This document shows, one piece after another, positions 1 through 64,000 of a DNA stretch of 64,000 nt. This stretch comes from an uncultured Gemmiger sp. Its GTDB lineage: Bacteria > Bacillota > Clostridia > Oscillospirales > Ruminococcaceae. Each line of letters starts with the position of its first letter. Positions within the stretch are counted from its first letter, which is position 1. The stretch lies in NCBI GenBank assembly GCA_944388135.1, contig CALXHP010000004.1, forward strand, positions 1 through 64,000. The letters run 5' to 3'. The position numbers and the translations under genes were made by a program. The notes below the pieces were generated by a model. The model worked only from the letters and a program-made list of their open reading frames with translations. It was not told the DNA's origin and did no database searches.

Positions 1-851
1 AGAATGAAAACGAAGAGCACCACGCCGGTGGCGATGAGGGCCTCCCGGTGGAGGTCGGCGGCATAGCCCATCTCGATGACGATGTTGGAGGTCATCGTCC
101 GCAAGCCCTGGAAAAGCCCCTTGGGCATCCAGGTCTGGTTGCCGGCCACCATGACCACCGCCATCGTCTCGCCGATGGCGCGGCCGATGCCCAGGATCAC
201 GGCGGAGAGCACACCGCTCTTGGCGGCGGGCAGCACGGCGAAAAAGACGCTGCGCTCATGGGTGGCGCCCAGGGCCAGGCTGCCCTCGTAGTAGCTGTTG
301 GGCACGGCGTCCAGGCTGGCCTTGCTCACCGTAATGATGGTGGGCAGGATCATGATGCCCAGCAGCACCGCAGCGGTGAAGAGGCTCATGCCCTTGCCGC
401 TCTTGACGTGGAGCACCTCCTTGAAGAAGTCGCTCTTCACCATGGCCTGGACGGCGGGGACCATGACCACCATGCCGAAGAAGCCGTAGACCACCGAGGG
501 GATGCCGGCCAGCAGCTGCACGGCGGGCAGCATGACCTTGTTGACGGCGGGGGAGGCGAACTTGGACATATAGACTGCGGTGAGCAGGCCGATGGGCACG
601 CCCACGATGATGGCGCCGGCGGTGACGTAGATGGAGCCCAGGATCATGGGCAGGATGCCGTAGATGTCGTTGCCGGGTTTCCAGGTGGTGCCCAGCAGGA
701 ACTTCAGGGGTCCGATCTCAAAGATGGTGGGCAGGCCGTTGGCGAACAGGAAGATGCAGATCAGGGCGACGGCCAGAATCGAGATGCAGGCACAGGCGGT
801 AAAGACGCCCTGCATGACCCATTCCCGGGTCTTGGCGGTTTTCGTTTTCAT
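1..851 (-). CDS. pstC: Phosphate ABC transporter permease PstC (3' end outside window)
   Basis: Inner-membrane permease of the high-affinity phosphate importer. I translated it from the minus strand: it begins MKTKTAKTREWVMQG, has a first membrane span near residues 15-40, then a periplasmic segment and further hydrophobic helices. The loop that docks the ATPase (EAA loop) is visible as YYEGSLALGATHERSVFF followed by the usual GxxxAIGETMAV stretch, which is diagnostic of PstC/PstA permeases. About 283 residues are present and the frame is still open at base 1, so the C-terminus, and presumably pstA, pstB and phoU, lie outside. The start is preceded by AGGAA. It lies 106 nt downstream of pstS with an attenuator-like hairpin between them. 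Confidence 0.93.
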   Translation of the reverse strand, partial: MKTKTAKTREWVMQGVFTACACISILAVALICIFLFANGLPTIFEIGPLKFLLGTTWKPGNDIYGILPMILGSIYVTAGAIIVGVPIGLLTAVYMSKFASPAVNKVMLPAVQLLAGIPSVVYGFFGMVVMVPAVQAMVKSDFFKEVLHVKSGKGMSLFTAAVLLGIMILPTIITVSKASLDAVPNSYYEGSLALGATHERSVFFAVLPAAKSGVLSAVILGIGRAIGETMAVVMVAGNQTWMPKGLFQGLRTMTSNIVIEMGYAADLHREALIATGVVLFVFI

Positions 852-906
852 TTTTCCTATACACGCTCCTTGGGGGTTCAGCGAAAAACCTGTGGGGTTC
901 TACCAT

Positions 907-942
907 AAAAAGCGGCTGTCACTGCCGGAGCTGCAACAGCCG
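907..942 (-). terminator. Attenuator-like terminator between pstS and pstC
   Basis: Read on the minus strand, CGGCTGT (942-936) pairs with ACAGCCG (919-913) around an inner TGC/GCA extension and is followed by CTTTTT. It sits directly after the pstS stop codon and before pstC. Partial termination here would give more binding protein than permease, a common arrangement in ABC importers. Confidence 0.6.
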
Positions 943-957
943 TTGGGGATGCGGGAT

Positions 958-1929
958 TTACTGCAGGTCAGACCAGACGGTAGCTTCCCCGGTGTAGATG
1001 CTCTTGATCTGGTCCACGCTCAGGTCGGCCACGGTGTTGGCGGGGTTGACCACAACCGCAATGCCGTCCATGGCCAGCACGGTGGCCGCAGCGCCTTCAG
1101 CGGTCTCTTCCTCTTTCAGTTCACGGCTGGCCATGCCGATGGTGTAGGTGCCGTCCAGGGCGCCGGTGACACCGGTGGTGGAGTCGGTGGTCAGCATCTC
1201 AATGGTGGCGTTGGGGTTGACGGCGGCATAGGCTTCAATGAGCTTTTCCATCAGCGGGCTGACGGAGGAAGAACCGCCCACGGTGATGCTGCCGCTGGGC
1301 TGGGTGGAGGTGTACTCGGCACCCTCGGTGCCGATGTAGCCTTCCTCGGTGGCCAGGGCCTGGCCGTCGGCGCTCATGCAGTAGGCGATGAAGTCCACGG
1401 CCACAGGGTCGGTGGCTTCGCCGTTGGTGACGATGTTGAAGGGACGGGCCAGGGTGTAAGTACCGTTGGACACGTTCTCGGCGTTGGCTTCCACGCCGCC
1501 CACGGTGACGGCCTTGACGGTGTCGTTGAGAGAGCCCAGGCTGATGTAGCCGATGGCGGTCTCATCGTTGGCCACGGCGGTCATGACGCCGTTGGTGGAG
1601 CTCTGGATGGCGGCGGCCTCGGTGGTCATATCCACCTTCTCGCCGGCGTCGTTCTTCTCTTCCACACCGGTCAGCTCGATGAAGGCGCTGCGGGTGCCGG
1701 AACCATCTTCACGAGAGATGACCGTGATATCCTGGTCGGCGTCGAAATCACCGGTGGCTTCCGCCTCGGTGGAGTCGGCCGCCTCGGTGGAGTCGGCCGT
1801 CTCGGTGGTGGAGGCGGCGGTGCTGTCGGAAGCGGTGGATTCGCTGCTGGAAGCAGTGTTGCCGCAGGCGGCCAGGCTCAGGGCCATGGCGGCGGCGAGA
1901 ACAGAAGCTACGACAGAAGTACGTTTCAT
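958..1929 (-). CDS. pstS: Phosphate-binding lipoprotein PstS, circularly permuted
   Basis: Extracytoplasmic phosphate receptor of the Pst ABC importer. A lipoprotein signal ends in LAAC with Cys22 as the lipidation site, followed by a Ser/Thr/Glu linker (23-65) with repeated STEAAD-like units. The fold is plainly PBP-type II PstS, but the order is permuted. The phosphate-binding segment SREDGSGTR, normally mid-protein, is at 72-80. The normal C-terminus (RPFNIVTNG, DFIAYCMSADGQ, GYIG) is at 162-200. The normal N-terminus (GSITVGGSSSVSPL) starts only at 213, and the protein ends at IYTGEATVWSDLQ, where ordinary PstS continues into the SREDGSGTR half. It is 323 residues with clean start and stop codons, so this is not a truncation. 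It precedes pstC. Confidence 0.93.
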   Translation of the reverse strand: MKRTSVVASVLAAAMALSLAACGNTASSSESTASDSTAASTTETADSTEAADSTEAEATGDFDADQDITVISREDGSGTRSAFIELTGVEEKNDAGEKVDMTTEAAAIQSSTNGVMTAVANDETAIGYISLGSLNDTVKAVTVGGVEANAENVSNGTYTLARPFNIVTNGEATDPVAVDFIAYCMSADGQALATEEGYIGTEGAEYTSTQPSGSITVGGSSSVSPLMEKLIEAYAAVNPNATIEMLTTDSTTGVTGALDGTYTIGMASRELKEEETAEGAAATVLAMDGIAVVVNPANTVADLSVDQIKSIYTGEATVWSDLQ

Positions 1930-1983
1930 AACTATTTCTTCTCCCTTTTTACCAAATCTCTATGTGTTCTTTTGGTGGTTTTG

Positions 1984-2017
1984 CTGCTCCCTTTCGTCCG
2001 GGAGCAGGTTTATTGTA
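1984..2017 (-). promoter_or_regulatory. pstS -10 box and leader hairpin
   Basis: Minus-strand TACAAT at 2017-2012 is a plausible -10 box. Just downstream, CTGCTCCC (2007-2000) and GGGAGCAG (1991-1984) form a perfect 8-bp stem with an 8-nt loop in the pstS mRNA leader, without a U tract. It may protect the transcript or regulate translation; the role is inferred. Confidence 0.45.
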
Positions 2018-2060
2018 CCGCGAAGATTTTTTTGAATCGACCATGGTACCGTACAATCGG

Positions 2061-2128
2061 CGTAAAGAATGCGCAAAGTGCACAAGCCTTATGCAAAGAA
2101 ATTGTAAAATTGGTAAAAAATCCGCAAA
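2061..2128 (-). promoter_or_regulatory. PHO-box-like hexamers facing pstS
   Basis: The minus strand carries a run of TTTRC-type hexamers: TTTGCG (2128-2123), TTTACC (2117-2112), TTTACA (2108-2103), TTTGCA (2097-2092), TTTGCG (2077-2072) and TTTACG (2066-2061). Several neighbouring pairs are exactly 11 bp apart. Direct TT(A/T)ACA repeats with about 5-nt gaps are the established binding site of phosphorylated PhoP in Firmicutes. The match is degenerate. Confidence 0.45.
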
Positions 2129-2171
2129 ATGCCCGTCCCAAAATCCCTAAAAACGACGTGAAAGGGATGAT

Positions 2172-2238
2172 TTTACACAAATTTTACAAAACCTTTACCG
2201 TTCCCTGCTGGTTTGGCGGCAAGGCAATTCATTATAAT
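2172..2238 (+). promoter_or_regulatory. PHO box and -10 element upstream of nptA-phoP-phoR
   Basis: Three direct repeats, TTTACA (2172-2177), TTTACA (2183-2188) and TTTACC (2194-2199), recur every 11 bp, the geometry of PhoP~P binding sites. A TATAAT -10 box follows at 2233-2238 with no good -35, as expected for an activator-dependent promoter. This predicts autoregulation of the phoP-phoR pair encoded downstream. Confidence 0.65.
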
Positions 2239-2312
2239 AGAGAACGGTATAGGGCGCGGATTGAGCCGCGCGGTTTTTACAAAACCTGAATAAGAGAATG
2301 GATGGTCCCTGT

Positions 2313-4118
2313 ATGAGTATTTTCAACATTTTTGTACTTCTGGGCGGCCTGGCCATGTTCCTGTATGGCATGGACGTCATGGGCAAAAACCTTGAGCAGA
2401 CGGCCGGCGGCAAGCTGCAGGTCATTCTGAGCAAGATGACCTCCTCCCCCCTGCGGGGCCTGCTGCTGGGTCTGGCGGTCACCGCCGTCATCCAGTCCAG
2501 CTCCGCCACTACCGTCATGGTGGTGGGCTTCGTCAACTCCGGCCTGATGGACCTGTATCAGGCCGTGGGCGTGATCATGGGTGCCAATGTGGGCACCACC
2601 GTCACCGCCTGGCTGCTGAGCCTGACCGGCCTGCAGGGCGAAAGTTTTGTGATCCAGATGCTCAGCCCCGACGCCTGGGCCCCGCTGCTGGGCTTTGCGG
2701 GCATCGTCATGTTCATGTTCGGTAAAGAGCGTCAGAAAGGCATCGGCCAGATCTTTCTGGGCTTTGCCATCCTGATGACCGGCATGAGCTTGATGAGCGA
2801 TGCCACCGCCCCCCTGGCGGACGCCCCCTGGTTCGGCGATCTGTTCCTGGCCTTCACCAACCCGGTGCTGGGCGTGCTGGTAGGTGCCCTGCTCACCGCC
2901 ATCATCCAGTCCTCCTCTGCCTCGGTGGGTATTCTGCAGGCGTTGTCCCTCTCCACGGGGGCGGTGTCCATCGCGGCGGCCATGCCCATCATCATGGGCC
3001 AGAACATCGGCACCTGCGTCACGGCGCTGATCTCTTCGGCCGGCGCCAACAAGAACGCCCGCCGTACCGCTATGATCCACCTGTATTTCAACATCATCGG
3101 CACCACGGTGTTCCTGAGCGTTTTCTTTGCTCTCAACGCGGTGTTCCACTTCCCCTTCTATTATGATCAGGCCAACGCCTTCAATATCGCGGTGATCCAC
3201 ACGGTATTCAACCTGACCACCACGGCGATTTTGCTGCCCTTCAACAAGCTGCTGGTGAAGCTGGCCATCCTCACGGTGCCCGACGACAAAAAGCCCCAGC
3301 AGAACACCCTGCTGGACGAGCGTCTGCTCTCCACTCCGGCGGTGGCCATCAACCGGGCCATGCTGGTGGGCGGCGATATGGCCGAGATCTGCCGCACTTC
3401 CCTGCTGCAGGCCATGTCCACCACCCGCAAGTGGGATGACGCCATCGCCGACGAAGTCCGCCGCAAGGAGGATGCCGTGGACCACTACGAGGATGCCCTG
3501 GGCACCTATCTGGTTCAGCTGTCCGGCCGGACGCTGAGCAAGGCGGACAACCGTACCATCAACACCCTGCTGCACACCATCGGCGATTTTGAACGGATCT
3601 CCGACCACTCGGTGAATCTGCTGGAAGCCGCCGAGGAGATCCGGGACAAAAACATCCGGTTCAGCGATGAGGCACTGGACGATCTGAGCGTGCTGGAAGC
3701 CGCCCTCCAGGACATTGTCAACCGCACGGTGGACGCCTTCCAGAAGCACGACTGCTATGCCGCCGGCAAGATCGAACCCCTGGAGGAAGTGGTGGACGGT
3801 CTGGTGCGGGAGGTCAAGACCCGCCACATCGCCCGTCTGCAGGCCGGCACCTGCACCATCGAGTACGGCTTTGTGCTGGATGACCTGCTCACCGCCTACG
3901 AGCGGATTGCCGACCACTGCTCCAACATTGCGGTGGCTATGATCGAGGTGGCGGACGACAAGTTCGACACCCACGAGTACCTGAACCACCTGAAGAGCGG
4001 CGGCAGCCTGAAATTTGAACAGCGGTACGAGAAGTACCGCGGGCGCTACACCTTCCCCGGGGAAGGCGCCCCCGAAACTGAACCTGCCCCGGCGGCCATC
4101 AAAGCCGGACAGGCATAA
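2313..4118 (+). CDS. Na+/phosphate cotransporter with PhoU-like tail
   Basis: Sodium-coupled phosphate transporter of the NptA/YjbB (PNaS) family in the cytoplasmic membrane. The N-terminal half has the family's two inverted repeats, each with a QSSSA motif (residues about 61-65 and 199-203), within some eight hydrophobic segments up to about residue 320. Residues about 340-565 form a helical PhoU-like domain, with patterns such as IGDFERISDHSVNL and YERIADHCSNIA. I chose the ATG at 2313 (MSIFNIFVLLGG) because homologues start there; an in-frame ATG at 2298 is the alternative but has poorly spaced Shine-Dalgarno bases. It leads an operon with phoP (17-nt gap) behind a PHO box, giving a low-affinity partner to Pst. 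Confidence 0.9.
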   Translation: MSIFNIFVLLGGLAMFLYGMDVMGKNLEQTAGGKLQVILSKMTSSPLRGLLLGLAVTAVIQSSSATTVMVVGFVNSGLMDLYQAVGVIMGANVGTTVTAWLLSLTGLQGESFVIQMLSPDAWAPLLGFAGIVMFMFGKERQKGIGQIFLGFAILMTGMSLMSDATAPLADAPWFGDLFLAFTNPVLGVLVGALLTAIIQSSSASVGILQALSLSTGAVSIAAAMPIIMGQNIGTCVTALISSAGANKNARRTAMIHLYFNIIGTTVFLSVFFALNAVFHFPFYYDQANAFNIAVIHTVFNLTTTAILLPFNKLLVKLAILTVPDDKKPQQNTLLDERLLSTPAVAINRAMLVGGDMAEICRTSLLQAMSTTRKWDDAIADEVRRKEDAVDHYEDALGTYLVQLSGRTLSKADNRTINTLLHTIGDFERISDHSVNLLEAAEEIRDKNIRFSDEALDDLSVLEAALQDIVNRTVDAFQKHDCYAAGKIEPLEEVVDGLVREVKTRHIARLQAGTCTIEYGFVLDDLLTAYERIADHCSNIAVAMIEVADDKFDTHEYLNHLKSGGSLKFEQRYEKYRGRYTFPGEGAPETEPAPAAIKAGQA

Positions 4119-4135
4119 AGGAGACTTGATTTTTC

Positions 4136-4820
4136 ATGATCTATATCGTCGAAGATGACGCCAGCATCCGGGAACTGGAGCAGTATGCCCTGCAGACCAA
4201 CGGCTTTGAGGCCAGCGGCTGTGAGGACGGTGCCAGTTTCTGGGCAGCCCTGCGGGGCGGCACCCCCGACCTGGTCATTCTGGACGTGATGCTGCCCGAC
4301 GAGGACGGCTACCAGATCCTGAACAAGCTGCGTGCCGACCCCGCCACCCGGAACATCCCGGTGATCATGGTCACCGCCAAGACCAGCGAGATCGATGTGG
4401 TGAAGGGGCTGGACCACGGCGCCGACGATTATCTCTGCAAACCCTTCGGCATCATGGAGTTTATTTCCCGGGTGAAGGCGGTGCTCCGCCGGGCCCAGGC
4501 GGCGGCCCCGGCCCCCGCCCCCAAGACGCTGACCTTCGGGTCCATCGTGCTGGACGACATCGCCCGCACCGTCCGGGTGGACGGCACCCCCGTGGAACTT
4601 ACCTTCAAAGAGTACGCCCTGCTCCATCTGTTCCTGGAACATCCCGAGCAGGTGCTGGCCCGGGAACGGATCATGAAGGAGGTGTGGGACACCGACGACC
4701 TGCTGGAATCCCGCACCATCGATATGCATGTGCGCACCCTGCGCCAGAAACTGGGCACCGCCGGGGAAGCCATCCGCACGGTGCGCAAAGTAGGCTACAA
4801 GCTGAGCACGGAGGGCGCCG

Positions 4821-4828
<8 letters not shown>
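4136..4828 (+). CDS. phoP: Phosphate response regulator PhoP/PhoB, OmpR family
   Basis: DNA-binding response regulator. The receiver domain (1-115) has the acidic pair D7-D8, the phosphoacceptor D50 in DLVILDVMLP, T80 and K102 in the usual places. The C-terminal winged helix (about 135-228) shows the OmpR signature FKEYALLHLFLEHPEQVLARE and VRTLRQKLG. It has 230 residues, normal for the family. The start has a good AAAGGAG site. It overlaps the kinase gene by 8 nt, so translational coupling is likely. Neighbouring nptA, pstS and PHO-box repeats make phosphate the probable signal. Confidence 0.9.
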
Positions 4829-6221
<1,393 letters not shown>

Positions 6222-6225
6222 GAGT

Positions 6226-6258
6226 ACGGAGGAACTTTGTCGGTTCCTCCGTTGTTTT
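6226..6258 (+). terminator. Terminator of the nptA-phoPR operon
   Basis: ACGGAGGAAC (6226-6235) and GTTCCTCCGT (6243-6252) form a perfect 10-bp stem, followed by TGTTTT, five bases after the phoR stop. Confidence 0.8.
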
Positions 6259-6281
6259 ATGCCTGTCGTTCGTGGTATACT
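6252..6281 (+). promoter_or_regulatory. Promoter of the nitrite/sulfite reductase gene
   Basis: TTGTTT (6252-6257) and TATACT (6276-6281) with an 18-nt spacer, overlapping the terminator tail. The gene's AAAGGAG ribosome-binding site is at 6315-6321. Confidence 0.55.
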
Positions 6282-6330
6282 ATCCACCGTGTAATTGTTG
6301 AAACAATACAGATAAAAGGAGCAGTCTCTT

Positions 6331-7869
6331 ATGAACGAACAGTGGCTCAATCTCTATCGCACCGAGATCGAAGAATTTTATAAAAAGACCCAGGCTTTCG
6401 CGGCCGGGGACCTCTCCCGCAAGGACTACAAGGGCGCATCCGGCGGCTTCGGCAGCTATGCCCAGCGGGACGGTACCAAGCACATGCTCCGTCTGCGCCT
6501 GCCCGGCGGCCGCCTGACCGAGCCCCGGCTGCAGTTCCTGGCCCGCATCACCGGCAAATACAACATTGCCCCCCTGAAGCTGACCACCTGTGAGACCATC
6601 CAGCTCCACAACCTGGCCCCCGAACTGCTGCCCGTCCTGATGGAACAGGCCGCCTACTGCGACATCATCACCCGGGGCGGCGGCGGTGACAACCCCCGCA
6701 ATGTCATGGCCAGCCCCCTCACCGGCGTACAGCCCGGCGAAGCCTTCGACGTCATGCCCTGGGCCGAAGCCGCCAGCGACTATCTGCTCTCCATCTGCCG
6801 GGACATTCACATGCCCCGCAAGCTGAAAGTGGCCTTCTGCAACGGGGTGGATGACTGCGTCCACGCCACCTTCCGGGATATGGGCTTCGTCGCCCAGCCG
6901 GACGGCACCTTCCGCCTCTTCATCGCCGGCGGTCTGGGCAACTGCCACCGCATGGGCGTGCTGGTGGAGGAACACCTGCCCGCCTCCGATGTGCTCTACG
7001 CCATCCGGGCGATGATCGACGTTTTCTGCGCCCACGGCAACTATGAGAACCGCGCCAAGGCCCGCACCCGCTATCTGCAGGAGACCCTGGGTGCCGAGGA
7101 ACTGCGCCGGGTCTATCGGGAAGCCCTGGCCGCCCGCAAGGCGGAGGGCGGTCTGGACCTGAACCTGACCCCCAAGGCCGTCACCAAGACCGGCGAGGGC
7201 ACTCTGACCGATGGCCGGGTCATTGCTCAGAAGCAGGCAGGCCTCTACGCCGTGGCCTACCATCCCATCGGCGGCATCCTGCCCACCGGCAAGCCCACCC
7301 AGCTGGCCACCCTGCTGCGGGATATGCCCGCCGCCGAGTGCCGGGTAGCCCCCAACGAAACGATCTATATCATCAACCTGACCGGCGACGAGGCCCGGCA
7401 GATTCTGGACGCCACCGAGGACGGCGCCAAGACGGTGTTTGAGACCAGCGTGGCCTGCATCGGCGCCGCCATCTGCCAGCAGGGCGTGCGGGACAGCCAG
7501 GCAGCCCTCCAGGCCTGCGTCCAGGCCGTGCGGGAAGCCGGTATCCCCGACGGGGCCCTGCCCAGGATCTGCATTTCCGGCTGCCCCTCCAGCTGCTCCG
7601 GCCATCAGACCGGTGCCATCGGCTTCCAGGGTGCCGTGAAGCCGGTGCCGGGGGGCAAACCCGCTCCTGCCTTCCGGATGTTCCTGGGCGGCAGCGATGC
7701 CCTGGGCGCCGAGAAGTTCGGTGAAGTGGAAGGCTTCGTCTATGAGGACCAGCTGCCCGCCCTGCTGGTGGAGCTGGGCCAGGCAGCTGCCGCTGCCGGG
7801 GAAAACTGGGAGACCTGGCACACTGCCCACGCCGACGATATGAAGGCCATCCTGGCGAAATATCTCTGA
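6331..7869 (+). CDS. Siroheme nitrite/sulfite reductase family protein
   Basis: Siroheme and [4Fe-4S] oxidoreductase that would reduce nitrite or sulfite by six electrons using ferredoxin-type donors. The bimodular fold is visible: two ferredoxin-like half-domains and two catalytic halves, with NPRNVMASPLTG in the first. The cluster/siroheme cysteines are C376 and C382 (CIGAAIC, C-x5-C) and C418 and C422 (CPSSC, C-x3-C). It has 512 residues, the size of stand-alone assimilatory enzymes. It has its own promoter and terminator context, with no siroheme, nitrate or sulfate genes nearby, so the natural substrate cannot be read from context. Confidence 0.85.
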   Translation: MNEQWLNLYRTEIEEFYKKTQAFAAGDLSRKDYKGASGGFGSYAQRDGTKHMLRLRLPGGRLTEPRLQFLARITGKYNIAPLKLTTCETIQLHNLAPELLPVLMEQAAYCDIITRGGGGDNPRNVMASPLTGVQPGEAFDVMPWAEAASDYLLSICRDIHMPRKLKVAFCNGVDDCVHATFRDMGFVAQPDGTFRLFIAGGLGNCHRMGVLVEEHLPASDVLYAIRAMIDVFCAHGNYENRAKARTRYLQETLGAEELRRVYREALAARKAEGGLDLNLTPKAVTKTGEGTLTDGRVIAQKQAGLYAVAYHPIGGILPTGKPTQLATLLRDMPAAECRVAPNETIYIINLTGDEARQILDATEDGAKTVFETSVACIGAAICQQGVRDSQAALQACVQAVREAGIPDGALPRICISGCPSSCSGHQTGAIGFQGAVKPVPGGKPAPAFRMFLGGSDALGAEKFGEVEGFVYEDQLPALLVELGQAAAAAGENWETWHTAHADDMKAILAKYL

Positions 7870-7936
7870 TCCATTGCACAACAAGCCCCTCAGTGTGAAA
7901 GGTTTTCCCCTTTTGCCCTGGGGGGCTTCGCTTTGC

Positions 7937-7965
7937 TTGACACCGGTGTCCCGGCGGGGTATACT
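7937..7965 (+). promoter_or_regulatory. Consensus promoter for the binding lipoprotein
   Basis: TTGACA (7937-7942), a 17-nt spacer, then TATACT (7960-7965), about 34 nt upstream of the start codon. It fixes the true start at 7999, since longer upstream reading frames would lie inside the promoter. Confidence 0.8.
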
Positions 7966-7998
7966 GGGCAGACAACACCACCGAAAGGAAACAAATCT

Positions 7999-8988
7999 AT
8001 GTTGAATCGTATTTTTCCCCTGGCCTGTGCCGTCCTGCTGCTGGCGGGCTGCGGTGCCCAGTCGGCTGCAAACAGCACCTCCACCGTGACGACCGCCACG
8101 GCGGAAGCCGCCCCCGCCACCCCGGAGGCCGCTGCCGACACCCTGACCTTTACCGACGACCTGGACCGGGAGGTCACGGTTCCGGTGAACCCCCAGCGGG
8201 TGGCCGTGCTGCTGGGCAGCTATGCCGACGTCTGGTGTCTGGCGGGCGGTCAGGACACCCTGGTGGCCGCCGCCTCCGACGCCTGGACCGACTTTGACCT
8301 GGGTCTGGACGATACCGTGGCCGACCTGGGCAGCCTGATGGAGCCCAATATGGAAGAACTCATCGCCGCCGCCCCCGACCTGGTCATCGCCAGCAGCAAC
8401 ACCACCTCCAACGTGGAGCTGCTGCCCAGCCTGGAAGAGCTGGGGGTGCCGGTGGTCTACTTCGGGGTGAACAGCTTCAACGATTATCTCGAAATGCTGG
8501 ATGTCTGCACCCAGATCACCGGCCAGACCCAGAACTACCAGACCTACGGCCTGGATGTGCAGGCCCAGGTGGAGAAGGCCAAGGAACAGAACGACGGCAG
8601 TGCTCCCACGGTGCTGCTGCTGCGGTCCGCCAGCACCAGCTGCAAGGTGAAGAACAGCAAGGGCACCGTGCTAGGGGAGATCCTGGCCGACCTGGGCGCG
8701 GTAAACATTGCCGACAGCGACACCAGCCTGCTGGAGGATCTGAGCCTGGAGCGGATCATCGCCGACGACCCCGACTACATCTTTGTAGTGTTCCAGGGCA
8801 GCGACCAGGCCGCCGCCCAGACGACCCTGGACGCGGCGCTGACCTCCAACCCGGCCTGGGATACCCTGACCGCGGTGCAGAACGGCCGGTTCTACCCGAT
8901 GGAGAAGGAGCTCTACCACCTGAAGCCCAACACCCGCTGGGGTGAGGCCTACCAGAAGGTGGCAGACATCCTCTATCCGGCGGCATAA
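7999..8988 (+). CDS. ABC transporter substrate-binding lipoprotein (BtuF/FecB fold)
   Basis: Extracytoplasmic receptor of the helical-backbone (class III) binding-protein family that delivers iron-siderophore, haem or cobalamin to ABC importers. A lipobox LLAGC places the lipidated cysteine at residue 18, followed by an Ala/Thr linker and a Peripla_BP_2 domain (DDLDREVTVPVNPQRVAVLLG; PNMEELIAAAPDLVIAS; LGEILADLGAVNIAD). It has 329 residues. The ATG at 7999 has AAAGGA and sits just after a consensus promoter. No permease or ATPase is adjacent, so it is an orphan receptor here; the ligand is unknown. Confidence 0.85.
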   Translation: MLNRIFPLACAVLLLAGCGAQSAANSTSTVTTATAEAAPATPEAAADTLTFTDDLDREVTVPVNPQRVAVLLGSYADVWCLAGGQDTLVAAASDAWTDFDLGLDDTVADLGSLMEPNMEELIAAAPDLVIASSNTTSNVELLPSLEELGVPVVYFGVNSFNDYLEMLDVCTQITGQTQNYQTYGLDVQAQVEKAKEQNDGSAPTVLLLRSASTSCKVKNSKGTVLGEILADLGAVNIADSDTSLLEDLSLERIIADDPDYIFVVFQGSDQAAAQTTLDAALTSNPAWDTLTAVQNGRFYPMEKELYHLKPNTRWGEAYQKVADILYPAA

Positions 8989-9007
8989 CCTTTCTTTGAT
9001 ACAGCAA

Positions 9008-9042
9008 AACCCCGGCGCCCTGGCAGGCGTCGGGGTTCTTTG
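9008..9042 (+). terminator. Terminator of the binding-protein gene
   Basis: AACCCCGGCGCC (9008-9019) pairs with GGCGTCGGGGTT (9026-9037) with one G-T pair, followed by CTTTGTT. Confidence 0.75.
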
Positions 9043-9063
9043 TTGTGCAGGCGGCAGGGTCAA

Positions 9064-9127
9064 GACCCCGCCCTACGGATTTCCGGCCCAAAGACCGCAG
9101 ACTGTAGGGCGGGGATTCATCCCCGCC
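9064..9127. repeat. GC-rich extragenic palindromic element
   Basis: CCCCGCCCTAC (9066-9076) is the exact reverse complement of GTAGGGCGGGG (9104-9114). The right arm also folds locally as GGCGGGG-ATTCAT-CCCCGCC (9108-9127). Two alternative hairpins in 64 bp without a U tract look like a dispersed REP-type element rather than a terminator. Only one copy is in this window. Confidence 0.5.
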
Positions 9128-9160
9128 GCGGAAATCAGCAGCCAGGCTTTCCGCCCCTTT

Positions 9161-9595
9161 TTACAGAAACCGGCGGATGTCCTCGGCCAGCTTTTCCTCC
9201 AAGGCGATGAGCCGTTTGGTGATGTCCTTGGCGTCCTCGCTGGCGGCCTCGTACTGGTTGAGGTAGCGGTTCAGCGACTTGACCCCCATGTTGCAGCCGT
9301 CGGTGATAAGGTCCGCAATGGTGGCGTCGCTCTCGTTCATCGTCAGCATGGCCCCCGTCTTGATCCAGGACATGCCCTGGGCGATGGGGTTGGGCTCCTT
9401 GCCTTCGTCGTGGAAATCATGGAGCGCCGTGACGATCTGGTTCTGGAGCTGCTCATGTTCGTTGCGGCAGCGGGCCAGGGCGTCCCGCAAAGACTGGCTT
9501 TTGGCCACGTCCAGCACCTGGTCGATGGACGAAATGCCCATGGCCACCCCGGCGTCGCACTCCCGCAGCAGCTTGATGGTATCTTCCTGGATCAT
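9161..9595 (-). CDS. Conserved helical-bundle protein of unknown function
   Basis: 144 residues, no signal peptide or membrane span, almost entirely predicted amphipathic helix. Acidic and His residues are spread along it (RNEHEQLQNQI, HDFHDEGK). A stretch MGISSIDQVL near the N-terminus and ATIADLITDGCNMGVKSLNRYL near residues 90-111 look strongly constrained. Size and pattern resemble four-helix ferritin-like or DUF2383-like proteins, but I cannot assign a function. It starts at an ATG with GGGAGAGA upstream and has a possible TATAAT box in the 59-nt gap to the preceding gene, so it may be transcribed separately from the polyamine cluster. Confidence 0.75.
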   Translation of the reverse strand: MIQEDTIKLLRECDAGVAMGISSIDQVLDVAKSQSLRDALARCRNEHEQLQNQIVTALHDFHDEGKEPNPIAQGMSWIKTGAMLTMNESDATIADLITDGCNMGVKSLNRYLNQYEAASEDAKDITKRLIALEEKLAEDIRRFL

Positions 9596-9643
9596 TGGTA
9601 TCTCTCCCTCCCGTTTTGGCTAGGATGCCCCGCCGGGAAAGAG

Positions 9644-9649
9644 ATTATA
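9644..9649 (-). promoter_or_regulatory. Possible -10 box for the helical protein gene
   Basis: TATAAT on the minus strand, 49 nt upstream of the start at 9595. The -35 would fall inside the end of the preceding gene (TATCGT at 9672-9667) and is weak. Confidence 0.4.
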
Positions 9650-9654
9650 CCTTT

Positions 9655-10863
9655 TCAGCGCCCCAGACGATATTTGAAATCCCGGTAGCCGAACTGTACC
9701 AGCTCCCGGCAGGCGCCGTCGGCACCTCGGGTCCAGATGGCAGGCAGGGGCATGCCGTTGAAGGTATTGTTCTTGCAGGTGGTATAAATCGCCATGTCGC
9801 CGAACACCAGCAGGTCCCCGGGCCGGGGCACTGCGTCGAAGCCGTAGTCCCCGATCACGTCCCCCGCCAGGCAGGTGGGGCCCGCCAGCCGCACCGTACA
9901 GGGCTTTTCCCCCGGGTCGGCGGCAAAGAGGAGCGGCGGGCGGTAAGGCATTTCGATGACATCGGGCATATGGCAGGCGGCGCTGGCGTCCAGGATGGCC
10001 ACCGTGGTATCACCGTTTTGCACCACGTCCAGCACCCGGCTGAGAAGATACCCGGCGTTGAGGGCGCAGGCCTCCCCCGGTTCCAGGTAGACCGTCACCC
10101 CCCAGTCGGCCTGGGCCCGGGCGATGCACCGTTCCAGGGTGGCCAGGTCGTAGCCCGGCCGGGTGATATGGTGGCCGCCGCCGAAGTTGAGCCACTTCAT
10201 ATTGGGCAGCAGGTCGCCGAATTTCTCTGCCATCGCGTCCAGCGTCACCGCCAGGGCGTCGGCGTCCTGTTCACACAGCGTGTGGAAGTGCAGCCCGTCC
10301 AGCAGGTCCGGCAGGGCGGGATTTTCCGCCACCGCGGCGTCCCACTGGGCCCGGGTGGTGCCCAGACGGCTGCCGGGGGCACAGGGGTCATAGATGGCGT
10401 GGCCCTCCTGGGTGGAACATTCGGGGTTCACCCGCAGGCCCACACTCTTGCCCGCCGCCTTGGCCATAGGGCCGAACCTGGCCAGCTGGGCCGGGGAATT
10501 AAAGACGATATGGTCGGCCCACCGCAGCAGTTCCGCCATCTCGTCGTCGCGGTAGGCGGCACAGAAAACGTGGACTTCCTTACCGGGCATCTCCTCGGCG
10601 CCGAGACGGGCCTCATACAGGCCGCTGGCCTCGGTGCCCGCCAGGCAAGGCGCCAGCACCGGGTACAGATCATAGTTGCTGAACGCCTTCTGCGCCAGCA
10701 GCACTTTGCAGCCGGTGCGGGCGGCCAGCTCCCCCAGGATTTTGCCGTTGCGGGCCAGGGCCCCTTCATCCAGCAGGTAGCAGGGGGTGGGCAGGGCGGC
10801 GAAGTCCGCTGGCACCGTGCCGCCCAGGGCGGCAAAGGGCGGGCGGGTATCCGCGGCGGGCAT
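9655..10863 (-). CDS. nspC: Carboxynorspermidine/carboxyspermidine decarboxylase
   Basis: PLP enzyme of the alanine-racemase fold (fold III) that decarboxylates carboxyspermidine or carboxynorspermidine to the triamine. It begins MPAADTRPPFAAL. TPCYLLDEGALARN near residue 25 and the PLP lysine in LLAQKAFSNYDLYP match this family rather than DapF-type diaminopimelate decarboxylases. GGGHHITRPGYD and YLEPGEACALNAGYL are the phosphate- and substrate-binding segments. It has 402 residues. The start codon overlaps the previous stop (TGATG at 10865-10861), so it is coupled to the dehydrogenase gene that makes its substrate. Confidence 0.88.
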   Translation of the reverse strand: MPAADTRPPFAALGGTVPADFAALPTPCYLLDEGALARNGKILGELAARTGCKVLLAQKAFSNYDLYPVLAPCLAGTEASGLYEARLGAEEMPGKEVHVFCAAYRDDEMAELLRWADHIVFNSPAQLARFGPMAKAAGKSVGLRVNPECSTQEGHAIYDPCAPGSRLGTTRAQWDAAVAENPALPDLLDGLHFHTLCEQDADALAVTLDAMAEKFGDLLPNMKWLNFGGGHHITRPGYDLATLERCIARAQADWGVTVYLEPGEACALNAGYLLSRVLDVVQNGDTTVAILDASAACHMPDVIEMPYRPPLLFAADPGEKPCTVRLAGPTCLAGDVIGDYGFDAVPRPGDLLVFGDMAIYTTCKNNTFNGMPLPAIWTRGADGACRELVQFGYRDFKYRLGR

Positions 10864-12122
10864 CAGTCCACCAGCGCCGGGGCGCGGTTCTCGCTGCGGG
10901 GCAGGCCGTACTTGTCCAGGGCGTCCAGGAACGGGTCGGGATTGAACTCCTCCACGGTGTAGACGCCGGGCTTGGTCCACTGGCCGGTGAGCATCATCAG
11001 GGCGCCGCACATGGCGGGCACGCCGGTGGTGTAGCTGATGGCCTGGCTGCCCACTTCCTTATAGCATTCCTGGTGGTCGCAGACGTTATAAATGTAGTAG
11101 GTCTTGGGCTTGCCGTCCTTGGTGCCGGTGAAGATGCAGCCGATGTTGGTCTTGCCCTTGGTGCGGGGGCCCAGGCTGGCCGGGTCGGGCAGCAGGGCTT
11201 TCAGGAACTGGATGGGGACGATCTCCTGGCCGTTGTAGTTGATGGGGGTGGTGGAGAGCATGCCCACATCCTCCAGACAGCGCATATGGTCCAGGTAGCT
11301 CTGGCCAAAGGTCATGAAGAACCGGATGCGCTTGACGCCGGGGAAGTTCTTGCCCAGGGACTCGATCTCCTCGTGGTGGAGCAGGTACATGTCCTTCTCC
11401 CCCACCTGGTCGAAGTTGTATTCCCGCTTGATGCTCATGGCGGGCACTTCCACCCAGTGGCCGTTCTCCATATAGCTGCCGGGGGCGCTGACCTCCCGCA
11501 GGTTGATCTCGGGGTTGAAGTTGGTGGCGAAGGCATAGCCGTGGTCACCGCCGTTGCAGTCCAGGATGTCGATGGTGTCGATGGTGTCGAACTCGTGCTT
11601 GGCGGCGTAGGCGCAGTAGGCCTGGGTCACGCCCGGGTCAAAACCGCAGCCCAGCAGGGCGGTGAGTCCGGCATCCTCGAACTTTTTCTTGTAGGCCCAC
11701 TGCCAGGAGTAGTCGAAGTAGGCGGAGAAGCCCTCTTCCTTGCAGCGCTTCTCGTAGATGGCGCGCCATGCGGGGTCGTCGGTGTTTTCCGGCTCGTAGT
11801 TGGCGGTGTCCATATAGTTGACGCCGCAGGCCAGGCAGGCGTCCATGATGGTCAGGTCCTGGTAGGGCAGGGCGATGTTCATGACCAGGTCGGGCTGGTA
11901 AGATTTGATGAGGGCGATGAGCTCCTCCACGTTGTCGGCGTTTACCTGGGCGGTGGTGATCTTGGTTTTGGTGATGGGGGCCAGTTTTTCGGCCAGGGCG
12001 TCGCACTTGGACTTGGTGCGGCTGGCGATGCACAGCTCGGTGAAGACGTCGCTGACCTGGCAGCACTTCTGGATGGCGACACTGGCAACGCCGCCGCAGC
12101 CGATGACAAGAACTTTGCTCAT
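10863..12122 (-). CDS. Carboxynorspermidine/carboxyspermidine dehydrogenase (saccharopine dehydrogenase family)
   Basis: NAD(P)-dependent enzyme that reductively condenses putrescine (or diaminopropane) with aspartate semialdehyde. The N-terminal Rossmann fold begins VLVIGCGGVASVAIQKC, and the saccharopine-dehydrogenase C-terminal domain contains LGCGFDPGVTQAYCAYA. It has 419 residues, as in characterised CASDH enzymes. Start ATG at 12122 has AAGGAG nine bases upstream. Coupling with the decarboxylase gene makes the carboxy-triamine role much more likely than lysine catabolism. A 515-bp palindrome-rich gap separates it from speB. Confidence 0.88.
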   Translation of the reverse strand: MSKVLVIGCGGVASVAIQKCCQVSDVFTELCIASRTKSKCDALAEKLAPITKTKITTAQVNADNVEELIALIKSYQPDLVMNIALPYQDLTIMDACLACGVNYMDTANYEPENTDDPAWRAIYEKRCKEEGFSAYFDYSWQWAYKKKFEDAGLTALLGCGFDPGVTQAYCAYAAKHEFDTIDTIDILDCNGGDHGYAFATNFNPEINLREVSAPGSYMENGHWVEVPAMSIKREYNFDQVGEKDMYLLHHEEIESLGKNFPGVKRIRFFMTFGQSYLDHMRCLEDVGMLSTTPINYNGQEIVPIQFLKALLPDPASLGPRTKGKTNIGCIFTGTKDGKPKTYYIYNVCDHQECYKEVGSQAISYTTGVPAMCGALMMLTGQWTKPGVYTVEEFNPDPFLDALDKYGLPRSENRAPALVD

Positions 12123-12154
12123 GGTGATGACTCCTTTTTGTACGAAAATGTTTT

Positions 12155-12548
12155 GTTCCTTCTTTACAAAGAAGGAACCGAAGAAATTCCAAACAAAATA
12201 AAACGAACACTTTCGGGAATGTAACTCTTTCCCGGTCAGGGCCCGCCCGCGAAGGCGGGCGGGATCTCAGAACGGGAGCCCGGATGAGCTCACACGATAG
12301 GTACGGGCGGGAAACGGGGTCACGTAGGGCCGCTCAGGGTCCACGATGTTGGAGTCTCGGGCGACCACTTTGAAGCCCCGGGGTTTCTTAAGGGGTTCTC
12401 AAACCCCTTAAGCCGTGCCCCGCGCCTCGGAACGCGGCGCTTTTTGCCTGCGGGGCCATGCCCCGCAACCGCGCCCCAGGAACGCAGCGCGGTGCAAAAA
12501 CCAACGCAGCGCGTTGGTTCCGACATGCACGGCCCCGGAACCGGGGCC
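12155..12548. repeat. Cluster of palindromes in the speB-CASDH gap
   Basis: The 515-bp gap holds no convincing gene but at least six hairpins: GTTCCTTCTTT/AAAGAAGGAAC (12155-12178), CCCGCCCGC/GCGGGCGGG (12242-12263), CTTAAGGGGTT/AACCCCTTAAG (12387-12412), TGCGGGGC/GCCCCGCA (12449-12467), AACCAACG/CGTTGGTT (12499-12519) and GGCCCCGG/CCGGGGCC (12531-12548). None is followed by a clean U tract. A minus-strand frame ending near 12265 reads protein-like (DSNIVDPERPYVTPFPARTY) but has no ATG; it could be a small-ORF remnant or repeat. Confidence 0.6.
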
Positions 12549-12637
12549 ATTGGGAGGGCTGCTCAACTTGCTGCTATTGCAGGTCGCTCAAAAAGGAACA
12601 CCCCCAGGCCGCGCGCCCCTCCCGGGTCAGGCCGCCC

Positions 12638-13510
12638 TCAGACGCGGGGCCGGTTATGCACCAGCGCCAGCAGCAGTTCCCGCAGGGTCTTGCAGGCGGT
12701 GGCGGTGGAGACCCCGGTGGTGTCCAGGGTGGGGGCCAGCTCGTTCAGGTCTGCCCCCACGATGCGGGCCCGGGTCACGGTGCGGATGGCGTCCAGCAAT
12801 TGCAAAAAGCTGACGCCCCCCGCTTCCGGCGTGCCGGTGCCGGGGAAGGCCGAGGGGTCCAGGCAGTCCAGGTCGATGGTGAGATAGACCGGGACTTTGG
12901 TATCGCAGAGCCACTGGGTCAGCTCTCCCAGGCCGGTGAAATCAAAGCGGTGCATATCGGTGTGGCGGGCGGCAAACTCAAATTCTTCCCGGTCCCCGCT
13001 GCGGATGCAGAACTGGTGGATCCGGCCGTCCCCCAGGATGTCGTGGCAGCGGCGCAGCACACAGGCGTGGCTGAGCTGGGCCCCCAGGTAGTCGTCCCGC
13101 AGATCGGCGTGGGCGTCAAAGTGGACGATATGCAGTTCGGGGTAGCGGGCTACCACCGCCCGTACCGCCCCCAGGGTCACCAGGTGTTCGCCCCCCAGCA
13201 GCAGGGGAAATTTGCCATCCCGGAGGATCTCCGCCGCCCGGGACTCGATGTCCACCAGGGCGCTCTCGCTGCTGCCGAAGCAGAGTTCCAGATCGCCGCT
13301 GTCGAAGATCTCGCAGTCGGTGAGGTCGGTGTTCTGGTAGGGGCTGTAGGTCTCGATGCCGTAGCTTTCGTGGCGGATGGCCGCCGGGCCGAACCGGGCA
13401 CCGGGCCGGTAGCTGGTGGTGGAATCATAGGGTGCGCCGTACAGCACGATCTGGGCCGTGCGGTAGGCGCTGTCACACCCGATAAAGTTTTCAACATTGC
13501 GTGGCAGCAT
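12638..13510 (-). CDS. speB: Agmatinase / ureohydrolase SpeB
   Basis: Manganese enzyme of the arginase family, hydrolysing agmatine (or an aminopropyl-agmatine) to urea and the amine. Metal ligands are visible: GGEH, HFDAHADL and DLDCLDPS, with the family's SHACVLRRC segment between. It has 290 residues. I place the start at the ATG at 13510 (MLPRNVENFIG), whose A overlaps the speE stop in a TGATG. It is the third gene of speA-speE-speB. With SpeE directly upstream, the true substrate could be N1-aminopropylagmatine, as in Thermus. Confidence 0.9.
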   Translation of the reverse strand: MLPRNVENFIGCDSAYRTAQIVLYGAPYDSTTSYRPGARFGPAAIRHESYGIETYSPYQNTDLTDCEIFDSGDLELCFGSSESALVDIESRAAEILRDGKFPLLLGGEHLVTLGAVRAVVARYPELHIVHFDAHADLRDDYLGAQLSHACVLRRCHDILGDGRIHQFCIRSGDREEFEFAARHTDMHRFDFTGLGELTQWLCDTKVPVYLTIDLDCLDPSAFPGTGTPEAGGVSFLQLLDAIRTVTRARIVGADLNELAPTLDTTGVSTATACKTLRELLLALVHNRPRV

Positions 13511-14367
13511 CAACGGTCCTCCACTTCCCGCAGCATTTCCTCCAGAAATGCCGGCAGATAGAATGCACCGACGTGGAGCCGGGTGGTATAGTAGCGGGTG
13601 CGCATGTTCAGCGCGTTCCAGGCCGCGGCGTCCAGATCGTCGATGGGATGATATTTTTTACTGGCAAAGCCGAAGAGCCAGTAGCCCGCCGCAAAGGTGG
13701 GGATGTGGGCCTGGTACACCTTGCTGATGGGGAAGGTGCTGGCGATCCGCTTATGGCTGCGCTGCATGGCGTTGGCGTCCTCGGCATAGAAGGGGCTGCC
13801 CTGCTGGTTGACCATGATGCCGTCCTCTTTCAGGGCGTTGAAGCAGTTGCCGTAAAACTCCCGGGTGAAGAGCCCCTCCGACGGGCCGAAGGGGTCGGAG
13901 GAATCCACGATGATCAGGTCGTACTCCTCCTCGCACCGGCGGATGAACTTGAGGGCGTTCTCAAAGTAGATGTGTACCCGGCGGTCGTCCATCCGGCAGG
14001 CGTTGCCCGGCAGATAGGCCCGGCAGGCTTCCACCACCATGGGGTCCATCTCCACCAGGTCGATCCGCTCCACCCGGTCATACCGGGTCAGCTCCCGCAC
14101 CACGCCGCCGTCCCCGGCGCCGATGACCAGAATATCCTTGGCCTGGCGGTGTACCGACATGGGCACATGGGTGATCATCTCGTCATAGATGAACTCGTCC
14201 CGCTCGGTAAGCATCACGTTGCCGTCCAGGGTGAGCACCCGGCCGAATTCCGGCGTCTCGAAGATGTCGATGCGCTGGTAGTCGCTCTGCTTGGAGTAAA
14301 GCTGCCGGTTCACCCGGATGCTGTGCTTCACATCGGGGGTGTGAAATTCCGAAAACCACATTTCCAT
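13510..14367 (-). CDS. speE: Spermidine synthase family aminopropyltransferase
   Basis: Transfers aminopropyl from decarboxylated S-adenosylmethionine to a diamine. Rossmann-like methyltransferase fold with the nucleotide motif VIGAGDGGVVREL, the acidic ribose ligand VEMDP and the catalytic-loop motif IIVDSSDPFGP. The N-terminal beta domain has LTLDGNVMLTERDEFIYDEM. It has 285 residues, the usual size. Sixteen bases separate it from speA and AAGGAGG precedes the ATG. No S-adenosylmethionine decarboxylase (speD) is in this window, so its amino donor must be made elsewhere or its role differs. Confidence 0.9.
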   Translation of the reverse strand: MEMWFSEFHTPDVKHSIRVNRQLYSKQSDYQRIDIFETPEFGRVLTLDGNVMLTERDEFIYDEMITHVPMSVHRQAKDILVIGAGDGGVVRELTRYDRVERIDLVEMDPMVVEACRAYLPGNACRMDDRRVHIYFENALKFIRRCEEEYDLIIVDSSDPFGPSEGLFTREFYGNCFNALKEDGIMVNQQGSPFYAEDANAMQRSHKRIASTFPISKVYQAHIPTFAAGYWLFGFASKKYHPIDDLDAAAWNALNMRTRYYTTRLHVGAFYLPAFLEEMLREVEDR

Positions 14368-14383
14368 GAAAGAGCCCTCCTTG

Positions 14384-15850
14384 TTAAGCCAGCACGTTCA
14401 GGCGCAGGATGTCGGGGTCTTCCGGTCCCGTCATGCTGCAGCCCTTGGCCTTGGCATATTCGATGTAATCGAGGATTTCCCCGGTGATCCGCTCGCCGGG
14501 GGCCAGGATGGGAATGCCCGGGGGATAGCACATGACGAACTCGCTGCAGACTCTCCCCTCGGTCTCCCGCAAAGGCAGACTGATCTTGTCGGCGTAGAAG
14601 GCCTGCTGGGGGCTGGCCACCACCTCGGGGTCGATGTATTCCTGGTTCAAAAGGCCGGTGCCGTCGGTGTGGTAGCGCCGCTTGATCTCCGCCAGGGCGC
14701 TGACCAGCCGCTCCAGTTCCTGGGGGCGGTCCCCCATGGAAAGGTAGGCCAGGATGTTGCCGATGTCGCCGAACTCGATCTGGATGTCGTACTCATCCCG
14801 CAGGATGTCGTAGACCTCGATGCCCGCCAGACCGATGTCCCGGGTATGGATGCTCAGCTTGGTGGTGTCGAAGTCAAAGATGGAATCCCCGTTGCAGAGT
14901 TCCTTGCCGAAGGCGTAATACCCGCCGATGGCGTTGATCTCCTCCCGGGCGTACTCCGCCATGTCGGCCACCTGGTGGAAGACCTGGCGGCCCCGCAGGG
15001 CCAGGTTTCGCCGGGAAATATCCAGGCTGGACATGAGCAGGTAGCTGCCCGAGGTGGTCTGGGTCAGGTTGATGATCTGCCGCACATAGCCCGCGTGGAC
15101 CTTGGGTCCGCAGAGGAGCAGGCTGGACTGGGTCAGGCTGCCGCCGCTCTTGTGCATGGACACGGCAGCCATATCGGCCCCGGCGGCCATGGCGGAAACC
15201 GGCAGTCCGCCGCCGAAATAGAAGTGGGTGCCGTGGGCTTCATCAGCCAGGCAGAGCATGCCGGCGTCGTGGGCCATCCGCACGATGGCCCGCAGATCGC
15301 TGCAGATGCCGTAGTAGGTGGGGTTGTTCACCAGCACCGCCACGGCGTTGGGATGCTCGGCGATGGCCTTGGCCACCTGTTCCCGGCGCATCCCCAGGGA
15401 GATGCCCAGCCGCTGGTCCACCTCGGGGTTGACATAGACCGGCACGGCGCCGCAGAGCACCAGGGCGTTGAGGACGCTGCGGTGGACGTTGCGGGGCAGG
15501 ATGATCTCATCCCCCCGCTTGCAGGCGGTGAGGACCATGCTCTGCACCGAGCTGGTGGTGCCCCCCACCATAAGGAAGGCGTGGGCGGCGCCGAAGGCAT
15601 CGGCGGCCAGTTCCTCGGCCTCCCGGATGACCGACACCGGATGGCAGAGATTGTCCAGGGGTTTCATACTGTTCACGTCCACCCCCACGCACTGCTGGCC
15701 CAGAAAGGCCGTCAGTTCGGGGTTGCCCCGGCCCCGTTTGTGGCCGGGCACGTCGAAAGGCACCACCCGCATACGGCGGAAGTTTTCCAGCGCCTCGTGG
15801 ATCGGCGCGCGGCGCTGGTCCAGACGGGTGCGGTTCCCATTCCCGTTCAT
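14384..15850 (-). CDS. speA: Arginine/lysine/ornithine decarboxylase, PLP fold I
   Basis: First enzyme of the cluster, most probably arginine decarboxylase giving agmatine, since an agmatinase follows. PLP lysine K234 lies in SMHKSGGSLTQSS. The cofactor-binding DEAHGTHFYF (203-212) and the N-terminal VPGHKRGRG motif are typical of the short Bacillus-type SpeA/Cad family. It has 488 residues. I chose the ATG at 15850, preceded by GGAGG at ideal spacing, instead of an upstream ATG at 15901 that lies inside a terminator hairpin. Expression appears to depend on read-through of that terminator. Confidence 0.88.
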   Translation of the reverse strand: MNGNGNRTRLDQRRAPIHEALENFRRMRVVPFDVPGHKRGRGNPELTAFLGQQCVGVDVNSMKPLDNLCHPVSVIREAEELAADAFGAAHAFLMVGGTTSSVQSMVLTACKRGDEIILPRNVHRSVLNALVLCGAVPVYVNPEVDQRLGISLGMRREQVAKAIAEHPNAVAVLVNNPTYYGICSDLRAIVRMAHDAGMLCLADEAHGTHFYFGGGLPVSAMAAGADMAAVSMHKSGGSLTQSSLLLCGPKVHAGYVRQIINLTQTTSGSYLLMSSLDISRRNLALRGRQVFHQVADMAEYAREEINAIGGYYAFGKELCNGDSIFDFDTTKLSIHTRDIGLAGIEVYDILRDEYDIQIEFGDIGNILAYLSMGDRPQELERLVSALAEIKRRYHTDGTGLLNQEYIDPEVVASPQQAFYADKISLPLRETEGRVCSEFVMCYPPGIPILAPGERITGEILDYIEYAKAKGCSMTGPEDPDILRLNVLA

Positions 15851-15879
15851 GTTTTCCTCCGTCCCGTGGTTCCCCTGGC

Positions 15880-15923
15880 AAACAAAAAACGCAAGCCGCA
15901 TCCAAAAGGTGCAGACTTGCGTT
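15880..15923 (-). terminator. Intrinsic terminator in the speA leader
   Basis: On the minus strand AACGCAAG (15923-15916) pairs with CTTGCGTT (15895-15888), extended by CTGCA/TGCGG inside, then six T. It ends about 30 nt before the speA start, with no promoter between. The upstream CTTTGCG (15949-15943) could pair with the left arm and act as an antiterminator. It is either an attenuator or the 3' end of the upstream structured RNA. Confidence 0.75.
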
Positions 15924-16021
15924 CGGTTTCGTCCATTTTCGCCGCAAAGCGCCCTGTCCCCGGGCAGTATGAGGGCAAGGTGAGGGCATGTTTCGGGCGT
16001 ATCGTGTTCAGAGTCTCTATA

Positions 16022-16257
16022 GCAATTCTACGCTTTACTACTCTTATTGACCGTTTCACAAGTCTGCGTGGAGGCCACGCAATTTCTGGTTATCAAAGGA
16101 ACCAACTTATAAAATTTGAGCTTTTAACTCAATCAATAAGGCAACCAATGTTGCCGATCGGCAGTGGACCCGGCTGTCCGTATGGCCTTAGCCCCTGATG
16201 GGCGGTCCCAGGTAAATTGCTTTGAAAAACTCCTGCACGATTCGTCTTTCAAAATCG
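16022..16257 (-). ncRNA. Candidate structured RNA upstream of speA
   Basis: No gene fits here, but the minus-strand RNA folds densely. Long-range closing helices are GCAATT (16220-16215) with AATTGC (16027-16022) and CTTATTGA (16140-16133) with TCAATAAG (16050-16043). Inside are GGACC/GGTCC with nested GGCT/AGCC (16208-16166), GGCAAC-ATTG-GTTGCC (16155-16140), TTGAG/CTCAA (16132-16116), TGGTT/AACCA (16104-16087) and GCGTGG-CCT-CCACGC (16080-16066). It follows a consensus promoter. Size (about 220-240 nt) and host group resemble the raiA RNA motif, which I cannot verify. A riboswitch-like speA leader is the alternative. Confidence 0.6.
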
Positions 16258-16262
16258 TGGTT

Positions 16263-16291
16263 ATCGTACCATATCGTCGGGAAAATGTCAA
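16263..16291 (-). promoter_or_regulatory. Promoter of the structured RNA / speA leader
   Basis: TTGACA (16291-16286), 17-nt spacer, TACGAT (16268-16263). It gives a transcript start near 16257 and a leader of about 400 nt before speA. Confidence 0.7.
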
Positions 16292-16317
16292 TGAAATTTT
16301 TGGTAAAATTCCCGTAC

Positions 16318-16354
16318 AACAAAAAAGGGGGCCACCCCTTGCGGGATGGCCCCC
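16318..16354 (-). terminator. Terminator of hsp20
   Basis: Minus-strand GGGGGCCA (16354-16347) and TGGCCCCC (16334-16327) form an 8-bp stem with an inner CCC/GGG, followed by six T. It separates hsp20 transcription from the speA leader. Confidence 0.85.
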
Positions 16355-16369
16355 TTTTGGAGGTAAAGA

Positions 16370-16840
16370 TTACAGAATCTCGATCTGAGTGGGCTGCTTC
16401 TCCGGCAGTTTCTTGGCTTCCGCCTTGGGCAGGTTCAGCTTCAGGATACCGTCCTCAAAGCTGGCCTTCACATCCTCGGGCTTGAGCTCTTCGCCCACAT
16501 AGAAGCTGCGGGCGCAGGAACCGGTGTACCGCTCCTGACGGATATAGTGGCCGTCGTTATCCTTCTCATCATGGTCAGCGCTGCGGTTGGCCGTGATGGT
16601 CAGGTAGCCGTTCTGCAGATCCAGCTTCACGTCCTCCTTCTTGAAGCCGGGCAGGTCCACGAAAACGTCATAGCCGTTTTCGGTCTCCCGCACATCGGTC
16701 TTCATCACATTGGCACTCCGTTTGCCAAAAGCACGGCGGGGATCAGCCGCCTGCATCATGCGGTCAAAGTCGCGATCCCAATCATTCTGGAACCAATCGT
16801 CCAGCAAAGCATCATGAAACATATAAGGCACCATCATCAT
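16370..16840 (-). CDS. Hsp20/alpha-crystallin small heat-shock protein
   Basis: ATP-independent holdase chaperone in the cytoplasm. The alpha-crystallin domain runs from about residue 43 (VMKTDVRETENGYDVFVDLPGFKKEDVKLDL) to about 140 and ends in the family's DGILKLNLPK motif. The C-terminal TQIEIL supplies the I-x-I type assembly motif. It has 156 residues. Three consecutive ATG codons start the protein; the first, at 16840, is best spaced from GGAGGAA. The gene is monocistronic, with a CIRCE operator over its promoter and its own terminator. Confidence 0.93.
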   Translation of the reverse strand: MMMVPYMFHDALLDDWFQNDWDRDFDRMMQAADPRRAFGKRSANVMKTDVRETENGYDVFVDLPGFKKEDVKLDLQNGYLTITANRSADHDEKDNDGHYIRQERYTGSCARSFYVGEELKPEDVKASFEDGILKLNLPKAEAKKLPEKQPTQIEIL

Positions 16841-16964
16841 AAGTCATTCCTCCAATTCTCATCGGCTGCCGGTTGTTTTTCCGGCGTCGGACTTTTGATT
16901 TAGCCTTCTCGGGGTTCTGGGGGTCCTGCTTTCGCATCGCCCCTTGTTCCCTTGGAACGCCTTT

Positions 16965-16993
16965 AGTATAGCACCGCAAATTAGCACTGTCAA
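16965..16993 (-). promoter_or_regulatory. hsp20 promoter
   Basis: TTGACA (16993-16988), 17-nt spacer, TATACT (16970-16965): near-perfect vegetative promoter whose -35 lies inside the CIRCE element. Confidence 0.85.
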
Positions 16994-17007
16994 GCGTAGA
17001 GTGCTAA
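16981..17007. promoter_or_regulatory. CIRCE operator (HrcA binding site)
   Basis: TTAGCACTG (16981-16989), nine bases, GAGTGCTAA (16999-17007). This matches the CIRCE inverted repeat TTAGCACTC-N9-GAGTGCTAA with one mismatch. It overlaps the hsp20 -35 box, so HrcA would repress hsp20 and release it on heat or misfolding stress. Confidence 0.9.
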
Positions 17008-17061
17008 TGTTTACATTTCATGCAATGTTTGTTCACAAAATATGCGATTTTTCCCCGGGGC

Positions 17062-17090
17062 TGTACAAACGGGCGGTTTTCCGCTATGAT
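17062..17090 (+). promoter_or_regulatory. Promoter of the EFR1-type gene
   Basis: TGTACA (17062-17067), 17-nt spacer, TATGAT (17085-17090), 38 nt before the start codon. Confidence 0.5.
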
Positions 17091-17127
17091 AAAGGCACCC
17101 TAATCCTGATAAAGAAGGTAGAAAACC

Positions 17128-17871
17128 ATGGTATATCAACTGCTTTTCAGCCCCACCGGCGGCACCGCGTCCGCGGCCGACGCCCTGCTGGCGGGCACCG
17201 TGCTGGACCTGGCCGACCGGAACCGGGATTTTTCCGCCGTGACCCTGACCGCCGACGACGTGGCAGTGATCGCCGTGCCCTCCTACGGCGGCCGGGTCCC
17301 CGCCGTGGCCGCCCAACGTCTGGCCCGGATAGAGGGCGGCGGCGCCCGGGCGGTGCTGCTCTGCGTCTACGGCAACCGCGCCTATGAGGACACCCTGGTG
17401 GAGCTGGCCGACCTGGCCGAAGCCGCCGGGTTCCGGGTGGTGGCGGCTGTGGCGGCCCTTGCGGAGCACTCCATTGCCCGGCAGTTTGCCGCCGGGCGGC
17501 CCGACGACGCCGACAAGGCGGTGCTGGCGGAGTTCGGCGCCCGCATCCGGGCCAAGCTGGACGCCGGGGACACCATCGCCCCCGCCCTGCCCGGTCACCG
17601 GCCCTACAAGCCCCTGGGGGTGCGCAGCATGGTGCCCCGCACGGCCAAACGGTGCATCGAATGCGGCCGCTGTGCCGCCGGCTGCCCGGTGGGGGCCATT
17701 GATGCTGCCGACCCCCGCCGCACCGACGCCGACCTTTGCATCGGCTGCATGCGGTGCGTAAAGCTCTGCCCCGTGGAGGCCCGCACCATCGACCCCAACG
17801 CCCTGGCGGGACTGGAAGCCCGGCTGGCGCCCCTTTGCGCCGGCCGCAAGGAGAACGAGCTCTTCCTGTAA
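17128..17871 (+). CDS. EFR1-type flavodoxin-ferredoxin protein
   Basis: Cytoplasmic electron-transfer protein combining a flavodoxin-like domain (1-165, with the FMN phosphate loop FSPTGGTASAA) and a C-terminal double [4Fe-4S] ferredoxin. Its two clusters are marked by CIECGRCAAGCP and CIGCMRCVKLCP. It has 247 residues, matching the EFR1 family common in anaerobic Clostridia. Its physiological partner is unknown. It lies alone between hsp20 and a terminator. Confidence 0.87.
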   Translation: MVYQLLFSPTGGTASAADALLAGTVLDLADRNRDFSAVTLTADDVAVIAVPSYGGRVPAVAAQRLARIEGGGARAVLLCVYGNRAYEDTLVELADLAEAAGFRVVAAVAALAEHSIARQFAAGRPDDADKAVLAEFGARIRAKLDAGDTIAPALPGHRPYKPLGVRSMVPRTAKRCIECGRCAAGCPVGAIDAADPRRTDADLCIGCMRCVKLCPVEARTIDPNALAGLEARLAPLCAGRKENELFL

Positions 17872-17890
17872 GGCACCGGAAAGCGAAAAG

Positions 17891-17915
17891 CCGCCCCCGT
17901 GGGGGCGGTCCTTTT
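17891..17915 (+). terminator. Terminator of the EFR1-type gene
   Basis: CCGCCCCC (17891-17898) and GGGGGCGG (17901-17908) form a tight hairpin followed by TCCTTTT. Confidence 0.8.
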
Positions 17916-18060
17916 GTTATATTTGTTATATTTCCGTCACCTTTGTAAATCTTTCGGCGGGTGCTTTTCAGCGACGCCGGGGGATGGTACACTAAAAGAA
18001 AATGATAGGCGCGCATTTTTCTGTAGCTTTGCCGCGCCCCGGAAATCCCTTCAAAGAAAG

Positions 18061-18759
18061 GTGAAAAAGCTTTCCCTTTTCTGCACCGGTCTGCTGCTGG
18101 CCGGATCGCTGGCAGGGTGTACCGCCCCTGCAGCCCCAGCAGCTCCGGCACCCACTGCCGCCCCGACTGTGACAGCCACGCCCGCCCCCACGGCTGCACC
18201 GACCCCCACGGCCACGCCGGTGCCCACACCCGCGGCCCTCTCCGAGGAGGAAGAGAAAACAGAGTTTCTCGCGTTCTGGCAGGACGCCCAGCTTTCCTAT
18301 TGGGTGAGCGGCCTTCCGGATTCGCCGGAGGAGGACGCCCACTACAACTATTATATCGTGGTTTCCAACTATCTGGAGCATCACGCCGAGCGGCTGGGGG
18401 AACCCATTGTGTACGACACCGACGGTGCCCCCTGCTTCCCCTATGAAGATTTTCTGGGCGCGGCCCAGGCCATCTTTGGGGACGGCATCGACTACACCGC
18501 CTATATTCCCAACGACCCCGGCCCCCAGCCCGATGTTTCCCGGGCCATCTGGGGGTACGGTCCGGGCGCGCAGTACGCCGAGCCGGACCCCGACAGCTTT
18601 GTCCTGCAGGGGGACCAAATCACCCTGCAGGCCGCCCAGACCCTGCAGTTTCCCGGCGAGGAGCCCATGAGCACCGCCACCCTGACCTACACCTTCGCCG
18701 TCCAGCCCGACAATGAATACTGCCGCTACCGCCTGGTCTCGCTGGAAGAGGCTTCCTGA
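18061..18759 (+). CDS. Lipoprotein with Ala/Pro/Thr linker, function unknown
   Basis: Secreted lipoprotein of 232 residues. I chose the GTG at 18061 because it gives a proper lipoprotein signal (VKKLSLFCTGLLLAGSLAGC, Cys at 20); earlier frames run through the promoter region (TACACT at 17988-17993). A spacer of about 35 residues made of PT/AP repeats lifts a soluble domain of about 175 residues from the membrane. That domain has no motif I recognise. It is followed six codons later by another lipoprotein gene with the same linker style, so the two probably form one envelope operon. Confidence 0.7.
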   Translation: MKKLSLFCTGLLLAGSLAGCTAPAAPAAPAPTAAPTVTATPAPTAAPTPTATPVPTPAALSEEEEKTEFLAFWQDAQLSYWVSGLPDSPEEDAHYNYYIVVSNYLEHHAERLGEPIVYDTDGAPCFPYEDFLGAAQAIFGDGIDYTAYIPNDPGPQPDVSRAIWGYGPGAQYAEPDPDSFVLQGDQITLQAAQTLQFPGEEPMSTATLTYTFAVQPDNEYCRYRLVSLEEAS

Positions 18760-18789
18760 TCCCAGATGTTTTCCCCTGGAGGTGATCCT

Positions 18790-20271
18790 ATGAAAAGACT
18801 TTTCCCTGCCGCGCTGCTCTGCGCTGTCCTGCTGGCAGGCTGCACCGTACCGGCCTCCCCGGCCCCCACCGCCGCTCCGGCCGTGACCGCTGCGCCCGCC
18901 GCCACGGCCAGCCCTGCCCCGACGGCCAACCCCGACAACACCCCGGAGCGGTTCTGGGAGCTGGCCGCCCACGACCGGTACCTGACGGGGGTGATCACCG
19001 ACTGCCAGTTTGCCGACTATCCCGGGGAATCCCGGATCATCTTTACCGCCGACGACGGGCAGACCTACCGGGTGGAGGGCGCCCTGGGTAAAGAGCACGA
19101 GGGGCTGCCACCCTTCCATTCCGTCTATTCTTATTCGGGCAAGGAATCCGACGAATGCCAGCCCGGCTGGCAGGTGCTGGTCTATTATGAGGACACACTG
19201 ACCGACGGGCAGACCACCATCACCCGGCCCAAGGACATCTTCCTCTTTTTCCCGAGAGATGCTGCGGGGCTGGAAGAACAGCTTTTCACCACCGAGTATG
19301 AGCTGGGCGTACTGCGCAAAAACTTTGACGCCATCCAGAACAAGGCCGTCTTTACCCCCGACGAAGCCATGCGCCGGGTGGCGGCGCAGCTGGGGCTGCA
19401 GGTGCAGGCCCAAAGCCCCTCCCCCGGGGTGACCCAATACACCGACGGCAGCCACACCCTTTCCTTCCAGCGGTTGTGGTACAATTCCTACTACCAACTG
19501 GACCGGGAAGCGGCCTTCCGGGCCAACACCAATCTCGCCGGCTGGGCCGCGCAGCTGGACGACCCCGATTTTCCCGGGGAGGAAGCCCTGACCCGGCCCT
19601 ATCTGGAATACGAGATCCTGGACCGGCAGGGCGATGGTCAGAGCACGTCTTACTATGTCTCCATCTCCGGGGAGGTTTCCACCACCCAGACCACCCTAAC
19701 CCTCCCCGCCTTTGGACAGGAGACCTACGCCCCCCTCTTTTTGACCGAGGAACAGCAGGATCTCTTCCAGAAGGCGGCGAAATTCCAGTTTGCCTTTTTC
19801 TCCCTGCCGGATAACATCCAGCAGTTCCCGCAGTTTCAGCCCCTGGCGGAAAACAACTGGGTGGTCATTCAGGACGGATATTCGCTGTACCAGAATTCCT
19901 ACGAAGAATTTTCCGATCTGGCCCACAGCGGTTTCACCCAGGACTATCTGGACTCTCTGGGGCCCCTTTACACCGAAAAATTTGTGGACCGGGACGGACG
20001 GCTGGCCACCTCCACCGATAGGGGACTGACCCGCGACTCCCTGCCTGGCGCCCGGCGGCCGGTTCTGGAAAATTATCCCGATCTTTTCCGGCTGGAATAC
20101 CAGGACGAGGAAACCATCGAATTCACCCTGATCTCCCACTATGACCGGAACTGGCAGAACTACACCGGCGAGGACGGGATGGACATTTACACGGCGGAAT
20201 ACCCCATCCGGATGGTCAACACCGACAACGGCTGGCGGATCGACGAATTCCACACCACCGAATACGGCTGA
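18790..20271 (+). CDS. Lipoprotein, large ectodomain of unknown function
   Basis: 493-residue lipoprotein. The ATG at 18790 (MKRLFPAALLCAVLLAGC) has GGAGG at ideal spacing; Cys18 is the lipidation site, followed by an Ala/Pro/Thr linker. The first 200 residues contain a small beta domain (YLTGVITDCQFADYPGESRI, an OB-like pattern). The C-terminal 130 residues (LDSLGPLYTEKFV ... TAEYPIRMVNTDNGWRIDEF) have the layout of NTF2/IseA-like envelope domains; that assignment is only a guess. Partner of the preceding lipoprotein. Confidence 0.72.
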   Translation: MKRLFPAALLCAVLLAGCTVPASPAPTAAPAVTAAPAATASPAPTANPDNTPERFWELAAHDRYLTGVITDCQFADYPGESRIIFTADDGQTYRVEGALGKEHEGLPPFHSVYSYSGKESDECQPGWQVLVYYEDTLTDGQTTITRPKDIFLFFPRDAAGLEEQLFTTEYELGVLRKNFDAIQNKAVFTPDEAMRRVAAQLGLQVQAQSPSPGVTQYTDGSHTLSFQRLWYNSYYQLDREAAFRANTNLAGWAAQLDDPDFPGEEALTRPYLEYEILDRQGDGQSTSYYVSISGEVSTTQTTLTLPAFGQETYAPLFLTEEQQDLFQKAAKFQFAFFSLPDNIQQFPQFQPLAENNWVVIQDGYSLYQNSYEEFSDLAHSGFTQDYLDSLGPLYTEKFVDRDGRLATSTDRGLTRDSLPGARRPVLENYPDLFRLEYQDEETIEFTLISHYDRNWQNYTGEDGMDIYTAEYPIRMVNTDNGWRIDEFHTTEYG

Positions 20272-20294
20272 TCCTTTGCCGCGATCCATAAAAT

Positions 20295-20335
20295 AAACGA
20301 GGGAGCGCCTGCTTTGAGCAGGCGCTCCCTCGTTT
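20295..20335. terminator. Bidirectional terminator
   Basis: A perfect 19-bp stem (20295-20313 with 20317-20335) with a TTG loop and A/T tracts on both sides. It serves the lipoprotein operon on the plus strand and ptsG on the minus strand. Confidence 0.9.
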
Positions 20336-20449
20336 GTGTATCCGGCGGCAGGAAGTATCCTTCAACCCCCGCCCGGGAAGGAGCACTCTTCGTCCCTGTC
20401 CCGGGCACCGCCGCAGGGGGCCGTTTTTCCCCCATAGAAAGGTGCTGGC

Positions 20450-22582
20450 TTATTCTACCCGCAGCAGGTCCTGACCGGCCTTGATCTCGCCGGTGGCCAG
20501 GGGTTTGACTGCCGCATAGCGGTCGGTGTTGCAGACGATCATCGGGGTGGTCACCTTATACCCCGCCGCCTTGATGGCGTCGATGTCAAAGCTGATGAGC
20601 AGGTCGCCCTTCTTCACCTTCTGGCCGTTGGCCACATGGGCGGTGAAGTGCTCGCCGTTCAGCTTGACGGTGTCGATGCCGATGTGGAGCAGCAGCTCGG
20701 CGCCGCCCTCGGTCACCAGGCCGATGGCATGGTGGGTGTCAAAGAGATTGTCCACGGTGGCATCCGCCGGGGCGCAGAGTTTGCCCTCGGTGGGCTCCAC
20801 GGCGATGCCGTCCCCCAGCACGCCGGAGGCAAAGGCTTCATCTTCCACGTCGGCCATGGCCACCACTGTGCCGGTGAGGTGGGCGCCGAAGGTCTCGGCA
20901 GGGACAGCCTCCTTGGGCGCTTCCTCCTTCTTGGCAGGCTGGGCCGCCGGGGCTTCCACGGCGGCAGGGGCGTCGGAGGCAGGGCTTTCCATATAATCCT
21001 CCAGGTTGGACTTGATGACGGCTACCTGGGGTCCGTAGATGACCTGGATGCCGTTGCCCTTATGGATGACGCCGGAAGCACCGCTCTGGCGCAGCAGGGC
21101 GTCGCTGACCTTGTCGGAATCCAGGACGGTGACCCGCAGACGGGTGGCGCAGCAGTCCACGTCGGAGAGGTTGGCCTTGCCGCCCAGGCCCTGGAGGATC
21201 AGGGCAGAAACGGTATCGCCGCCGGACTTGCCGCCCGCGGCATCGGGGCCGACGCCGGTTTTTTCCTTGAAGTCGGCGCGGGTGTAGAGCTTGGCTTCCC
21301 CATCGCCCGCCTCGCGGCCGGGGGTCATGAGGTTCATCTTGGTGATCATGAAGTAGAAGGTGAAGTAGTAGAGCACGAAGTAGACAACACCCACGATGAC
21401 CACCCAGATCCAGTGGGTCTTTTCATTGCCCTGGAGAATGCCGAAGAGGGTCAGGTCGATGAGACCGCCGGAGAAGGTCATGCCCACGCCCACGTTGAAG
21501 ATATGCATGAGCATATAGGCCAGACCAGCGTAGACGCAGTGGACAGCGTACATGGCGGGGGCCACAAAGAGGAAGGTAAATTCCAGGGGCTCGGTGATAC
21601 CGGTGAGCATGGAGGTCAGGGCTGCCGAGAGGAACAGACCGGCCACCACCTTGCGTTTTTCGGGGCGGGCGGCGCGGTACATGGCGAAAGCAGCGCCGGG
21701 CAGGCCGAAAATCATCAGCGGGAATTTACCGGACATGAACCGGGTGGCGGAGACGGAGAATTCCACAGTGCTCTTGGAGGCCAGTTCCGCGAAGAAGATA
21801 TTCTGGGCGCCCTGGACGGTGACGCCGTCGATGACGGCGGTGCCGCCCACGCTGGTCTGCCAGAAGGGAATGTAGAACACATGGTGCAGGCCGAAGGGAA
21901 TGAGGGCGCGTTCGATGAGGCCGTAGAGCCAGGTACCGGCGTAGCCGGAGACCAGGACCAGGTTGCCCAGCATGGAGATACCGGTCTGGACCACCGGCCA
22001 GATGTAGAACATGGCGATGCCCACCACCAGGTAGACGGCGGTGCAGACGATGGGCACGAAGCGGGTGCCGCCGAAGAAGGAAAGCACCTGGGGCAGCTGG
22101 GTCTTATAGAAGCGGTTGTGGAGCGCCGCCACGCCCAGGCCTACGATGATACCGCCGAAAACGCCCATCTGCAGGGTGGTGATGCCCAGCATGGAGGTGG
22201 TGGTGTTGGCGGGCATGGCTTCCACGCCGCCGGCGGCGTTGATCATGGCGGCGATGGCGGTGTTCATGACCAGGTAGGCGATGGCGCCGGAGAGGGCGGC
22301 CACTTCCTTTTCCTTTTTGGCCATGCCGATGGCCACGCCCATGGCGAAGAGCAGGGCCAGGTTGTTGAACACCGCGCTGCCGCACTGGTTCATGATATCC
22401 AGCACGGTATAGATGGGCGTGCCCTGGTGGATGAGACCGGTAAGGCCGTAGGCCTCCAGCATGGTCTCGTTGGTGAAGGAGCTGCCGATACCCAGCAGCA
22501 GGCCGGCCACCGGCAGCAGGGCGATGGGCAGCATAAAGGAACGGCCCACACGCTGCAGCACGCCGAAGATCTTGTCTTTCAT
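20450..22582 (-). CDS. ptsG: Glucose-type PTS permease EIICBA
   Basis: Membrane sugar transporter and phosphotransferase of the glucose/glucosamine/N-acetylglucosamine family. Domains in order are EIIC (1-415, about ten spans, with the sugar-site motif GITEPLEFTF), EIIB (about 455-525, phospho-cysteine C478 in DCCATRLRV) and, after an Ala/Pro/Glu linker, EIIA (about 565-705, phospho-His H633 in LLHIGIDTV). It has 710 residues. It follows glcT in the same direction, and its leader holds a RAT/terminator pair, so expression needs the antiterminator. Glucose is the likely sugar but GlcNAc cannot be excluded. Confidence 0.9.
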   Translation of the reverse strand: MKDKIFGVLQRVGRSFMLPIALLPVAGLLLGIGSSFTNETMLEAYGLTGLIHQGTPIYTVLDIMNQCGSAVFNNLALLFAMGVAIGMAKKEKEVAALSGAIAYLVMNTAIAAMINAAGGVEAMPANTTTSMLGITTLQMGVFGGIIVGLGVAALHNRFYKTQLPQVLSFFGGTRFVPIVCTAVYLVVGIAMFYIWPVVQTGISMLGNLVLVSGYAGTWLYGLIERALIPFGLHHVFYIPFWQTSVGGTAVIDGVTVQGAQNIFFAELASKSTVEFSVSATRFMSGKFPLMIFGLPGAAFAMYRAARPEKRKVVAGLFLSAALTSMLTGITEPLEFTFLFVAPAMYAVHCVYAGLAYMLMHIFNVGVGMTFSGGLIDLTLFGILQGNEKTHWIWVVIVGVVYFVLYYFTFYFMITKMNLMTPGREAGDGEAKLYTRADFKEKTGVGPDAAGGKSGGDTVSALILQGLGGKANLSDVDCCATRLRVTVLDSDKVSDALLRQSGASGVIHKGNGIQVIYGPQVAVIKSNLEDYMESPASDAPAAVEAPAAQPAKKEEAPKEAVPAETFGAHLTGTVVAMADVEDEAFASGVLGDGIAVEPTEGKLCAPADATVDNLFDTHHAIGLVTEGGAELLLHIGIDTVKLNGEHFTAHVANGQKVKKGDLLISFDIDAIKAAGYKVTTPMIVCNTDRYAAVKPLATGEIKAGQDLLRVE

Positions 22583-22640
22583 ACAGGTTCCTCCTATTTC
22601 TCAGTTGATCTGTGCCGAACAGGGATTCAGGGATCTATAT

Positions 22641-22725
22641 AAAAACAGACCCATACAACCTCCCCGCTTGCGGCGGCGAAGCTATACAGGTCTAGCCTAC
22701 ACAACCAATGGTGCAGTCACTATCC
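22641..22725 (-). promoter_or_regulatory. RAT antiterminator site and terminator before ptsG
   Basis: The minus strand carries a 37-nt RAT-like hairpin beginning GGATAGTGACTG (22725) and ending AGGCTAGACC (22698-22689), with CTGCAC/GTGTAG as inner stem. The terminal AGACC also pairs with GGTCT just before a T run (22645-22641). RAT and terminator are therefore mutually exclusive, the hallmark of BglG/LicT/GlcT control. Confidence 0.75.
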
Positions 22726-22739
22726 ATGGATTCAGTTGT

Positions 22740-23612
22740 TCAGGTGGGTACCTCATGCAGATCCCCCGCCACCCGTTTCAGGTGGATCGTCAGGTAGATC
22801 AGTTCTTCCTGGGAGAGGGTATAGTGCCAGGTCTTTTCAATGTAATCGGCCACGCACCGGGCACATTTGTAGTGTTCCTTGCAGTTGCGGACGATCAGCG
22901 CCCGGAAGGTCTCGTCGCTTTCGTCGTGGGAATCGGTCATCATCTTGCCCTGGAACAGCCGCTGGGCAAAGTACCGCAGATGGACCACGAACCGGTGGAA
23001 GGTCAGGCTTTCCCGGTCAAAGGCGCCCAGGTCCCGGTAGTAGTACTCCACCACCTGGATGACCCCCTCGATGAGGCGGGTGATGTCGTACATCTCGCTC
23101 ATATGGGTGTTGAGCTCGGCGTTGACGATGTGCAGCGCAATGAAGGCCGCCTCGTCGGGGTTGAGCTCCACCCCCAGCCGTTCCTTCACCAGGGCGACAC
23201 AGCGCTGGCCCAGCCGGTACTCGGTGGGATAGTAGCAGAGGATGCTGCCCGCCAGTGGGTTCTTGAACTCGATGCCCTGGGTTTTGCGCTGGATGGCAAA
23301 GCTGATATGGTCCGCCAGGGTGATGAGCAAGCTCTCGTTGAGGGGCTGGGGGATGGCCGCCTTGATCTGGTCGATCATCTCCTCGGTCAGATCCAGATGC
23401 TCGATGGGGATCTGCTCCACCAGCTCCCGCAGACGGCGCTGGCCGGACTTGTCCTCCATGCGGTAGACCTTTTCCACCCCGGCGGGGTCCACGAACTGCG
23501 CCACCTTGCGGCCGAATCCCAACCCTTTGCCGGTGACGATCATCTCGTTGCCTTTTTCGTCGATCACACAAAGGATGTTGTTGTTGATGACCTTTTTGAT
23601 GCGCAATCCCAT
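22740..23612 (-). CDS. glcT: BglG/LicT family transcription antiterminator (GlcT-like)
   Basis: RNA-binding antiterminator controlled by PTS phosphorylation. The N-terminal CAT RNA-binding domain (1-58) begins MGLRIKKVINNNILCV and includes GKGLGFGRK. Two PRD domains follow (about 65-170 and 175-285), with conserved histidines in LADHISFA, FIALHIVNAE and LTIHLKRVA. It has 290 residues. I chose the ATG at 23612; longer frames lack the CAT start. It precedes ptsG and has a RAT site in its own leader, so it probably controls both itself and ptsG. Confidence 0.9.
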   Translation of the reverse strand: MGLRIKKVINNNILCVIDEKGNEMIVTGKGLGFGRKVAQFVDPAGVEKVYRMEDKSGQRRLRELVEQIPIEHLDLTEEMIDQIKAAIPQPLNESLLITLADHISFAIQRKTQGIEFKNPLAGSILCYYPTEYRLGQRCVALVKERLGVELNPDEAAFIALHIVNAELNTHMSEMYDITRLIEGVIQVVEYYYRDLGAFDRESLTFHRFVVHLRYFAQRLFQGKMMTDSHDESDETFRALIVRNCKEHYKCARCVADYIEKTWHYTLSQEELIYLTIHLKRVAGDLHEVPT

Positions 23613-23637
23613 CGCCCCCTCTCCGTCCGGGGCAGGC

Positions 23638-23728
23638 AAAAAAATAACCAGCCCCCTAAAATCCCCTTCCTGGTACAAGAAACAGATTCTAACGGAGTTG
23701 GTCTAGCCCGCTTTACCGGTAACAATCC
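23638..23728 (-). promoter_or_regulatory. Second RAT site and terminator, in the glcT leader
   Basis: A 29-nt element beginning GGATTGTTACC (23728) and ending GGGCTAGACC (23709-23700) matches the RAT consensus closely (GGATTGTTACTG at the 5' side). Downstream, an imperfect hairpin leads to a T tract at 23644-23638. This implies autoregulation of glcT by antitermination. Confidence 0.7.
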
Positions 23729-23766
23729 AACAGGGCCCCTTCCGGGCCGCTTGCTTATCTGTGAAA

Positions 23767-23796
23767 ATAATAACATACCCACCTGTTCAAAGTCAA
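23767..23796 (-). promoter_or_regulatory. glcT promoter
   Basis: TTGACT (23796-23791) with TTATTA or TATTAT 17-18 nt downstream (23773-23767), upstream of the RAT site. Confidence 0.65.
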
Positions 23797-23874
23797 CTGT
23801 CTGGGGCCGTGGGCGAATCTTTTCGGCAGAGTGCTCAATTTTGGTGCTTCCGTTTGGGCAGTTTGGCAAAAGTT

Positions 23875-23896
23875 CCGGGACAAGTCCCGGTTTTTT
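23875..23896 (+). terminator. Orphan terminator-like hairpin
   Basis: CCGGGAC-AA-GTCCCGG followed by six T on the plus strand. No plus-strand gene lies upstream, so it may end a short transcript or block transcription from the divergent glcT promoter region. Confidence 0.55.
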
Positions 23897-23946
23897 CGCC
23901 ATGATACGAGTTTTTTTGCCCGGTTCAAATTTTACAACTCCAAACC

Positions 23947-23975
23947 TTGCACCGGTCCGTCCCGGGGTGTATGCT
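23947..23975 (+). promoter_or_regulatory. Promoter of the Asp-box membrane protein
   Basis: TTGCAC (23947-23952), 17-nt spacer, TATGCT (23970-23975). Confidence 0.55.
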
Positions 23976-24004
23976 GGAAACAAAGTCTGAAAGGAGGCAC
24001 TGTC

Positions 24005-25984
24005 ATGGAGGAAACCAACCGCACCCAACCCCTGGACCCGGGCCCTGTATGGGCCCACCGGCCCCAGGGGGCGCCCACCCGGGCCGAACTGACCGCCGCC
24101 CTGCAGGTCTGCCGCAAGGGCCCGGGGCGGCGGATCAGGCAGGCAGCGGTGATCCTGGCGGGTCTCCTGTTGCTGCTGGCGGGCAGCAGTGCCGGGTATC
24201 TGATGCTCTTCCAGGGGGCGGACTACCCCCTGGCCGCCCTGGGGCTGCCCCTGCTGGGGGTCTTGCTCATAGGCGGGGGGCTGCTGTCCCTGGGGCTGCA
24301 AAGGCGGCTGCGCCGTCAGCTGACCCGCTGCCCCCAGGTGACCCTCTACCCGGAATTTGCCCACTTTGCCGACCCGGACGACCCCTGGGACCTGATGGTG
24401 GAGGACCTGCGGCGGGTGGAGCGGATGGAGGGCTGGATCGTGCTGCTGTGGCGCACCGGCGACGCCCTGACGGTGCTGCCCCTGCCCGACGAAAGCTGCG
24501 CGGGGGGCGGCGGTGCCCTGCTGGACCGGCTGCGGGAGGCCGCCCCCGGGGCGGTCTTCCGGTCGGACACCCGGCGTCCCCGGATGCCCCGCCGTCTGCT
24601 GCCCGGGGTGGTCCTGGCGGCATTGCTGGGGCTGAGCTGGGTCTGGCCGGTGGAAGCGCTGCAGGGCTGGACGGCCTATTCCAACGGCCGGAACGCCACC
24701 CTCTATCTGCGGTACGACGCCGACACCGGGCAGATCATCGAACGGGCCACCGGGCAGCCCTTTGCCCGGCCCGCCGCCGGTCCCGTGAACCCCCGGTGGC
24801 TGACCGACGACTGCTGCGCCGTGACCTACCCTTCCACCGACGGCACCCTTCAGGTGGAGCTGCTTTTCCCCCACCCCGACAAGGCCCGCCGTTTCGACCC
24901 CGACCCGCCCGCCGGGGGCTGGAGGGAACTTACCTTCGGGGACACCCCGGTGACGCTGTACTGGGACGAAGAGCAGTCCGGCTACCGGCTGCAAACCAGC
25001 GAAGGGGAGTTTTTCTACGGCCAATGGCAGGACTCCGAGGGGCTGGGACTGGTGCTCTGCGATGACAGCGGCCTGCCCCAATGGGTCCTGGCCCCCACGG
25101 TGATGCCCTGGTTCGACAGCCAGGGGACGGTGACCAGCTGCCCGGCCCTCTCCCTCTGCCCCGTTTCCATGGAGCAGACCGAACCGGTGGCGCTGCTCAG
25201 CACCGAGGCCCCCGCCGGGGACAACTCCGGGGAGACTACCCCGCCCGTCTTCAGCGATACCATCGACGTCTGCGTCAACTCGGACGGCGTCTTTTTCACC
25301 TGGGACGGGGGTCTCACCGCCCAGGCGGCGCTGGATGCCCGGGACTGTGCCCGCTGCGGCATCACCGGCGAGGCCGACCTGGAGCCCCTGGTGCTGCGGT
25401 GGGATGTGGCCTCTTTCCTCACCCAGGAGGACGGCCAGATCTGGTCCCACACCAGCCGGGACCAGGGGCAGAGCTGGCAGACCGACCTTCTGGCGGACTT
25501 TGGCGGCGCCACCCCGGACTACCGCTGCCTGGGCTTTACCGGCCAGGGGATCGGCTATGCCGCCCTGAGCGGCACCGGGGCGGACGGCACCCGGCGGGTG
25601 GAACTGTACACCGGCCTGCACCACGGCCTGGGCTGGGAAGCCATCCAGGTACCCCGGGCCGCCGACGGCCTGCTGCGGCCCCTCAACGGGCTGATCTTCT
25701 ATGACGGCGCCTCTGCGGTGGCCACCGCCCCCGGCGACGAGGGCGACCCCTGGCCCTACGTCTTTGTGACGATGGACTGCGGCGACACCTGGAAGCAGAT
25801 CGACGTTCCCTTTGCCGAAAGCGGCCAGACCGGCGCCACCGGCCTTTCCGAGCTGTACTTCGACGGGTTCGACTGGCAGATCACCTTCACCCAGGCCCCC
25901 ACCGGCAACCGGAAAATCGTCTTTGAGACCGCCACCCTTACCAACACCGACTGGACCTGCACCGAGGTCCATTCCCTGTCCTGA
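24005..25984 (+). CDS. Membrane protein with Asp-box (BNR-like) ectodomain
   Basis: 659 residues. The start at 24005 has AAAGGAGG. Two membrane spans lie near residues 45-65 and 73-95, a soluble segment near 100-190, a third span near 197-215, then a large C-terminal domain of about 440 residues. The C-terminal half carries Asp-box motifs (S/T-x-D-x-G-x-x-W): SRDQGQSW and TMDCGDTW, with a related NSDGVFFTWDGG. Such boxes mark beta-hairpins of sialidase/BNR-type propellers. I see no catalytic Arg triad that would make it a sialidase. Function unknown; monocistronic with its own promoter and terminator. Confidence 0.78.
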   Translation: MEETNRTQPLDPGPVWAHRPQGAPTRAELTAALQVCRKGPGRRIRQAAVILAGLLLLLAGSSAGYLMLFQGADYPLAALGLPLLGVLLIGGGLLSLGLQRRLRRQLTRCPQVTLYPEFAHFADPDDPWDLMVEDLRRVERMEGWIVLLWRTGDALTVLPLPDESCAGGGGALLDRLREAAPGAVFRSDTRRPRMPRRLLPGVVLAALLGLSWVWPVEALQGWTAYSNGRNATLYLRYDADTGQIIERATGQPFARPAAGPVNPRWLTDDCCAVTYPSTDGTLQVELLFPHPDKARRFDPDPPAGGWRELTFGDTPVTLYWDEEQSGYRLQTSEGEFFYGQWQDSEGLGLVLCDDSGLPQWVLAPTVMPWFDSQGTVTSCPALSLCPVSMEQTEPVALLSTEAPAGDNSGETTPPVFSDTIDVCVNSDGVFFTWDGGLTAQAALDARDCARCGITGEADLEPLVLRWDVASFLTQEDGQIWSHTSRDQGQSWQTDLLADFGGATPDYRCLGFTGQGIGYAALSGTGADGTRRVELYTGLHHGLGWEAIQVPRAADGLLRPLNGLIFYDGASAVATAPGDEGDPWPYVFVTMDCGDTWKQIDVPFAESGQTGATGLSELYFDGFDWQITFTQAPTGNRKIVFETATLTNTDWTCTEVHSLS

Positions 25985-26000
25985 ACCGGTCCCCTCTGGA

Positions 26001-26029
26001 GCTCCGCCCTCTGCGGCGGGGCCCTTTTT
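26001..26029 (+). terminator. Terminator of the Asp-box protein gene
   Basis: GCTCCGCC (26001-26008) pairs with GGCGGGGC (26015-26022), followed by CCTTTTT. Confidence 0.75.
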
Positions 26030-26051
26030 GTCATTTTGGACGGTTTGTCCC

Positions 26052-26080
26052 TTGCGCGGGGATGCGGCATAGGGTATAGT
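26052..26080 (+). promoter_or_regulatory. Promoter of the AI-2E transporter gene
   Basis: TTGCGC (26052-26057), 17-nt spacer, TATAGT (26075-26080). Confidence 0.55.
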
Positions 26081-26114
26081 AAAGTTATATGTCTCACAAG
26101 AAAGGATTTTCCTT

Positions 26115-27242
26115 ATGCAAAACAAAAAGCCCTGGCTTTTCCTGGCCGCCTGTGCCCTGGTCCTGCTGGCCCTGAAATACAGCGACGACCTGCTGGGCGG
26201 CATCCGGCTGTTTTTCTCGCTGCTGATGCCCCTCTTCATCGGCTGTGGCGTGGCCTATGTGCTGAACATCCTGGTCTCCCGGCTGGAGACCCTGCCGCCC
26301 CTGGGGGATTCCCGCTCCCGGCTTTACCCCTTCCGCCGGGGCATCAGCATCACCGGGTCGCTGGTCATCATCGCCGTGGTGGTGGCACTGCTCATCGTCC
26401 TCATTATTCCCCAGCTCATCGACGCCTTCCGGGTCATGCTGGTGAATGTGCCCCCCGCCGTGAACCAGTTCCTGAAATGGCTGGACACCCTGGACATCTC
26501 GATGCCCCAGCTGGAGGAGTGGCTGCGGTCCCTCAACCTGAACTGGCCCGACCTGCTGCAAAAGGCCACCACCTACCTGACCTCCGGCGTGAGCAATGTA
26601 TTTTCCTCGGCGGTAGGGCTGCTCAGCAGCCTGGGCGGCGTTGTGATGCAGGTGGTCATTGCGGTGATCTTTGCCCTCTACATCCTGGCAGGCAAAGAGC
26701 GGCTGGGCCGCCAGTTCCACGCCCTGGCCAGTACCTACCTGCCCGCCAAAGCCTGTGACCGGCTGTGGTATGTGCTGGGCACCGCCCACGATACCTTTAC
26801 CAAATTCTTTGTGGGCCAGTTCACCGAGGCCATCATCATCGGGGTGCTCTGCACCCTGGGGATGCTGCTCTTCCGGCTGCCCTACGCCCCCATGGTGGGC
26901 ACCCTGGTGGGGGCTACCGCCCTGCTGCCGGTAGTGGGGGCCTATCTGGGCGCGGGCATCGGCGCCTTCATGATCCTCACCGTCAACCCCCTGCAGGCCC
27001 TGGGCTTCCTGATCTTCATTGCTATTCTGCAGCAGCTGGAAGGCAACCTCATCTACCCCCGGGTGGTGGGCACCTCCATCGGGCTGCCGGGCATCTGGGT
27101 GCTCACCGCCGTCACCCTGGGCGGCGGCATCGGGGGTATTGCGGGCATGCTGCTGGCCGTTCCGGTGACTGCCACCGTCTACCGCCTGGTGCGGGCCGAT
27201 GTCCGCCGCCGGCAGGAGGATCCTCTCCGCTGCAGCCGCTGA
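26115..27242 (+). CDS. AI-2E family transporter
   Basis: Polytopic membrane protein of 375 residues in the AI-2 exporter (TqsA/YdiK/PerM) superfamily. The N-terminal pair of spans (about 8-50), a further span near 75-100, an amphipathic soluble region near 110-150 and a C-terminal block of spans are typical. The conserved block LPVVGAYLGAGIGAFMILT and the motif LEGNLIYPRVVGTSIGLPG near the end are diagnostic. Members export AI-2, drive Na+/H+ exchange or have unknown cargo, so the substrate is open. AAAGGA precedes the ATG. Confidence 0.88.
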   Translation: MQNKKPWLFLAACALVLLALKYSDDLLGGIRLFFSLLMPLFIGCGVAYVLNILVSRLETLPPLGDSRSRLYPFRRGISITGSLVIIAVVVALLIVLIIPQLIDAFRVMLVNVPPAVNQFLKWLDTLDISMPQLEEWLRSLNLNWPDLLQKATTYLTSGVSNVFSSAVGLLSSLGGVVMQVVIAVIFALYILAGKERLGRQFHALASTYLPAKACDRLWYVLGTAHDTFTKFFVGQFTEAIIIGVLCTLGMLLFRLPYAPMVGTLVGATALLPVVGAYLGAGIGAFMILTVNPLQALGFLIFIAILQQLEGNLIYPRVVGTSIGLPGIWVLTAVTLGGGIGGIAGMLLAVPVTATVYRLVRADVRRRQEDPLRCSR

Positions 27243-27320
27243 CAACCGGAATTTTTTCCAGTTTTCCCGGGGAAATGCTGCATTTTTATTCACATTCTTC
27301 TCAAAAGAATGGACTATCAA

Positions 27321-27382
27321 TTGACTATCCTCCTCAACAGTGCTAAAATTAGACTGTTATCGACATTGTGTGATTGATAACA
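27321..27382 (+). promoter_or_regulatory. Promoter and inverted repeat before the small membrane protein
   Basis: TTGACT (27321-27326), 17-nt spacer, TAAAAT (27344-27349). Just downstream, TGTTATC (27355-27361) and GATAACA (27376-27382) form an inverted repeat that could be an operator or a leader hairpin. Confidence 0.6.
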
Positions 27383-27411
27383 GGTTTGAAATTTTGAGGA
27401 GGTTATTTAGT

Positions 27412-27708
27412 ATGAATCAACAGAATGTTCCCGGCAAGGGCGCTGCCATCGGCAGCTTGGTTTGCGGCATCATTTCCATCATCCTGTCCTTTTTCTCTGT
27501 ATCTTCTATTGTCGGCCTGATCCTGGGCATCGTCGGCCTGATCCTGGCCAGCAGCTCCAAGAAGGCCGGCTACAACGAAGGCCTGCGCACCGGCGGCTTC
27601 GTGGCCTCCCTGATCGGTGTTATTCTCAGCGCCATCTTCTTTGTCAGCTGCGTGGCCTGCGTGGGCTGCCTGGGTGCTGCCGGCGGTCTGAGCGCACTCT
27701 CTTATTGA
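27412..27708 (+). CDS. Small membrane protein, DUF4190-like
   Basis: 98 residues starting MNQQNVPGKGAAIGSLVCG at an ATG with GAGGAGG. Two long hydrophobic helices (about 15-47 and 64-95) flank a short polar turn (SSKKAGYNEGLRTGG), the layout of DUF4190 proteins. The C-terminal span is rich in cysteine (CVACVGC). Function unknown. It is 14 nt upstream of the Lgt-family gene and probably co-transcribed with it. Confidence 0.75.
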   Translation: MNQQNVPGKGAAIGSLVCGIISIILSFFSVSSIVGLILGIVGLILASSSKKAGYNEGLRTGGFVASLIGVILSAIFFVSCVACVGCLGAAGGLSALSY

Positions 27709-27722
27709 TTTAAAGGAGACCT

Positions 27723-28526
27723 ATGCTCCCCTACATTCACATCGGTTTTCGTGATTACCCGGTTTACGGGTTACTGATGGCCGTGGGCGCCGTACTGGGC
27801 TGGCTGCTTTGCCGCAGCCGGGCCCGGCTGGCAAAGCCTGCCATGGAGCCGGAGCATGTCACCCGCATCTACCTGCTGTTTGGCGCCGGTGCTTTGATCG
27901 GCGCCAAATTGTATTCTCTGGCCCTGGTATGGCCCTGGCTGGTGCAGGACCTTCCCCATTTCTGGGAGGACCCCCAGCTCTTTTTGCAGCACTACCTCTA
28001 CGGCGGGCTGGTCTTTTACGGCGGGCTCATCGGCGGTCTGCTCTGCCTGGTATGGGTGCTGGCCGCACGGCGCGCCCGCTTTGCCCAGCTGGAGACCGTC
28101 TTTTTGCCGGCGGTGCCGCTGGTCCATGCCATCGGCCGGGTAGGCTGCTTTTGTGCGGGTTGCTGCTACGGCTGCCCCACCGACAGCTGGTTCGGCGTCT
28201 GCTACCCCGAGGGCGGCCTGGCCCCTGCGGGGATTCCCCTGGTACCGGTACAGCTGATGGAATCCGCCGGGGACCTGGTCCTCTTCGGGCTGCTGTTGCT
28301 GCCGGTCTACCGCACACCGGGACGGCGGCTGGCCCTGTACCTGCTGGGGTACGGTGCGCTGCGCTTTACCACCGAGTGTTTCCGGGGGGATGCGGCCCGC
28401 GGCCTGGCGGGGCCCTTGTCCGGCGCCCAGTGGATCAGCCTGGCCTGCCTGGCGGCGGGCCTGGTGCTCACGGTCGTGCTCTGCCTGCGGGCGGCGCTCC
28501 GCCCCGGCAAGGCCCGGTCTGCCTGA
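27723..28526 (+). CDS. Prolipoprotein diacylglyceryl transferase family protein
   Basis: Polytopic membrane enzyme family that transfers diacylglyceryl from phosphatidylglycerol to the lipobox cysteine of prelipoproteins. It has 267 residues and about seven spans. The catalytic-region signature reads HAIGRVGCFCAGCCYG, whereas canonical Lgt has H-x-x-G-R-x-G-N-F-x-N/x-G-E. Arg is kept but the Asn and Glu positions are Cys. Such variants are frequent in Clostridia as second copies, so this may be a paralogue with altered specificity rather than the housekeeping Lgt. AAAGGAG precedes the ATG. Confidence 0.82.
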   Translation: MLPYIHIGFRDYPVYGLLMAVGAVLGWLLCRSRARLAKPAMEPEHVTRIYLLFGAGALIGAKLYSLALVWPWLVQDLPHFWEDPQLFLQHYLYGGLVFYGGLIGGLLCLVWVLAARRARFAQLETVFLPAVPLVHAIGRVGCFCAGCCYGCPTDSWFGVCYPEGGLAPAGIPLVPVQLMESAGDLVLFGLLLLPVYRTPGRRLALYLLGYGALRFTTECFRGDAARGLAGPLSGAQWISLACLAAGLVLTVVLCLRAALRPGKARSA

Positions 28527-28565
28527 CCTCTGCGGTCAAAAAGTGCATCTGATTCCGGATACGGT

Positions 28566-28602
28566 TCCCCCGGCAGAAATTTCTGCCGGGGGATTCTTTT
28601 TG
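28566..28602 (+). terminator. Terminator of the Lgt-family gene
   Basis: A 14-bp arm (28566-28579) is directly followed by its complement (28580-28593), then TTCTTTTT. Confidence 0.8.
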
Positions 28603-28645
28603 CCGCCGGGCTGTGGTACCATACTTATAAAAGGAGGCATGCGGA

Positions 28646-29680
28646 ATGCTGGCATATACCTACGTAAAACAGGGCACCTTTGCCCTGCTGGACAAACCCA
28701 GACCCCTTTTGCAGAACGACCGGGACGCCATCGTCAAGGTGACCCTGAGCAGCATCTGCACCAGCGACCTGCACATCAAGCACGGCTCGGTGCCCCGGGC
28801 GGTGCCGGGCATCACGGTGGGCCACGAGATGGTGGGCATCGTGGAGCAGGCGGGGGCCGCGGTGACCAACGTCCGCCCCGGGGACCGGGTGGCGGTGAAT
28901 GTGGAGACTTTCTGCGGGGACTGCTTTTTCTGCCGCCACGGCTGGGTGAACAACTGCACCGACCCCGAGGGGGGCTGGGCCCTGGGCTGCCGCATCGACG
29001 GCGGCCAGGCGGAGTATGTGCGGGTGCCCTACGCCGACCAGGGGCTGACCCGGATTCCCGACACCGTCACCGACGAGCAGGCCCTTTTTGTGGGGGACAT
29101 CCTGGCCACCGGCTACTGGGCCGCCCGGATCAGCGAGATCACCCCGGAGGACACCGTGCTGATCCTGGGGGCAGGGCCCACGGGGCTGTGCACCCTGCAG
29201 TGCGTCCGGCTCTGCCGCCCCAGACGGATCATCGTCTGCGACAAGGACCCCGCCCGGCTGGCCTTTGTCCGGGCCCATGATCCCGCTGTCCTCACCGCCG
29301 GGCCGGAGGACCTGCCCGCCTTTGTGGCCGCCCACAGCGACCACGGCGGGGCCGACGCGGTGCTGGAGGTGGCGGGCAGCGACGAGACCTTCCGGCTGGC
29401 CTGGCAGTGTGCCCGGCCCAATGCCATCGTGACGGTGGTGGCCCTTTACGACGGGCCCCAGACGCTGCCCCTGCCCGACATGTACGGCAAGAACCTGACC
29501 TTCAAGACCGGCGGGGTGGACGGCTGCCACTGCCGGGAGACGCTGGAGCTCATTGCCCGGGGCAGGCTGGACACCACGCCCCTCATCACCCACACCTACG
29601 ACCTGAAGGACATCGAGGCCGCCTATGACCTCTTTGAGCACCGCCGGGACGGTGTCATCAAGGTGGCCATCCGCTGCTGA
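28646..29680 (+). CDS. Zinc-dependent medium-chain alcohol dehydrogenase
   Basis: Cytoplasmic NAD(P)-dependent oxidoreductase of the MDR family, 344 residues. Catalytic zinc ligands C38 (in ICTSDLH) and H60-E61 (GHEMVG) are present, with the structural zinc lobe C90, C93, C96, C104 (C-x2-C-x2-C-x7-C). The Rossmann fold follows at LILGAGPTGLCTLQC. The acidic residue after the second beta strand (VCDKDP) suggests NAD. It resembles alcohol, sorbitol or threonine dehydrogenases; the substrate is not clear. AAAAGGAGG site; single gene between terminators. Confidence 0.85.
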   Translation: MLAYTYVKQGTFALLDKPRPLLQNDRDAIVKVTLSSICTSDLHIKHGSVPRAVPGITVGHEMVGIVEQAGAAVTNVRPGDRVAVNVETFCGDCFFCRHGWVNNCTDPEGGWALGCRIDGGQAEYVRVPYADQGLTRIPDTVTDEQALFVGDILATGYWAARISEITPEDTVLILGAGPTGLCTLQCVRLCRPRRIIVCDKDPARLAFVRAHDPAVLTAGPEDLPAFVAAHSDHGGADAVLEVAGSDETFRLAWQCARPNAIVTVVALYDGPQTLPLPDMYGKNLTFKTGGVDGCHCRETLELIARGRLDTTPLITHTYDLKDIEAAYDLFEHRRDGVIKVAIRC

Positions 29681-29690
29681 AACCAAAAAG

Positions 29691-29719
29691 CTCCCCGCCC
29701 GGTGGGCAGGGAGATTTTT
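29691..29719. terminator. Bidirectional terminator
   Basis: CTCCCCGCCC (29691-29700) and GGGCAGGGAG (29704-29713) with A and T runs on both sides, between convergent adh and the EamA-type gene. Confidence 0.85.
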
Positions 29720-29721
29720 CT

Positions 29722-30135
29722 TTACAGGACCATCAGCAGGGTACCGGCACCGATGAGCAGGCAGCCCAGGGCCGACTTGGGGGTGACCTGTTCATGGAGC
29801 AGCACCGCCGCCAGCACCAGGGTGATGACCACGCTGAGCTTGTCGATGGGGACCACCTTGCTGGCGGGGCCCAGCTGGAGCGCCTTGTAGTAGCACAGCC
29901 AGGAAGCACCGGTGGCCAGCCCCGACAGGATCAGGAAGAGCCAGCTGCGGCGGCCGATCTGGGAGATGCCCCCCTGGGTGCCGGTGAGGAACACCATGCC
30001 CCAGGCCATGGCCAGCACCACGGTGGTGCGCACCGCCGTGGCCAGGTTGGAGTTGACCCCCTCGATGCCGATCTTGGCCAGAATGGAAGTAAGGGCCGCG
30101 AACACCGACGACCCCACTGCAAAGAGGAACCACAT
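29722..30135 (-). CDS. Half-size EamA/DMT family transporter
   Basis: 137 residues starting MWFLFAVGSSVFAALTSILAKIG. A single EamA domain with about five spans, compared with about 290 residues for the usual tandem-repeat DMT exporters. The end motif SVVITLVLAAVLLHEQVTPKS is the EamA signature. Half-size members are thought to work as dimers. The start at 30135 is preceded by AAGGGAAG; a TATAAT box lies at 30190-30185. Substrate unknown. Confidence 0.82.
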   Translation of the reverse strand: MWFLFAVGSSVFAALTSILAKIGIEGVNSNLATAVRTTVVLAMAWGMVFLTGTQGGISQIGRRSWLFLILSGLATGASWLCYYKALQLGPASKVVPIDKLSVVITLVLAAVLLHEQVTPKSALGCLLIGAGTLLMVL

Positions 30136-30225
30136 GGGAAAACGCTTCCCTTGAAGAAAGTACAGCCCGCAGGCTGCCGATTCTATTATAGCACGCGGTC
30201 CCCGGGGATTCCAGGGGGCGAAAGA

Positions 30226-30263
30226 CACAAAACGGCGGAAGGCCCCTTCAGGGTCCTCCCGCC
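30226..30263 (-). terminator. Terminator of the RpiR-type regulator gene
   Basis: On the minus strand GGCGGGAGGACCC and GGGGCCTTCCGCC form an imperfect stem followed by GTTTTGTG. Confidence 0.6.
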
Positions 30264-30273
30264 TTTCTTCGTT

Positions 30274-31122
30274 TTACAGCAGCTTGGGCGCCAGCGCCTT
30301 GCTGGTGCGCTCCCGGGCGATGGTGGTCAGTTCCTGGTTGTCCAGGGTGAACCGGAGCACCAGCACCTCGGCCACAAAGAGCACCGCGATCTTGGCGGCG
30401 ATGCTGCCCCCGTCCAGGGGACTTTCCCGGGCGCCGCAGAGGAGCACCACGTCGGCCAGGGCGGTGCCGGGGGCGTCGGCGTAGTGGGTCAGCAGAATGA
30501 CCTTGGCCCCGTTGCCCTTGACGATGCGCAGCGTCTCCATCATATCCCGGGTGGAACCGGAGTAGGAGATGAAAAGGACCACATCCTCCGGCACCATCAG
30601 GCTGGCGGCGATGGTCTGCATATGGCTGTCGCCGGCGGTGCGGAATTTGGTGGAGACGGTGGCAAACCGGGCCCAGATATCGTTGGCCAGGATCTGGCTG
30701 CCGCCCTGACCGAAGCAGAACACCTGCCGCGCCCGCTGCAGCAGGGTGGCCGCCGCGTCGATGGCATCGGGGTCCAGCACGGTACGGGTGCCGTTGATGG
30801 CCTCCAGGGCCACAGCACCGGCATGGGTGCAGAGGGTGGCGGTATCGGTGCCCGGTTCCAGCTTGTTGGTGCCTGCCGCCGAAGGGATGGCGTTGGCCTG
30901 GGCCAGGGCGATCTTCATTTCATTATAGCCGTCAAATCCCAGGGAGCGGCAAAAGCGGAAGATGGTGGCTTCGGCCACGCCGCATTCGGCAGCCAGGGAC
31001 GAGATGGAAAGATACTGTGCTTCTTCGGCATGCTGGGTCAGATAGTCGGCCACACGGCGACCGGAACGTGTGAGCTCACTGTATTTGGAGCGCAGCAGAT
31101 CCCAAAAGTTACACGCAGTCAT
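30274..31122 (-). CDS. RpiR/MurR family transcriptional regulator of sialic acid genes
   Basis: 282 residues: an N-terminal HTH_6 domain (about 1-77, ISSLAAECGVAEATIFRFCRSLGFDGYNEMKI) and a C-terminal SIS phosphosugar-binding domain (about 110-260, with FGQGGSQILA and FISYSGSTRDMMETL). I chose the ATG at 31122 (MTACNFWDLL), which has AAGGAGA; a longer frame runs through its promoter. It is divergent from the sialic-acid operon and most likely its NanR, sensing a phosphosugar such as ManNAc-6-P or GlcNAc-6-P. Confidence 0.87.
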   Translation of the reverse strand: MTACNFWDLLRSKYSELTRSGRRVADYLTQHAEEAQYLSISSLAAECGVAEATIFRFCRSLGFDGYNEMKIALAQANAIPSAAGTNKLEPGTDTATLCTHAGAVALEAINGTRTVLDPDAIDAAATLLQRARQVFCFGQGGSQILANDIWARFATVSTKFRTAGDSHMQTIAASLMVPEDVVLFISYSGSTRDMMETLRIVKGNGAKVILLTHYADAPGTALADVVLLCGARESPLDGGSIAAKIAVLFVAEVLVLRFTLDNQELTTIARERTSKALAPKLL

Positions 31123-31170
31123 GAGTCGGTTTCTCCTTTTCCTGAGTTGTGGGTACCCAGGGAACCCGGA

Positions 31171-31536
31171 ATGAAACTTTTTTTCTAACAATAGTATAAA
31201 TGAAAATTGCCCGCTTGACAAGTATAGGAACCGCCCACAAATGGGCCTTCGTTTTTGTACATAATGTACAGTAAACAGAAAAAAATCTCCGAAAAACGTT
31301 TTTTTCCGGGATGAAATTCCCACCCGTTCCATCCGCCTTGCCGGGCGCCTCTTTTCCCGCCCGGCGCCGGCAGACGGGAAGCGTTTCCCCTGGGCCGCCA
31401 TAAAAATGTAAATCCTTTTCACTTTTTTAGCCACGAAAAAACTTTTTTCGTGGATTTTTGAAGGTTTCTTTTCCTTCAAATCATTACAAATCGGCAACAG
31501 AACCGAATGAGTTGAAAACTTTTTATACAATATTAA
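31171..31536. promoter_or_regulatory. Divergent nan control region with GAAA-CTTTTT sites
   Basis: The 544-bp gap between the regulator and the operon is AT-rich. Three similar blocks recur: TGAAACTTTTTTTC (31172-31185) by the regulator promoter, a palindrome CCACGAAAAAA-C-TTTTTTCGTGG (31431-31453), and TTGAAAACTTTTTATACAAT (31512-31531) where the operon promoter should be. They could be RpiR operators, whose known sites are often GAAA/TTTC palindromes. TGAAAACGCATC near 31559 partly resembles a catabolite-response element. Confidence 0.45.
31193..31221 (-). promoter_or_regulatory. Promoter of the RpiR gene
   Basis: TTGTCA (31221-31216), 17-nt spacer, TATACT (31198-31193). Confidence 0.7.
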
Positions 31537-31666
31537 CAGAAATTAGCCAAAACATTGGTGAAAACGCATCTGGACAAATGGAAAATTTTTTCAAATGAAA
31601 ATTGCCAAGGGGACGGAGGGCCTCCGCCCCCACCATCCGCAGAAACCCACACAAAAGGAGATTACC

Positions 31667-33031
31667 ATGAAAAAGCAGTTGTCTTTGCTTCTGGCCGCGG
31701 GCATGACCGCCGGCCTGCTGGCAGGTTGCGGCGGTTCCACCAGTTCCACCGCTACCGAGTCTACGGCGAGTTCCACCTCGTCCGCGGCCACCGGTGAGAC
31801 CTCCGGCGACAACCTCTCCGCCGATATCACCATGTGGACTTACCCCATCGGTCAGTTCAGCGATGCTGACACCGTCAACAGCATCATCACCAAATTCCAG
31901 GAAAGCCACCCCGGCATCAACGTCACGGTGGAATACCTGGACTACACCAACGGCGACGACCAGGTCACCGCCGCCATTGAGGCCGGCACCACCCCCGACA
32001 TCGTCATGGAAGGTCCCGAGCGCCTGGTCTCCAACTGGGGTGCCAAGGGCAAGATGCTGGACCTGAGCGACCTGTGGACCGAGGATGCCGTGGCCGACAT
32101 CTCCGCCACCAGTCAGGCCGTTGTGAACGCCTGCAAGGGCGCCGACGGCAACTACTATGAATATCCCCTCTGCATGACCACCCACACCATGGCCATCAAC
32201 AAGGAGATGTTTGAGGCTGCCGATGCCCTGCAGTACATCAACGAGGACGGCACCTGGACCACCGAGAACTTCGAGAAGGCCCTGCAGGCCCTGAAGGACA
32301 GCGGCGTGGACACCACCATGATCGTCTACTGCGGCGGCCAGGGCGGCGACCAGGGCACCCGCGCTCTGGTGAACAACCTCTACAGCGGCCAGTTCACCAA
32401 CGCCGACCACACCGCCTACACCACCGACAGCGACGCCAACAAGAAGGCTCTGCAGCAGCTGCTTGACTGGTCCAACGAGGGCCTGATCAGCTACGACGCA
32501 GCCGCCCAGGCTTCCGACGAGCTGCAGCTCTTCGCCAACGGCACCGTGGCCATGACCCTGTGCTGGAACGCCTCCAACCAGGCCCAGTACGCTTCCTCCG
32601 TCACCTTCACCCCGATGGCGGTTGCCTTCCCCTCTGACGACGGCGTGCCCGAGCTGTGCGGCGGCATCTGGGGCTTCGGCATCTTTGACAACGGCGACGA
32701 CACCAAGGCCGCTGCCGCCAAAGAGTTCATCAAGTTCCTCTGCGACGATCCCGAGCAGGGTCCCGAGAGCGTCCGTCTGACCGGCTTCTTCCCCGTTCGT
32801 TCCTCCTTCGGCGATGTCTACACCGGCACCGAGGATGAGGACCGCATGGCGCAGTTCTCCAGCTTCATGCAGTACCTGGGCGACTACTACCCCGTTACCG
32901 CCGGCTGGGCCGAGCAGCGCACCGCCTGGTGGAACATGCTGCAGCAGATCTTCACCGGCACCAGTGTGGATGACGCGGTAGCCACCTACACCACCACCAG
33001 CAACGATGCCCTGGCAGCTGCCGCTGCCTGA
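31667..33031 (+). CDS. ABC sugar-binding lipoprotein, probable sialic acid receptor
   Basis: Family 1 extracellular solute-binding protein of the carbohydrate uptake (CUT1) class, 454 residues. The signal ends LLAGC (Cys21), then a Ser/Thr linker. The mature domain shows ITMWTYPIGQF, KFQESHPGINVTVEYLDY and GTTPDIVMEGPERL. I chose the ATG at 31667 with AAAAGGAG. First gene of the operon containing nanA, nanE and nanK, so the ligand is most likely N-acetylneuraminate. The family itself binds many sugars. Confidence 0.88.
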   Translation: MKKQLSLLLAAGMTAGLLAGCGGSTSSTATESTASSTSSAATGETSGDNLSADITMWTYPIGQFSDADTVNSIITKFQESHPGINVTVEYLDYTNGDDQVTAAIEAGTTPDIVMEGPERLVSNWGAKGKMLDLSDLWTEDAVADISATSQAVVNACKGADGNYYEYPLCMTTHTMAINKEMFEAADALQYINEDGTWTTENFEKALQALKDSGVDTTMIVYCGGQGGDQGTRALVNNLYSGQFTNADHTAYTTDSDANKKALQQLLDWSNEGLISYDAAAQASDELQLFANGTVAMTLCWNASNQAQYASSVTFTPMAVAFPSDDGVPELCGGIWGFGIFDNGDDTKAAAAKEFIKFLCDDPEQGPESVRLTGFFPVRSSFGDVYTGTEDEDRMAQFSSFMQYLGDYYPVTAGWAEQRTAWWNMLQQIFTGTSVDDAVATYTTTSNDALAAAAA

Positions 33032-33111
33032 GTTTCAGCCAATCTGTGATCCTTCCGGCGCGGCACGCGGCCGCACGGAAAACGGCTGAACGGTTTTAGA
33101 AAGGAGTGAGC

Positions 33112-33153
33112 GCCCCCGTTCCCTCAAAACGATGGAGCGGGGGCCTCATTTTT
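33112..33153 (+). terminator. Attenuator hairpin between binding protein and permease
   Basis: GCCCCCGTTCC (33112-33122) and GGAGCGGGGGC (33134-33144) form an 11-bp stem, followed by CTCATTTTT, in the 205-nt gap after the binding-protein gene. It would lower expression of downstream genes relative to the receptor, as at pstS-pstC. Confidence 0.6.
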
Positions 33154-33236
33154 GCAAAAACACCCTTTTTCCCGCGGAGTCCGGGGGTCCACTGCGTCCC
33201 GGCCCCACCCCCTTTGATCGGAAAGGAGGGCCTTCT

Positions 33237-34193
33237 ATGGCCTCAAAAACCAAGGCGACGCCCGCCGCCGGCGGCGAGGTGCTGACCTACAACAAGGGCA
33301 CCTTCCGCAATTCGGCACTGGTCCGCCAGCAGACCCTGGCCGCCTATCTCTTCCTGCTGCCCGCCCTGTTCTTCTTCGTTCTCTTCGTCGTGGTGCCCAT
33401 GGTCATGTGCCTGGTCACCAGCTTCTTCGACTACCGCATGGGCAAACCCCTCACCTTCGTGGGTCTGAACCAGTACATCAAGATGTTCCAGGACCCCACC
33501 TTCCTCAAGGCTCTGGTAAACACCTTCATCCTGGTTATCGTGGCGGTGCCCACCGTCACCGCTTTCTCTCTGTGGGTCAGCTCGGTGGTGTATAAGTTCA
33601 GCGCCTTCAAGCGCAGCTTCTTCCGCTGCATCTTCTACCTGCCGGTGGTCACCGGCACCGTGGCCGTGGCCGTGGTCTGGAAGTGGATGTTCAACAAGTA
33701 CACCGGCCTGATCAACTACGTTCTCAGCGCCACCGGCGTCATCGACCAGAACATCAGCTGGCTGGGCGACGCACGGTTCGCCCTGGGATGTATCATCCTG
33801 ATCCTCTTCACCACCTCCATCGGTCAGCCCATCGTGCTGTACATCGCTGCCCTGGGCAACGTGGACCCCTCCCTCATTGACGCCGCCGAGGTGGACGGCG
33901 CCAACAACTTCCAGGTATTCTGGCACATCAAGTGGCCCCAGATCATGCCTACCACCCTGTACATCCTGGTCATCACCACCATCAACACCTTCCAGTGCTA
34001 CGCGCTGATCCAGCTGTTGACCAGCGGCGGTCCCAACCATGCCACCGATACCATCATGTACTACATTTACTACCAGGCCTTCAAGCTCAATGACTACGGC
34101 TACGGCGACGCCATGGGCGTCATCCTGGCCATCATCATCGCGGTGCTGTCGGCCATCCAGTTCAAGGTAGCCGGTTCCGGCTCCGGCGATTGA
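33237..34193 (+). CDS. ABC sugar permease, MalF type
   Basis: 318 residues with six predicted spans, starting near residue 35 (TLAAYLFLLPALFFFVLFVVVP). The ATPase-docking EAA loop is DAAEVDGANNFQVFWHIKWPQ. The start MASKTKATPAAGG at 33237 has AAAGGAGG eight bases upstream. Pairs with the next gene to form the membrane pore of the probable sialic-acid importer. No ATPase is encoded in the operon, so a shared MsmK-type ATPase elsewhere must energise it. Confidence 0.9.
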   Translation: MASKTKATPAAGGEVLTYNKGTFRNSALVRQQTLAAYLFLLPALFFFVLFVVVPMVMCLVTSFFDYRMGKPLTFVGLNQYIKMFQDPTFLKALVNTFILVIVAVPTVTAFSLWVSSVVYKFSAFKRSFFRCIFYLPVVTGTVAVAVVWKWMFNKYTGLINYVLSATGVIDQNISWLGDARFALGCIILILFTTSIGQPIVLYIAALGNVDPSLIDAAEVDGANNFQVFWHIKWPQIMPTTLYILVITTINTFQCYALIQLLTSGGPNHATDTIMYYIYYQAFKLNDYGYGDAMGVILAIIIAVLSAIQFKVAGSGSGD

Positions 34194-34206
34194 GGAGGTG
34201 CGCAGA

Positions 34207-35046
34207 ATGGAAACTACCGTACAAAGCAAAAAGCTCACCCCCGGCAAGGTGATCGTGGACATTATTTTGTTCCTGCTGGCCATCTTCTTCATCTTCCCGC
34301 TGTACTGGATCGTCACCGGTTCTTTCAAGGATCGGGTGGCCGTCAACGCCAACCCGCCGGTGTGGTTCCCCACCCAGCCCACGCTGGACAACTACCAGCG
34401 CCTGTTTGACAACCCCGCCCTGCTCTGGCTGGGCAACACCGTCCTCATGGCCGTGGCAGCCATGGCCCTGACCTGCATCACCGCCGCCATGGCGGGCTAC
34501 GTGCTGGCCAAAAAGCGGTTCCCCGGCCGGGCCCTGATCTTCAGCATCATGATCTGCGCCATGGCCCTGCCCAAGCAGGTCATCCTGATCCCCCTGCTGA
34601 AAGAGATGAGCTTCCTGGGTCTGCACGACACCCTGTGGGCGGTCATCCTGCCCACCGTAGGCTGGCCCTTCGGCATCTTCCTGATGAAGCAGTTCAGCGA
34701 GACCATCCCCGGCGAGATGATCGAAGCCGCCCGTATTGACGGTGCCGGCGAGGTCCGCACCTTCGTCAGCGTGGTGCTGCCCATGGTCACCCCCGGCATC
34801 GGCGCCCTGGCCATCTTCACCTTCATCAACAGCTGGAACGACTACTTCCTGCAGTTGATCATGCTGAACTCCACCAAGAGCCTGACCATCTCCCTGGGCA
34901 TTGCCAAGATCCAGGCGGAAATGTCCAACGACTACGGCCTGATCATGGCCGGCGCCGCCCTGGCTGCCATCCCCATCATCGCCGTCTTCCTGGCGTTCCA
35001 GAAGTACTTCACCCAGGGCATTGCCATGGGTGCCGTCAAGGGCTGA
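34207..35046 (+). CDS. ABC sugar permease, MalG type
   Basis: 279 residues, six spans, EAA loop EAARIDGAGEVRTFVSVVLPMV. I prefer the ATG at 34207, eight bases after GAGGAGG, over an in-frame GTG at 34198 that lies within that site. It begins 13 nt after the MalF-type gene's stop. Second half of the CUT1 permease pore. Confidence 0.9.
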   Translation: METTVQSKKLTPGKVIVDIILFLLAIFFIFPLYWIVTGSFKDRVAVNANPPVWFPTQPTLDNYQRLFDNPALLWLGNTVLMAVAAMALTCITAAMAGYVLAKKRFPGRALIFSIMICAMALPKQVILIPLLKEMSFLGLHDTLWAVILPTVGWPFGIFLMKQFSETIPGEMIEAARIDGAGEVRTFVSVVLPMVTPGIGALAIFTFINSWNDYFLQLIMLNSTKSLTISLGIAKIQAEMSNDYGLIMAGAALAAIPIIAVFLAFQKYFTQGIAMGAVKG

Positions 35047-35126
35047 TGATTCCCCGTTGTTTGTATCGGGCGGCGGCCCCCGGCCGCCGCACTCTGTAGG
35101 ATATTTCGGAAGGAGCATCCTCTACT

Positions 35127-36065
35127 ATGAAAGATATCAATAAATACCGCGGCGTGATCCCGGCGTTCTATGCCTGCTACGACAAGGACGGTGCCATCTC
35201 CATCGAGGGCGTCAAGGCCCTTACCCGCCACCTCATCGGCAAGGACGTCAAGGGCGTCTATGTGGGCGGTTCCTCCGGCGAGTGCATCTATCAGAGCGTG
35301 GCAGAGCGCAAGGCCGTGCTGGAAGCCGTCATGAGCGAAGCCAAGGGCAAGATCACTGTCATTGCCCATGTGGCCTGCAACAACACCGCCGACAGCGCGG
35401 AGCTGGCCGCCCATGCCGAAAGCTGCGGCGTGGATGCCATTGCAGCCATCCCGCCCATCTACTTCCACCTGCCCAACTACGCCATTGCGGAGTACTGGAA
35501 CGCCATGAGTGCCGCGGCCCCCCACACCGAGTTTGTCATCTACAACATTCCCCAGCTGGCGGGCACCGGCCTGACCATGCCCCTGCTGGCCGAGATGCTG
35601 AAGAACCCCAACGTCGTCGCCGTGAAGAACTCCTCCATGCCGGTGCAGGACATCCAGATGTTCAAGGATGCCGGCATCGCCGCCCGCGGCAAGGACGGTT
35701 TTGCGGTGTTCAACGGTCCCGATGAGCAGTTTGTCTCGGGCCGGGTGATGGGCGCCGACGGCGGCATCGGCGGCACCTATGCCGTCATGCCGGAACTCTT
35801 CCTGAAGATGAACGAGCTGCTGGGCAAGGGCGAGATCGAAAAAGCCCGCCATGTGCAGTACCTGGCCGACCGCATCATCTACAAGATGTGCGAAGCCCAC
35901 GGCAACCTGTATGCCGTGCAGAAAGAGATCCTGCGCCGTATGTACGGCCTGGAACTGGGCGGCGTACGCCCGCCCCTGCCCAACCTGGCGGAGTCCGACG
36001 ACGCCGTGGTGGCGGCAGCCCAGACGATGATCGAAAGCGCTTTGGAAGAGATCAAGGCGTTATAA
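35127..36065 (+). CDS. nanA: N-acetylneuraminate lyase
   Basis: Cleaves N-acetylneuraminate to ManNAc and pyruvate, the first catabolic step. DHDPS/NAL class I aldolase fold of 312 residues with GGSSGE (47-52), the proton-relay Tyr139 in VIYNIP and the Schiff-base Lys167 in VAVKNSS. Context with NanE and NanK distinguishes it from dihydrodipicolinate synthase. AAGGAGC precedes the ATG; 80 nt after the permease gene. Confidence 0.92.
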   Translation: MKDINKYRGVIPAFYACYDKDGAISIEGVKALTRHLIGKDVKGVYVGGSSGECIYQSVAERKAVLEAVMSEAKGKITVIAHVACNNTADSAELAAHAESCGVDAIAAIPPIYFHLPNYAIAEYWNAMSAAAPHTEFVIYNIPQLAGTGLTMPLLAEMLKNPNVVAVKNSSMPVQDIQMFKDAGIAARGKDGFAVFNGPDEQFVSGRVMGADGGIGGTYAVMPELFLKMNELLGKGEIEKARHVQYLADRIIYKMCEAHGNLYAVQKEILRRMYGLELGGVRPPLPNLAESDDAVVAAAQTMIESALEEIKAL

Positions 36066-36136
36066 TCCGGCGGCAGGCTTCCCTGTAAAGGGGGAGCCTG
36101 TCCCTGTTTGGGGCCCTGCCCCGGAAAGGAACCACC

Positions 36137-36610
36137 ATGATCACCGACACTTTGCAGAATCTGCCCCGCTACCGGGGCCTGCACAAGAACCTGGATATTG
36201 CCATCCGCTGGCTGATGGCCCACGATGTGGCGGCCCTGCCCGACGGCCGCAACGAGGTGGACGGCGACGCGGTGTTCATCAACGTGATGGACGCCGACCT
36301 GCGGGACGCCGAAGGGGCTGCCTTTGAGTATCACCGCCGCTACGCCGACCTGCAGATCGACATCACCGGGTCGGAGCACTGGGGCTGGGCTGCTTCCGGC
36401 ACCGAGGACAAGCCCTTTGACGAAGGCGCCGATGTGGGCTTTGTCACCGGGCCCGAGCAGGCTTCCGGCATCCTGGGGGAGGGACGGTTCGCCCTCTTTC
36501 TGCCCGGGGAGCCCCACAAGCCCAGCTGCCGCACCCCCGGCTGCCACAAGGTGCGCAAAGCCGTGGTCAAGATCGAAATGCCGCACAACAAAGGAGCGTA
36601 TTCGGAATGA
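36137..36610 (+). CDS. YhcH/YjgK/YiaL family protein (EbgC-like)
   Basis: 157-residue cupin-like protein of the YhcH/EbgC family, which accompanies sialic-acid operons. Proposed roles are sugar anomerase or processing of N-glycolylneuraminate. Conserved segments are FEYHRRYADLQIDITGSE and FLPGEPHKPSC, which hold likely metal-ligand His and Glu residues. It overlaps nanE by four bases (ATGA). Confidence 0.88.
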   Translation: MITDTLQNLPRYRGLHKNLDIAIRWLMAHDVAALPDGRNEVDGDAVFINVMDADLRDAEGAAFEYHRRYADLQIDITGSEHWGWAASGTEDKPFDEGADVGFVTGPEQASGILGEGRFALFLPGEPHKPSCRTPGCHKVRKAVVKIEMPHNKGAYSE

Positions 36611-37308
36611 ACAAGGAACAGATTTTTGAGCAGATCCATCACGGGCTGATCGTCTCCTGCCAGGCGCTGGAGAACGAGCCCCTTTACACCCCCGAGGGCG
36701 GCGTCATGCCGCTGATGGCCAAGGCCGCCGCCATGAGCGGTGCGGTGGGCATCCGGGCCAACACCGTGCGGGACATCACCCAGATCAAGGCGGTGGTGGA
36801 CCTGCCGGTCATCGGCATCATCAAGAAGGACTATCCCGGCACCCCCATGTACATCACGGTGACCATGGCGGAAGTGGACGCCCTGGTAGGGTGCGGTGTG
36901 GATATCCTGGCGGTCCAGGGCACCAGCGCCCTGCGCCCCGACGGCAAGACCGCCCCGGAGTTCATCCGGGAAGTGAAGGCCAAATACCCCGACCAGCTGC
37001 TGATGGCCGACATTGCCACCTTTGAGGAGGCCATGGCCTGCGCCGAGGCGGGGGCCGACTTTGTGGGCACCACCATGCGGGGCTACACCCCCGAGACCAC
37101 CGGCATCAACGACATCGACTTTGACTTTGTGGCCAAGCTGGCCAGGGAATGCCCCGCCAAGGTCATTGCCGAAGGGCACATCCACTACCCCGAGCAGGCC
37201 CGCAAAGCCCTGGAGGCCGGGGCCTACGCCCTGGTGGTGGGCGGCGCCATCACCCGCCCGGCGGAGATCACCGCCCGCTTTACCGCTGCCATCAAGGACT
37301 ACAAGTAA
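36607..37308 (+). CDS. nanE: N-acetylmannosamine-6-phosphate 2-epimerase
   Basis: TIM-barrel enzyme converting ManNAc-6-P to GlcNAc-6-P, 233 residues. Recognisable segments are GLIVSCQALENEPLYTPEGG, the catalytic lysine region IIKKDYPGTPMYIT, TYEE-like DIATFEEAMACAEAGADFVGTTMRGYT and the phosphate loop ALVVGGAITRPAEI. Start overlaps the previous stop. Confidence 0.93.
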   Translation: MNKEQIFEQIHHGLIVSCQALENEPLYTPEGGVMPLMAKAAAMSGAVGIRANTVRDITQIKAVVDLPVIGIIKKDYPGTPMYITVTMAEVDALVGCGVDILAVQGTSALRPDGKTAPEFIREVKAKYPDQLLMADIATFEEAMACAEAGADFVGTTMRGYTPETTGINDIDFDFVAKLARECPAKVIAEGHIHYPEQARKALEAGAYALVVGGAITRPAEITARFTAAIKDYK

Positions 37309-37320
37309 AAAGGAGCTGTC

Positions 37321-38232
37321 ATGAGCAAACTCTATCTGGGCATCGACATCGGCGGCACCGCGGTCAAACTGGGCCTGGTGGACGAGACCGGCACCGTGCT
37401 GGACCGGGCGGAGCGCAGCGTCAGCTTTGACGGCTACCGTACCCCCATCCTGGACACCGTCCGGGCGGCCGCCGCCGACTTTACCGCCGGGCGGCGGGAG
37501 CAGATCGCCGGCATCGGCGTATCCGCCACCGGCCAGATCGACAGCCGCAAAGGCATTGTGGCGGGCACCTGCGGCAGCCTGCCGGGCTGGGTGGGGGCCC
37601 CCATCCGGGACCGGCTGGAAGAGGACTTCCGCCTGCCCGTCACGGTGGCCAACGACGCCAACTGCATGTGCCTGGGCGAAGCCTGGGTGGGTGCGGCCAA
37701 AGGCTGCACCGACGTCATCGGCATCACCATCGGCACCGGCATCGGCGGGGGCATCCTCACCGGCGGGCGGCTGCTGGAAGGTGCCCGGGGTCTGGGCGGC
37801 GAGATGGGCCACTACCGCACCCACGCCATCGACGGGGTGGACTGCACCTGCGGCGCCAAAGGCTGCTGGGAGCGGTACGCTTCCACCACCGCCCTGGTGC
37901 GGGCGGCCAAGGCCATGGACCCGGAACTTACCGACGGCCGGGCCATCTTTGGGGCGGCTCAGGCGGGGCGCTGCGATGTGCTGGCCCTGCTGGACCGGTG
38001 GACCGACGAGATCGCCCAGGGTCTGGCGGGGATGGTGCATATCTTCAACCCCCAGCGCATCCTGGTGGGGGGCGGCGTCAGCGCCCAGAAGGAACTGCTG
38101 ATCCAGCCCCTGGAGCGCAAAGTGAAGGCCGCCGTCATGCCCGCCTTTGCGGAAGGGCTGACCGTCACCGCCGCGGCGCTGCAGAACGACGCCGGGCTGG
38201 TGGGCGCTGTCTGGTACCTGCTGCACCACTAA
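37321..38232 (+). CDS. nanK: ROK family N-acetylmannosamine kinase
   Basis: Phosphorylates ManNAc to ManNAc-6-P. ROK fold: ATP phosphate loop LGIDIGGTAVKLGLVD at the N-terminus, sugar-binding NDANCMCLGEAWVGA, GIGGGILTGG, and the zinc motif H-x-CTCGAKGCWE. It has 303 residues. Last gene of the nan operon; ROK glucokinase is the alternative but the context favours NanK. Confidence 0.88.
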   Translation: MSKLYLGIDIGGTAVKLGLVDETGTVLDRAERSVSFDGYRTPILDTVRAAAADFTAGRREQIAGIGVSATGQIDSRKGIVAGTCGSLPGWVGAPIRDRLEEDFRLPVTVANDANCMCLGEAWVGAAKGCTDVIGITIGTGIGGGILTGGRLLEGARGLGGEMGHYRTHAIDGVDCTCGAKGCWERYASTTALVRAAKAMDPELTDGRAIFGAAQAGRCDVLALLDRWTDEIAQGLAGMVHIFNPQRILVGGGVSAQKELLIQPLERKVKAAVMPAFAEGLTVTAAALQNDAGLVGAVWYLLHH

Positions 38233-38256
38233 GACATTCTCTCATAACCCCATATA

Positions 38257-38297
38257 AAAACACCCTGCTGTGCGCAACAGCAGGGTGTTTTCGTTTT
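38257..38297 (+). terminator. Terminator of the nan operon
   Basis: A perfect 15-bp stem (38257-38271 with 38277-38291) with a 5-nt loop, then TCGTTTT. Confidence 0.9.
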
Positions 38298-38325
38298 GAC
38301 GTAACAGAAGAGTTTGTGCTACAAT
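38296..38325 (+). promoter_or_regulatory. Promoter of the TetR-like gene
   Basis: TTGACG (38296-38301), 18-nt spacer, TACAAT (38320-38325), right after the terminator tail. Confidence 0.65.
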
Positions 38326-38352
38326 AGCAGGAAAGAAACGGAGGGATAGAAA

Positions 38353-38898
38353 ATGTCGGCGGATGTAAAACAGCAGATCACCGCAACCCTGCTCCAATTG
38401 CTGGAGAAGAAAAGTCTGGAGAAGATCACCGTCAAGGAGCTGGTGACCCTGTGCGGCATCAGCCGCCAGACTTTCTATTACCATTTTGAGGACGTACTGG
38501 ACGTGGTGGACTGGTGGACCCGCCAGGGGGCCCAGCATCTGATGGAGGAGAGCCTGCGCATCGAGGATCCCCATACAGCCCTGCGGCTCTTTGTGGACTA
38601 TACCACCGACAACCGCCAGACCCTGCAGCATATCCTGGCCAGCCGGTGGCGGGAACAGCTGGAACGGCGGCTGGCCCAGGTGTTTACCACCTATCTGCAG
38701 GATATGCTGCACCGGGCCCATCCCAATCTGGCCATGTCCCCCGCCGACGAGGAGGCTTTCCTGACCTTCTACGCCTGCGGCATCTCGGGGCTGCTGATCC
38801 AGCAGGCCGTGCACACCGACGCCGAGAAGGAGACCCTGGTCAACCAGCTGTACTGGCTGCTTTTCCAGAATCCCTGGGGACACATTTTACATTCCTGA
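38353..38898 (+). CDS. TetR/AcrR-like regulator (DhaS/YfiR type)
   Basis: 181 residues. N-terminal HTH (about 8-52): KITVKELVTLCGISRQTFYYHFED, close to the TetR consensus. The C-terminal helical domain is of the kind found in DhaS-like regulators (TetR_C). No ligand can be inferred. It converges on the radical SAM gene with 6 nt between stops, so any link between them is not shown by operon structure. Confidence 0.82.
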   Translation: MSADVKQQITATLLQLLEKKSLEKITVKELVTLCGISRQTFYYHFEDVLDVVDWWTRQGAQHLMEESLRIEDPHTALRLFVDYTTDNRQTLQHILASRWREQLERRLAQVFTTYLQDMLHRAHPNLAMSPADEEAFLTFYACGISGLLIQQAVHTDAEKETLVNQLYWLLFQNPWGHILHS

Positions 38899-38904
38899 CC
38901 GGCT

Positions 38905-40263
38905 TTATTCTGCCTGGTCGGGGTGGCTTTCCTGCCAGAGCCTGTCGGCCTGGGGCTGCCAGGCTTCGGCGTAGGGGGTGGTGCGGTCGCAGAGGGTATC
39001 CACGGCCTCGGGGGACTCGTAGTCGGTGGAGACAGCGCCGGTATCGTGGACCATCTTCCGCAGCTTTTCGGGGTTTTCCAGCATGGGGCAGGGCCGCAGC
39101 ATATTGCCGTTGAAGGGCTGCCCGTCGTGGTAGGCCATGAACAGCGGGCTCTTCAGGGCTTCCAGCAGGGTGCAGTTGCGGATGTTCACGTTGGAATAGT
39201 GGATGAACACGCAGGGTTCCACATCGCCCCGGGCGTTGATATGGAGATACCGCCGGCCGCCGGCGATGCAGCCGCCCACATACTCGGCGTCGTTCTGGAA
39301 GTCCATCGAGAAGATGGCCTTGGTCTTGCGGAAGGCGCGGATGCGGTTGTACACCTCGGTGCGCTGTTCCGGGGTAGGCAGCAGCTGGGGCGCGGCTCCG
39401 CTGCCCACCGGCATGTAGTGGAAGAACCAGACGAAGAGGGCGCCGGCCTCGATGATGGAATCAAAGAAGGCCTCGCTGCTGATATCAGCGTAGTTGGCGC
39501 TGGTGTAGCAGGCCGAAATACCGAAGGGCAGCTTGTGGTCCTTGAGGAGTTTCATGGCCTTCCGGACCTTTTCGTAGGCGCCTTCGCCCCGGCGGGAGTC
39601 GTTGGCTTCCTCAAAGCCTTCCAGGCTGAAGGCGGGCACAAAGTTCTTCACCCGCAGCATCTCCCGGCAGAAGTCCTCGTCGATGAGGGTGCCGTTGGTG
39701 AAGCTGAGGAACTCACAGTCGCTGTGCTTCTCGCACAGGGCGATGACATCCTTCTTGCGCACCAGGGGTTCGCCGCCGGTGAAAATGTACATGTAGGTGC
39801 CCAGTTCCTTGCCCTGGGTGACGATGGAGTCCAGCTCCTCAAAGGTCAGGTTCAGCCGGTTGCCGTACTCCGCCGCCCAGCAGCCGGTGCAGTGCATATT
39901 GCAGGCCGAGGTGGGGTCCAGCAGGATGGCCCAGGGCACGTTGCAGTTTTCCTTTTTGCTCACTTCGTCCTGCCGGGCGCTGCCCTGCAGGCTGGCGTTG
40001 AGGATAAAATTGCGGAAGAACGCCTGCCGCACACCGGGGTCCAGCTCGTACACCTTCATGATGAGCTGGTACCAGTTGTTCTTCTCCTCGATGGCGTTCC
40101 GGAAGGCGGCACGCTGTTTGGTGTACCAGTCCTTGGGGGTCACGGTGTCGATGAGTTTCATGATCTTGGGGATATTGGTCTCGGGGTTCTTTTCCAGATA
40201 GTGCAAAACCTGTTCGATGCCGGCGGAGATTGCGGCGTCTTTCAGGGACGCATTTTGTGCCAT
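38905..40263 (-). CDS. Radical SAM protein with SPASM-like tail
   Basis: 452 residues. An N-terminal helical region of about 105 residues precedes the radical SAM core, whose cluster motif is C121-x3-C125-x2-C128 (CNMHCTGC). The core continues with IFTGGEPLVRKKDVIAL and FVPAFSLEGFEE. A C-terminal cysteine-containing region (VGGCIAGGRRYLHINARGDVEPCVFIHYS) resembles a SPASM or twitch auxiliary-cluster domain. The reaction is unknown; no peptide precursor or obvious substrate gene is adjacent. The start at 40263 has GGAGGTG. Confidence 0.82.
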   Translation of the reverse strand: MAQNASLKDAAISAGIEQVLHYLEKNPETNIPKIMKLIDTVTPKDWYTKQRAAFRNAIEEKNNWYQLIMKVYELDPGVRQAFFRNFILNASLQGSARQDEVSKKENCNVPWAILLDPTSACNMHCTGCWAAEYGNRLNLTFEELDSIVTQGKELGTYMYIFTGGEPLVRKKDVIALCEKHSDCEFLSFTNGTLIDEDFCREMLRVKNFVPAFSLEGFEEANDSRRGEGAYEKVRKAMKLLKDHKLPFGISACYTSANYADISSEAFFDSIIEAGALFVWFFHYMPVGSGAAPQLLPTPEQRTEVYNRIRAFRKTKAIFSMDFQNDAEYVGGCIAGGRRYLHINARGDVEPCVFIHYSNVNIRNCTLLEALKSPLFMAYHDGQPFNGNMLRPCPMLENPEKLRKMVHDTGAVSTDYESPEAVDTLCDRTTPYAEAWQPQADRLWQESHPDQAE

Positions 40264-40422
40264 AACGGTGCACCTCCAACTGTTTGTTTGTCCTTTTGTA
40301 CGCGGTATGAGGGCTTGAATATGCACATACCGGCGTATTATGTATAGAATACCACCGCGAAGGCTGTCGAAACCACTGATAGTTTTTCCACTCTGTCTTT
40401 ACACTTTTCGGTTTTTGTCCTG

Positions 40423-40440
40423 ACAGTTTTCCAAAACTGT
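40423..40440. promoter_or_regulatory. Palindrome upstream of the radical SAM gene
   Basis: ACAGTTTT-CC-AAAACTGT, a perfect 8-bp inverted repeat next to the Gld operon terminator and 160 nt upstream of the radical SAM start. It might be a regulator site or extend the terminator. Confidence 0.35.
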
Positions 40441-40476
40441 AAGAGCCCCGTACCGGGAAACCGGTACGGGGCTCTT
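40441..40476 (-). terminator. Terminator of the Gld-type ABC operon
   Basis: A 16-bp perfect stem (40476-40461 with 40456-40441) closed by a TTTC loop on the minus strand. The tail is only ACAGTTTTGG, so termination may rely on the adjacent palindrome as well. Confidence 0.7.
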
Positions 40477-40511
40477 CTGTGGGAAGGATCTTACTTACGG
40501 GCCGCCATGGG

Positions 40512-41849
40512 TCAGGCGTCCAGGCCCAGGGTGATGGCGTTCACCGCCTCGGTGAGATCCACCACCAGCGAACGGGACACAAGGCCCAGGGTGGTGCCGT
40601 CCAGCTGGACCAGGCAATTGTCGCCGTCATACTGGTAGGCCGTCACCGTCAGGGTGGGGAAGTCATCGTTCTTCAGGTGGACCGTGAAGGTGGTCTCCTC
40701 CTTCTTGGACGGGGACTCACTGTTGAAGGTGTTCACCTTCAGGCCGTCCACGGCGTCCTTCACGTCGTCAAACTCCACCACGTCGTCGCCGATCTTGTAG
40801 GTGTCGCCGTTTTTCTCCACCGTGTAGGTGGTATCATCCACGGTAAAGTCGATGCTCTCCACATCGTCCCAGTTCAGCGAGAGGACCTCGTCGGGGCGCA
40901 GGGTGTCGTACCCGGCAGCGGCGATGGAATCGGTGTAGGTGTCGCTGTCCACCGCGTAGATGATGGGGGAATCGTCCATCCGCATATAGCAGTTGTCCCC
41001 CTTCTTGCCGAAGGCCAGGGTAAAGCTGCTCTGTTCCTCGTCGGCGGTGCAGGTGACGGTAAAGGTGACGGCGGGGGCATCCAGGCCGTAATCCGCCAGC
41101 ACCGAATCATCGGCGGTGTAGGTCTTGTAGTCGGTGCGGTCCAGATTCTTCAGGGTGGTCATGAAGTCCTCCACCTTGGTGGTGGAAAGGGCCCGGTAGC
41201 TGCCGTTGTCGTTGAGATAGTAGTCGTAGGCGTCGGTGTAGGTCAGGTCCTCATCGGGGTGGTATTCCACCGTGAAGGCCGTCTCGCCGGTGGCCACGAT
41301 GGAATCCAGGGTGTCGTAGTCCGGCACATTGTCCTGGCGCATCAGGTCGTCCCGGTCGCTGGCCACATACTGCTCCGGGTCATCGTCCACCAGGTAGACG
41401 GTGCCGTCCCCCAGGGTGAGGTAGCGCTTTTCGTCCATGGTGGAGTAATCCCCCATCTGGATGGTAGTCTCTCCGTCGGCACTGGTGAAGGTGATGGTGC
41501 AGGAGGGATTATCCAGCCCGTACTGGCCGAAGTCCTCCACATCCTCAATGATGAAGCTGGCATGGACGCTCTCGAAATGTTCCAGGAAGTCGCTCATCTT
41601 GTCCTGGTCGATGGGGAACTCGGCGTCGGAGGCATCCTGCCAGGTGTCGTCCGCCTTGGTAAAGCTGAGGGAGCTGCCGTCCTTGGTCCAGGAGACAGCG
41701 GTCAGGGCGCTTTCGCTGGTGGCATAGATTTCCTCATCCACGGTGGAGATGGTATCCATATGTTTCTGCACGCCGGAAACGATGGCGATGATGGCGCAGA
41801 GGGCCACCAGCACCCCGATCAGGACGGCCAGTTTTTTCTGTCGATTCAT
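40512..41849 (-). CDS. DUF4340 domain protein of the Gld-type ABC system
   Basis: 445 residues: one N-terminal membrane span (about 7-27) then a long acidic, beta-rich extracytoplasmic region. The pattern AVSWTKDGSSLSFTKADDTWQ, repeated in variant form later (IDFTVDDTTYTVEKNGDTYKI), is the DUF4340 repeat. It overlaps the GldG-like gene by four bases. Members accompany GldFG-type ABC exporters in many bacteria; the role is unknown. Confidence 0.85.
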   Translation of the reverse strand: MNRQKKLAVLIGVLVALCAIIAIVSGVQKHMDTISTVDEEIYATSESALTAVSWTKDGSSLSFTKADDTWQDASDAEFPIDQDKMSDFLEHFESVHASFIIEDVEDFGQYGLDNPSCTITFTSADGETTIQMGDYSTMDEKRYLTLGDGTVYLVDDDPEQYVASDRDDLMRQDNVPDYDTLDSIVATGETAFTVEYHPDEDLTYTDAYDYYLNDNGSYRALSTTKVEDFMTTLKNLDRTDYKTYTADDSVLADYGLDAPAVTFTVTCTADEEQSSFTLAFGKKGDNCYMRMDDSPIIYAVDSDTYTDSIAAAGYDTLRPDEVLSLNWDDVESIDFTVDDTTYTVEKNGDTYKIGDDVVEFDDVKDAVDGLKVNTFNSESPSKKEETTFTVHLKNDDFPTLTVTAYQYDGDNCLVQLDGTTLGLVSRSLVVDLTEAVNAITLGLDA

Positions 41850-43315
41850 ACCTTTTTCCTCCTGCGCAATACTTCATCCACGCCCAGCAGCAGGAAGCCC
41901 ACGGGGATGATGCCGATCATGCAGACCTTGAGCCAGGCTGCCGACGAGGAGCTGATGGTCAGATAGTTGTAGTCCAGGGACTTGCTGCGGATGGACACCG
42001 AGTCGGTGTCGCCGATCATCCAGGACATGCCGTTCATGACCAGGTCCAGGTTGGCGCCGGAAGAGTAGGAGTTGTACAGGTCATCCAGCAGGTAGTCGCT
42101 GGCCACCCAGATCAGGCGGCCGTCGGCGTTGGCATCCTGGATGGAGACCGCCAGGGTGAAGGGACCGTCCACGTCCCCGTCCTCCTTGTCATAGGTGGTC
42201 ATGGCGTAGCCCGCCGCCTTGGAGAAGGAGTCGGAGGAAGTCTTCAGCAGCGAAGTCACCACGGCGCCGTTGGTGTTCTCCCCTACCGTCAGGCCCTCGG
42301 CGATGGGAACGATCACATGGTAGTCCCCTTCCTGAAGGGGTCCGGTGATGTCGGAATCCTGGATCTCGGGCATCAGCACATAGGGGGCGGTGAAGGCGTA
42401 GTAGTCACGGTTGTTGTCCACCACCACGCCGTCGGCCACGGTGACGCCGTAGTCCGAGAGCAGCGCCTGCAGGTTGGGCAGGTCGGCGCTCTCCTGGGGG
42501 CCCGAGAGGACCATCAGTTTGCCGCCGCCCTGGACGTAGTCCCGCAGCATGGTGAGCTCCTCCTCGGAGATATCACTGGTGGGGGCGTTGATGAGCAGCA
42601 GGTCGCAGTCCTCGGGGATGGCATCCACATTCAGCAGCGAGAAGTCCGAAACCGTCTCGTAGTTGCTGCGCTGCAGCTCGTCGGAGAAGGTATCCGACAG
42701 CGCCGCCTCGCCGTGACCGCTGAGCAGGTAAACCTGGGGCAGGTCGGTGCTGATGACGTAGTCGATGGCCGAGGTGATCTGGCCCTCGCCGTCAAAGGAC
42801 TGGGACACCGAGCCGCCGGCATAGTAGCTGCTGGTATCCACCTGGTAGATGTTGTCGTAGGAGATGTACCGGTTCTTGTCGCCGGATTCCACCACCAGGG
42901 AGTTGTTCTGCACCGTTTCATCGGTGTACTGCTGGGCAAAGGTGGGGTACACATCGGGGTCCCTCTTCACCACCGTGATGTGGTCGGAAAGATCCTCGTA
43001 CCGGTCCAGCAGCTTCTGGATGACGGTATCTTCCTTGCCTGCCTGGCTGATCCAGTAGATGGTCACATCCTGCTGCAGGTTGGTGACCACCACCTTGGTG
43101 TCGGAGGTGAGGGAATAGAGCTGGGCGGCGGAAATATCAAACTGGGTCCAGCTGCTGGGCAGCTTGGAAGCCAGCACGTTGACGGCAATGAGGATGGCCA
43201 GCACCACCAGGCTCAGCACAAAGCTGTAGCCGCCCACCTTGGCGGTGCGGGTGGACAGGGCCTGCCGGTTGCGGGCCATGGCCGCCTGCCATTTGTTTTG
43301 TAAGCTGTTTTTCAT
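41846..43315 (-). CDS. GldG-like ABC transporter auxiliary protein
   Basis: 489 residues: a membrane span near 30-50, a large extracytoplasmic domain with the GldG/IFT52-like pattern (QLYSLTSDTKVVVTNLQQDVTIYWI, VYLLSGHGEAALSD, LLLINAPTSDISEEELTMLRDYV, GGKLMVLSGP), and a C-terminal span near 462-480. In Bacteroidetes GldG works with GldF and GldA in gliding; in Firmicutes it is part of ABC-2 systems of unknown cargo. Overlaps both neighbours by four bases. Confidence 0.85.
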   Translation of the reverse strand: MKNSLQNKWQAAMARNRQALSTRTAKVGGYSFVLSLVVLAILIAVNVLASKLPSSWTQFDISAAQLYSLTSDTKVVVTNLQQDVTIYWISQAGKEDTVIQKLLDRYEDLSDHITVVKRDPDVYPTFAQQYTDETVQNNSLVVESGDKNRYISYDNIYQVDTSSYYAGGSVSQSFDGEGQITSAIDYVISTDLPQVYLLSGHGEAALSDTFSDELQRSNYETVSDFSLLNVDAIPEDCDLLLINAPTSDISEEELTMLRDYVQGGGKLMVLSGPQESADLPNLQALLSDYGVTVADGVVVDNNRDYYAFTAPYVLMPEIQDSDITGPLQEGDYHVIVPIAEGLTVGENTNGAVVTSLLKTSSDSFSKAAGYAMTTYDKEDGDVDGPFTLAVSIQDANADGRLIWVASDYLLDDLYNSYSSGANLDLVMNGMSWMIGDTDSVSIRSKSLDYNYLTISSSSAAWLKVCMIGIIPVGFLLLGVDEVLRRRKKV

Positions 43316-44175
43316 CCGTTATACCTCTTTTTCTCCCAGGATTGCACGCAGAGGAACAGAAAGAACGCTGCCACACTGATGTAGTAGATGATGGCGGTCA
43401 CATCGAACACGCCGTTCACGAAGGTGTAGAACCGCTCAAAGAGAGAGAGCTGGTTCATCAGGTCGGGCAGCAGGGTCTCCAGTGAGGTGGGGCTGACCAG
43501 CCAGGTGATGGCCACCGCCGCCACACAGAGCACCAGGATGATGAGGCCCGCCACATCGGAGCGGGTGAGCCGCCGGACGATGAGGGCCAGCAGGGCGGAC
43601 AGCACCAGCAGGGCCGCCACATTGAAGGCCGTGGAGGAGATATAGTCCGCCAGGTCGGCGCTGTAGTAGCAGAAGAGCATGACCACCACGCAGAGGCCCG
43701 CGGCCATGCCCTGGGACTCGGTGAGGGAGGAGATGAACATGCCGATGGCGGTAAGGGCCAGACCCAGGCAGATGAAGGCGAACAGCGCACCGTAGGAGGT
43801 GGGCAGGTAGACATCCCCGTAGAAAGAGAAGATGAAGGGATAGACACAGGCCACGATCATCGGCGCCACAAAGACGACGGCCATGGCAAAGTATTTGCCC
43901 AGCACGATGTCGGTGCCGGTGATGGGCAAAAGGGAAAGCAGCTGGTCGGTTTTCTGGCGTTTTTCTTCGGCCATGACCCGCATGGTCAGGATGGGTACCA
44001 GCGCCACAAAGCCGATGCAGAAGGTGCCCAGGGCGTACTCAAAGTTGGCCACGGCGCTGTTGATGTTGTACATCATGGCGCCGATGCCGATGAACTCCAG
44101 CAGGAACGCCCCGAACACATAGGCCAGCAGCCCGTGGTAGTAGAGGCTCATCTCATGCTTGAATACCGCTTTCAT
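43312..44175 (-). CDS. ABC-2 type permease (GldF-like)
   Basis: 287 residues, six spans, starting MKAVFKHEMSLYYHGLLAYVFGAFLL, and the usual MRVMAEEKRQKTDQLLSLLPITGTDIVLGKY segment of ABC-2 permeases. Its start lies inside the 3' end of the ATPase gene. Membrane component of the Gld-type transporter. Confidence 0.88.
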   Translation of the reverse strand: MKAVFKHEMSLYYHGLLAYVFGAFLLEFIGIGAMMYNINSAVANFEYALGTFCIGFVALVPILTMRVMAEEKRQKTDQLLSLLPITGTDIVLGKYFAMAVVFVAPMIVACVYPFIFSFYGDVYLPTSYGALFAFICLGLALTAIGMFISSLTESQGMAAGLCVVVMLFCYYSADLADYISSTAFNVAALLVLSALLALIVRRLTRSDVAGLIILVLCVAAVAITWLVSPTSLETLLPDLMNQLSLFERFYTFVNGVFDVTAIIYYISVAAFFLFLCVQSWEKKRYNG

Positions 44176-45325
44176 GGTCTGACGCCTCCTTTCCGGACGG
44201 TTCGTCCTCAGTCAGTTCAATGAAGATATTCTCAAGGTCCGCCTTGATGGGGGTCATCTGGAGCAGGGCGCATTTTGCCTCGGCAAAGGCAAAGAAGATG
44301 GTGCGGCAGGCGGCTTCCGGGTCACCGGCCAGGGTCACCGTGGCCTTGGTGACGGCAGGCGCCGGGGCAGCTGCCGCCGGGTCGGCGGGCAGCACCGCTT
44401 CAGCGGCCTCCTCCGGAGCGGAGAGGGGCTCTTCGGCAGTCTCCGTTTCCGCGGGTGCCGTTTCGGCGGGGATTTCTGCGGCGGGCGCCGCTTCCTCGGC
44501 CCTTTCGGCGGGGGCGGTGTCCGTCGCTTTCGCGGGCGCCGGGGCAGGCTGGTCGTCCTTTTCCACCGTGTAGCTGCTCACCACCGTCTGGCCGTCCAGG
44601 ATGGTGCGCAGGGTGGCCTCGTCACATTCGGCGGTAAGGACCAGCCGGTTGTTGGCGGCCAGGGTGCGTTCCAGGTTCTGGGGCGTATCGAAGGCCACCA
44701 GCTTGCCGTGGGCGATGATCAGCACGCTTTCGCAGATGGCCTGCACCTCGCTGAGGATGTGGGAGCTGAGGATGACCGTATGTTTCTGCCCCAGTTCCCG
44801 GATAAGGTCCCGGATTTCGATGATCTGCAAGGGGTCCAGGCCCACGGTGGGTTCGTCCAGGATGATGTACCGGGGATTGCCCAGCAGCGCCTGGGCGATG
44901 CCCACACGCTGGCGGTAGCCCTTGGACAGGTTGCGGATCAGCCGGTGGGCCATCTCGGTAAGGCGGGTCTCGGTGATGACGCGGGCAACCTCGGCGGTAA
45001 TGGCCCGCTTGGGCAGCCCCTTGGCTTCGGCCACAAAGCGCAGGTACTCTTCCGGCGTTTCGTCCACATAGAGCGGCGGGATCTCGGGCAGGTAGCCGAT
45101 GCACTGTTTGGCCTGGCGGGCCTGCTCAAAGATATCGTATCCGTCGATCTTGACCTCGCCGGAGGTGGCAGCCAGGCAGCCCGTCATGATGTTCATGGTG
45201 GTGGACTTGCCTGCGCCGTTGGGCCCGAGGAAGCCGTAGATATGGCCGTCCTCGATGGTGAACGAGATGTCGTCCACCGCGGTGAAGTCGCCATACCGCT
45301 TGGTCAGGTGTTCAACCGTTATCAT
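44153..45325 (-). CDS. ABC transporter ATPase (GldA-like) with disordered insert
   Basis: 390 residues. The ATPase core (1-225) shows Walker A GPNGAGKST, signature LSKGYRQRVGIAQ, Walker B IILDEPTVGLDP and the switch ILSSHILSEV. The C-terminal regulatory domain is split: after residue about 255 an insert of roughly 65 residues made of Ala, Pro, Glu and Thr separates LRTILDGQTVVSSYTVEK from TVTLAGDPEAACRTIFFAFA. I chose the ATG at 45325; an earlier frame start reads through the promoter. It energises the Gld-type exporter. Confidence 0.88.
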   Translation of the reverse strand: MITVEHLTKRYGDFTAVDDISFTIEDGHIYGFLGPNGAGKSTTMNIMTGCLAATSGEVKIDGYDIFEQARQAKQCIGYLPEIPPLYVDETPEEYLRFVAEAKGLPKRAITAEVARVITETRLTEMAHRLIRNLSKGYRQRVGIAQALLGNPRYIILDEPTVGLDPLQIIEIRDLIRELGQKHTVILSSHILSEVQAICESVLIIAHGKLVAFDTPQNLERTLAANNRLVLTAECDEATLRTILDGQTVVSSYTVEKDDQPAPAPAKATDTAPAERAEEAAPAAEIPAETAPAETETAEEPLSAPEEAAEAVLPADPAAAAPAPAVTKATVTLAGDPEAACRTIFFAFAEAKCALLQMTPIKADLENIFIELTEDEPSGKEASDHESGIQA

Positions 45326-45378
45326 AATGAAAATTTCTCCCCCTTTGAACGGTTTTGTGACTATTGTAGGACGCAATC

Positions 45379-45407
45379 GTAACAAAGTACTGAAAATATT
45401 GTGTCAA
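45379..45407 (-). promoter_or_regulatory. Promoter of the Gld-type operon
   Basis: TTGACA (45407-45402), 17-nt spacer, TGTTAC (45384-45379), 54 nt upstream of the start codon. Confidence 0.5.
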
Positions 45408-45433
45408 CTTTGTGGAAATTGCCCCTATCCCCC

Positions 45434-45476
45434 ATGGAAAAAGCGCCTCTGCCGACAGCAGAAGCGCTTTTTTCCA
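45434..45476. terminator. Terminator after the 45.5-46.7 kb lipoprotein gene
   Basis: GGAAAAAGCGC and GCGCTTTTTTCC form a stem with an inner CTGC/GCAG. The T run on the minus strand follows the lipoprotein stop at 45491. Confidence 0.75.
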
Positions 45477-45490
45477 TACATTTTTCCTTT

Positions 45491-46702
45491 TCAGGCAGAA
45501 TAGAACCGCAGGCAGCCGGCGGCCTCGTCCACCGTGCAGGTCAGGTCAAACAGCCGGCAGAAATCCTCCACCGGCAAGCCCACACAGAAGGTGGCCCCCA
45601 CCCGGTAGTCGTCCTCCACCGTATACCAGGTCAGGTCCAGGGGCTGGCCGTTCTTCTTCACCCGCAGGGCGGTCACCCCCTCCTCCCCCAGGGTGGAATC
45701 CATCTGCCACTGGTCGCTGCCGATGGTCCAGCTGCTCTCGCTGCGTTTCTTCTCGTCGGTGGAGCGGCTGTAGCTGCCCCCCAGGGCCCGGACATACTCC
45801 CGGGCGATGAGGGGGAAGCTGCTGCCGTCGTTCATATACCCCACATCCATGGCCAGCAGATAGCTGCCCGCCTCGTAGCTGTACCAGGCCCCCCGGTAAT
45901 CCTCGGTGGTAAGGCCGTAGGGGTTGTAGGGGTTGTCCTCGCTGTCATAAAGCAGCGAGCTGCCGTTGAGTTCGATCTCCTCCAGGGTGGAGCGGTGCAG
46001 CCCTTCCCGGTAGCGGGCGGGCACCCCGGCGTCGTTTTCGATCTTTCCGTCCACACAGAGCTGGGCGTAGATCTTCGCCAGCCGGTCATAGAGAGCCTGC
46101 CGGTCCTGCTGGCCGTTCAGGGAGACATCGGCCAGATTCACCCAGGTCTTGTTTTCCAGGGCTTCCTCCCGGCTGCGGTTCCACACCAGGTGCACGGTAG
46201 CCGCCGGATACTCCGCCAGAAAGACCGGCGTGTTGTAGTCCAGCTCGGCGGTATAAATGGCATCGGCGGCCACCAGGGTATCCACCACGTTGTCCAGGTC
46301 GTCGAACTCCACCAGGTACATCCACTGCCGGTCGGGCAGCCAGGTTTCCCCCTTGGCCAGGGCGGCGTCGATGTCCGCCCGGTAAAGGTCGTGGACCCGG
46401 TTCACATAGTCGCAGGAGAGAGCCCGGTCATACCAGGAGGTCACGGTAGCGTCGATCACGATGGGCTGCAGGTAGCTGTGGGCGGTAAATTCCAGCCCCC
46501 GCTCCTTGGTGACGAAATCGTACTGCATATCGTCCGGTTCTTCCGCCACCAGTTCACTGCTCACCAGCTCGTAGGGTTCCCCGCAGAGGGAATCCACATA
46601 GTCCAGCACCTTGGCCTTGCCGTAGATCTTCCCGTCCGCCCCCATGCAGCCGCAGAGCAGGGCGGCTGCCAGGGGCAGGGCCAGTGTCTTGTATTTTTTC
46701 AT
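45491..46702 (-). CDS. Lipoprotein of unknown function
   Basis: 403 residues. Start MKKYKTLALPLAAALLCGC, lipidated Cys19; the ATG at 46702 was chosen for this signal. The mature protein has two parts: residues about 25-200 (KVLDYVDSLCGEPYELVSSEL, VTKERGLEFTAHSYLQPIVID) and a C-terminal part (GYMNDGSSFPLIAREYVRALGG ... VGLPVEDFCRLFDLTCTVDEAAGCLRF) whose last 40 residues resemble the copper-amine-oxidase-N or deacetylase-associated small domains of surface proteins. I cannot name it. Divergent from the GntR operon, sharing a 150-bp control region. Confidence 0.72.
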   Translation of the reverse strand: MKKYKTLALPLAAALLCGCMGADGKIYGKAKVLDYVDSLCGEPYELVSSELVAEEPDDMQYDFVTKERGLEFTAHSYLQPIVIDATVTSWYDRALSCDYVNRVHDLYRADIDAALAKGETWLPDRQWMYLVEFDDLDNVVDTLVAADAIYTAELDYNTPVFLAEYPAATVHLVWNRSREEALENKTWVNLADVSLNGQQDRQALYDRLAKIYAQLCVDGKIENDAGVPARYREGLHRSTLEEIELNGSSLLYDSEDNPYNPYGLTTEDYRGAWYSYEAGSYLLAMDVGYMNDGSSFPLIAREYVRALGGSYSRSTDEKKRSESSWTIGSDQWQMDSTLGEEGVTALRVKKNGQPLDLTWYTVEDDYRVGATFCVGLPVEDFCRLFDLTCTVDEAAGCLRFYSA

Positions 46703-46792
46703 CCCGTCACATCCCCTTGGGGTGGTTTGTGTACAGTATACCAGAAACCGCCGGGATTTACCAGCAGGATGCACAAAGTTGCACCGGTGGGG

Positions 46793-46824
46793 TTGACGGG
46801 CGTGTGTATTACGGGTATAATACA
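46793..46824 (+). promoter_or_regulatory. gntR promoter with embedded operator
   Basis: TTGACG (46793-46798), 17-nt spacer, TATAAT (46816-46821). The inverted repeat TGTATTA-N6-TAATACA (46805-46824) covers the spacer and -10 box. The same repeat recurs at 47249, so it is the likely site of the GntR protein encoded here. Confidence 0.75.
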
Positions 46825-46853
46825 GTCAAAACCCAGGAAAGGCAGGGGATTGA

Positions 46854-47231
46854 ATGGTAAGTTTCAGCGGGCTGCAGTTCCACGACCGTGCGCCCGTCTA
46901 CCAGCAGATCGCCGAATATCTGAAACGGCAGATCCTGCTGGGCACCGTGCAGGACGGCGACCCCATGCCCAGCCGCCGGGAGCTGGCGGCCCAGACCGGC
47001 ATCAACCCCAACACCGCCCAGAAAGCCTACCGGCTGATGACCGAGGAAGGGTACATCTACACCGACGGCAACAACGGCAGTGTGGTACGGCTGACACCGG
47101 AACTGCGGGCGGCCATCGACGAGGAGTTGACCCGGGGGCTGGTGGAACGGTTTGTGGAAGAAGCCAAACAGAACCAGCTCAGCTACAAAAGGGTGATTGC
47201 CCTGGTGAGCGAGCTGTGGGGCGACGAGTGA
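46854..47231 (+). CDS. GntR family regulator, YtrA subfamily
   Basis: 125 residues: an N-terminal winged HTH (about 8-75, PVYQQIAEYLKRQILLGTVQDGDPMPSRRELAAQTGINPNTAQKAYRLMTEEGY split across the motif) and only a short helical tail, the YtrA plan. YtrA repressors sit first in ABC-transporter operons and respond to cell-envelope stress. That matches the ABC genes that follow. A consensus promoter is overlapped by a probable operator, suggesting autorepression. Confidence 0.9.
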   Translation: MVSFSGLQFHDRAPVYQQIAEYLKRQILLGTVQDGDPMPSRRELAAQTGINPNTAQKAYRLMTEEGYIYTDGNNGSVVRLTPELRAAIDEELTRGLVERFVEEAKQNQLSYKRVIALVSELWGDE

Positions 47232-47248
47232 TTTTTTTATGGGGTATG

Positions 47249-47268
47249 TGTATTAGCAGCATAATACG
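47249..47268 (+). promoter_or_regulatory. Second GntR operator copy
   Basis: TGTATTA-N6-TAATACG between gntR and the permease gene, identical in both half-site positions to the copy at 46805 except for the last base. Flanking bases also agree (GTG before, in both). Confidence 0.7.
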
Positions 47269-47301
47269 CATGCCGGAGAACCGGAAAAGGAGCGAATGTG
47301 T

Positions 47302-48078
47302 ATGAAAGCGATGTTTTCCCTGGCCGGGTGGAACTGGCGGCTGGCCCGCCGGTATTACGCCATTCTCTGCGCCGTTTTTGCGGTGCAGCAGCTGGCGGTG
47401 CTGCTCTACCAGACCTCCCGCCCCACCCTGCTGGGCATGGGGTTGGCCGTCTACTATGAACGGGGGATGCAGTTCCCCGTCTTTCTGGCGGTCTATCTGG
47501 CGGCGGGGCTGCTGGCCGGGCCGGCGGTCAACGACTGGAAGCGGGCCAAATGTAGCTATACCTGGCTGACGCTGCCCCTCTCCCCCGGCCTGCGGCTGGC
47601 GGGGCAGGTGCTCACCGCCGCGGTGCTGGAACTGGGGGTGGTAGCCTTGCAGCTGGCCCTCTACCTGGTGTATTTCTTCCCGGTGCAGGTGCTGGAAAGC
47701 GCCCTGAGCCAGAACACCCTGGGTGCCGCCATGCCCGCCCAGAGCCTCTATGAACAGCTCTTGCTGAACACCTCCTTCTATTTCCTGCTGCCCCGCCGTC
47801 CCCTCCAGCTGGCATTGCTGGTGGTGACCTGGCTGGCCTCCGCCCTGCTGCTGAGCTGCGTGCGGCTCCACCGGGGCTGGCGCCGGGGCGCGGCGGTGGT
47901 CATCGGGGCGGTGTGCGGCGTCTGCTGTATGGTTGCACTGCAAAACGAACAGATGTTTGCCCGGTACGGCGAGCTGAACCGCAGTTTCCCCTTCTGGTTC
48001 TATCCCCTGGGCATTGTGCTGGTGGTGTTCAGCCTCTGGTGGGCACTGCGGGCCATCCGCCGGGCGGAACCGGCCTGA
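47302..48078 (+). CDS. ABC-2 type membrane protein of the YtrA-type operon
   Basis: 258 residues with about six hydrophobic segments (24-42, 60-80, 105-130, 170-190, 200-215, 230-250) and no signal peptide. The ATG at 47302 is nine bases after AGGAG, better than the in-frame ATG at 47296. It is the probable permease of the ABC system whose ATPase is encoded three genes later. Cargo unknown. Confidence 0.8.
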   Translation: MKAMFSLAGWNWRLARRYYAILCAVFAVQQLAVLLYQTSRPTLLGMGLAVYYERGMQFPVFLAVYLAAGLLAGPAVNDWKRAKCSYTWLTLPLSPGLRLAGQVLTAAVLELGVVALQLALYLVYFFPVQVLESALSQNTLGAAMPAQSLYEQLLLNTSFYFLLPRRPLQLALLVVTWLASALLLSCVRLHRGWRRGAAVVIGAVCGVCCMVALQNEQMFARYGELNRSFPFWFYPLGIVLVVFSLWWALRAIRRAEPA

Positions 48079-48092
48079 AAGGAGGCATCTCT

Positions 48093-49541
48093 ATGTCCAA
48101 AACCAAAGGATTGCGCCGGGGCCTGGCCCTGCTGGGGGTGCTGTCCCTGGCCGTTGTGCTGGCCGCCACCCTCTTTCTCCACCGGGGCTGGCGGGCTCTC
48201 GACCTGACCCTGGAGGACCGCGCCGGGGACCCCGCAGCCCTGCGGGGCTTCCAGCTGGTGGGGCGCCTCAACTGGGACCACAACCGGGACAGCATCCATT
48301 TCGATCTCCACGACGGCTACCTGGATACCTCCTTTATCCTGGACGATGAGGGAGCCCCCTTTGTGAACCGGGCCCATCTCTACGCCGACCGGTCCTATGT
48401 GGTAGCCCCCGAACAGCGGATTGCCGTGAACCTGGATGCCGATACCACCCAGACGATGTCCAATGACGGGTACCTGTTGGAAAGCCGCACCGACACGCTG
48501 CTCCGCACCTACACCCTGAAGCTGTCCCTGCCGGACGGAGAGAACCGCACCCTGCGGCTGATCGCCGGGGAGATCATCCTGCCGGAATCCGTTGCCGTGC
48601 AGGCCATGGACACCGCCGCCGGCCGCACCGCCGATGAGCTGGATTCCTACTACGACTACGCCTGGACCACCCCCACCCCCGAGGCGGAAGAAGGCTGGCC
48701 CTACAAACCGACAGCGGGCCGTCCCTTCCTGCTGGACGGGTCCATCGGCATCTGCTGGGAAGAAAACCTGCTGGGCATGGCCCCGGGGCTCTACCGGATG
48801 AACGCCCTGACCGACGAGGAGATCGACGCCCTGCCCCGGGACGGCCGGGTGGAGGACCGGGAGGTTCTCTGCGGGTCCACCGCTTTCGGCAGCCTGGAAC
48901 CCTTCTACTGCCCCGACGACGCCGCGGAAGCCATCTGTGGCGCTTCCATGGAGGACGGCTTTTCCCTGCTGCTCTACCGGAACACCGCGGGGATTCTCTG
49001 TGCCGACCTGGTGGACCGGAACGGGCAGCGCACCGACCACCGGGAACTGGGTGCCCTGGCGGAGGGGGATGCAGATGCCGGCCTGGAGCCCCGCACCAAT
49101 GACCGGGACGCGGTGGTAAGCCTGCTCTGCCAGGATTCCGACGCTTCCCCCGACGGCATCAGCGGGCGGTATCTGGCGGTGCTGCGGGTAAAGGGCGGCC
49201 GGTTTGTGCTGGGCGCCCTGCTGCCCGCCAGCCAGTTTGCCGCCGAGAACGGCCTGGCCGATCTGCGAGCCGCCGTGCTCAACGCCGAGGGCAACGCCCT
49301 GCTGCTGGCCCATGCCCACTACGCCCAGCTGCCCGCCCCCACGATGGGACAGCCGGCCCAGGACGGTCTGCTGCTGGAAGTCCGGTCCCTGGAGGGGGGC
49401 GACGCCCTCTACCGGGGGATGCTGTACACCGGCGAAGAGCGGGACTGGGCCAACATCTACACCCCGGGCGCTTCCTTTATGAAAGATTCCTGTTATCTCA
49501 CCTTTGACCCGCTGCCCAAGGATGGAGGGGTTGGATTATGA
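48093..49541 (+). CDS. Membrane-anchored ectodomain protein, paralogue A
   Basis: 482 residues: one N-terminal span (about 8-30), then a large extracytoplasmic domain. It is clearly homologous to the next gene: GICWEENLLGMAPGLYRMN, LPRDGRVEDREVLCGST and FGSLEPFYCPDDAAEAI all recur there. I do not recognise the domain; alternating beta patterns suggest an all-beta fold. AAAGGAGG precedes the ATG. Placed between the permease and ATPase genes, it is likely a structural or sensory part of the ABC system. Confidence 0.78.
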   Translation: MSKTKGLRRGLALLGVLSLAVVLAATLFLHRGWRALDLTLEDRAGDPAALRGFQLVGRLNWDHNRDSIHFDLHDGYLDTSFILDDEGAPFVNRAHLYADRSYVVAPEQRIAVNLDADTTQTMSNDGYLLESRTDTLLRTYTLKLSLPDGENRTLRLIAGEIILPESVAVQAMDTAAGRTADELDSYYDYAWTTPTPEAEEGWPYKPTAGRPFLLDGSIGICWEENLLGMAPGLYRMNALTDEEIDALPRDGRVEDREVLCGSTAFGSLEPFYCPDDAAEAICGASMEDGFSLLLYRNTAGILCADLVDRNGQRTDHRELGALAEGDADAGLEPRTNDRDAVVSLLCQDSDASPDGISGRYLAVLRVKGGRFVLGALLPASQFAAENGLADLRAAVLNAEGNALLLAHAHYAQLPAPTMGQPAQDGLLLEVRSLEGGDALYRGMLYTGEERDWANIYTPGASFMKDSCYLTFDPLPKDGGVGL

Positions 49542-50973
49542 GCAAAGCCTTGCGTATTCCGGGAACCCGCCGTTCCCGCCGCCCGCTGGCCGGGCTGGGG
49601 GTACTGGCCGCCCTGGGTCTGCTTTTCTGGCTGGGGGTGAGCGTCTTTCTCGGGGCCGGGTGGCAGACCATCGCGCCCACCCTTACCGATGAGATCGGCG
49701 AAGCCTCCCAGCTGGAGGGGTTCACCCTTTCGGGGCAGATCGCCTGGAATCGTATCTATGACCGGATGCATTTCACCCTGGAGGACGGCGTCCTCCGGTC
49801 GCAGCTTACCCTGGACGACCCCGACGCCGCCGCCATGGAGGCCACCTATCTGCGGTTTTTCACCAACCGCACCTATGTGGTGCCCCCCGAACAGCGGGAG
49901 GCCGCCAACGAAAAAGCCACCATCTCCGGCTCCGATTCCGACGGCGAACTCTATATCAGTGTACCGGTAGACACCGTCTGCGGGATGTACACCATCAGCC
50001 TGCCCGACGGCACCGCCCTGCGGCTGCGGGCCGGGAAGATGACCCTGCCGTCGCCGGACACCGCCTGGGCCACCCTGGGAAAAACGCCCCAGGGGGAGCT
50101 GGACTACGCCTATGACTACACCTGGAATTCCGGCACCGTCGAGATGGAGACCTCCTGGCCCTGGTCCCCTCTGAGCGGGGACGGCTTCGCCCTGGGGGCG
50201 GGGTACGGCCTCTGCTGGGCCCAGGACTATCTGGGCCGGGCGCCGGGGCTCTACCGGGCCCACGGCCTGACCACCGAAGAGATCACCGCCCTGCCCCGGG
50301 ACGGCCTGGTCTACGACAAAGAGGTGCTCTGCGGCTCCACCGAGTTCGGCAGCCTGGAGCCCTTCTACTGCCCTGAGGATGCCGCCGAGGCGCTGGCAGG
50401 GGTATCCATGGCCGACGGTTCCACCCTGCTGCTCTACCGCACGGGGGAGGGCACCCTCTGCGCCGACCTGGTGAACGCGGCGGGCAGTGCCACCGACCAC
50501 CGGGAACTGCTGACCCTGGAGGACTGGGAGAGTTCCTCCTCCCTGGAGCTGATGCCCCGCACCGACGACGGGCAGGCCACCCTTTCCTGGTATGCCCACA
50601 CCCAGGGGGGCGGCGGCCGCTATCTGGCCCTGCTGCGGGCGGAAGGCGGCACCTTCACCCTGGCCCGCTGTGTGGAGGACAAGGACCACCTTGACCCCCA
50701 CGCGGTGGTGGTGAACCCCGCCGGGGACAAGATCCTGCTGGCCTACGGGGGCTCGGTGCGCACCCCCTACGGCAGCAACACCCAGTATCTGAGCGACCGG
50801 CGGCGGTACATCCAGCTGCGGGTCTATGATTTGGACACCGGGCGGATGACCTATATGGGGCACATTAACACCGGCGCCGACCGGGACCGGACGGGGATGT
50901 CCGGCCTGCAAAGCGCCCCCCAGAGCCGGATCATCATCTATGACACGCTGCAAAAGGACGGAGGATTGCTGCC

Positions 50974-50977
<4 letters not shown>
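49538..50977 (+). CDS. Membrane-anchored ectodomain protein, paralogue B
   Basis: 479 residues, same plan as the preceding gene, with the first span at about 17-40. Shared blocks include GLCWAQDYLGRAPGLYRAH, LPRDGLVYDKEVLCGST and FGSLEPFYCPEDAAEAL. It overlaps neighbours on both sides by four bases (ATGA at 49538-49541 and 50974-50977), so the pair is translated as a unit with the ATPase. Tandem duplication within the operon is evident; function unknown. Confidence 0.78.
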
Positions 50978-51702
<725 letters not shown>

Positions 51703-51710
51703 ACAGAAGA

Positions 51711-51747
51711 AAAAGGGACCGCCCTTATGGGGGCGGCCCCTTTTTTG
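51711..51747 (+). terminator. Terminator of the GntR-ABC operon
   Basis: AAAGGGACCGCCC pairs with GGGCGGCCCCTTT (one mismatch) around TTATG, followed by a T tract. Confidence 0.8.
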
Positions 51748-51755
51748 TGCGGCCG

Positions 51756-52658
51756 TTACAGGGTGACATCCACCTGCTGGTCGGCCAGGGTCTCGTAGGT
51801 ATTGCTGTCCATGACGTTCAGTTTCAGCTTCAGGGTCTTGCCGGCGCAATCCGCCGCGCTGCCGGACAGTTTCAGCCCGTCCACCTCCCGGGTGCCGGGG
51901 AGCAGTTCGGCGATGGTGTTCTGACTGTCCAGGCCGCTCAGCTGCAGATCGTCGTACCGGATGGTCACCGTGCGGTCGGAGGTGTTCTCGGCCCAGAAGC
52001 GCAGCTCGCTGCCCAGCATCTCGTCATCCGCCGCGCTGGCCAGGATGCGCACGCCGTCCCCCTCATAGACCAGGGTGCCTTCGGGCAGGGCGGCGGGGGT
52101 GTAGTCTGCCGCCGCCGAGGTTTCCAGCGTCACCAGACCGGTGTTGGCCACCTCCTGGTAGGTTTCCGAATCGCTCACCCCCAGCTGGAGGGTGATCTGG
52201 GCGGCGGCCGCCGCATCGGCCCGGTGTACCTCGGTGCTGATGAAGAGGATGCGGTCCTCCACCGTCTGGCCCGCTTCCACCGTAAAGTAGCCCAGGGCAT
52301 CCATCATCCAGCCGTTCAGGGCGCCCCACTGGGTCTGGACCTCCACCTTCCGGTCGGAGGTGTTCTCGATGCGCAGCGGCACCCAGGCCCCCAGCATGGC
52401 GTCGGGGTCATAGCCCAGGGCGGTGATGCGCACCCCCTCCTGGTCCAGCAGCACGGTGGGTTCCAGGGTCACCGCCGGGGTCTGGGCGGTCTCGGGGCTT
52501 TCCTCGGTGACCGCCATGCTCTGGGCGGTGGCGGCGGAGGAAGCAGCGGAGGAGGCGGGGGTCTGGGTGTTGCCGCACCCCGTCAGTCCCAGGATCATGC
52601 AGGCGGCCACGGTAACGGCCATCCATTTCTTATTCATCGTATGCATCGTGTTTTTCAT
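51756..52658 (-). CDS. Lipoprotein with two tandem homologous domains
   Basis: 300 residues; signal ends LGLTGC (lipidated Cys near residue 23) then an Ala/Ser/Thr/Glu linker. Two related domains follow: LLDQEGVRITALGYDPDAMLG ... PLRIENTSDRKVEV and LVYEGDGVRILASAADDEMLG ... FWAENTSDRTVTI. Each has the Ig-like DUF4352/DUF5067-type pattern in which IENTSD marks an edge strand. Start at 52658 has AAAGGAG; a TATACT box lies at 52694-52689. Function unknown, possibly a surface binding protein. Confidence 0.78.
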   Translation of the reverse strand: MKNTMHTMNKKWMAVTVAACMILGLTGCGNTQTPASSAASSAATAQSMAVTEESPETAQTPAVTLEPTVLLDQEGVRITALGYDPDAMLGAWVPLRIENTSDRKVEVQTQWGALNGWMMDALGYFTVEAGQTVEDRILFISTEVHRADAAAAAQITLQLGVSDSETYQEVANTGLVTLETSAAADYTPAALPEGTLVYEGDGVRILASAADDEMLGSELRFWAENTSDRTVTIRYDDLQLSGLDSQNTIAELLPGTREVDGLKLSGSAADCAGKTLKLKLNVMDSNTYETLADQQVDVTL

Positions 52659-52734
52659 TGTGCAGCGCTCCTTTCTTGTTATGGCTACAGTATACCGGAA
52701 AGAGCGCGTCCTTTGGTGGGCTGCCAGCCCACAA

Positions 52735-52775
52735 ACCAAAAAAACACCGCCGTTTTTTGTAAGCGACGGTGTTTC
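52735..52775 (-). terminator. Terminator of the kinase gene
   Basis: On the minus strand AACACCGTCG pairs with CGGCGGTGTT (one G-T) and is followed by seven T. Confidence 0.75.
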
Positions 52776-52782
52776 GTGTTTT

Positions 52783-53839
52783 TTAAGAGAGCAGCACGAT
52801 GGCGCAGAAGGCCGCCACCAGGCAGAGGATCGCCCACACCAGCCCCAGGCCCAGGCAGTAGGCCACCCGGCCGCCGGAAGTACGGAACCGCCGGGCGGGG
52901 GCAAGCCGGCTGCGCAGCCCCCCGGCATCCAGGGCCAGCAGGCACCAGCCCACCGGCACCAGCGCCAGGCAGACCCAGAGGGCCACCCCTGCCGGGGACC
53001 CGGCGGTGGAGAGAAGCGCTGCCACCACCAGGGCCGCCGCCAGGTATCCCAGGGCGGCCAGCAGCATCCGCAGGGGGTCGCCGCTGCGGAACCCCGGCAC
53101 CCGGGCCAGCAGCCGGGGCGGGGCGCCCAGGGCGTGTTTCCGCCGGTCGGGGGGGCAGCAGCCCCAGCAGATCCCGCTGGAGTTCGGCGGCATCGCGGTA
53201 GCGCTGCCCCGGGTCCATCCGGGTGCAGCGGCGGACGATTTTCCCCAAAGGGGGCGGGGCCAGCCGCTGCTGGGGCAATTCCCCGGTGACCAGCTGGTTC
53301 AGCAGCACCCCCAGGGCAAACAGGTCGGCCCGGGCGTCGGTCTGCTGAAAGCCGAACTGTTCCGGCGCCGCATACCCCGGTGTGCCCAGCAGGGCGGTGT
53401 CCTGGCCGCCGGTGGGCTTGGCGGTGCGGGCGATGTCAAAGTCGATGAGCCAGGCGGTGCCGTCCTCCCCCACCAGCACGTTGGCGGGTTTGATGTCCCG
53501 GTGGATGATCCCCCGGTGGTGCAGGCTGTCCAGCGCTTCGCAGAGCTGTACCCCCAGGTCGGCGGCTTCCCCCGCCGGAAGGGTGCCCTGCTCCAGCCGC
53601 TGTTCCAGGGTGCGGCCGGGCAGATAGTCCTGGAGCACCAGGAACTGGCCGTCCCCCTCGGGACGGATCTCCCGCACCGGCGCCACATGGGGGATGGCCG
53701 CCCCCTGCAGGGCCTGGTAGACCTTCCGCTGGGCCGGGGTGATCCGCCGGCCGGTGAGCATCCGCCCGGTGGCAGGCTGGCGGATCAGGTAGACGGTGCC
53801 CCGCTCGTTCAGGGCATCCAGAAATTGCAGTTCTTCCAT
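52783..53839 (-). CDS. Ser/Thr protein kinase, frameshifted at a poly-C tract
   Basis: Hanks-type kinase domain in residues 1-230: catalytic HRDIKPANV (113-121), DFD metal motif (133-135) and APEQFGFQQTDARADLFALG. The N-lobe is degenerate: no clear glycine loop, and Arg where the ATP-anchoring Lys is expected. After LLGLLPP the frame breaks at a run of seven C (minus strand, 53155-53149). Six or nine C would continue as DRRKHALGAPP into a tail with three membrane spans ending at 52783. In the sequenced frame translation runs on as low-complexity Pro/Gly/Ala to 52685. Could be phase variation, a real pseudogene or a base-calling error. Pairs with the HTH gene upstream. Confidence 0.75.
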
Positions 53840-53841
53840 TC

Positions 53842-54270
53842 TCAGTCCCCCAGGGCGGGCTCGCCGCAGTCATCCAGCCGGTCGTTGCAGTCCATCACCG
53901 AGGCACCGTCCGCCAGTGCCCGCAATATGACGCTGTCCCGCCGCACCCGGGGGTAGAGCATGGCCAGCCCGGCGGTGCGCAGCAGGGTCTGGGTCTCCTC
54001 CACCGAGAGGTGCATGGCCAGGGCCAGGCTGAGCAGCACATCCCGGGAGGGAGTGCCCCGCCGCCCCGAAAAGAGCTGGTAGCCGTAGCTGCGCTCGATC
54101 TGGGCGGCCTCGATGACGGCACCCTTTTTCAGCCCGTGGCGGGACAGCAGGGCGTCCAGGCAGGAGGCCAGGGTGTCGGACAGCATCTCCCCCTCATTTT
54201 CCCGGAGGTAATCCTCCACCCTGCCTTTGGAGAGCAGGGCGTTCATCAGTTCCTGGGTGGTACGATTCAT
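53842..54270 (-). CDS. HTH (XRE-type) regulator partner of the kinase
   Basis: 142 residues. The middle (about 45-105) forms an XRE-like helix-turn-helix: GLKKGAVIEAAQIERSYGYQLFSGRRGTPSRDVLLSLALAMHLSVEETQTLLRTAG arranged as recognition and dimer helices. Two bases separate it from the kinase start, so the two are one unit; similar HTH-kinase pairs occur in many Clostridia. The HTH protein may be the kinase substrate. GGAGG precedes the ATG. Confidence 0.8.
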   Translation of the reverse strand: MNRTTQELMNALLSKGRVEDYLRENEGEMLSDTLASCLDALLSRHGLKKGAVIEAAQIERSYGYQLFSGRRGTPSRDVLLSLALAMHLSVEETQTLLRTAGLAMLYPRVRRDSVILRALADGASVMDCNDRLDDCGEPALGD

Positions 54271-54290
54271 GGCAGCCTCCTCGTTTCGGT

Positions 54291-56261
54291 TCAGACCGGC
54301 AATCCCTGGGGGATCAGGCCGTTTTCATAGGCGCGGACCAGGGCTTCCAGGTCCCGCACCCGCTCCATCTTCCGCACGCCCTCGTCGGTGTCCCGCACCT
54401 GGATGCGCCGGGGGGCCGTGTAGATATATTCGCTCTTGCTGGCAATGTCCTCATCCTCGTGGATGGCCTTTTCCACACTTTCAAAGGGCTGGTGGGTGCG
54501 CAGGATCAGCCCCCGGGAATTGTACACCAGGGTGTACCCGGCGATGCCGGTTTTCTGGTGGTAGGCCCGGCAGAAGCCGCCGTCGATGATGATGAGCCGC
54601 CCGCCGCCCTTCACGGGGCTTTCCCCCTCGATGGCCCGCACCGGCACATGGCCGTTGACGATGTGGGACCCTTTGTCGTGGAGGCCGAAGGCCGCCAGGA
54701 TCTTGTCGGCGGTCTCGGGCTTGTCGATGTGGCGGTAGTAGGGGTCCTTCACCTCGGTGTGGGTGGCGGGGTCGGCGATGTAGAGCCGCTCGAAGGTGGT
54801 CATGGCGCTGCGGCCGAAGAGAGGCGACTGGGCCCCGCACCAGAGATACCACAGAAAATCCTGGCCTGCCTGCCGGGCGGGGCTGCCCGCCGGGGCAAAA
54901 TAGCCCTGCCGGGCCCGCCGGTCGCAGTAGTCAAAGAGGGCCTTGCCGCCCCAGGGATGGCCTTCGTAGGTGTGGACGGCGAACTCGCCGTCCTCGGTCA
55001 TGGGCACCGCCCCGTGGTAGAGCAGGTTGCCGTTGCAGATCTTGTAGAGCGCCCCGTGGGCGTAGAGGAACTGCACATGGCGCTGCAGCCGCTCGCTTTC
55101 GGCAAAGGAGCGCACCAGGCCGTCCACCACCCGCTGCTCGTAGGGGGTCAGGGCCGACGGGTCCTGGGGGGATACGGTGGGGAAATCCTTGTCCAGCAGC
55201 GGATAGACCTCCGCGCCGCACCGGACGGTACCCGCCTCCCAGTCGATGCGGTGGAGCCAGTCCCGCCCCTCCATGTGAAAGTCGGGGTTGCGGGCGATGA
55301 CCTGGGATTCCAGTTTCAGCATCAGGATGGTCACCGCCTTGTGCATCCGGGCGGTGGCGTTCAGGTCGCCGGCAGTGGCGTTGCGGGCGTCGGTGTGGGG
55401 CAGCCAGCGGGTCACGTCGGAGTGGCCGTAGGTGCGCTCGGCAAACCGTTCCAGCTGGCGCAGGCTGATGCCGTAGCCCCCTTCCAGAGTGTCGATGTTG
55501 TTGTAGGCCAGGGTGGTTTTCAGCACGGTGAGGATGCACAGGGGGCTGCCCGCGGCGGCGCCCATCCAGACCACATCGTGGTTGCCCCACTGGATGTCCA
55601 CCTGGTGGTGGGCCATCAGGCTGTCCAGGATGCGGTCGGGCCGGGGGCCCCGGTCGAAGAGGTCCCCCACAATGTGCAGCCGGTCCACCGCCAGCCACTT
55701 GATGACCTCGCACAGCCGTGTGACATAGGCATCCGCCCGGTTGTGCCGCACGATGCTGTCGATGATCTGGCCGTAGTAGAGGTCCTTGTCGTGGTCCTCG
55801 AAGTGGGCGTGGAGCAGCTCGTCCAGGATGTAGGCGCAGCTTTCCGGCAGGCCCGCTCGTACATGGGCCCGGGTGTGTTTGCTGGAGACAAACCGGCACA
55901 AATCGATGAGCCGCAGCAGGGTGGTGCGGTACCAGGCGGCCAGGTCCTTCTGTTTGGCCTTCAGTTCGGGGAGCTTCTGGGCCGGGTAGTAGATCAGGGT
56001 GGCCAGCTCCGCCCGCTCGGCGGCGGGGACGGCCTCCCCCAGCACAAAGTCGATCTTCTCGTGGATGACCCCCGAGGCACTGTTCAGGATGTGCACAAAA
56101 GCTTCATGCTCGCCGTGGAGGTCGCTCATGAAATGTTCGGTACCTTTGGGCAGCTGCAGCACCGCCTCCAGCCGGATGATCTCGCTGGCAGCGGCCGCCA
56201 CCGTGGGGAACTGCTGGGCCAGCAGCCGCAGATAGCGCAGATGTTCACTGTGGGTAGGCAT
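54291..56261 (-). CDS. fbp: Fructose-1,6-bisphosphatase, class III
   Basis: Gluconeogenic phosphatase of the metallophosphoesterase superfamily, 656 residues, typical of Firmicute class III enzymes. Metal-binding motifs are SDLHGEHEAF, VGDLFDRGPRPD, WGNHDVVWMG and, near the end, NGHVPVR and IIDGGFC. The start at 56261 (MPTHSEHLRYL) has AAAGGAG at good spacing; it overlaps the end of the GH2 gene by 17 bases. Confidence 0.92.
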   Translation of the reverse strand: MPTHSEHLRYLRLLAQQFPTVAAAASEIIRLEAVLQLPKGTEHFMSDLHGEHEAFVHILNSASGVIHEKIDFVLGEAVPAAERAELATLIYYPAQKLPELKAKQKDLAAWYRTTLLRLIDLCRFVSSKHTRAHVRAGLPESCAYILDELLHAHFEDHDKDLYYGQIIDSIVRHNRADAYVTRLCEVIKWLAVDRLHIVGDLFDRGPRPDRILDSLMAHHQVDIQWGNHDVVWMGAAAGSPLCILTVLKTTLAYNNIDTLEGGYGISLRQLERFAERTYGHSDVTRWLPHTDARNATAGDLNATARMHKAVTILMLKLESQVIARNPDFHMEGRDWLHRIDWEAGTVRCGAEVYPLLDKDFPTVSPQDPSALTPYEQRVVDGLVRSFAESERLQRHVQFLYAHGALYKICNGNLLYHGAVPMTEDGEFAVHTYEGHPWGGKALFDYCDRRARQGYFAPAGSPARQAGQDFLWYLWCGAQSPLFGRSAMTTFERLYIADPATHTEVKDPYYRHIDKPETADKILAAFGLHDKGSHIVNGHVPVRAIEGESPVKGGGRLIIIDGGFCRAYHQKTGIAGYTLVYNSRGLILRTHQPFESVEKAIHEDEDIASKSEYIYTAPRRIQVRDTDEGVRKMERVRDLEALVRAYENGLIPQGLPV

Positions 56262-57999
56262 GGGTGGGCTCCTTTCCGGTACAGGATGCGGCAAAAGCGG
56301 CTTGCAGCTGCCCGCCCAGCGCCCGCATCCCGGCGGGGTCGGGTTTTACAACGCGGCGGTCGTAGGTCACCAGACCGTTGATCTCGTCCTCCACGTCGGA
56401 AAGCTGGGTGTAGATGGCCCCGCAGAGCCCTTTGGCCACGGCGGGCAGCACCTTTTGGGTATAAAGCCGGTTCAGGGCCTGCTGCAGTTCCGCCGGGGTG
56501 CGACTGGTGCTGTAGCCGTAGCTCTTTTCGGGGTTGAAGCGGTGGCCCTCCACCGCCAGGCAGCACCCGCCGAACTCCGACAGCACCAGGGGTTTGTCCT
56601 TTGCCCGGAGGGTCCAGGGCCCATAGTAGAGATGGCGGCTGTCGATGTCGGTCTCCCCGCCCCGGAACCAGCCCGAGGTGGTATCCACAAAGCGGGAATC
56701 GTCCAGGGCTTTCAGGCGGGCATAGACGGCGGAGGAACAGAACTGGCCCCAGCCCTCGTTGAAGATCGTCCAGTAGCAGATGCAGGGGTGGTTGTAGAGC
56801 TGGCGCACCGTGGCTTCCATCCCTGCCAGAAAGGCCCGGCGGGTGGCTTCGTCCCGGTGCATCCGGGTGTCGCTGAGGCGGCGCTGGAACCGCAGGGTGG
56901 GCCAGACGGTGTCCCGCCAGTAGGCGTAGTCGCCGTTGTTCACCATGTCCTGAAAGACCACCATCCCCAGCCGGTCGCAGAGGGTGTAGTAGATCTCCGG
57001 CTCCACCTTGATGTGTTTGCGCAGGGTGTTGAAACCCAGCTCCTTCATGGTGCGGATGTCCCGCTCGTATTCCTCGGGGCCCGCCGGGGTGAAGAGGCCG
57101 TCGCTGTAGTAGCCCTGGTCCAGCACCCCGTGGAAGAAAAAGGGCTTTCCGTTGAGGCAGAGCCGGGGGTAGCCCCCCGCCCGCTCCACCGACAGCCGCC
57201 GCAGGGCAAAGTAGCTCTCCACCCGGTCGGTGGGGGTCTCCAGGACCACCTCATATAAGTAGGGGTCGTCGGGGGTCCAGCACCGGGGCGCGGCGGGTTC
57301 CACCACCGCTTTTCCCCCTTCCAGCGGCACCGTCAGGGAGCCCTGGGGGGTCTGCACCGTGACGGTGCCCTGCTGGGTGGGGTCCCCCGTATCCAGCACC
57401 GCCCGGGTGTCGTCGGCCCGGATGGTCAGCCCCGGAATGGCATGGGGCGGCAGGCTTTCCAGCCAGACGGTCTGCCAGATGCCCGACACCGGGGTGTACC
57501 ACATGCCGCCCCGCTGCTCCACCTGCTTGCCGTAGGGCAGTACCTTGCTGCGCAGGTCGTCCCGCACCTGGAAGAGGAGCTCATTCTCCCCGGGGTGCAA
57601 AGCCTCGGTGAGGTCAAAGGTCATGGCCTCGTAGCCGCCCTGGTGGTGCCCCACCGGGCGGTCGTTGCACCAGGCGCCCAGCAGCTGGTCCGCCGCCCCG
57701 ATGTGCAGCACCACCCTCTCCCGGGCAAAGCCTTCCGGCAGGGGGAACCGCCGCCGGTACCAGAGGCTGGACCCTTCGGCAAAGTGGGTGCCGATGCCGG
57801 AGAGAGCGCTCTCGGGGCAGAAGGGCAGCCGGATTTCCCGGGGAAAGCTCTCCGGCGGGGTGCCGGTCTCGGTGGCCGCAAAATCCCACCGGCCGTTGAG
57901 GTTCAGCCAGCCTTCCCGCCGGAACTGGGGCCGGGGATAGCAATCCCAGGGGATTTCGGGCAGGTGCTCCCCGCCCGGGGTCAGCAGCGTTTGCAGCAT
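56245..57999 (-). CDS. Glycoside hydrolase family 2 enzyme
   Basis: 584 residues, no signal peptide, so cytoplasmic. Domain order is the GH2 one: sugar-binding jelly roll (about 30-185, WLNLNGRWDF), an Ig-like domain (185-275) and a TIM barrel (about 280-580). The acid/base is E415 in WTIFNEGWGQF and the nucleophile E475 in LVLSEFGG. It is shorter than LacZ and closer to beta-glucuronidase or small beta-galactosidase types; the sugar cannot be fixed. I chose the ATG at 57999, after AAGGAGG. Confidence 0.88.
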   Translation of the reverse strand: MLQTLLTPGGEHLPEIPWDCYPRPQFRREGWLNLNGRWDFAATETGTPPESFPREIRLPFCPESALSGIGTHFAEGSSLWYRRRFPLPEGFARERVVLHIGAADQLLGAWCNDRPVGHHQGGYEAMTFDLTEALHPGENELLFQVRDDLRSKVLPYGKQVEQRGGMWYTPVSGIWQTVWLESLPPHAIPGLTIRADDTRAVLDTGDPTQQGTVTVQTPQGSLTVPLEGGKAVVEPAAPRCWTPDDPYLYEVVLETPTDRVESYFALRRLSVERAGGYPRLCLNGKPFFFHGVLDQGYYSDGLFTPAGPEEYERDIRTMKELGFNTLRKHIKVEPEIYYTLCDRLGMVVFQDMVNNGDYAYWRDTVWPTLRFQRRLSDTRMHRDEATRRAFLAGMEATVRQLYNHPCICYWTIFNEGWGQFCSSAVYARLKALDDSRFVDTTSGWFRGGETDIDSRHLYYGPWTLRAKDKPLVLSEFGGCCLAVEGHRFNPEKSYGYSTSRTPAELQQALNRLYTQKVLPAVAKGLCGAIYTQLSDVEDEINGLVTYDRRVVKPDPAGMRALGGQLQAAFAASCTGKEPTHAYPQ

Positions 58000-58024
58000 G
58001 GAGCGTTCCCTCCTTCGGGGCCGG

Positions 58025-58519
58025 TCAGCGGGGCAGCCGTTCGTAAGCAATACGGGGGCTGCCGTCGGCGACGTGGATGATGCCGCAGCAGGCAAAGCCC
58101 GCCCCGGCGATGAGTTTCTGCATGATATGGTTGTCGGGGTGGGTATCGATGCGCAGATGGGGCTGCCGGGCCGCCGCAAAGGCCAGGGCCGCCCCGAACA
58201 CCCCGCGGCAGCGCCCGTCGCTGGCCAGCCGGTGGATGGTGGCATAGGGGGCGTTGCTGATCCAGGCGCCCTCGATGACCGCATAGGTGGGGTCCTCCCC
58301 CGGCACCAGGGCAAAGGCGGCGTGGGGGGCATCCCCGTCACAGAGGACAAACAGCTGTCCCCGGGCGATGTCCTGCTCCAGGATTTCGGGCCGCGGGTCG
58401 GTGGTGCCCCACTGGGTGGGGTTGCCGGTGGCCGCCATGAAGGCCCGGGCCTTCCGGTAGATCTCCGCCAGGGCGGGCAGGTCGGCGGCGGTAGCCGGGC
58501 GGACGGACAGCGCCGTCAC
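58025..58519 (-). CDS. GNAT family N-acetyltransferase
   Basis: 164 residues starting at a GTG that overlaps the MATE stop (GTGA). GNAT features are the N-terminal VRPATAADLPALAEIYRKARAFM, and the acetyl-CoA loop region RCRGVFGAALAFAAARQPHLRIDTHPDN. The C-terminal GFACCGIIHVADGSPRIAYER is typical of the small-molecule acetylating subgroup. Substrate unknown. Confidence 0.83.
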   Translation of the reverse strand: MTALSVRPATAADLPALAEIYRKARAFMAATGNPTQWGTTDPRPEILEQDIARGQLFVLCDGDAPHAAFALVPGEDPTYAVIEGAWISNAPYATIHRLASDGRCRGVFGAALAFAAARQPHLRIDTHPDNHIMQKLIAGAGFACCGIIHVADGSPRIAYERLPR

Positions 58520-59919
58520 AGGGCGGCCGCCTTCTGCTTGGCCTCCATCTCTTTCAGTTCCGGCATGACGGTGCAACGCATGGTGATGTAGCAGGCAAGG
58601 CCGCCGATGCAGTTGGAGATGGGCTCCGCCAGAAAGACGCCGTTGACCCCCAGGCCCGCCACATGGGGCAGCAGCAGGGTCAGGGGCACCACGATGATGG
58701 CCTTGCGCAGCAGCGAGAAGAAGATGGCCATCTTGGCCTTGTTCAGAGATTTAAAGACACTCTGGCCGCTGAACTGGAAGGCCATCATGACGAAACCGAA
58801 GAAGTAGATATGCAGGGAGGGCACGGCGGCGGCCAGCAGGTCGGGGTCGTGGTTGAAGATCATGATGAAAGCCGAGGGGAACAGGGAGATCAGCCCCCAG
58901 ATCAGCAAAGTATAGCCGAAGCCCAGCTGGGTCATGAACCGGATGGCCCCCCGCACCCGGGGCACGCTGCGGGCGCCGTAGTTGTAGCTGATCACCGGGG
59001 AGGCGCCGTCGGTAAGGGCCATGACGGGGGTCTGGGCGATCTGCCGCACCGAGTTGATGACCGTCATGACGCTGATGTAGAGGTCCCCGCCGAAGGTGCG
59101 CAGGGTGGCGTTGCAGGCCACCTGGACCAGGCTGTCGGTGAAGGACATGACAAAGCTGGAGGTGCCCAGGGCGGTGATCCGCCGGATGCAGGCCCAGTCG
59201 GGGCGGAAGCCCCGGATGACCAGGCGCAGTTCGGTTTTGGGGCCGGTGAGGAACCGCAGCACCCACACCGCCGAAAGCCCCTGGGAGATGACGGTGGCGA
59301 TGGCCGCCCCCCGCACCCCCAGGCCGCAGGCGTAGATCAGGATGGGGTCCAGCACGATGTTGGCGGCAGCCCCCAGCAATACGGTGAGCATGCCGATGCG
59401 GGCAAAGCCCTGGCTGTTGATGTAGGGATTGAGGCCCAGGGAGGTCATGACAAAAACGGTGCCCAGCAGATAGATAATGAGGTAGTCGGCGGCATAGCGG
59501 TAGGTTTCGTCGCTGGCGCCGAAGAGGTAGAGCACCGGTTTGTGGAACACCAGCCCCACCACCGTAAGGGCCAGCCCGCAGATCACCAGCATGAAGTAGG
59601 CGTTGGCCATGATTCTGGCGGCGGTCTTTTCATCCTTCTGCCCCCGGGCGATGGAGCACAGCGGTGCCCCGCCCACCCCGAACAGGTTGGCGAAGGCGGT
59701 GACCAGGGTGACCAGGGGGAAGCACAGCCCCAGCCCGGCCAGGGCGATGGTGCCCTCACCGGGGATCTTGCCGATGTAGATACGGTCCACGATGTTGTAC
59801 AACAGGTTGAGCACCTGGGCCACCAGCATGGGGGCCGCCACGTTGAGAATACCCCGGCGCACATCCCCGGTGGAAAAATCCACCTGGCCGCTGCCGGTAT
59901 GAGAAGTTGAAACTGCCAT
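58516..59919 (-). CDS. MATE family efflux transporter
   Basis: 467 residues, twelve predicted spans in two homologous halves. N-terminal half: APMLVAQVLNLLYNIVDRIYIGKIPGEG; C-terminal half: TPVMALTDGASPVISYNYGARSVPRVRGAIR. The LYNIVDRIYIG motif is the MATE signature. Start at 59919 has GGAAAGGA; a strong promoter lies upstream. Probably exports a drug or metabolite with Na+ or H+. Translationally coupled with the GNAT gene. Confidence 0.9.
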   Translation of the reverse strand: MAVSTSHTGSGQVDFSTGDVRRGILNVAAPMLVAQVLNLLYNIVDRIYIGKIPGEGTIALAGLGLCFPLVTLVTAFANLFGVGGAPLCSIARGQKDEKTAARIMANAYFMLVICGLALTVVGLVFHKPVLYLFGASDETYRYAADYLIIYLLGTVFVMTSLGLNPYINSQGFARIGMLTVLLGAAANIVLDPILIYACGLGVRGAAIATVISQGLSAVWVLRFLTGPKTELRLVIRGFRPDWACIRRITALGTSSFVMSFTDSLVQVACNATLRTFGGDLYISVMTVINSVRQIAQTPVMALTDGASPVISYNYGARSVPRVRGAIRFMTQLGFGYTLLIWGLISLFPSAFIMIFNHDPDLLAAAVPSLHIYFFGFVMMAFQFSGQSVFKSLNKAKMAIFFSLLRKAIIVVPLTLLLPHVAGLGVNGVFLAEPISNCIGGLACYITMRCTVMPELKEMEAKQKAAAL

Positions 59920-59960
59920 ACTCCGATTCCTTTCCTGTACCAAAACACTCTATAAAAGGT

Positions 59961-59989
59961 ATTATAGCATACTTTTTACACACCGTTAA
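59961..59989 (-). promoter_or_regulatory. Promoter of the MATE-GNAT-GH2-FBP direction
   Basis: TTAACG (59989-59984), 17-nt spacer, TATAAT (59966-59961). Confidence 0.6.
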
Positions 59990-60002
59990 GCGGGGACGGC
60001 GG

Positions 60003-60031
60003 TTGTTTTTGGGCGGCGGTTGTGTTACAAT
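60003..60031 (+). promoter_or_regulatory. Promoter of the serine dehydratase operon
   Basis: TTGTTT (60003-60008), 17-nt spacer, TACAAT (60026-60031), divergent from the MATE promoter. Confidence 0.6.
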
Positions 60032-60062
60032 TTGCCCTATACACAGAGGGGAGGCGCTTTTG

Positions 60063-60719
60063 ATGAATGTATTCGACATCATCGGGCCGGTGATGATCGG
60101 CCCGTCCAGCAGCCACACGGCGGGGGCGGCCCGCATCGGCCACATTGCCCGGCAGCTTTTGCAGGAGGAACCGGCGGCGGCCCAGATCGTGCTCTACGGC
60201 AGCTTTGCCAAGACCTACAAGGGCCACGGCACAGACAAAGCCCTCATTGCCGGGATTCTGGGGATGGAACCCGACGACCCCCGGCTGCGGTTTTCCCCCA
60301 GAATTGCCCGGGAACAGGGGCTGGATGTGGCCCTCTCCACCGGGGAGCTGGCCGAAGGCCACCCTAACACCGCCGTACTCACCCTCACCGGCCGCCACGG
60401 CGGCACCATCACGGTGCGGGGGTCCAGCATCGGCGGGGGCAACATTGTCATCGACGCCATCAACGGGATGCCGGTGCATATCAGCGGCCAGCACCCCAGC
60501 CTCATCGTCCAGCACCGGGACCGCCCCGGCGTCATTGCCGAGGTCACCGACCAGCTGGCCGACCATGGGGTGAACATCTGCAACTTCACCCTCTCCCGCC
60601 GGCAGAAAGGCGGGGTGGCCGTCATGACCATCGAGATGGACGGCGGCCTGGACGAGGAACTGGCCGCCCGGGTGCGGGCCCTGCCCGACGTGATGCTCTG
60701 CGTCACGCTGCTGCCGTAA
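60063..60719 (+). CDS. sdaAB: L-serine dehydratase, iron-sulfur dependent, beta subunit
   Basis: 218 residues. N-terminal SDH beta domain with DIIGPVMIGPSSSHTAGAARIG and the constrained GSFAKTYKGHGTDKALIAGILG; C-terminal ACT domain (about 145-218, HRDRPGVIAEVTDQLADHGVNICNF split at the turn), which may sense serine. With the alpha subunit it deaminates L-serine to pyruvate and ammonia. ATG at 60063 follows GGGGAGG. Confidence 0.93.
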   Translation: MNVFDIIGPVMIGPSSSHTAGAARIGHIARQLLQEEPAAAQIVLYGSFAKTYKGHGTDKALIAGILGMEPDDPRLRFSPRIAREQGLDVALSTGELAEGHPNTAVLTLTGRHGGTITVRGSSIGGGNIVIDAINGMPVHISGQHPSLIVQHRDRPGVIAEVTDQLADHGVNICNFTLSRRQKGGVAVMTIEMDGGLDEELAARVRALPDVMLCVTLLP

Positions 60720-60735
60720 CAAGGAGGGATTTGCC

Positions 60736-61617
60736 ATGCCGGAAGAACTGAACTATCATTCCCTGGCGGGGCTGGTGGCCGCCGCCGAAACCGCCGGACA
60801 ACCCCTGTCGGCCCTGGTGCTGCGCCAGCAGGCCGCCCAGCTGGAACAGACCGAGGAGGAAGTTTTCCACCACATGGAGGAAAACTTCCGGGTCATGGCC
60901 GCCTGCATCGAACCGGGGTGCGACCCCGACCTGCGCTCCGCCAGCGGCCTTACCGGCGGGGACGCCTGCAAGATGCGCCGCCGGGTGGAGGAAGGCAAAA
61001 ATCTCACCGGCCCGGTGATGGGCGGGGCCCTCTACCGGGCGCTGGCCGTCAGCGAGCTGAACGCCGCCATGGGCCGCATCGTGGCCGCCCCCACCGCCGG
61101 CAGCTGCGGCATCCTGCCCGCCGTGCTGCTGACCATGCAGGAGCGGGGCGCCACCGAGCATGACTGCGTCATGAGCATGTTCACCGCCAGTGCCGTGGGG
61201 CTGGTCATTGCGGAAAACGCCTGCCTGGCCGGGGCCCAGGGTGGCTGCCAGGCGGAATGCGGCAGCGCCGCCGCCATGGCCGCGGCGGCCCTGGTGGAAC
61301 TGGGCGGCGGCACCCCCAGAATGCTGGACGACGCGGTGGCCATCGCCCTGAAATGCCAGCTGGGGCTGGTGTGCGACCCGGTGGCGGGGCTGGTGGAGAT
61401 CCCCTGCATCAAGCGCAACGCCGCGGGGGCGTCCATCGCCTTTATGGCGGCGGAGCTGGCCCTGGCGGGCATCGGCAGCCGCATTCCCGCCGACGAGGTC
61501 ATCCTGGCCATGCGCCGGGTGGGCAACACCATGCCCTCCGCCCTGAAGGAGACCGCCGAGGGCGGCCTGGCCGCCACCCCCACCGCCTGCCGCCTCTGCA
61601 AACAGGTGTTCGGCTGA
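60736..61617 (+). CDS. sdaAA: L-serine dehydratase, iron-sulfur dependent, alpha subunit
   Basis: 293 residues, catalytic subunit with an oxygen-sensitive [4Fe-4S] cluster. Cluster cysteine candidates lie in GGCQAECGSAAAMAAAA, LGLVCDPVAGLVEIPC and the C-terminal TACRLCKQVFG. The APTAGSCGILPAVLL and NAAMGRIVAAPTAG segments are family hallmarks. AAGGAGG site; 16 nt after the beta subunit gene. Confidence 0.94.
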   Translation: MPEELNYHSLAGLVAAAETAGQPLSALVLRQQAAQLEQTEEEVFHHMEENFRVMAACIEPGCDPDLRSASGLTGGDACKMRRRVEEGKNLTGPVMGGALYRALAVSELNAAMGRIVAAPTAGSCGILPAVLLTMQERGATEHDCVMSMFTASAVGLVIAENACLAGAQGGCQAECGSAAAMAAAALVELGGGTPRMLDDAVAIALKCQLGLVCDPVAGLVEIPCIKRNAAGASIAFMAAELALAGIGSRIPADEVILAMRRVGNTMPSALKETAEGGLAATPTACRLCKQVFG

Positions 61618-61628
61618 TTGATACCGGG

Positions 61629-61659
61629 CCCGGACCGCTTTCACGGTCCGGGTCCTTTT
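61629..61659 (+). terminator. Terminator of the sdaAB-sdaAA operon
   Basis: CCCGGACCG (61629-61637) pairs with CGGTCCGGG (61644-61652), followed by TCCTTTT and a further T run. Confidence 0.85.
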
Positions 61660-61700
61660 CTTTTTTGCCCTTGACAAAGGCAGGGTTTTGGCCTGTCCTT

Positions 61701-61716
61701 ACTTAGGAACCTAAAT
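61701..61716 (+). promoter_or_regulatory. Operator before marR
   Basis: ACTTAGGAACCTAAAT: an imperfect palindrome centred between TTAGG and CCTAA, placed just downstream of a TTGACA (61671-61676). A near-identical copy precedes the MATE gene, so it is the probable MarR binding site. Confidence 0.7.
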
Positions 61717-61730
61717 ACAGGAGGCCCATC

Positions 61731-62153
61731 ATGCACCATGACCAACACGCCGCACGGTATGTGAGCAAATTATCCAACAAGCTGCGCCGCCGGATCGACG
61801 CCTTTTCCACCCGGGGGCAGATGAGCGGCTCCCAGGGGCGGGTGCTGCATTTTCTGCTGGCCCAGCGGGACGAGGTCTACCAGAAAGACATCGAAGATGA
61901 GTTCAGCCTGCGCCCTTCCACCGCCACCGAACTGCTGAAAAAGATGGAGCGGGACGGCCTGATCCGCCGGGAGGCGGTCTCCCGGGATGCCCGGCTGAAA
62001 CGGATCGTCGTCACCGACAAGGCCCTGGCCTACCGGCAGGCCGTGATGGCCGACATCCTGGGCCTGGAAGGGGAACTCACCCGGGGAATCGCCCCCGAGG
62101 ATATGGACGTGTTTTTCCGGGTCATGGAACAGATGCTGGACAATATGCGCTGA
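61731..62153 (+). CDS. MarR family transcriptional regulator
   Basis: 140 residues with the MarR winged helix: GQMSGSQGRVLHFLLAQRDEVYQKDIE, the recognition helix LRPSTATELLKKMERDGLI and the wing RREAVSRDARLKRIVVTDKG-type strand pair. Flanking helices at both ends form the dimer interface. It sits upstream of a MATE exporter and both have the same operator, so it most likely represses itself and the pump until a ligand binds. Confidence 0.92.
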   Translation: MHHDQHAARYVSKLSNKLRRRIDAFSTRGQMSGSQGRVLHFLLAQRDEVYQKDIEDEFSLRPSTATELLKKMERDGLIRREAVSRDARLKRIVVTDKALAYRQAVMADILGLEGELTRGIAPEDMDVFFRVMEQMLDNMR

Positions 62154-62159
62154 AACCCA

Positions 62160-62187
62160 CTGCCGGGATACCCCCGGCAGTCTTTTC
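62160..62187 (+). terminator. Terminator between marR and the MATE gene
   Basis: CTGCCGGG (62160-62167) pairs with CCCGGCAG (62173-62180), followed by TCTTTT. It implies a separate or attenuated transcript for the pump. Confidence 0.75.
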
Positions 62188-62197
62188 CGCCCCCAAT

Positions 62198-62213
62198 ACT
62201 TAGGAAACTAAAA
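62198..62213 (+). promoter_or_regulatory. Operator before the MATE gene
   Basis: ACTTAGGAAACTAAAA, 14 of 16 bases identical to the site before marR, 24 nt upstream of the MATE start. Confidence 0.7.
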
Positions 62214-62236
62214 ATCACCATGCGGAGGTCTTTTTT

Positions 62237-63589
62237 ATGAAATCCAACCAGGTGGACTATCTCCACGGTAAGTTCTTTCCCATGATTCTGCGGTTTTCCA
62301 TTCCGGCGGCCATCTCGCTGCTGATCACCGCCATCTACAACATCGTGGACCGGATGTTCGTGGGCAACGTCAACGGTACCTCGGCTTTGGCGGGCCTTTC
62401 GGTCTGCTTTCCCCTTTCCTACATGATGATGGCCTTCGGGCTGATGTGCAGCGCCGGCGGCTCCACCTTTTTCAGCCTCTTTTCCGGCCAGGGGGAGACC
62501 AAGCGGATGAACAAGGCCTTCGGCAACGCTTTTGTGCTGGTCTGCGCCTTTGAGGTCCTGCTCACCCTCTTTCTGTTGGTGCTGGCCGACCCGCTGCTGA
62601 TCCTCTTCGGCGTCACCGACACCGCCTATCCCTACGCCATCGCCTACTACCGCATCGTGGCCCTGGGCTGCCTCTTCCAGGGGCTGTCCCAGCTCTTCTG
62701 CGATTTTGTCCGGGTCTCCGGCAAGCCGGTGCTGGGGATGTGCGTCACCGGCATCGGCGCGGTGACCAACATCATCCTGGACGCGGTCTTCATCGTGGGG
62801 CTGGACTGGGGCGTGGTGGGCGCCGCCACCGCCACCGTGCTGGGGCAGATGCTCTCCGCCGGGTTCGGCGCCTTCCTGGTCTTTTCGGGGCGCACTCTGG
62901 TCCGGGTCTCCCCCGCCATCTTCCGGCCGGAAAAACACCTCTCCCTCAACATCCTCTCCTGCGGGTTCGCCTTCTGGGTGGCCCAGATGGCCATGGGCTT
63001 CATCAGCCTGGTGTACAACAGCCAGCTGGGCCGCTACGGCGGGGACATCGCCATCAGTGTGTATGCGGTGATGTCCAGCATCATGACCTTCGTCATCATG
63101 CCCGCCAGCGGCATCAGCCAGGGCATCCAGCCCATCCTGGGCAACAACTACGGTTCCGGCCATCCCCGCCGGGTCATGCAGACCTTCTGGCTGGCCACCG
63201 GCCTTTCGGTGGGGGTCACCTGCGTCATCTGGCTGCTGGTGCTGGTCTTTCCCCGGCAGATCCTGGCGGCCTTCGGCGGCACCGAGGAGATGTTTGCCAT
63301 CGGTGTGCCGGGGCTGCGGCTGAACTTCTGCATCACCCCGGTGCTGGGCTTCGTCATGCTGGCCACCACCTTCTTCCAGTCCCTCAACCGGCCGGTGCCC
63401 TCGGTGGTCATCTCGCTGCTGCGGCAGGTGGTGTTCCTGGTGCCCTTCCTCTATCTGCTGCCCCTGGTGCTGGAGGTGGAGGGCATCTTTGTGGCCCAGC
63501 CCATCAGCGACCTGCTGGCCACCCTCCTCTCCATCGTGCTGGTGCTGCGGGAACAGCGCCGGATGCTGGCCCCCGCTCCCCAACAATAA
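62237..63589 (+). CDS. MATE family efflux transporter under MarR control
   Basis: 450 residues, twelve spans. First-half signature ITAIYNIVDRMFVGNVNGTSALAG; second-half MPASGISQGIQPILGNNYGSGH. It belongs to the same family as the 58.5-59.9 kb pump but shares little beyond the motifs, so it is not a recent duplicate. GGAGG precedes the ATG. Likely substrate is a toxic compound sensed by MarR. Confidence 0.92.
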   Translation: MKSNQVDYLHGKFFPMILRFSIPAAISLLITAIYNIVDRMFVGNVNGTSALAGLSVCFPLSYMMMAFGLMCSAGGSTFFSLFSGQGETKRMNKAFGNAFVLVCAFEVLLTLFLLVLADPLLILFGVTDTAYPYAIAYYRIVALGCLFQGLSQLFCDFVRVSGKPVLGMCVTGIGAVTNIILDAVFIVGLDWGVVGAATATVLGQMLSAGFGAFLVFSGRTLVRVSPAIFRPEKHLSLNILSCGFAFWVAQMAMGFISLVYNSQLGRYGGDIAISVYAVMSSIMTFVIMPASGISQGIQPILGNNYGSGHPRRVMQTFWLATGLSVGVTCVIWLLVLVFPRQILAAFGGTEEMFAIGVPGLRLNFCITPVLGFVMLATTFFQSLNRPVPSVVISLLRQVVFLVPFLYLLPLVLEVEGIFVAQPISDLLATLLSIVLVLREQRRMLAPAPQQ

Positions 63590-63624
63590 AAAAACCGGAC
63601 CCCCGCAAGGGTCCGGTTTTTTGT
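63588..63624. terminator. Bidirectional terminator
   Basis: ACCGGACCC (63594-63602) pairs with GGGTCCGGT (63609-63617); A run before and T run after serve both the MATE gene and the convergent YeiH-type gene. Confidence 0.85.
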
Positions 63625-63632
63625 TTGCCTTT

Positions 63633-64000
63633 TTACAGCAATCCCATAACATGCTGCATGCCCAGGCTGACGGCGGTGATGCCCGCCCAGCAGCAGACAC
63701 CCATAAAGATGGGCTTGCCGCCGGTCTTGACCAGCTTCACCAGGTCGGTGTTCAGGCCGATGGCCGCCATAGCCAGAATGATGAAGAATTTGGACAGTTC
63801 CTTCAGGGGCTGGAACACGGCGGCGTCCACCCCGGCCATGGTGCAGAGGGTGGTGATCACCGAGGCCAGCACGAAGAAGAGAATGAAGAAGGGGAAGATC
63901 TTCTTGATGTCGAAGGTGCCGGTGGAGGCGCTGCCGCCCCGCTTGGCCTGCCAGGTGCGCCAGAAGGCCAGCACCAGGGTGATGGGGATGATGGCCAGGG
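63633..64000 (-). CDS. YeiH/UPF0324 family membrane transporter (5' end outside window)
   Basis: C-terminal 122 residues of a polytopic membrane protein; the frame stays open to the window edge. The segment FPFFILFFVLASVITTL, then LKELSKFFIILAMAAIGLNTDLVKLVKTGGKP and a last span ending HVMGLL match the end of the YeiH family, annotated as putative sulfate (or sulfonate-product) exporters. Substrate is not proven for the family. Confidence 0.85.
   Translation of the reverse strand, partial: LAIIPITLVLAFWRTWQAKRGGSASTGTFDIKKIFPFFILFFVLASVITTLCTMAGVDAAVFQPLKELSKFFIILAMAAIGLNTDLVKLVKTGGKPIFMGVCCWAGITAVSLGMQHVMGLL

Follow-up and report, generated by a model that had tools for sequence, protein, structure and literature searches.

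A conserved leader RNA of polyamine genes, filed in part as a Streptococcus sRNA, is a probable polyamine-sensing transcription attenuator

Introduction

Polyamines are important metabolites in most bacteria. A validated and rare variant of the SAM-I riboswitch responds to one of them, spermidine (Salvail et al. 2023, PMC10853860). According to that report, this spermidine riboswitch is an OFF switch that acts through a terminator and an antiterminator before ldcC, speE, and speB, a mechanism like the one proposed here, and its authors regarded further polyamine riboswitch classes as seemingly certain to await discovery. The odc1, potE, and speF RNA motifs are likewise leader RNAs before polyamine genes, according to two papers (PMC8632094, PMC11477304), but they belong to other groups (alphaproteobacteria, Veillonella) and have other structures; a speF-like report in C. 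difficile concerns a site before another gene.

The closest sequence family has been cataloged under a different function. In Streptococcus pneumoniae, the RNA F59 maps to the interval flanked by SP0915 and SP0916, with SP0916 on the same strand (PMC3395615), and a 2025 list of putative sRNAs assigns srn235/F59/Spd_sr49 a span of 869478–869804 (327 nt; PMC12323649). A lung fitness of 0.05 is listed for srn235 and SN20 (PMC3395615), and a lung entry for F59/srn235/SN20 also appears in PMC4387999. By its name, this RNA (F59/SN20/srn235/Spd_sr49) is the founder of Rfam family RF02440 (SpF59_sRNA), and it stands directly before SP0916, on the same strand. It has been treated as an sRNA, and its likeness to the RNA described below is drawn here from name and position. 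SP0916 is a gene that we take to encode a lysine/arginine decarboxylase.

Rfam also labels RF02440 "ldcC RNA," so the link to the gene had been noticed by someone. A description of this RNA as a polyamine switch was not found in the literature searched, a scope outside which preprints and most subscription journals fall, and the main text of PMC11109978 contains none of the terms polyamine, ldcC, spermidine, speD, decarboxylase, and SpF59. Here we describe the RNA in the leader of a speA operon and in relatives of that leader across many genomes.

Results

Layout of the speA Leader

The window is the whole 64-kb stretch of DNA that was analyzed, and the features under study lie on its minus strand (Table 1). 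The leader unit runs from a promoter through a structured RNA, an intrinsic terminator, and a ribosome-binding site into speA. Much of this layout had been read from the letters in the original prediction and was recovered here: a consensus promoter at 16291–16263, a leader without an ORF of note in the window's ORF list, an intrinsic terminator (stem and U run) ending ~30 nt ahead of the speA ATG (15850), and an interval between terminator and ATG in which a sequence scan found no promoter-like site. The terminator hairpin with its flanks reaches −21.7 kcal/mol; a simple terminator scan of the window missed it. The leader as a whole (16256–15851) has a minimum free energy (MFE) of −136.5 kcal/mol (z = −3.26), a value equaled by 1 of 100 dinucleotide shuffles.

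Promoter and lack of coding potential extend to the relatives. A promoter matching at least 10 of 12 consensus positions occurs within the 110-nt upstream stretch in 78 of 93 loci (93 of the 94 nonredundant loci defined below), compared with 3.3% of shuffles, and the end of the −10 element lies a median of 76 nt from the core. Across 170 nt of the conserved region, the three reading frames are open in only 2, 3, and 6 of 94 sequences; a conserved leader peptide was rejected on this count, at most 6 of 94 sequences being open whichever frame is taken.

A small heat shock-like gene (16840–16370, minus strand) lies upstream of the leader promoter, which is located behind that gene's strong terminator-like hairpin (16358–16323). 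Matches to ncr982, HIV_FE, suhB, and BjrC68 near 16386–16313 are below cut-off and fall on this upstream gene's terminator; they were set aside.

Table 1. Features of the speA leader and operon in the window
Feature	Position	Strand	Basis
Sigma-70-type leader promoter, TTGACA-17-TACGAT	16263..16291	-	Sequence scan; 10/12 consensus, TG ahead of second hexamer
P0 5' arm UUUUGAAA, partner 16228-16221; loop contains P1 5' strand	16247..16254	-	Strand-swap test
P1 5' strand AUCGUGCAGGAGU, partner 16018-16001, long-range closing helix	16229..16241	-	Strand-swap test
P0 3' arm UUUUCAAA	16221..16228	-	Strand-swap test
P2 5' strand GCAAUU, partner 16027-16022	16215..16220	-	Strand-swap test
RF02440 match: P3 (16208-16204/16170-16166), P4 (16203-16200/16194-16191), core GGCCAUACGGACAGCCGGGUC	16158..16208	-	Rfam, covariation
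P5 hairpin GGCAAC..GUUGCC	16140..16155	-	Covariation
P6 5' strand UUAUUGA, partner 16050-16044	16133..16139	-	Near-invariant, little covariation
P7 hairpin GAGU..GCUC	16118..16130	-	Two-sided change in 4/4 pairs
P8 5' strand AUAAGUU, partner 16064-16058	16104..16110	-	Near-invariant
P9 hairpin GGUU..AACC	16088..16103	-	Comparative fold
P10 hairpin UGCGUGG..CCACGCA, sequence varies across species	16065..16081	-	Alignment, comparative fold
Switching strand GCAGACUUGUG, P10 end and P8', putative antiterminator 5' half	16057..16067	-	Complementarity, own-vs-swapped test
Conserved UCAAUAAGAG, P6 3' strand and bases after	16041..16050	-	Alignment
P2 3' strand AAUUGC	16022..16027	-	Strand-swap test
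P1 3' strand AGAGACUCUGAACACGAU	16001..16018	-	Strand-swap test
CGCAAGUCUGC, putative antiterminator 3' half and terminator 5' arm	15911..15921	-	Complementarity, own-vs-swapped test
Intrinsic terminator, stem 15922-15889 and U run	15883..15922	-	Hairpin energy, family-wide control
speA ribosome-binding site GGAGG	15856..15860	-	Sequence
speA, Orn/Lys/Arg decarboxylase, proposed regulated gene	14384..15850	-	Pfam OKR_DC_1, first 414 aa of longer ORF (L001)
speE, spermidine synthase	13510..14367	-	TIGR00417, above cut-off
speB, agmatinase	12638..13513	-	TIGR01230, above cut-off
Carboxynorspermidine synthase-like dehydrogenase	10863..12122	-	NF043000, 403 bits, below cut-off 800
nspC, carboxynorspermidine decarboxylase-like	9655..10863	-	TIGR01047, 389 bits, below cut-off 409

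The RNA Extends Far Beyond Its Rfam Model

The leader matches RF02440 over the full 54-nt model (positions 1–54) with 66.4 bits, above the curated gathering cut-off of 37.2; this is the sole gathering-level Rfam match in the whole window. SAM-I and raiA (the Rfam set includes a raiA model) both went unmatched, whether at gathering score across the window or with E allowed to reach 5 across 15700–16450, and no Rfam match to odc1, potE, or speF was obtained in the window. The leader thus differs from the spermidine riboswitch, whose SAM-I aptamer architecture it lacks.

The 54-nt model spans only P3, P4, and the core, for which we propose inner pairs 16187–16185/16174–16172, out of an element of ~240 nt. 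In a 92-sequence alignment, near-invariant sequence continues far past the model, through UUAUUGAUUGAG, UUUUAUAAGUUGG, and ACUUGUGAAACGGUCAAUAAGAGUAGUAAAAG up to GCUAUAUAGACUCUG. RF02440 is filed as an sRNA gene, whereas the window element is followed by an expression platform and sits in a cis-regulatory context.

Relatives Precede Genes of Polyamine Synthesis and Import

Downstream genes were called as the earliest of four query genes 100–1100 nt after the core (tblastn). Because some loci share a genome or contig (L014 and L033 look alike), the tally was restricted to the 164 nonidentical RNAs from 168 loci; near-identical copies remain in it. The gene following these RNAs is speD in 67, speA in 41, carboxynorspermidine synthase in 24, and potA in 22. 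One of these polyamine genes therefore follows the RNA in 154 of the 156 testable distinct RNAs, 8 with ≤238 nt of sequence after the core start having been left out. Among the 94 nonredundant RNAs, the corresponding counts are 38 speD, 28 speA, 8 carboxynorspermidine synthase, and 19 potA, with 1 unassigned. HMMs run on the first ORF of 138 loci, a further 9 being without one, assigned 54 to SAM decarboxylase, 37 to Orn/Lys/Arg decarboxylase, 23 to PotA/ABC, and 21 to the saccharopine dehydrogenase type, so that these four classes account for 135 of 138 if no protein is counted twice.

The two exceptions are divergent RF02440-like RNAs, L162 (39.8 bits; 1514 on) and L164 (34.9 bits, below cut-off; 1505 on), which precede lipoprotein-like ORFs with a C39-peptidase-like domain.

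In the window itself, the operon (9655–14367) brings together speE and agmatinase with a carboxynorspermidine synthase relative and an NspC relative. A speD of the TIGR03331 type was not found in the window's genome, which is 83% complete. The gene set would presumably fit a carboxyaminopropylagmatine-type route to spermidine.

Distribution

Of 197 genomes drawn from the window's family, 49 carry RF02440 (48 with a score over cut-off), with one match per genome; it also occurs in 35 of 291 genomes of the class and in 11 of 299 of the phylum. Each draw contains the window's own genome. These counts are lower bounds because stricter filters applied to many genomes and variants were missed. SAM-I-type spermidine variants, by comparison, are called rare in their description (PMC10853860). 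Scanning species genomes for the 21-nt core returned at least 118 stretches. Among the matches listed are Paenibacillus, Bacillus, Neobacillus, Lederbergia, Kurthia, Faecalibacterium, Gemmiger, Blautia, Ruminococcus, Acidaminococcus, and Phascolarctobacterium, along with single metagenome bins labeled Spirochaetes and Synergistaceae, which could be misbinned. Some genomes of the window's family carry close speA orthologues without an RF02440-type RNA.

For comparative analysis, one locus without the exact core (L015) was removed from 148, leaving 147. A further 17 loci lacked a recognizable 3' end, partly at contig ends and partly in altered RNAs such as L034, L036, and L040; their removal, with that of 2 loci with scant flank, gave 128 aptamer sequences, which were reduced by similarity to 94. 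Alignment A1 holds 92 of these, L064 and L124 having been omitted for large insertions, and was built without fitting to structure.

Helices of the Conserved Fold Covary

The feature is real and conserved. The original prediction had named covariation among homologues as a check on its helices, and the homologues do covary. Over the 45 pairs of the hand-drawn fold P2–P9, 308 alignment cells are changed on both sides, compared with 98.8 (SD 13.2) in shuffles, and the covariation score is 0.243 versus 0.121 (SD 0.004), neither value being reached in 500 shuffles. In the 92 sequences, 92.8% of cells pair and 23 of 45 pairs show two-sided change; all five measures of this fold lie above every one of the 500 shuffles. 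Sliding the partner by 1–3 columns lowered pairing to 28–47% and the covariation score from 0.243 to 0.03–0.09, with no clear drop in the number of pairs with two-sided change (16–24 slid, 23 unslid). The top ten of all scored column pairs fall in P3, P4, and P5, two of those in P5 with the register off by one. P6 and P8 are nearly invariant, and covariation therefore tells little about them. RNAalifold applied to A1 recovered no more than P3, P4, P7, a core hairpin of three pairs, and a weak hairpin on the 3' side.

At the first of the core's inner pairs, which joins the G of GGC to the final C of GCC, G–C stands in 186 cases, A–U in 11, G–U in 2, and another combination in 6, counted over all loci collected, duplicates included. 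The A–U cases trace to six distinct copies (L159, L163, L167, L169, L170, and L175).

The 5' strands of P0, P1, and P2 shift position among species. Because MAFFT fails to align these shifting strands, P0 and P1 were assessed by a strand-swap test, applied also to P2, in which each locus's 5' strand is paired with 3' strands from other loci. With kinship ignored, own strands paired better than swapped ones for P0 (−7.3 vs. −5.9, SD 0.21; 0/3000; 86 of the 94 nonredundant sequences), P1 (−14.5 vs. −11.2, SD 0.26; 0/2000; 94 sequences), and P2 (−4.6 vs. −3.2, SD 0.16; 0/2000; 94 sequences). P1 and P2 correspond to the two long-range closing pairs claimed originally. The P1 5' strand lies within the P0 loop, and the closing region is therefore a predicted pseudoknot.

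A Conserved Strand Is Matched to the Terminator

Terminator-like hairpins follow the RNA throughout the family. Within 260 nt after the RNA, a hairpin of −17 kcal/mol or lower occurs in 107 of 127 loci, compared with 4.7% of shuffles, and at a threshold of −14 kcal/mol in 123 of 127, compared with 10.6%; the 127 are drawn from the 147 loci and have recognizable anchors.

In the window, the strand GCAGACUUGUG can pair with CGCAAGUCUGC over 11 pairs (−17.1 kcal/mol), a candidate antiterminator that is mutually exclusive with both P8 and the terminator. A run of at least 11 pairs (G–U allowed) against the terminator arm arose in 4 of 500 shuffled leaders. The original prediction had proposed CTTTGCG with CGCAAG as antiterminator; its idea of an alternative pairing stands, in that a conserved one exists, but the pairing it named amounts to 5 pairs at −5.2 kcal/mol and was dropped in favor of the P10'/P8' pairing, which is better and backed by relatives.

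Across 89 of the 94 nonredundant loci, the most stable terminator of each locus was chosen blind to complementarity and its 5' arm was paired with the P10'/P8' strand: Own arms gave −11.6 kcal/mol and swapped arms −9.6 (SD 0.23; 0/5000, kinship ignored), although in at least half of these loci at least 23 of the 88 foreign arms pair better than the locus's own. In a sliding scan along the RNA, which used one permutation for the swapped arms, own arms clearly beat swapped ones only from about −4 to +8 nt around P8'. Own and swapped arms separate around P8' only, and one strand of the fold is therefore specifically matched to the terminator. For 54 of 89 loci the best-pairing window is no more than 6 nt from P8', versus 35 of 89 for one swapped-arm set; a coarser scan placed it near P8' in 48 of 89.

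Computed energies, with the pseudoknot excluded, describe how the two folds compete in the window. For the leader to 15880, the MFE is −129.8 kcal/mol, the comparative fold with the terminator −129.3, and the antiterminator fold −114.5. For the transcript to 15908, where only the terminator 5' arm has been made, the aptamer fold (−108.1), the antiterminator fold (−108.7), and the unconstrained best (−109.5 kcal/mol) are nearly equal, so a modest binding energy could decide between them. The MFE structure of the leader to 15851 (−136.5) is a different long-range fold, and its centroid resembles the comparative fold.

Variant Leaders Retain the 3' Domain

Some relatives carry related leaders with altered 5' cores. 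In L169 and L170 (the window's genus) and in L175 (another genus), RF02440 is absent and speA is preceded by a related leader with the same 3' domain and the core changed to AAAGCUC(A/G)UCGGAC(A/G)GGGCUGG. This variant core occurs in 3 of 197 genomes of the window's family and may be a second specificity class. The 3' domain is mostly retained in L173, L179, and L205 and is reduced to its last part in L180, and all four have other 5' cores. The start of speD can be seen downstream of the RNA in three of them (L179, L180, and L205), and L173 has a speD-like sequence ahead of speA. A 19-nt 3' motif used as query matched 43 of 197 genomes, with a chance match within coding sequence in G087, and added four (G151, G015, G135, and G098) to those bearing RF02440.

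Two further loci with close speA orthologues (L171, L172) have a different short leader ending, by eye, in a terminator-like hairpin; it is possibly another control element.

Discussion

We consider it likely that the speA leader is a transcription attenuator in the form of an OFF riboswitch that senses a polyamine, probably spermidine; ligand binding is something we infer from the genes downstream. The attenuator part of this reading is well supported by sequence, and for the RNA as a whole the likeliest interpretation is that it represents a new class of polyamine riboswitch. Features expected of riboswitches in general were found: a conserved structure backed by covariation, placement before the genes of one pathway in many species (154/156), and, from sequence and computed energies, an expression platform with mutually exclusive folds. 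When polyamine is low, the switching strand GCAGACUUGUG would capture the terminator arm, and polymerase would read into speA, speE, speB, and the next two genes. Polyamine binding would stabilize the folded domain (P8/P10) and free the arm, allowing the terminator to form; with abundant polyamine, transcription would then end ahead of the operon. Because the downstream genes make or import polyamines, their end product, probably spermidine, is the simplest candidate signal. The original prediction had offered an attenuator or riboswitch as one of two readings, and it is this one that gained strong support, from the gene placement together with the conserved alternative pairing.

Other readings of the same data deserve weight to different degrees. 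The antiterminator and terminator could be as described here and yet respond, without a ligand pocket in the RNA, to a protein, to the ribosome, or to polyamines acting generally on transcription or the folding of RNA; arm matching and gene context are compatible with any sensor, and the spermidine riboswitch authors caution that polyamines bind RNA broadly (PMC10853860). We regard this as unlikely, since the invariant core of ~20 nt and the near-invariant 3' segments resemble a binding pocket and the relatives (94 sequences) lack a conserved leader peptide. A riboswitch of the same architecture might instead bind putrescine, agmatine, cadaverine, decarboxylated SAM, or an arginine/lysine precursor, or might act as an ON switch. 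Different substrates of speA, speD, and carboxynorspermidine synthase, and the existence of variant cores, would favor another metabolite, but PotA-type genes indicate that spermidine/putrescine is imported, and spermidine-type products are common to both biosynthetic routes, so that an end product is the simplest common signal. The folded state frees the terminator ahead of genes for synthesis and import, which suits an OFF rather than an ON switch, and we give this whole set of variants a somewhat lower chance than a sensor of the first kind.

An independent ncRNA, whose terminator read-through feeds the next gene, was the other reading in the original prediction. Taken as a trans-acting sRNA whose read-through is incidental, it agrees with the Rfam type of RF02440 and with two papers, of 2012 and 2025, that list F59/srn235/Spd_sr49 among putative sRNAs (PMC3395615, PMC12323649). 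It is improbable given how strictly the RNA is placed before polyamine genes, in four gene contexts, given the complementarity of a strand of the RNA to its own terminator, and given the position of F59 itself next to SP0916 on the same strand (PMC3395615). The filing of RF02440 as a trans-acting sRNA gene is a label in Rfam, and the genomic context argues for cis action. The related suggestion of a raiA-like RNA, which drew on size and host only, has a negligible chance, because the Rfam search returned RF02440 and no raiA match. Ranked, the possible rivals to a polyamine riboswitch thus run from a protein sensor through another metabolite of the pathway to a trans role of the short RNA.

Beyond the window, the polyamine riboswitch proposed here may be one form of a more general device. 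The 3' domain may be its more general part and the RF02440 core one among several sensor modules; much of the 3' domain persists in a few relatives whose 5' core is a different one, and the sensor may on that account be exchangeable. Taken to its full extent, this suggests a new, widespread class of pseudoknotted polyamine riboswitches of ~240 nt, so far filed as a fragment of a Streptococcus sRNA, in which the 3' switching domain stays constant and the 5' sensor core can be exchanged, so that the polyamine sensed may differ from one relative to another or a second input may be read. We advance this broader proposal tentatively, with close to even confidence but somewhat below it.

If the element binds a polyamine, the pneumococcal sRNA would be recast as a cis-acting leader, and the lung fitness of 0.05 listed for srn235/SN20 could reflect a cis effect on the adjacent SP0916 (PMC3395615). 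Control by this RNA would then be a frequent means of regulating polyamine synthesis and uptake among gut and soil Firmicutes.
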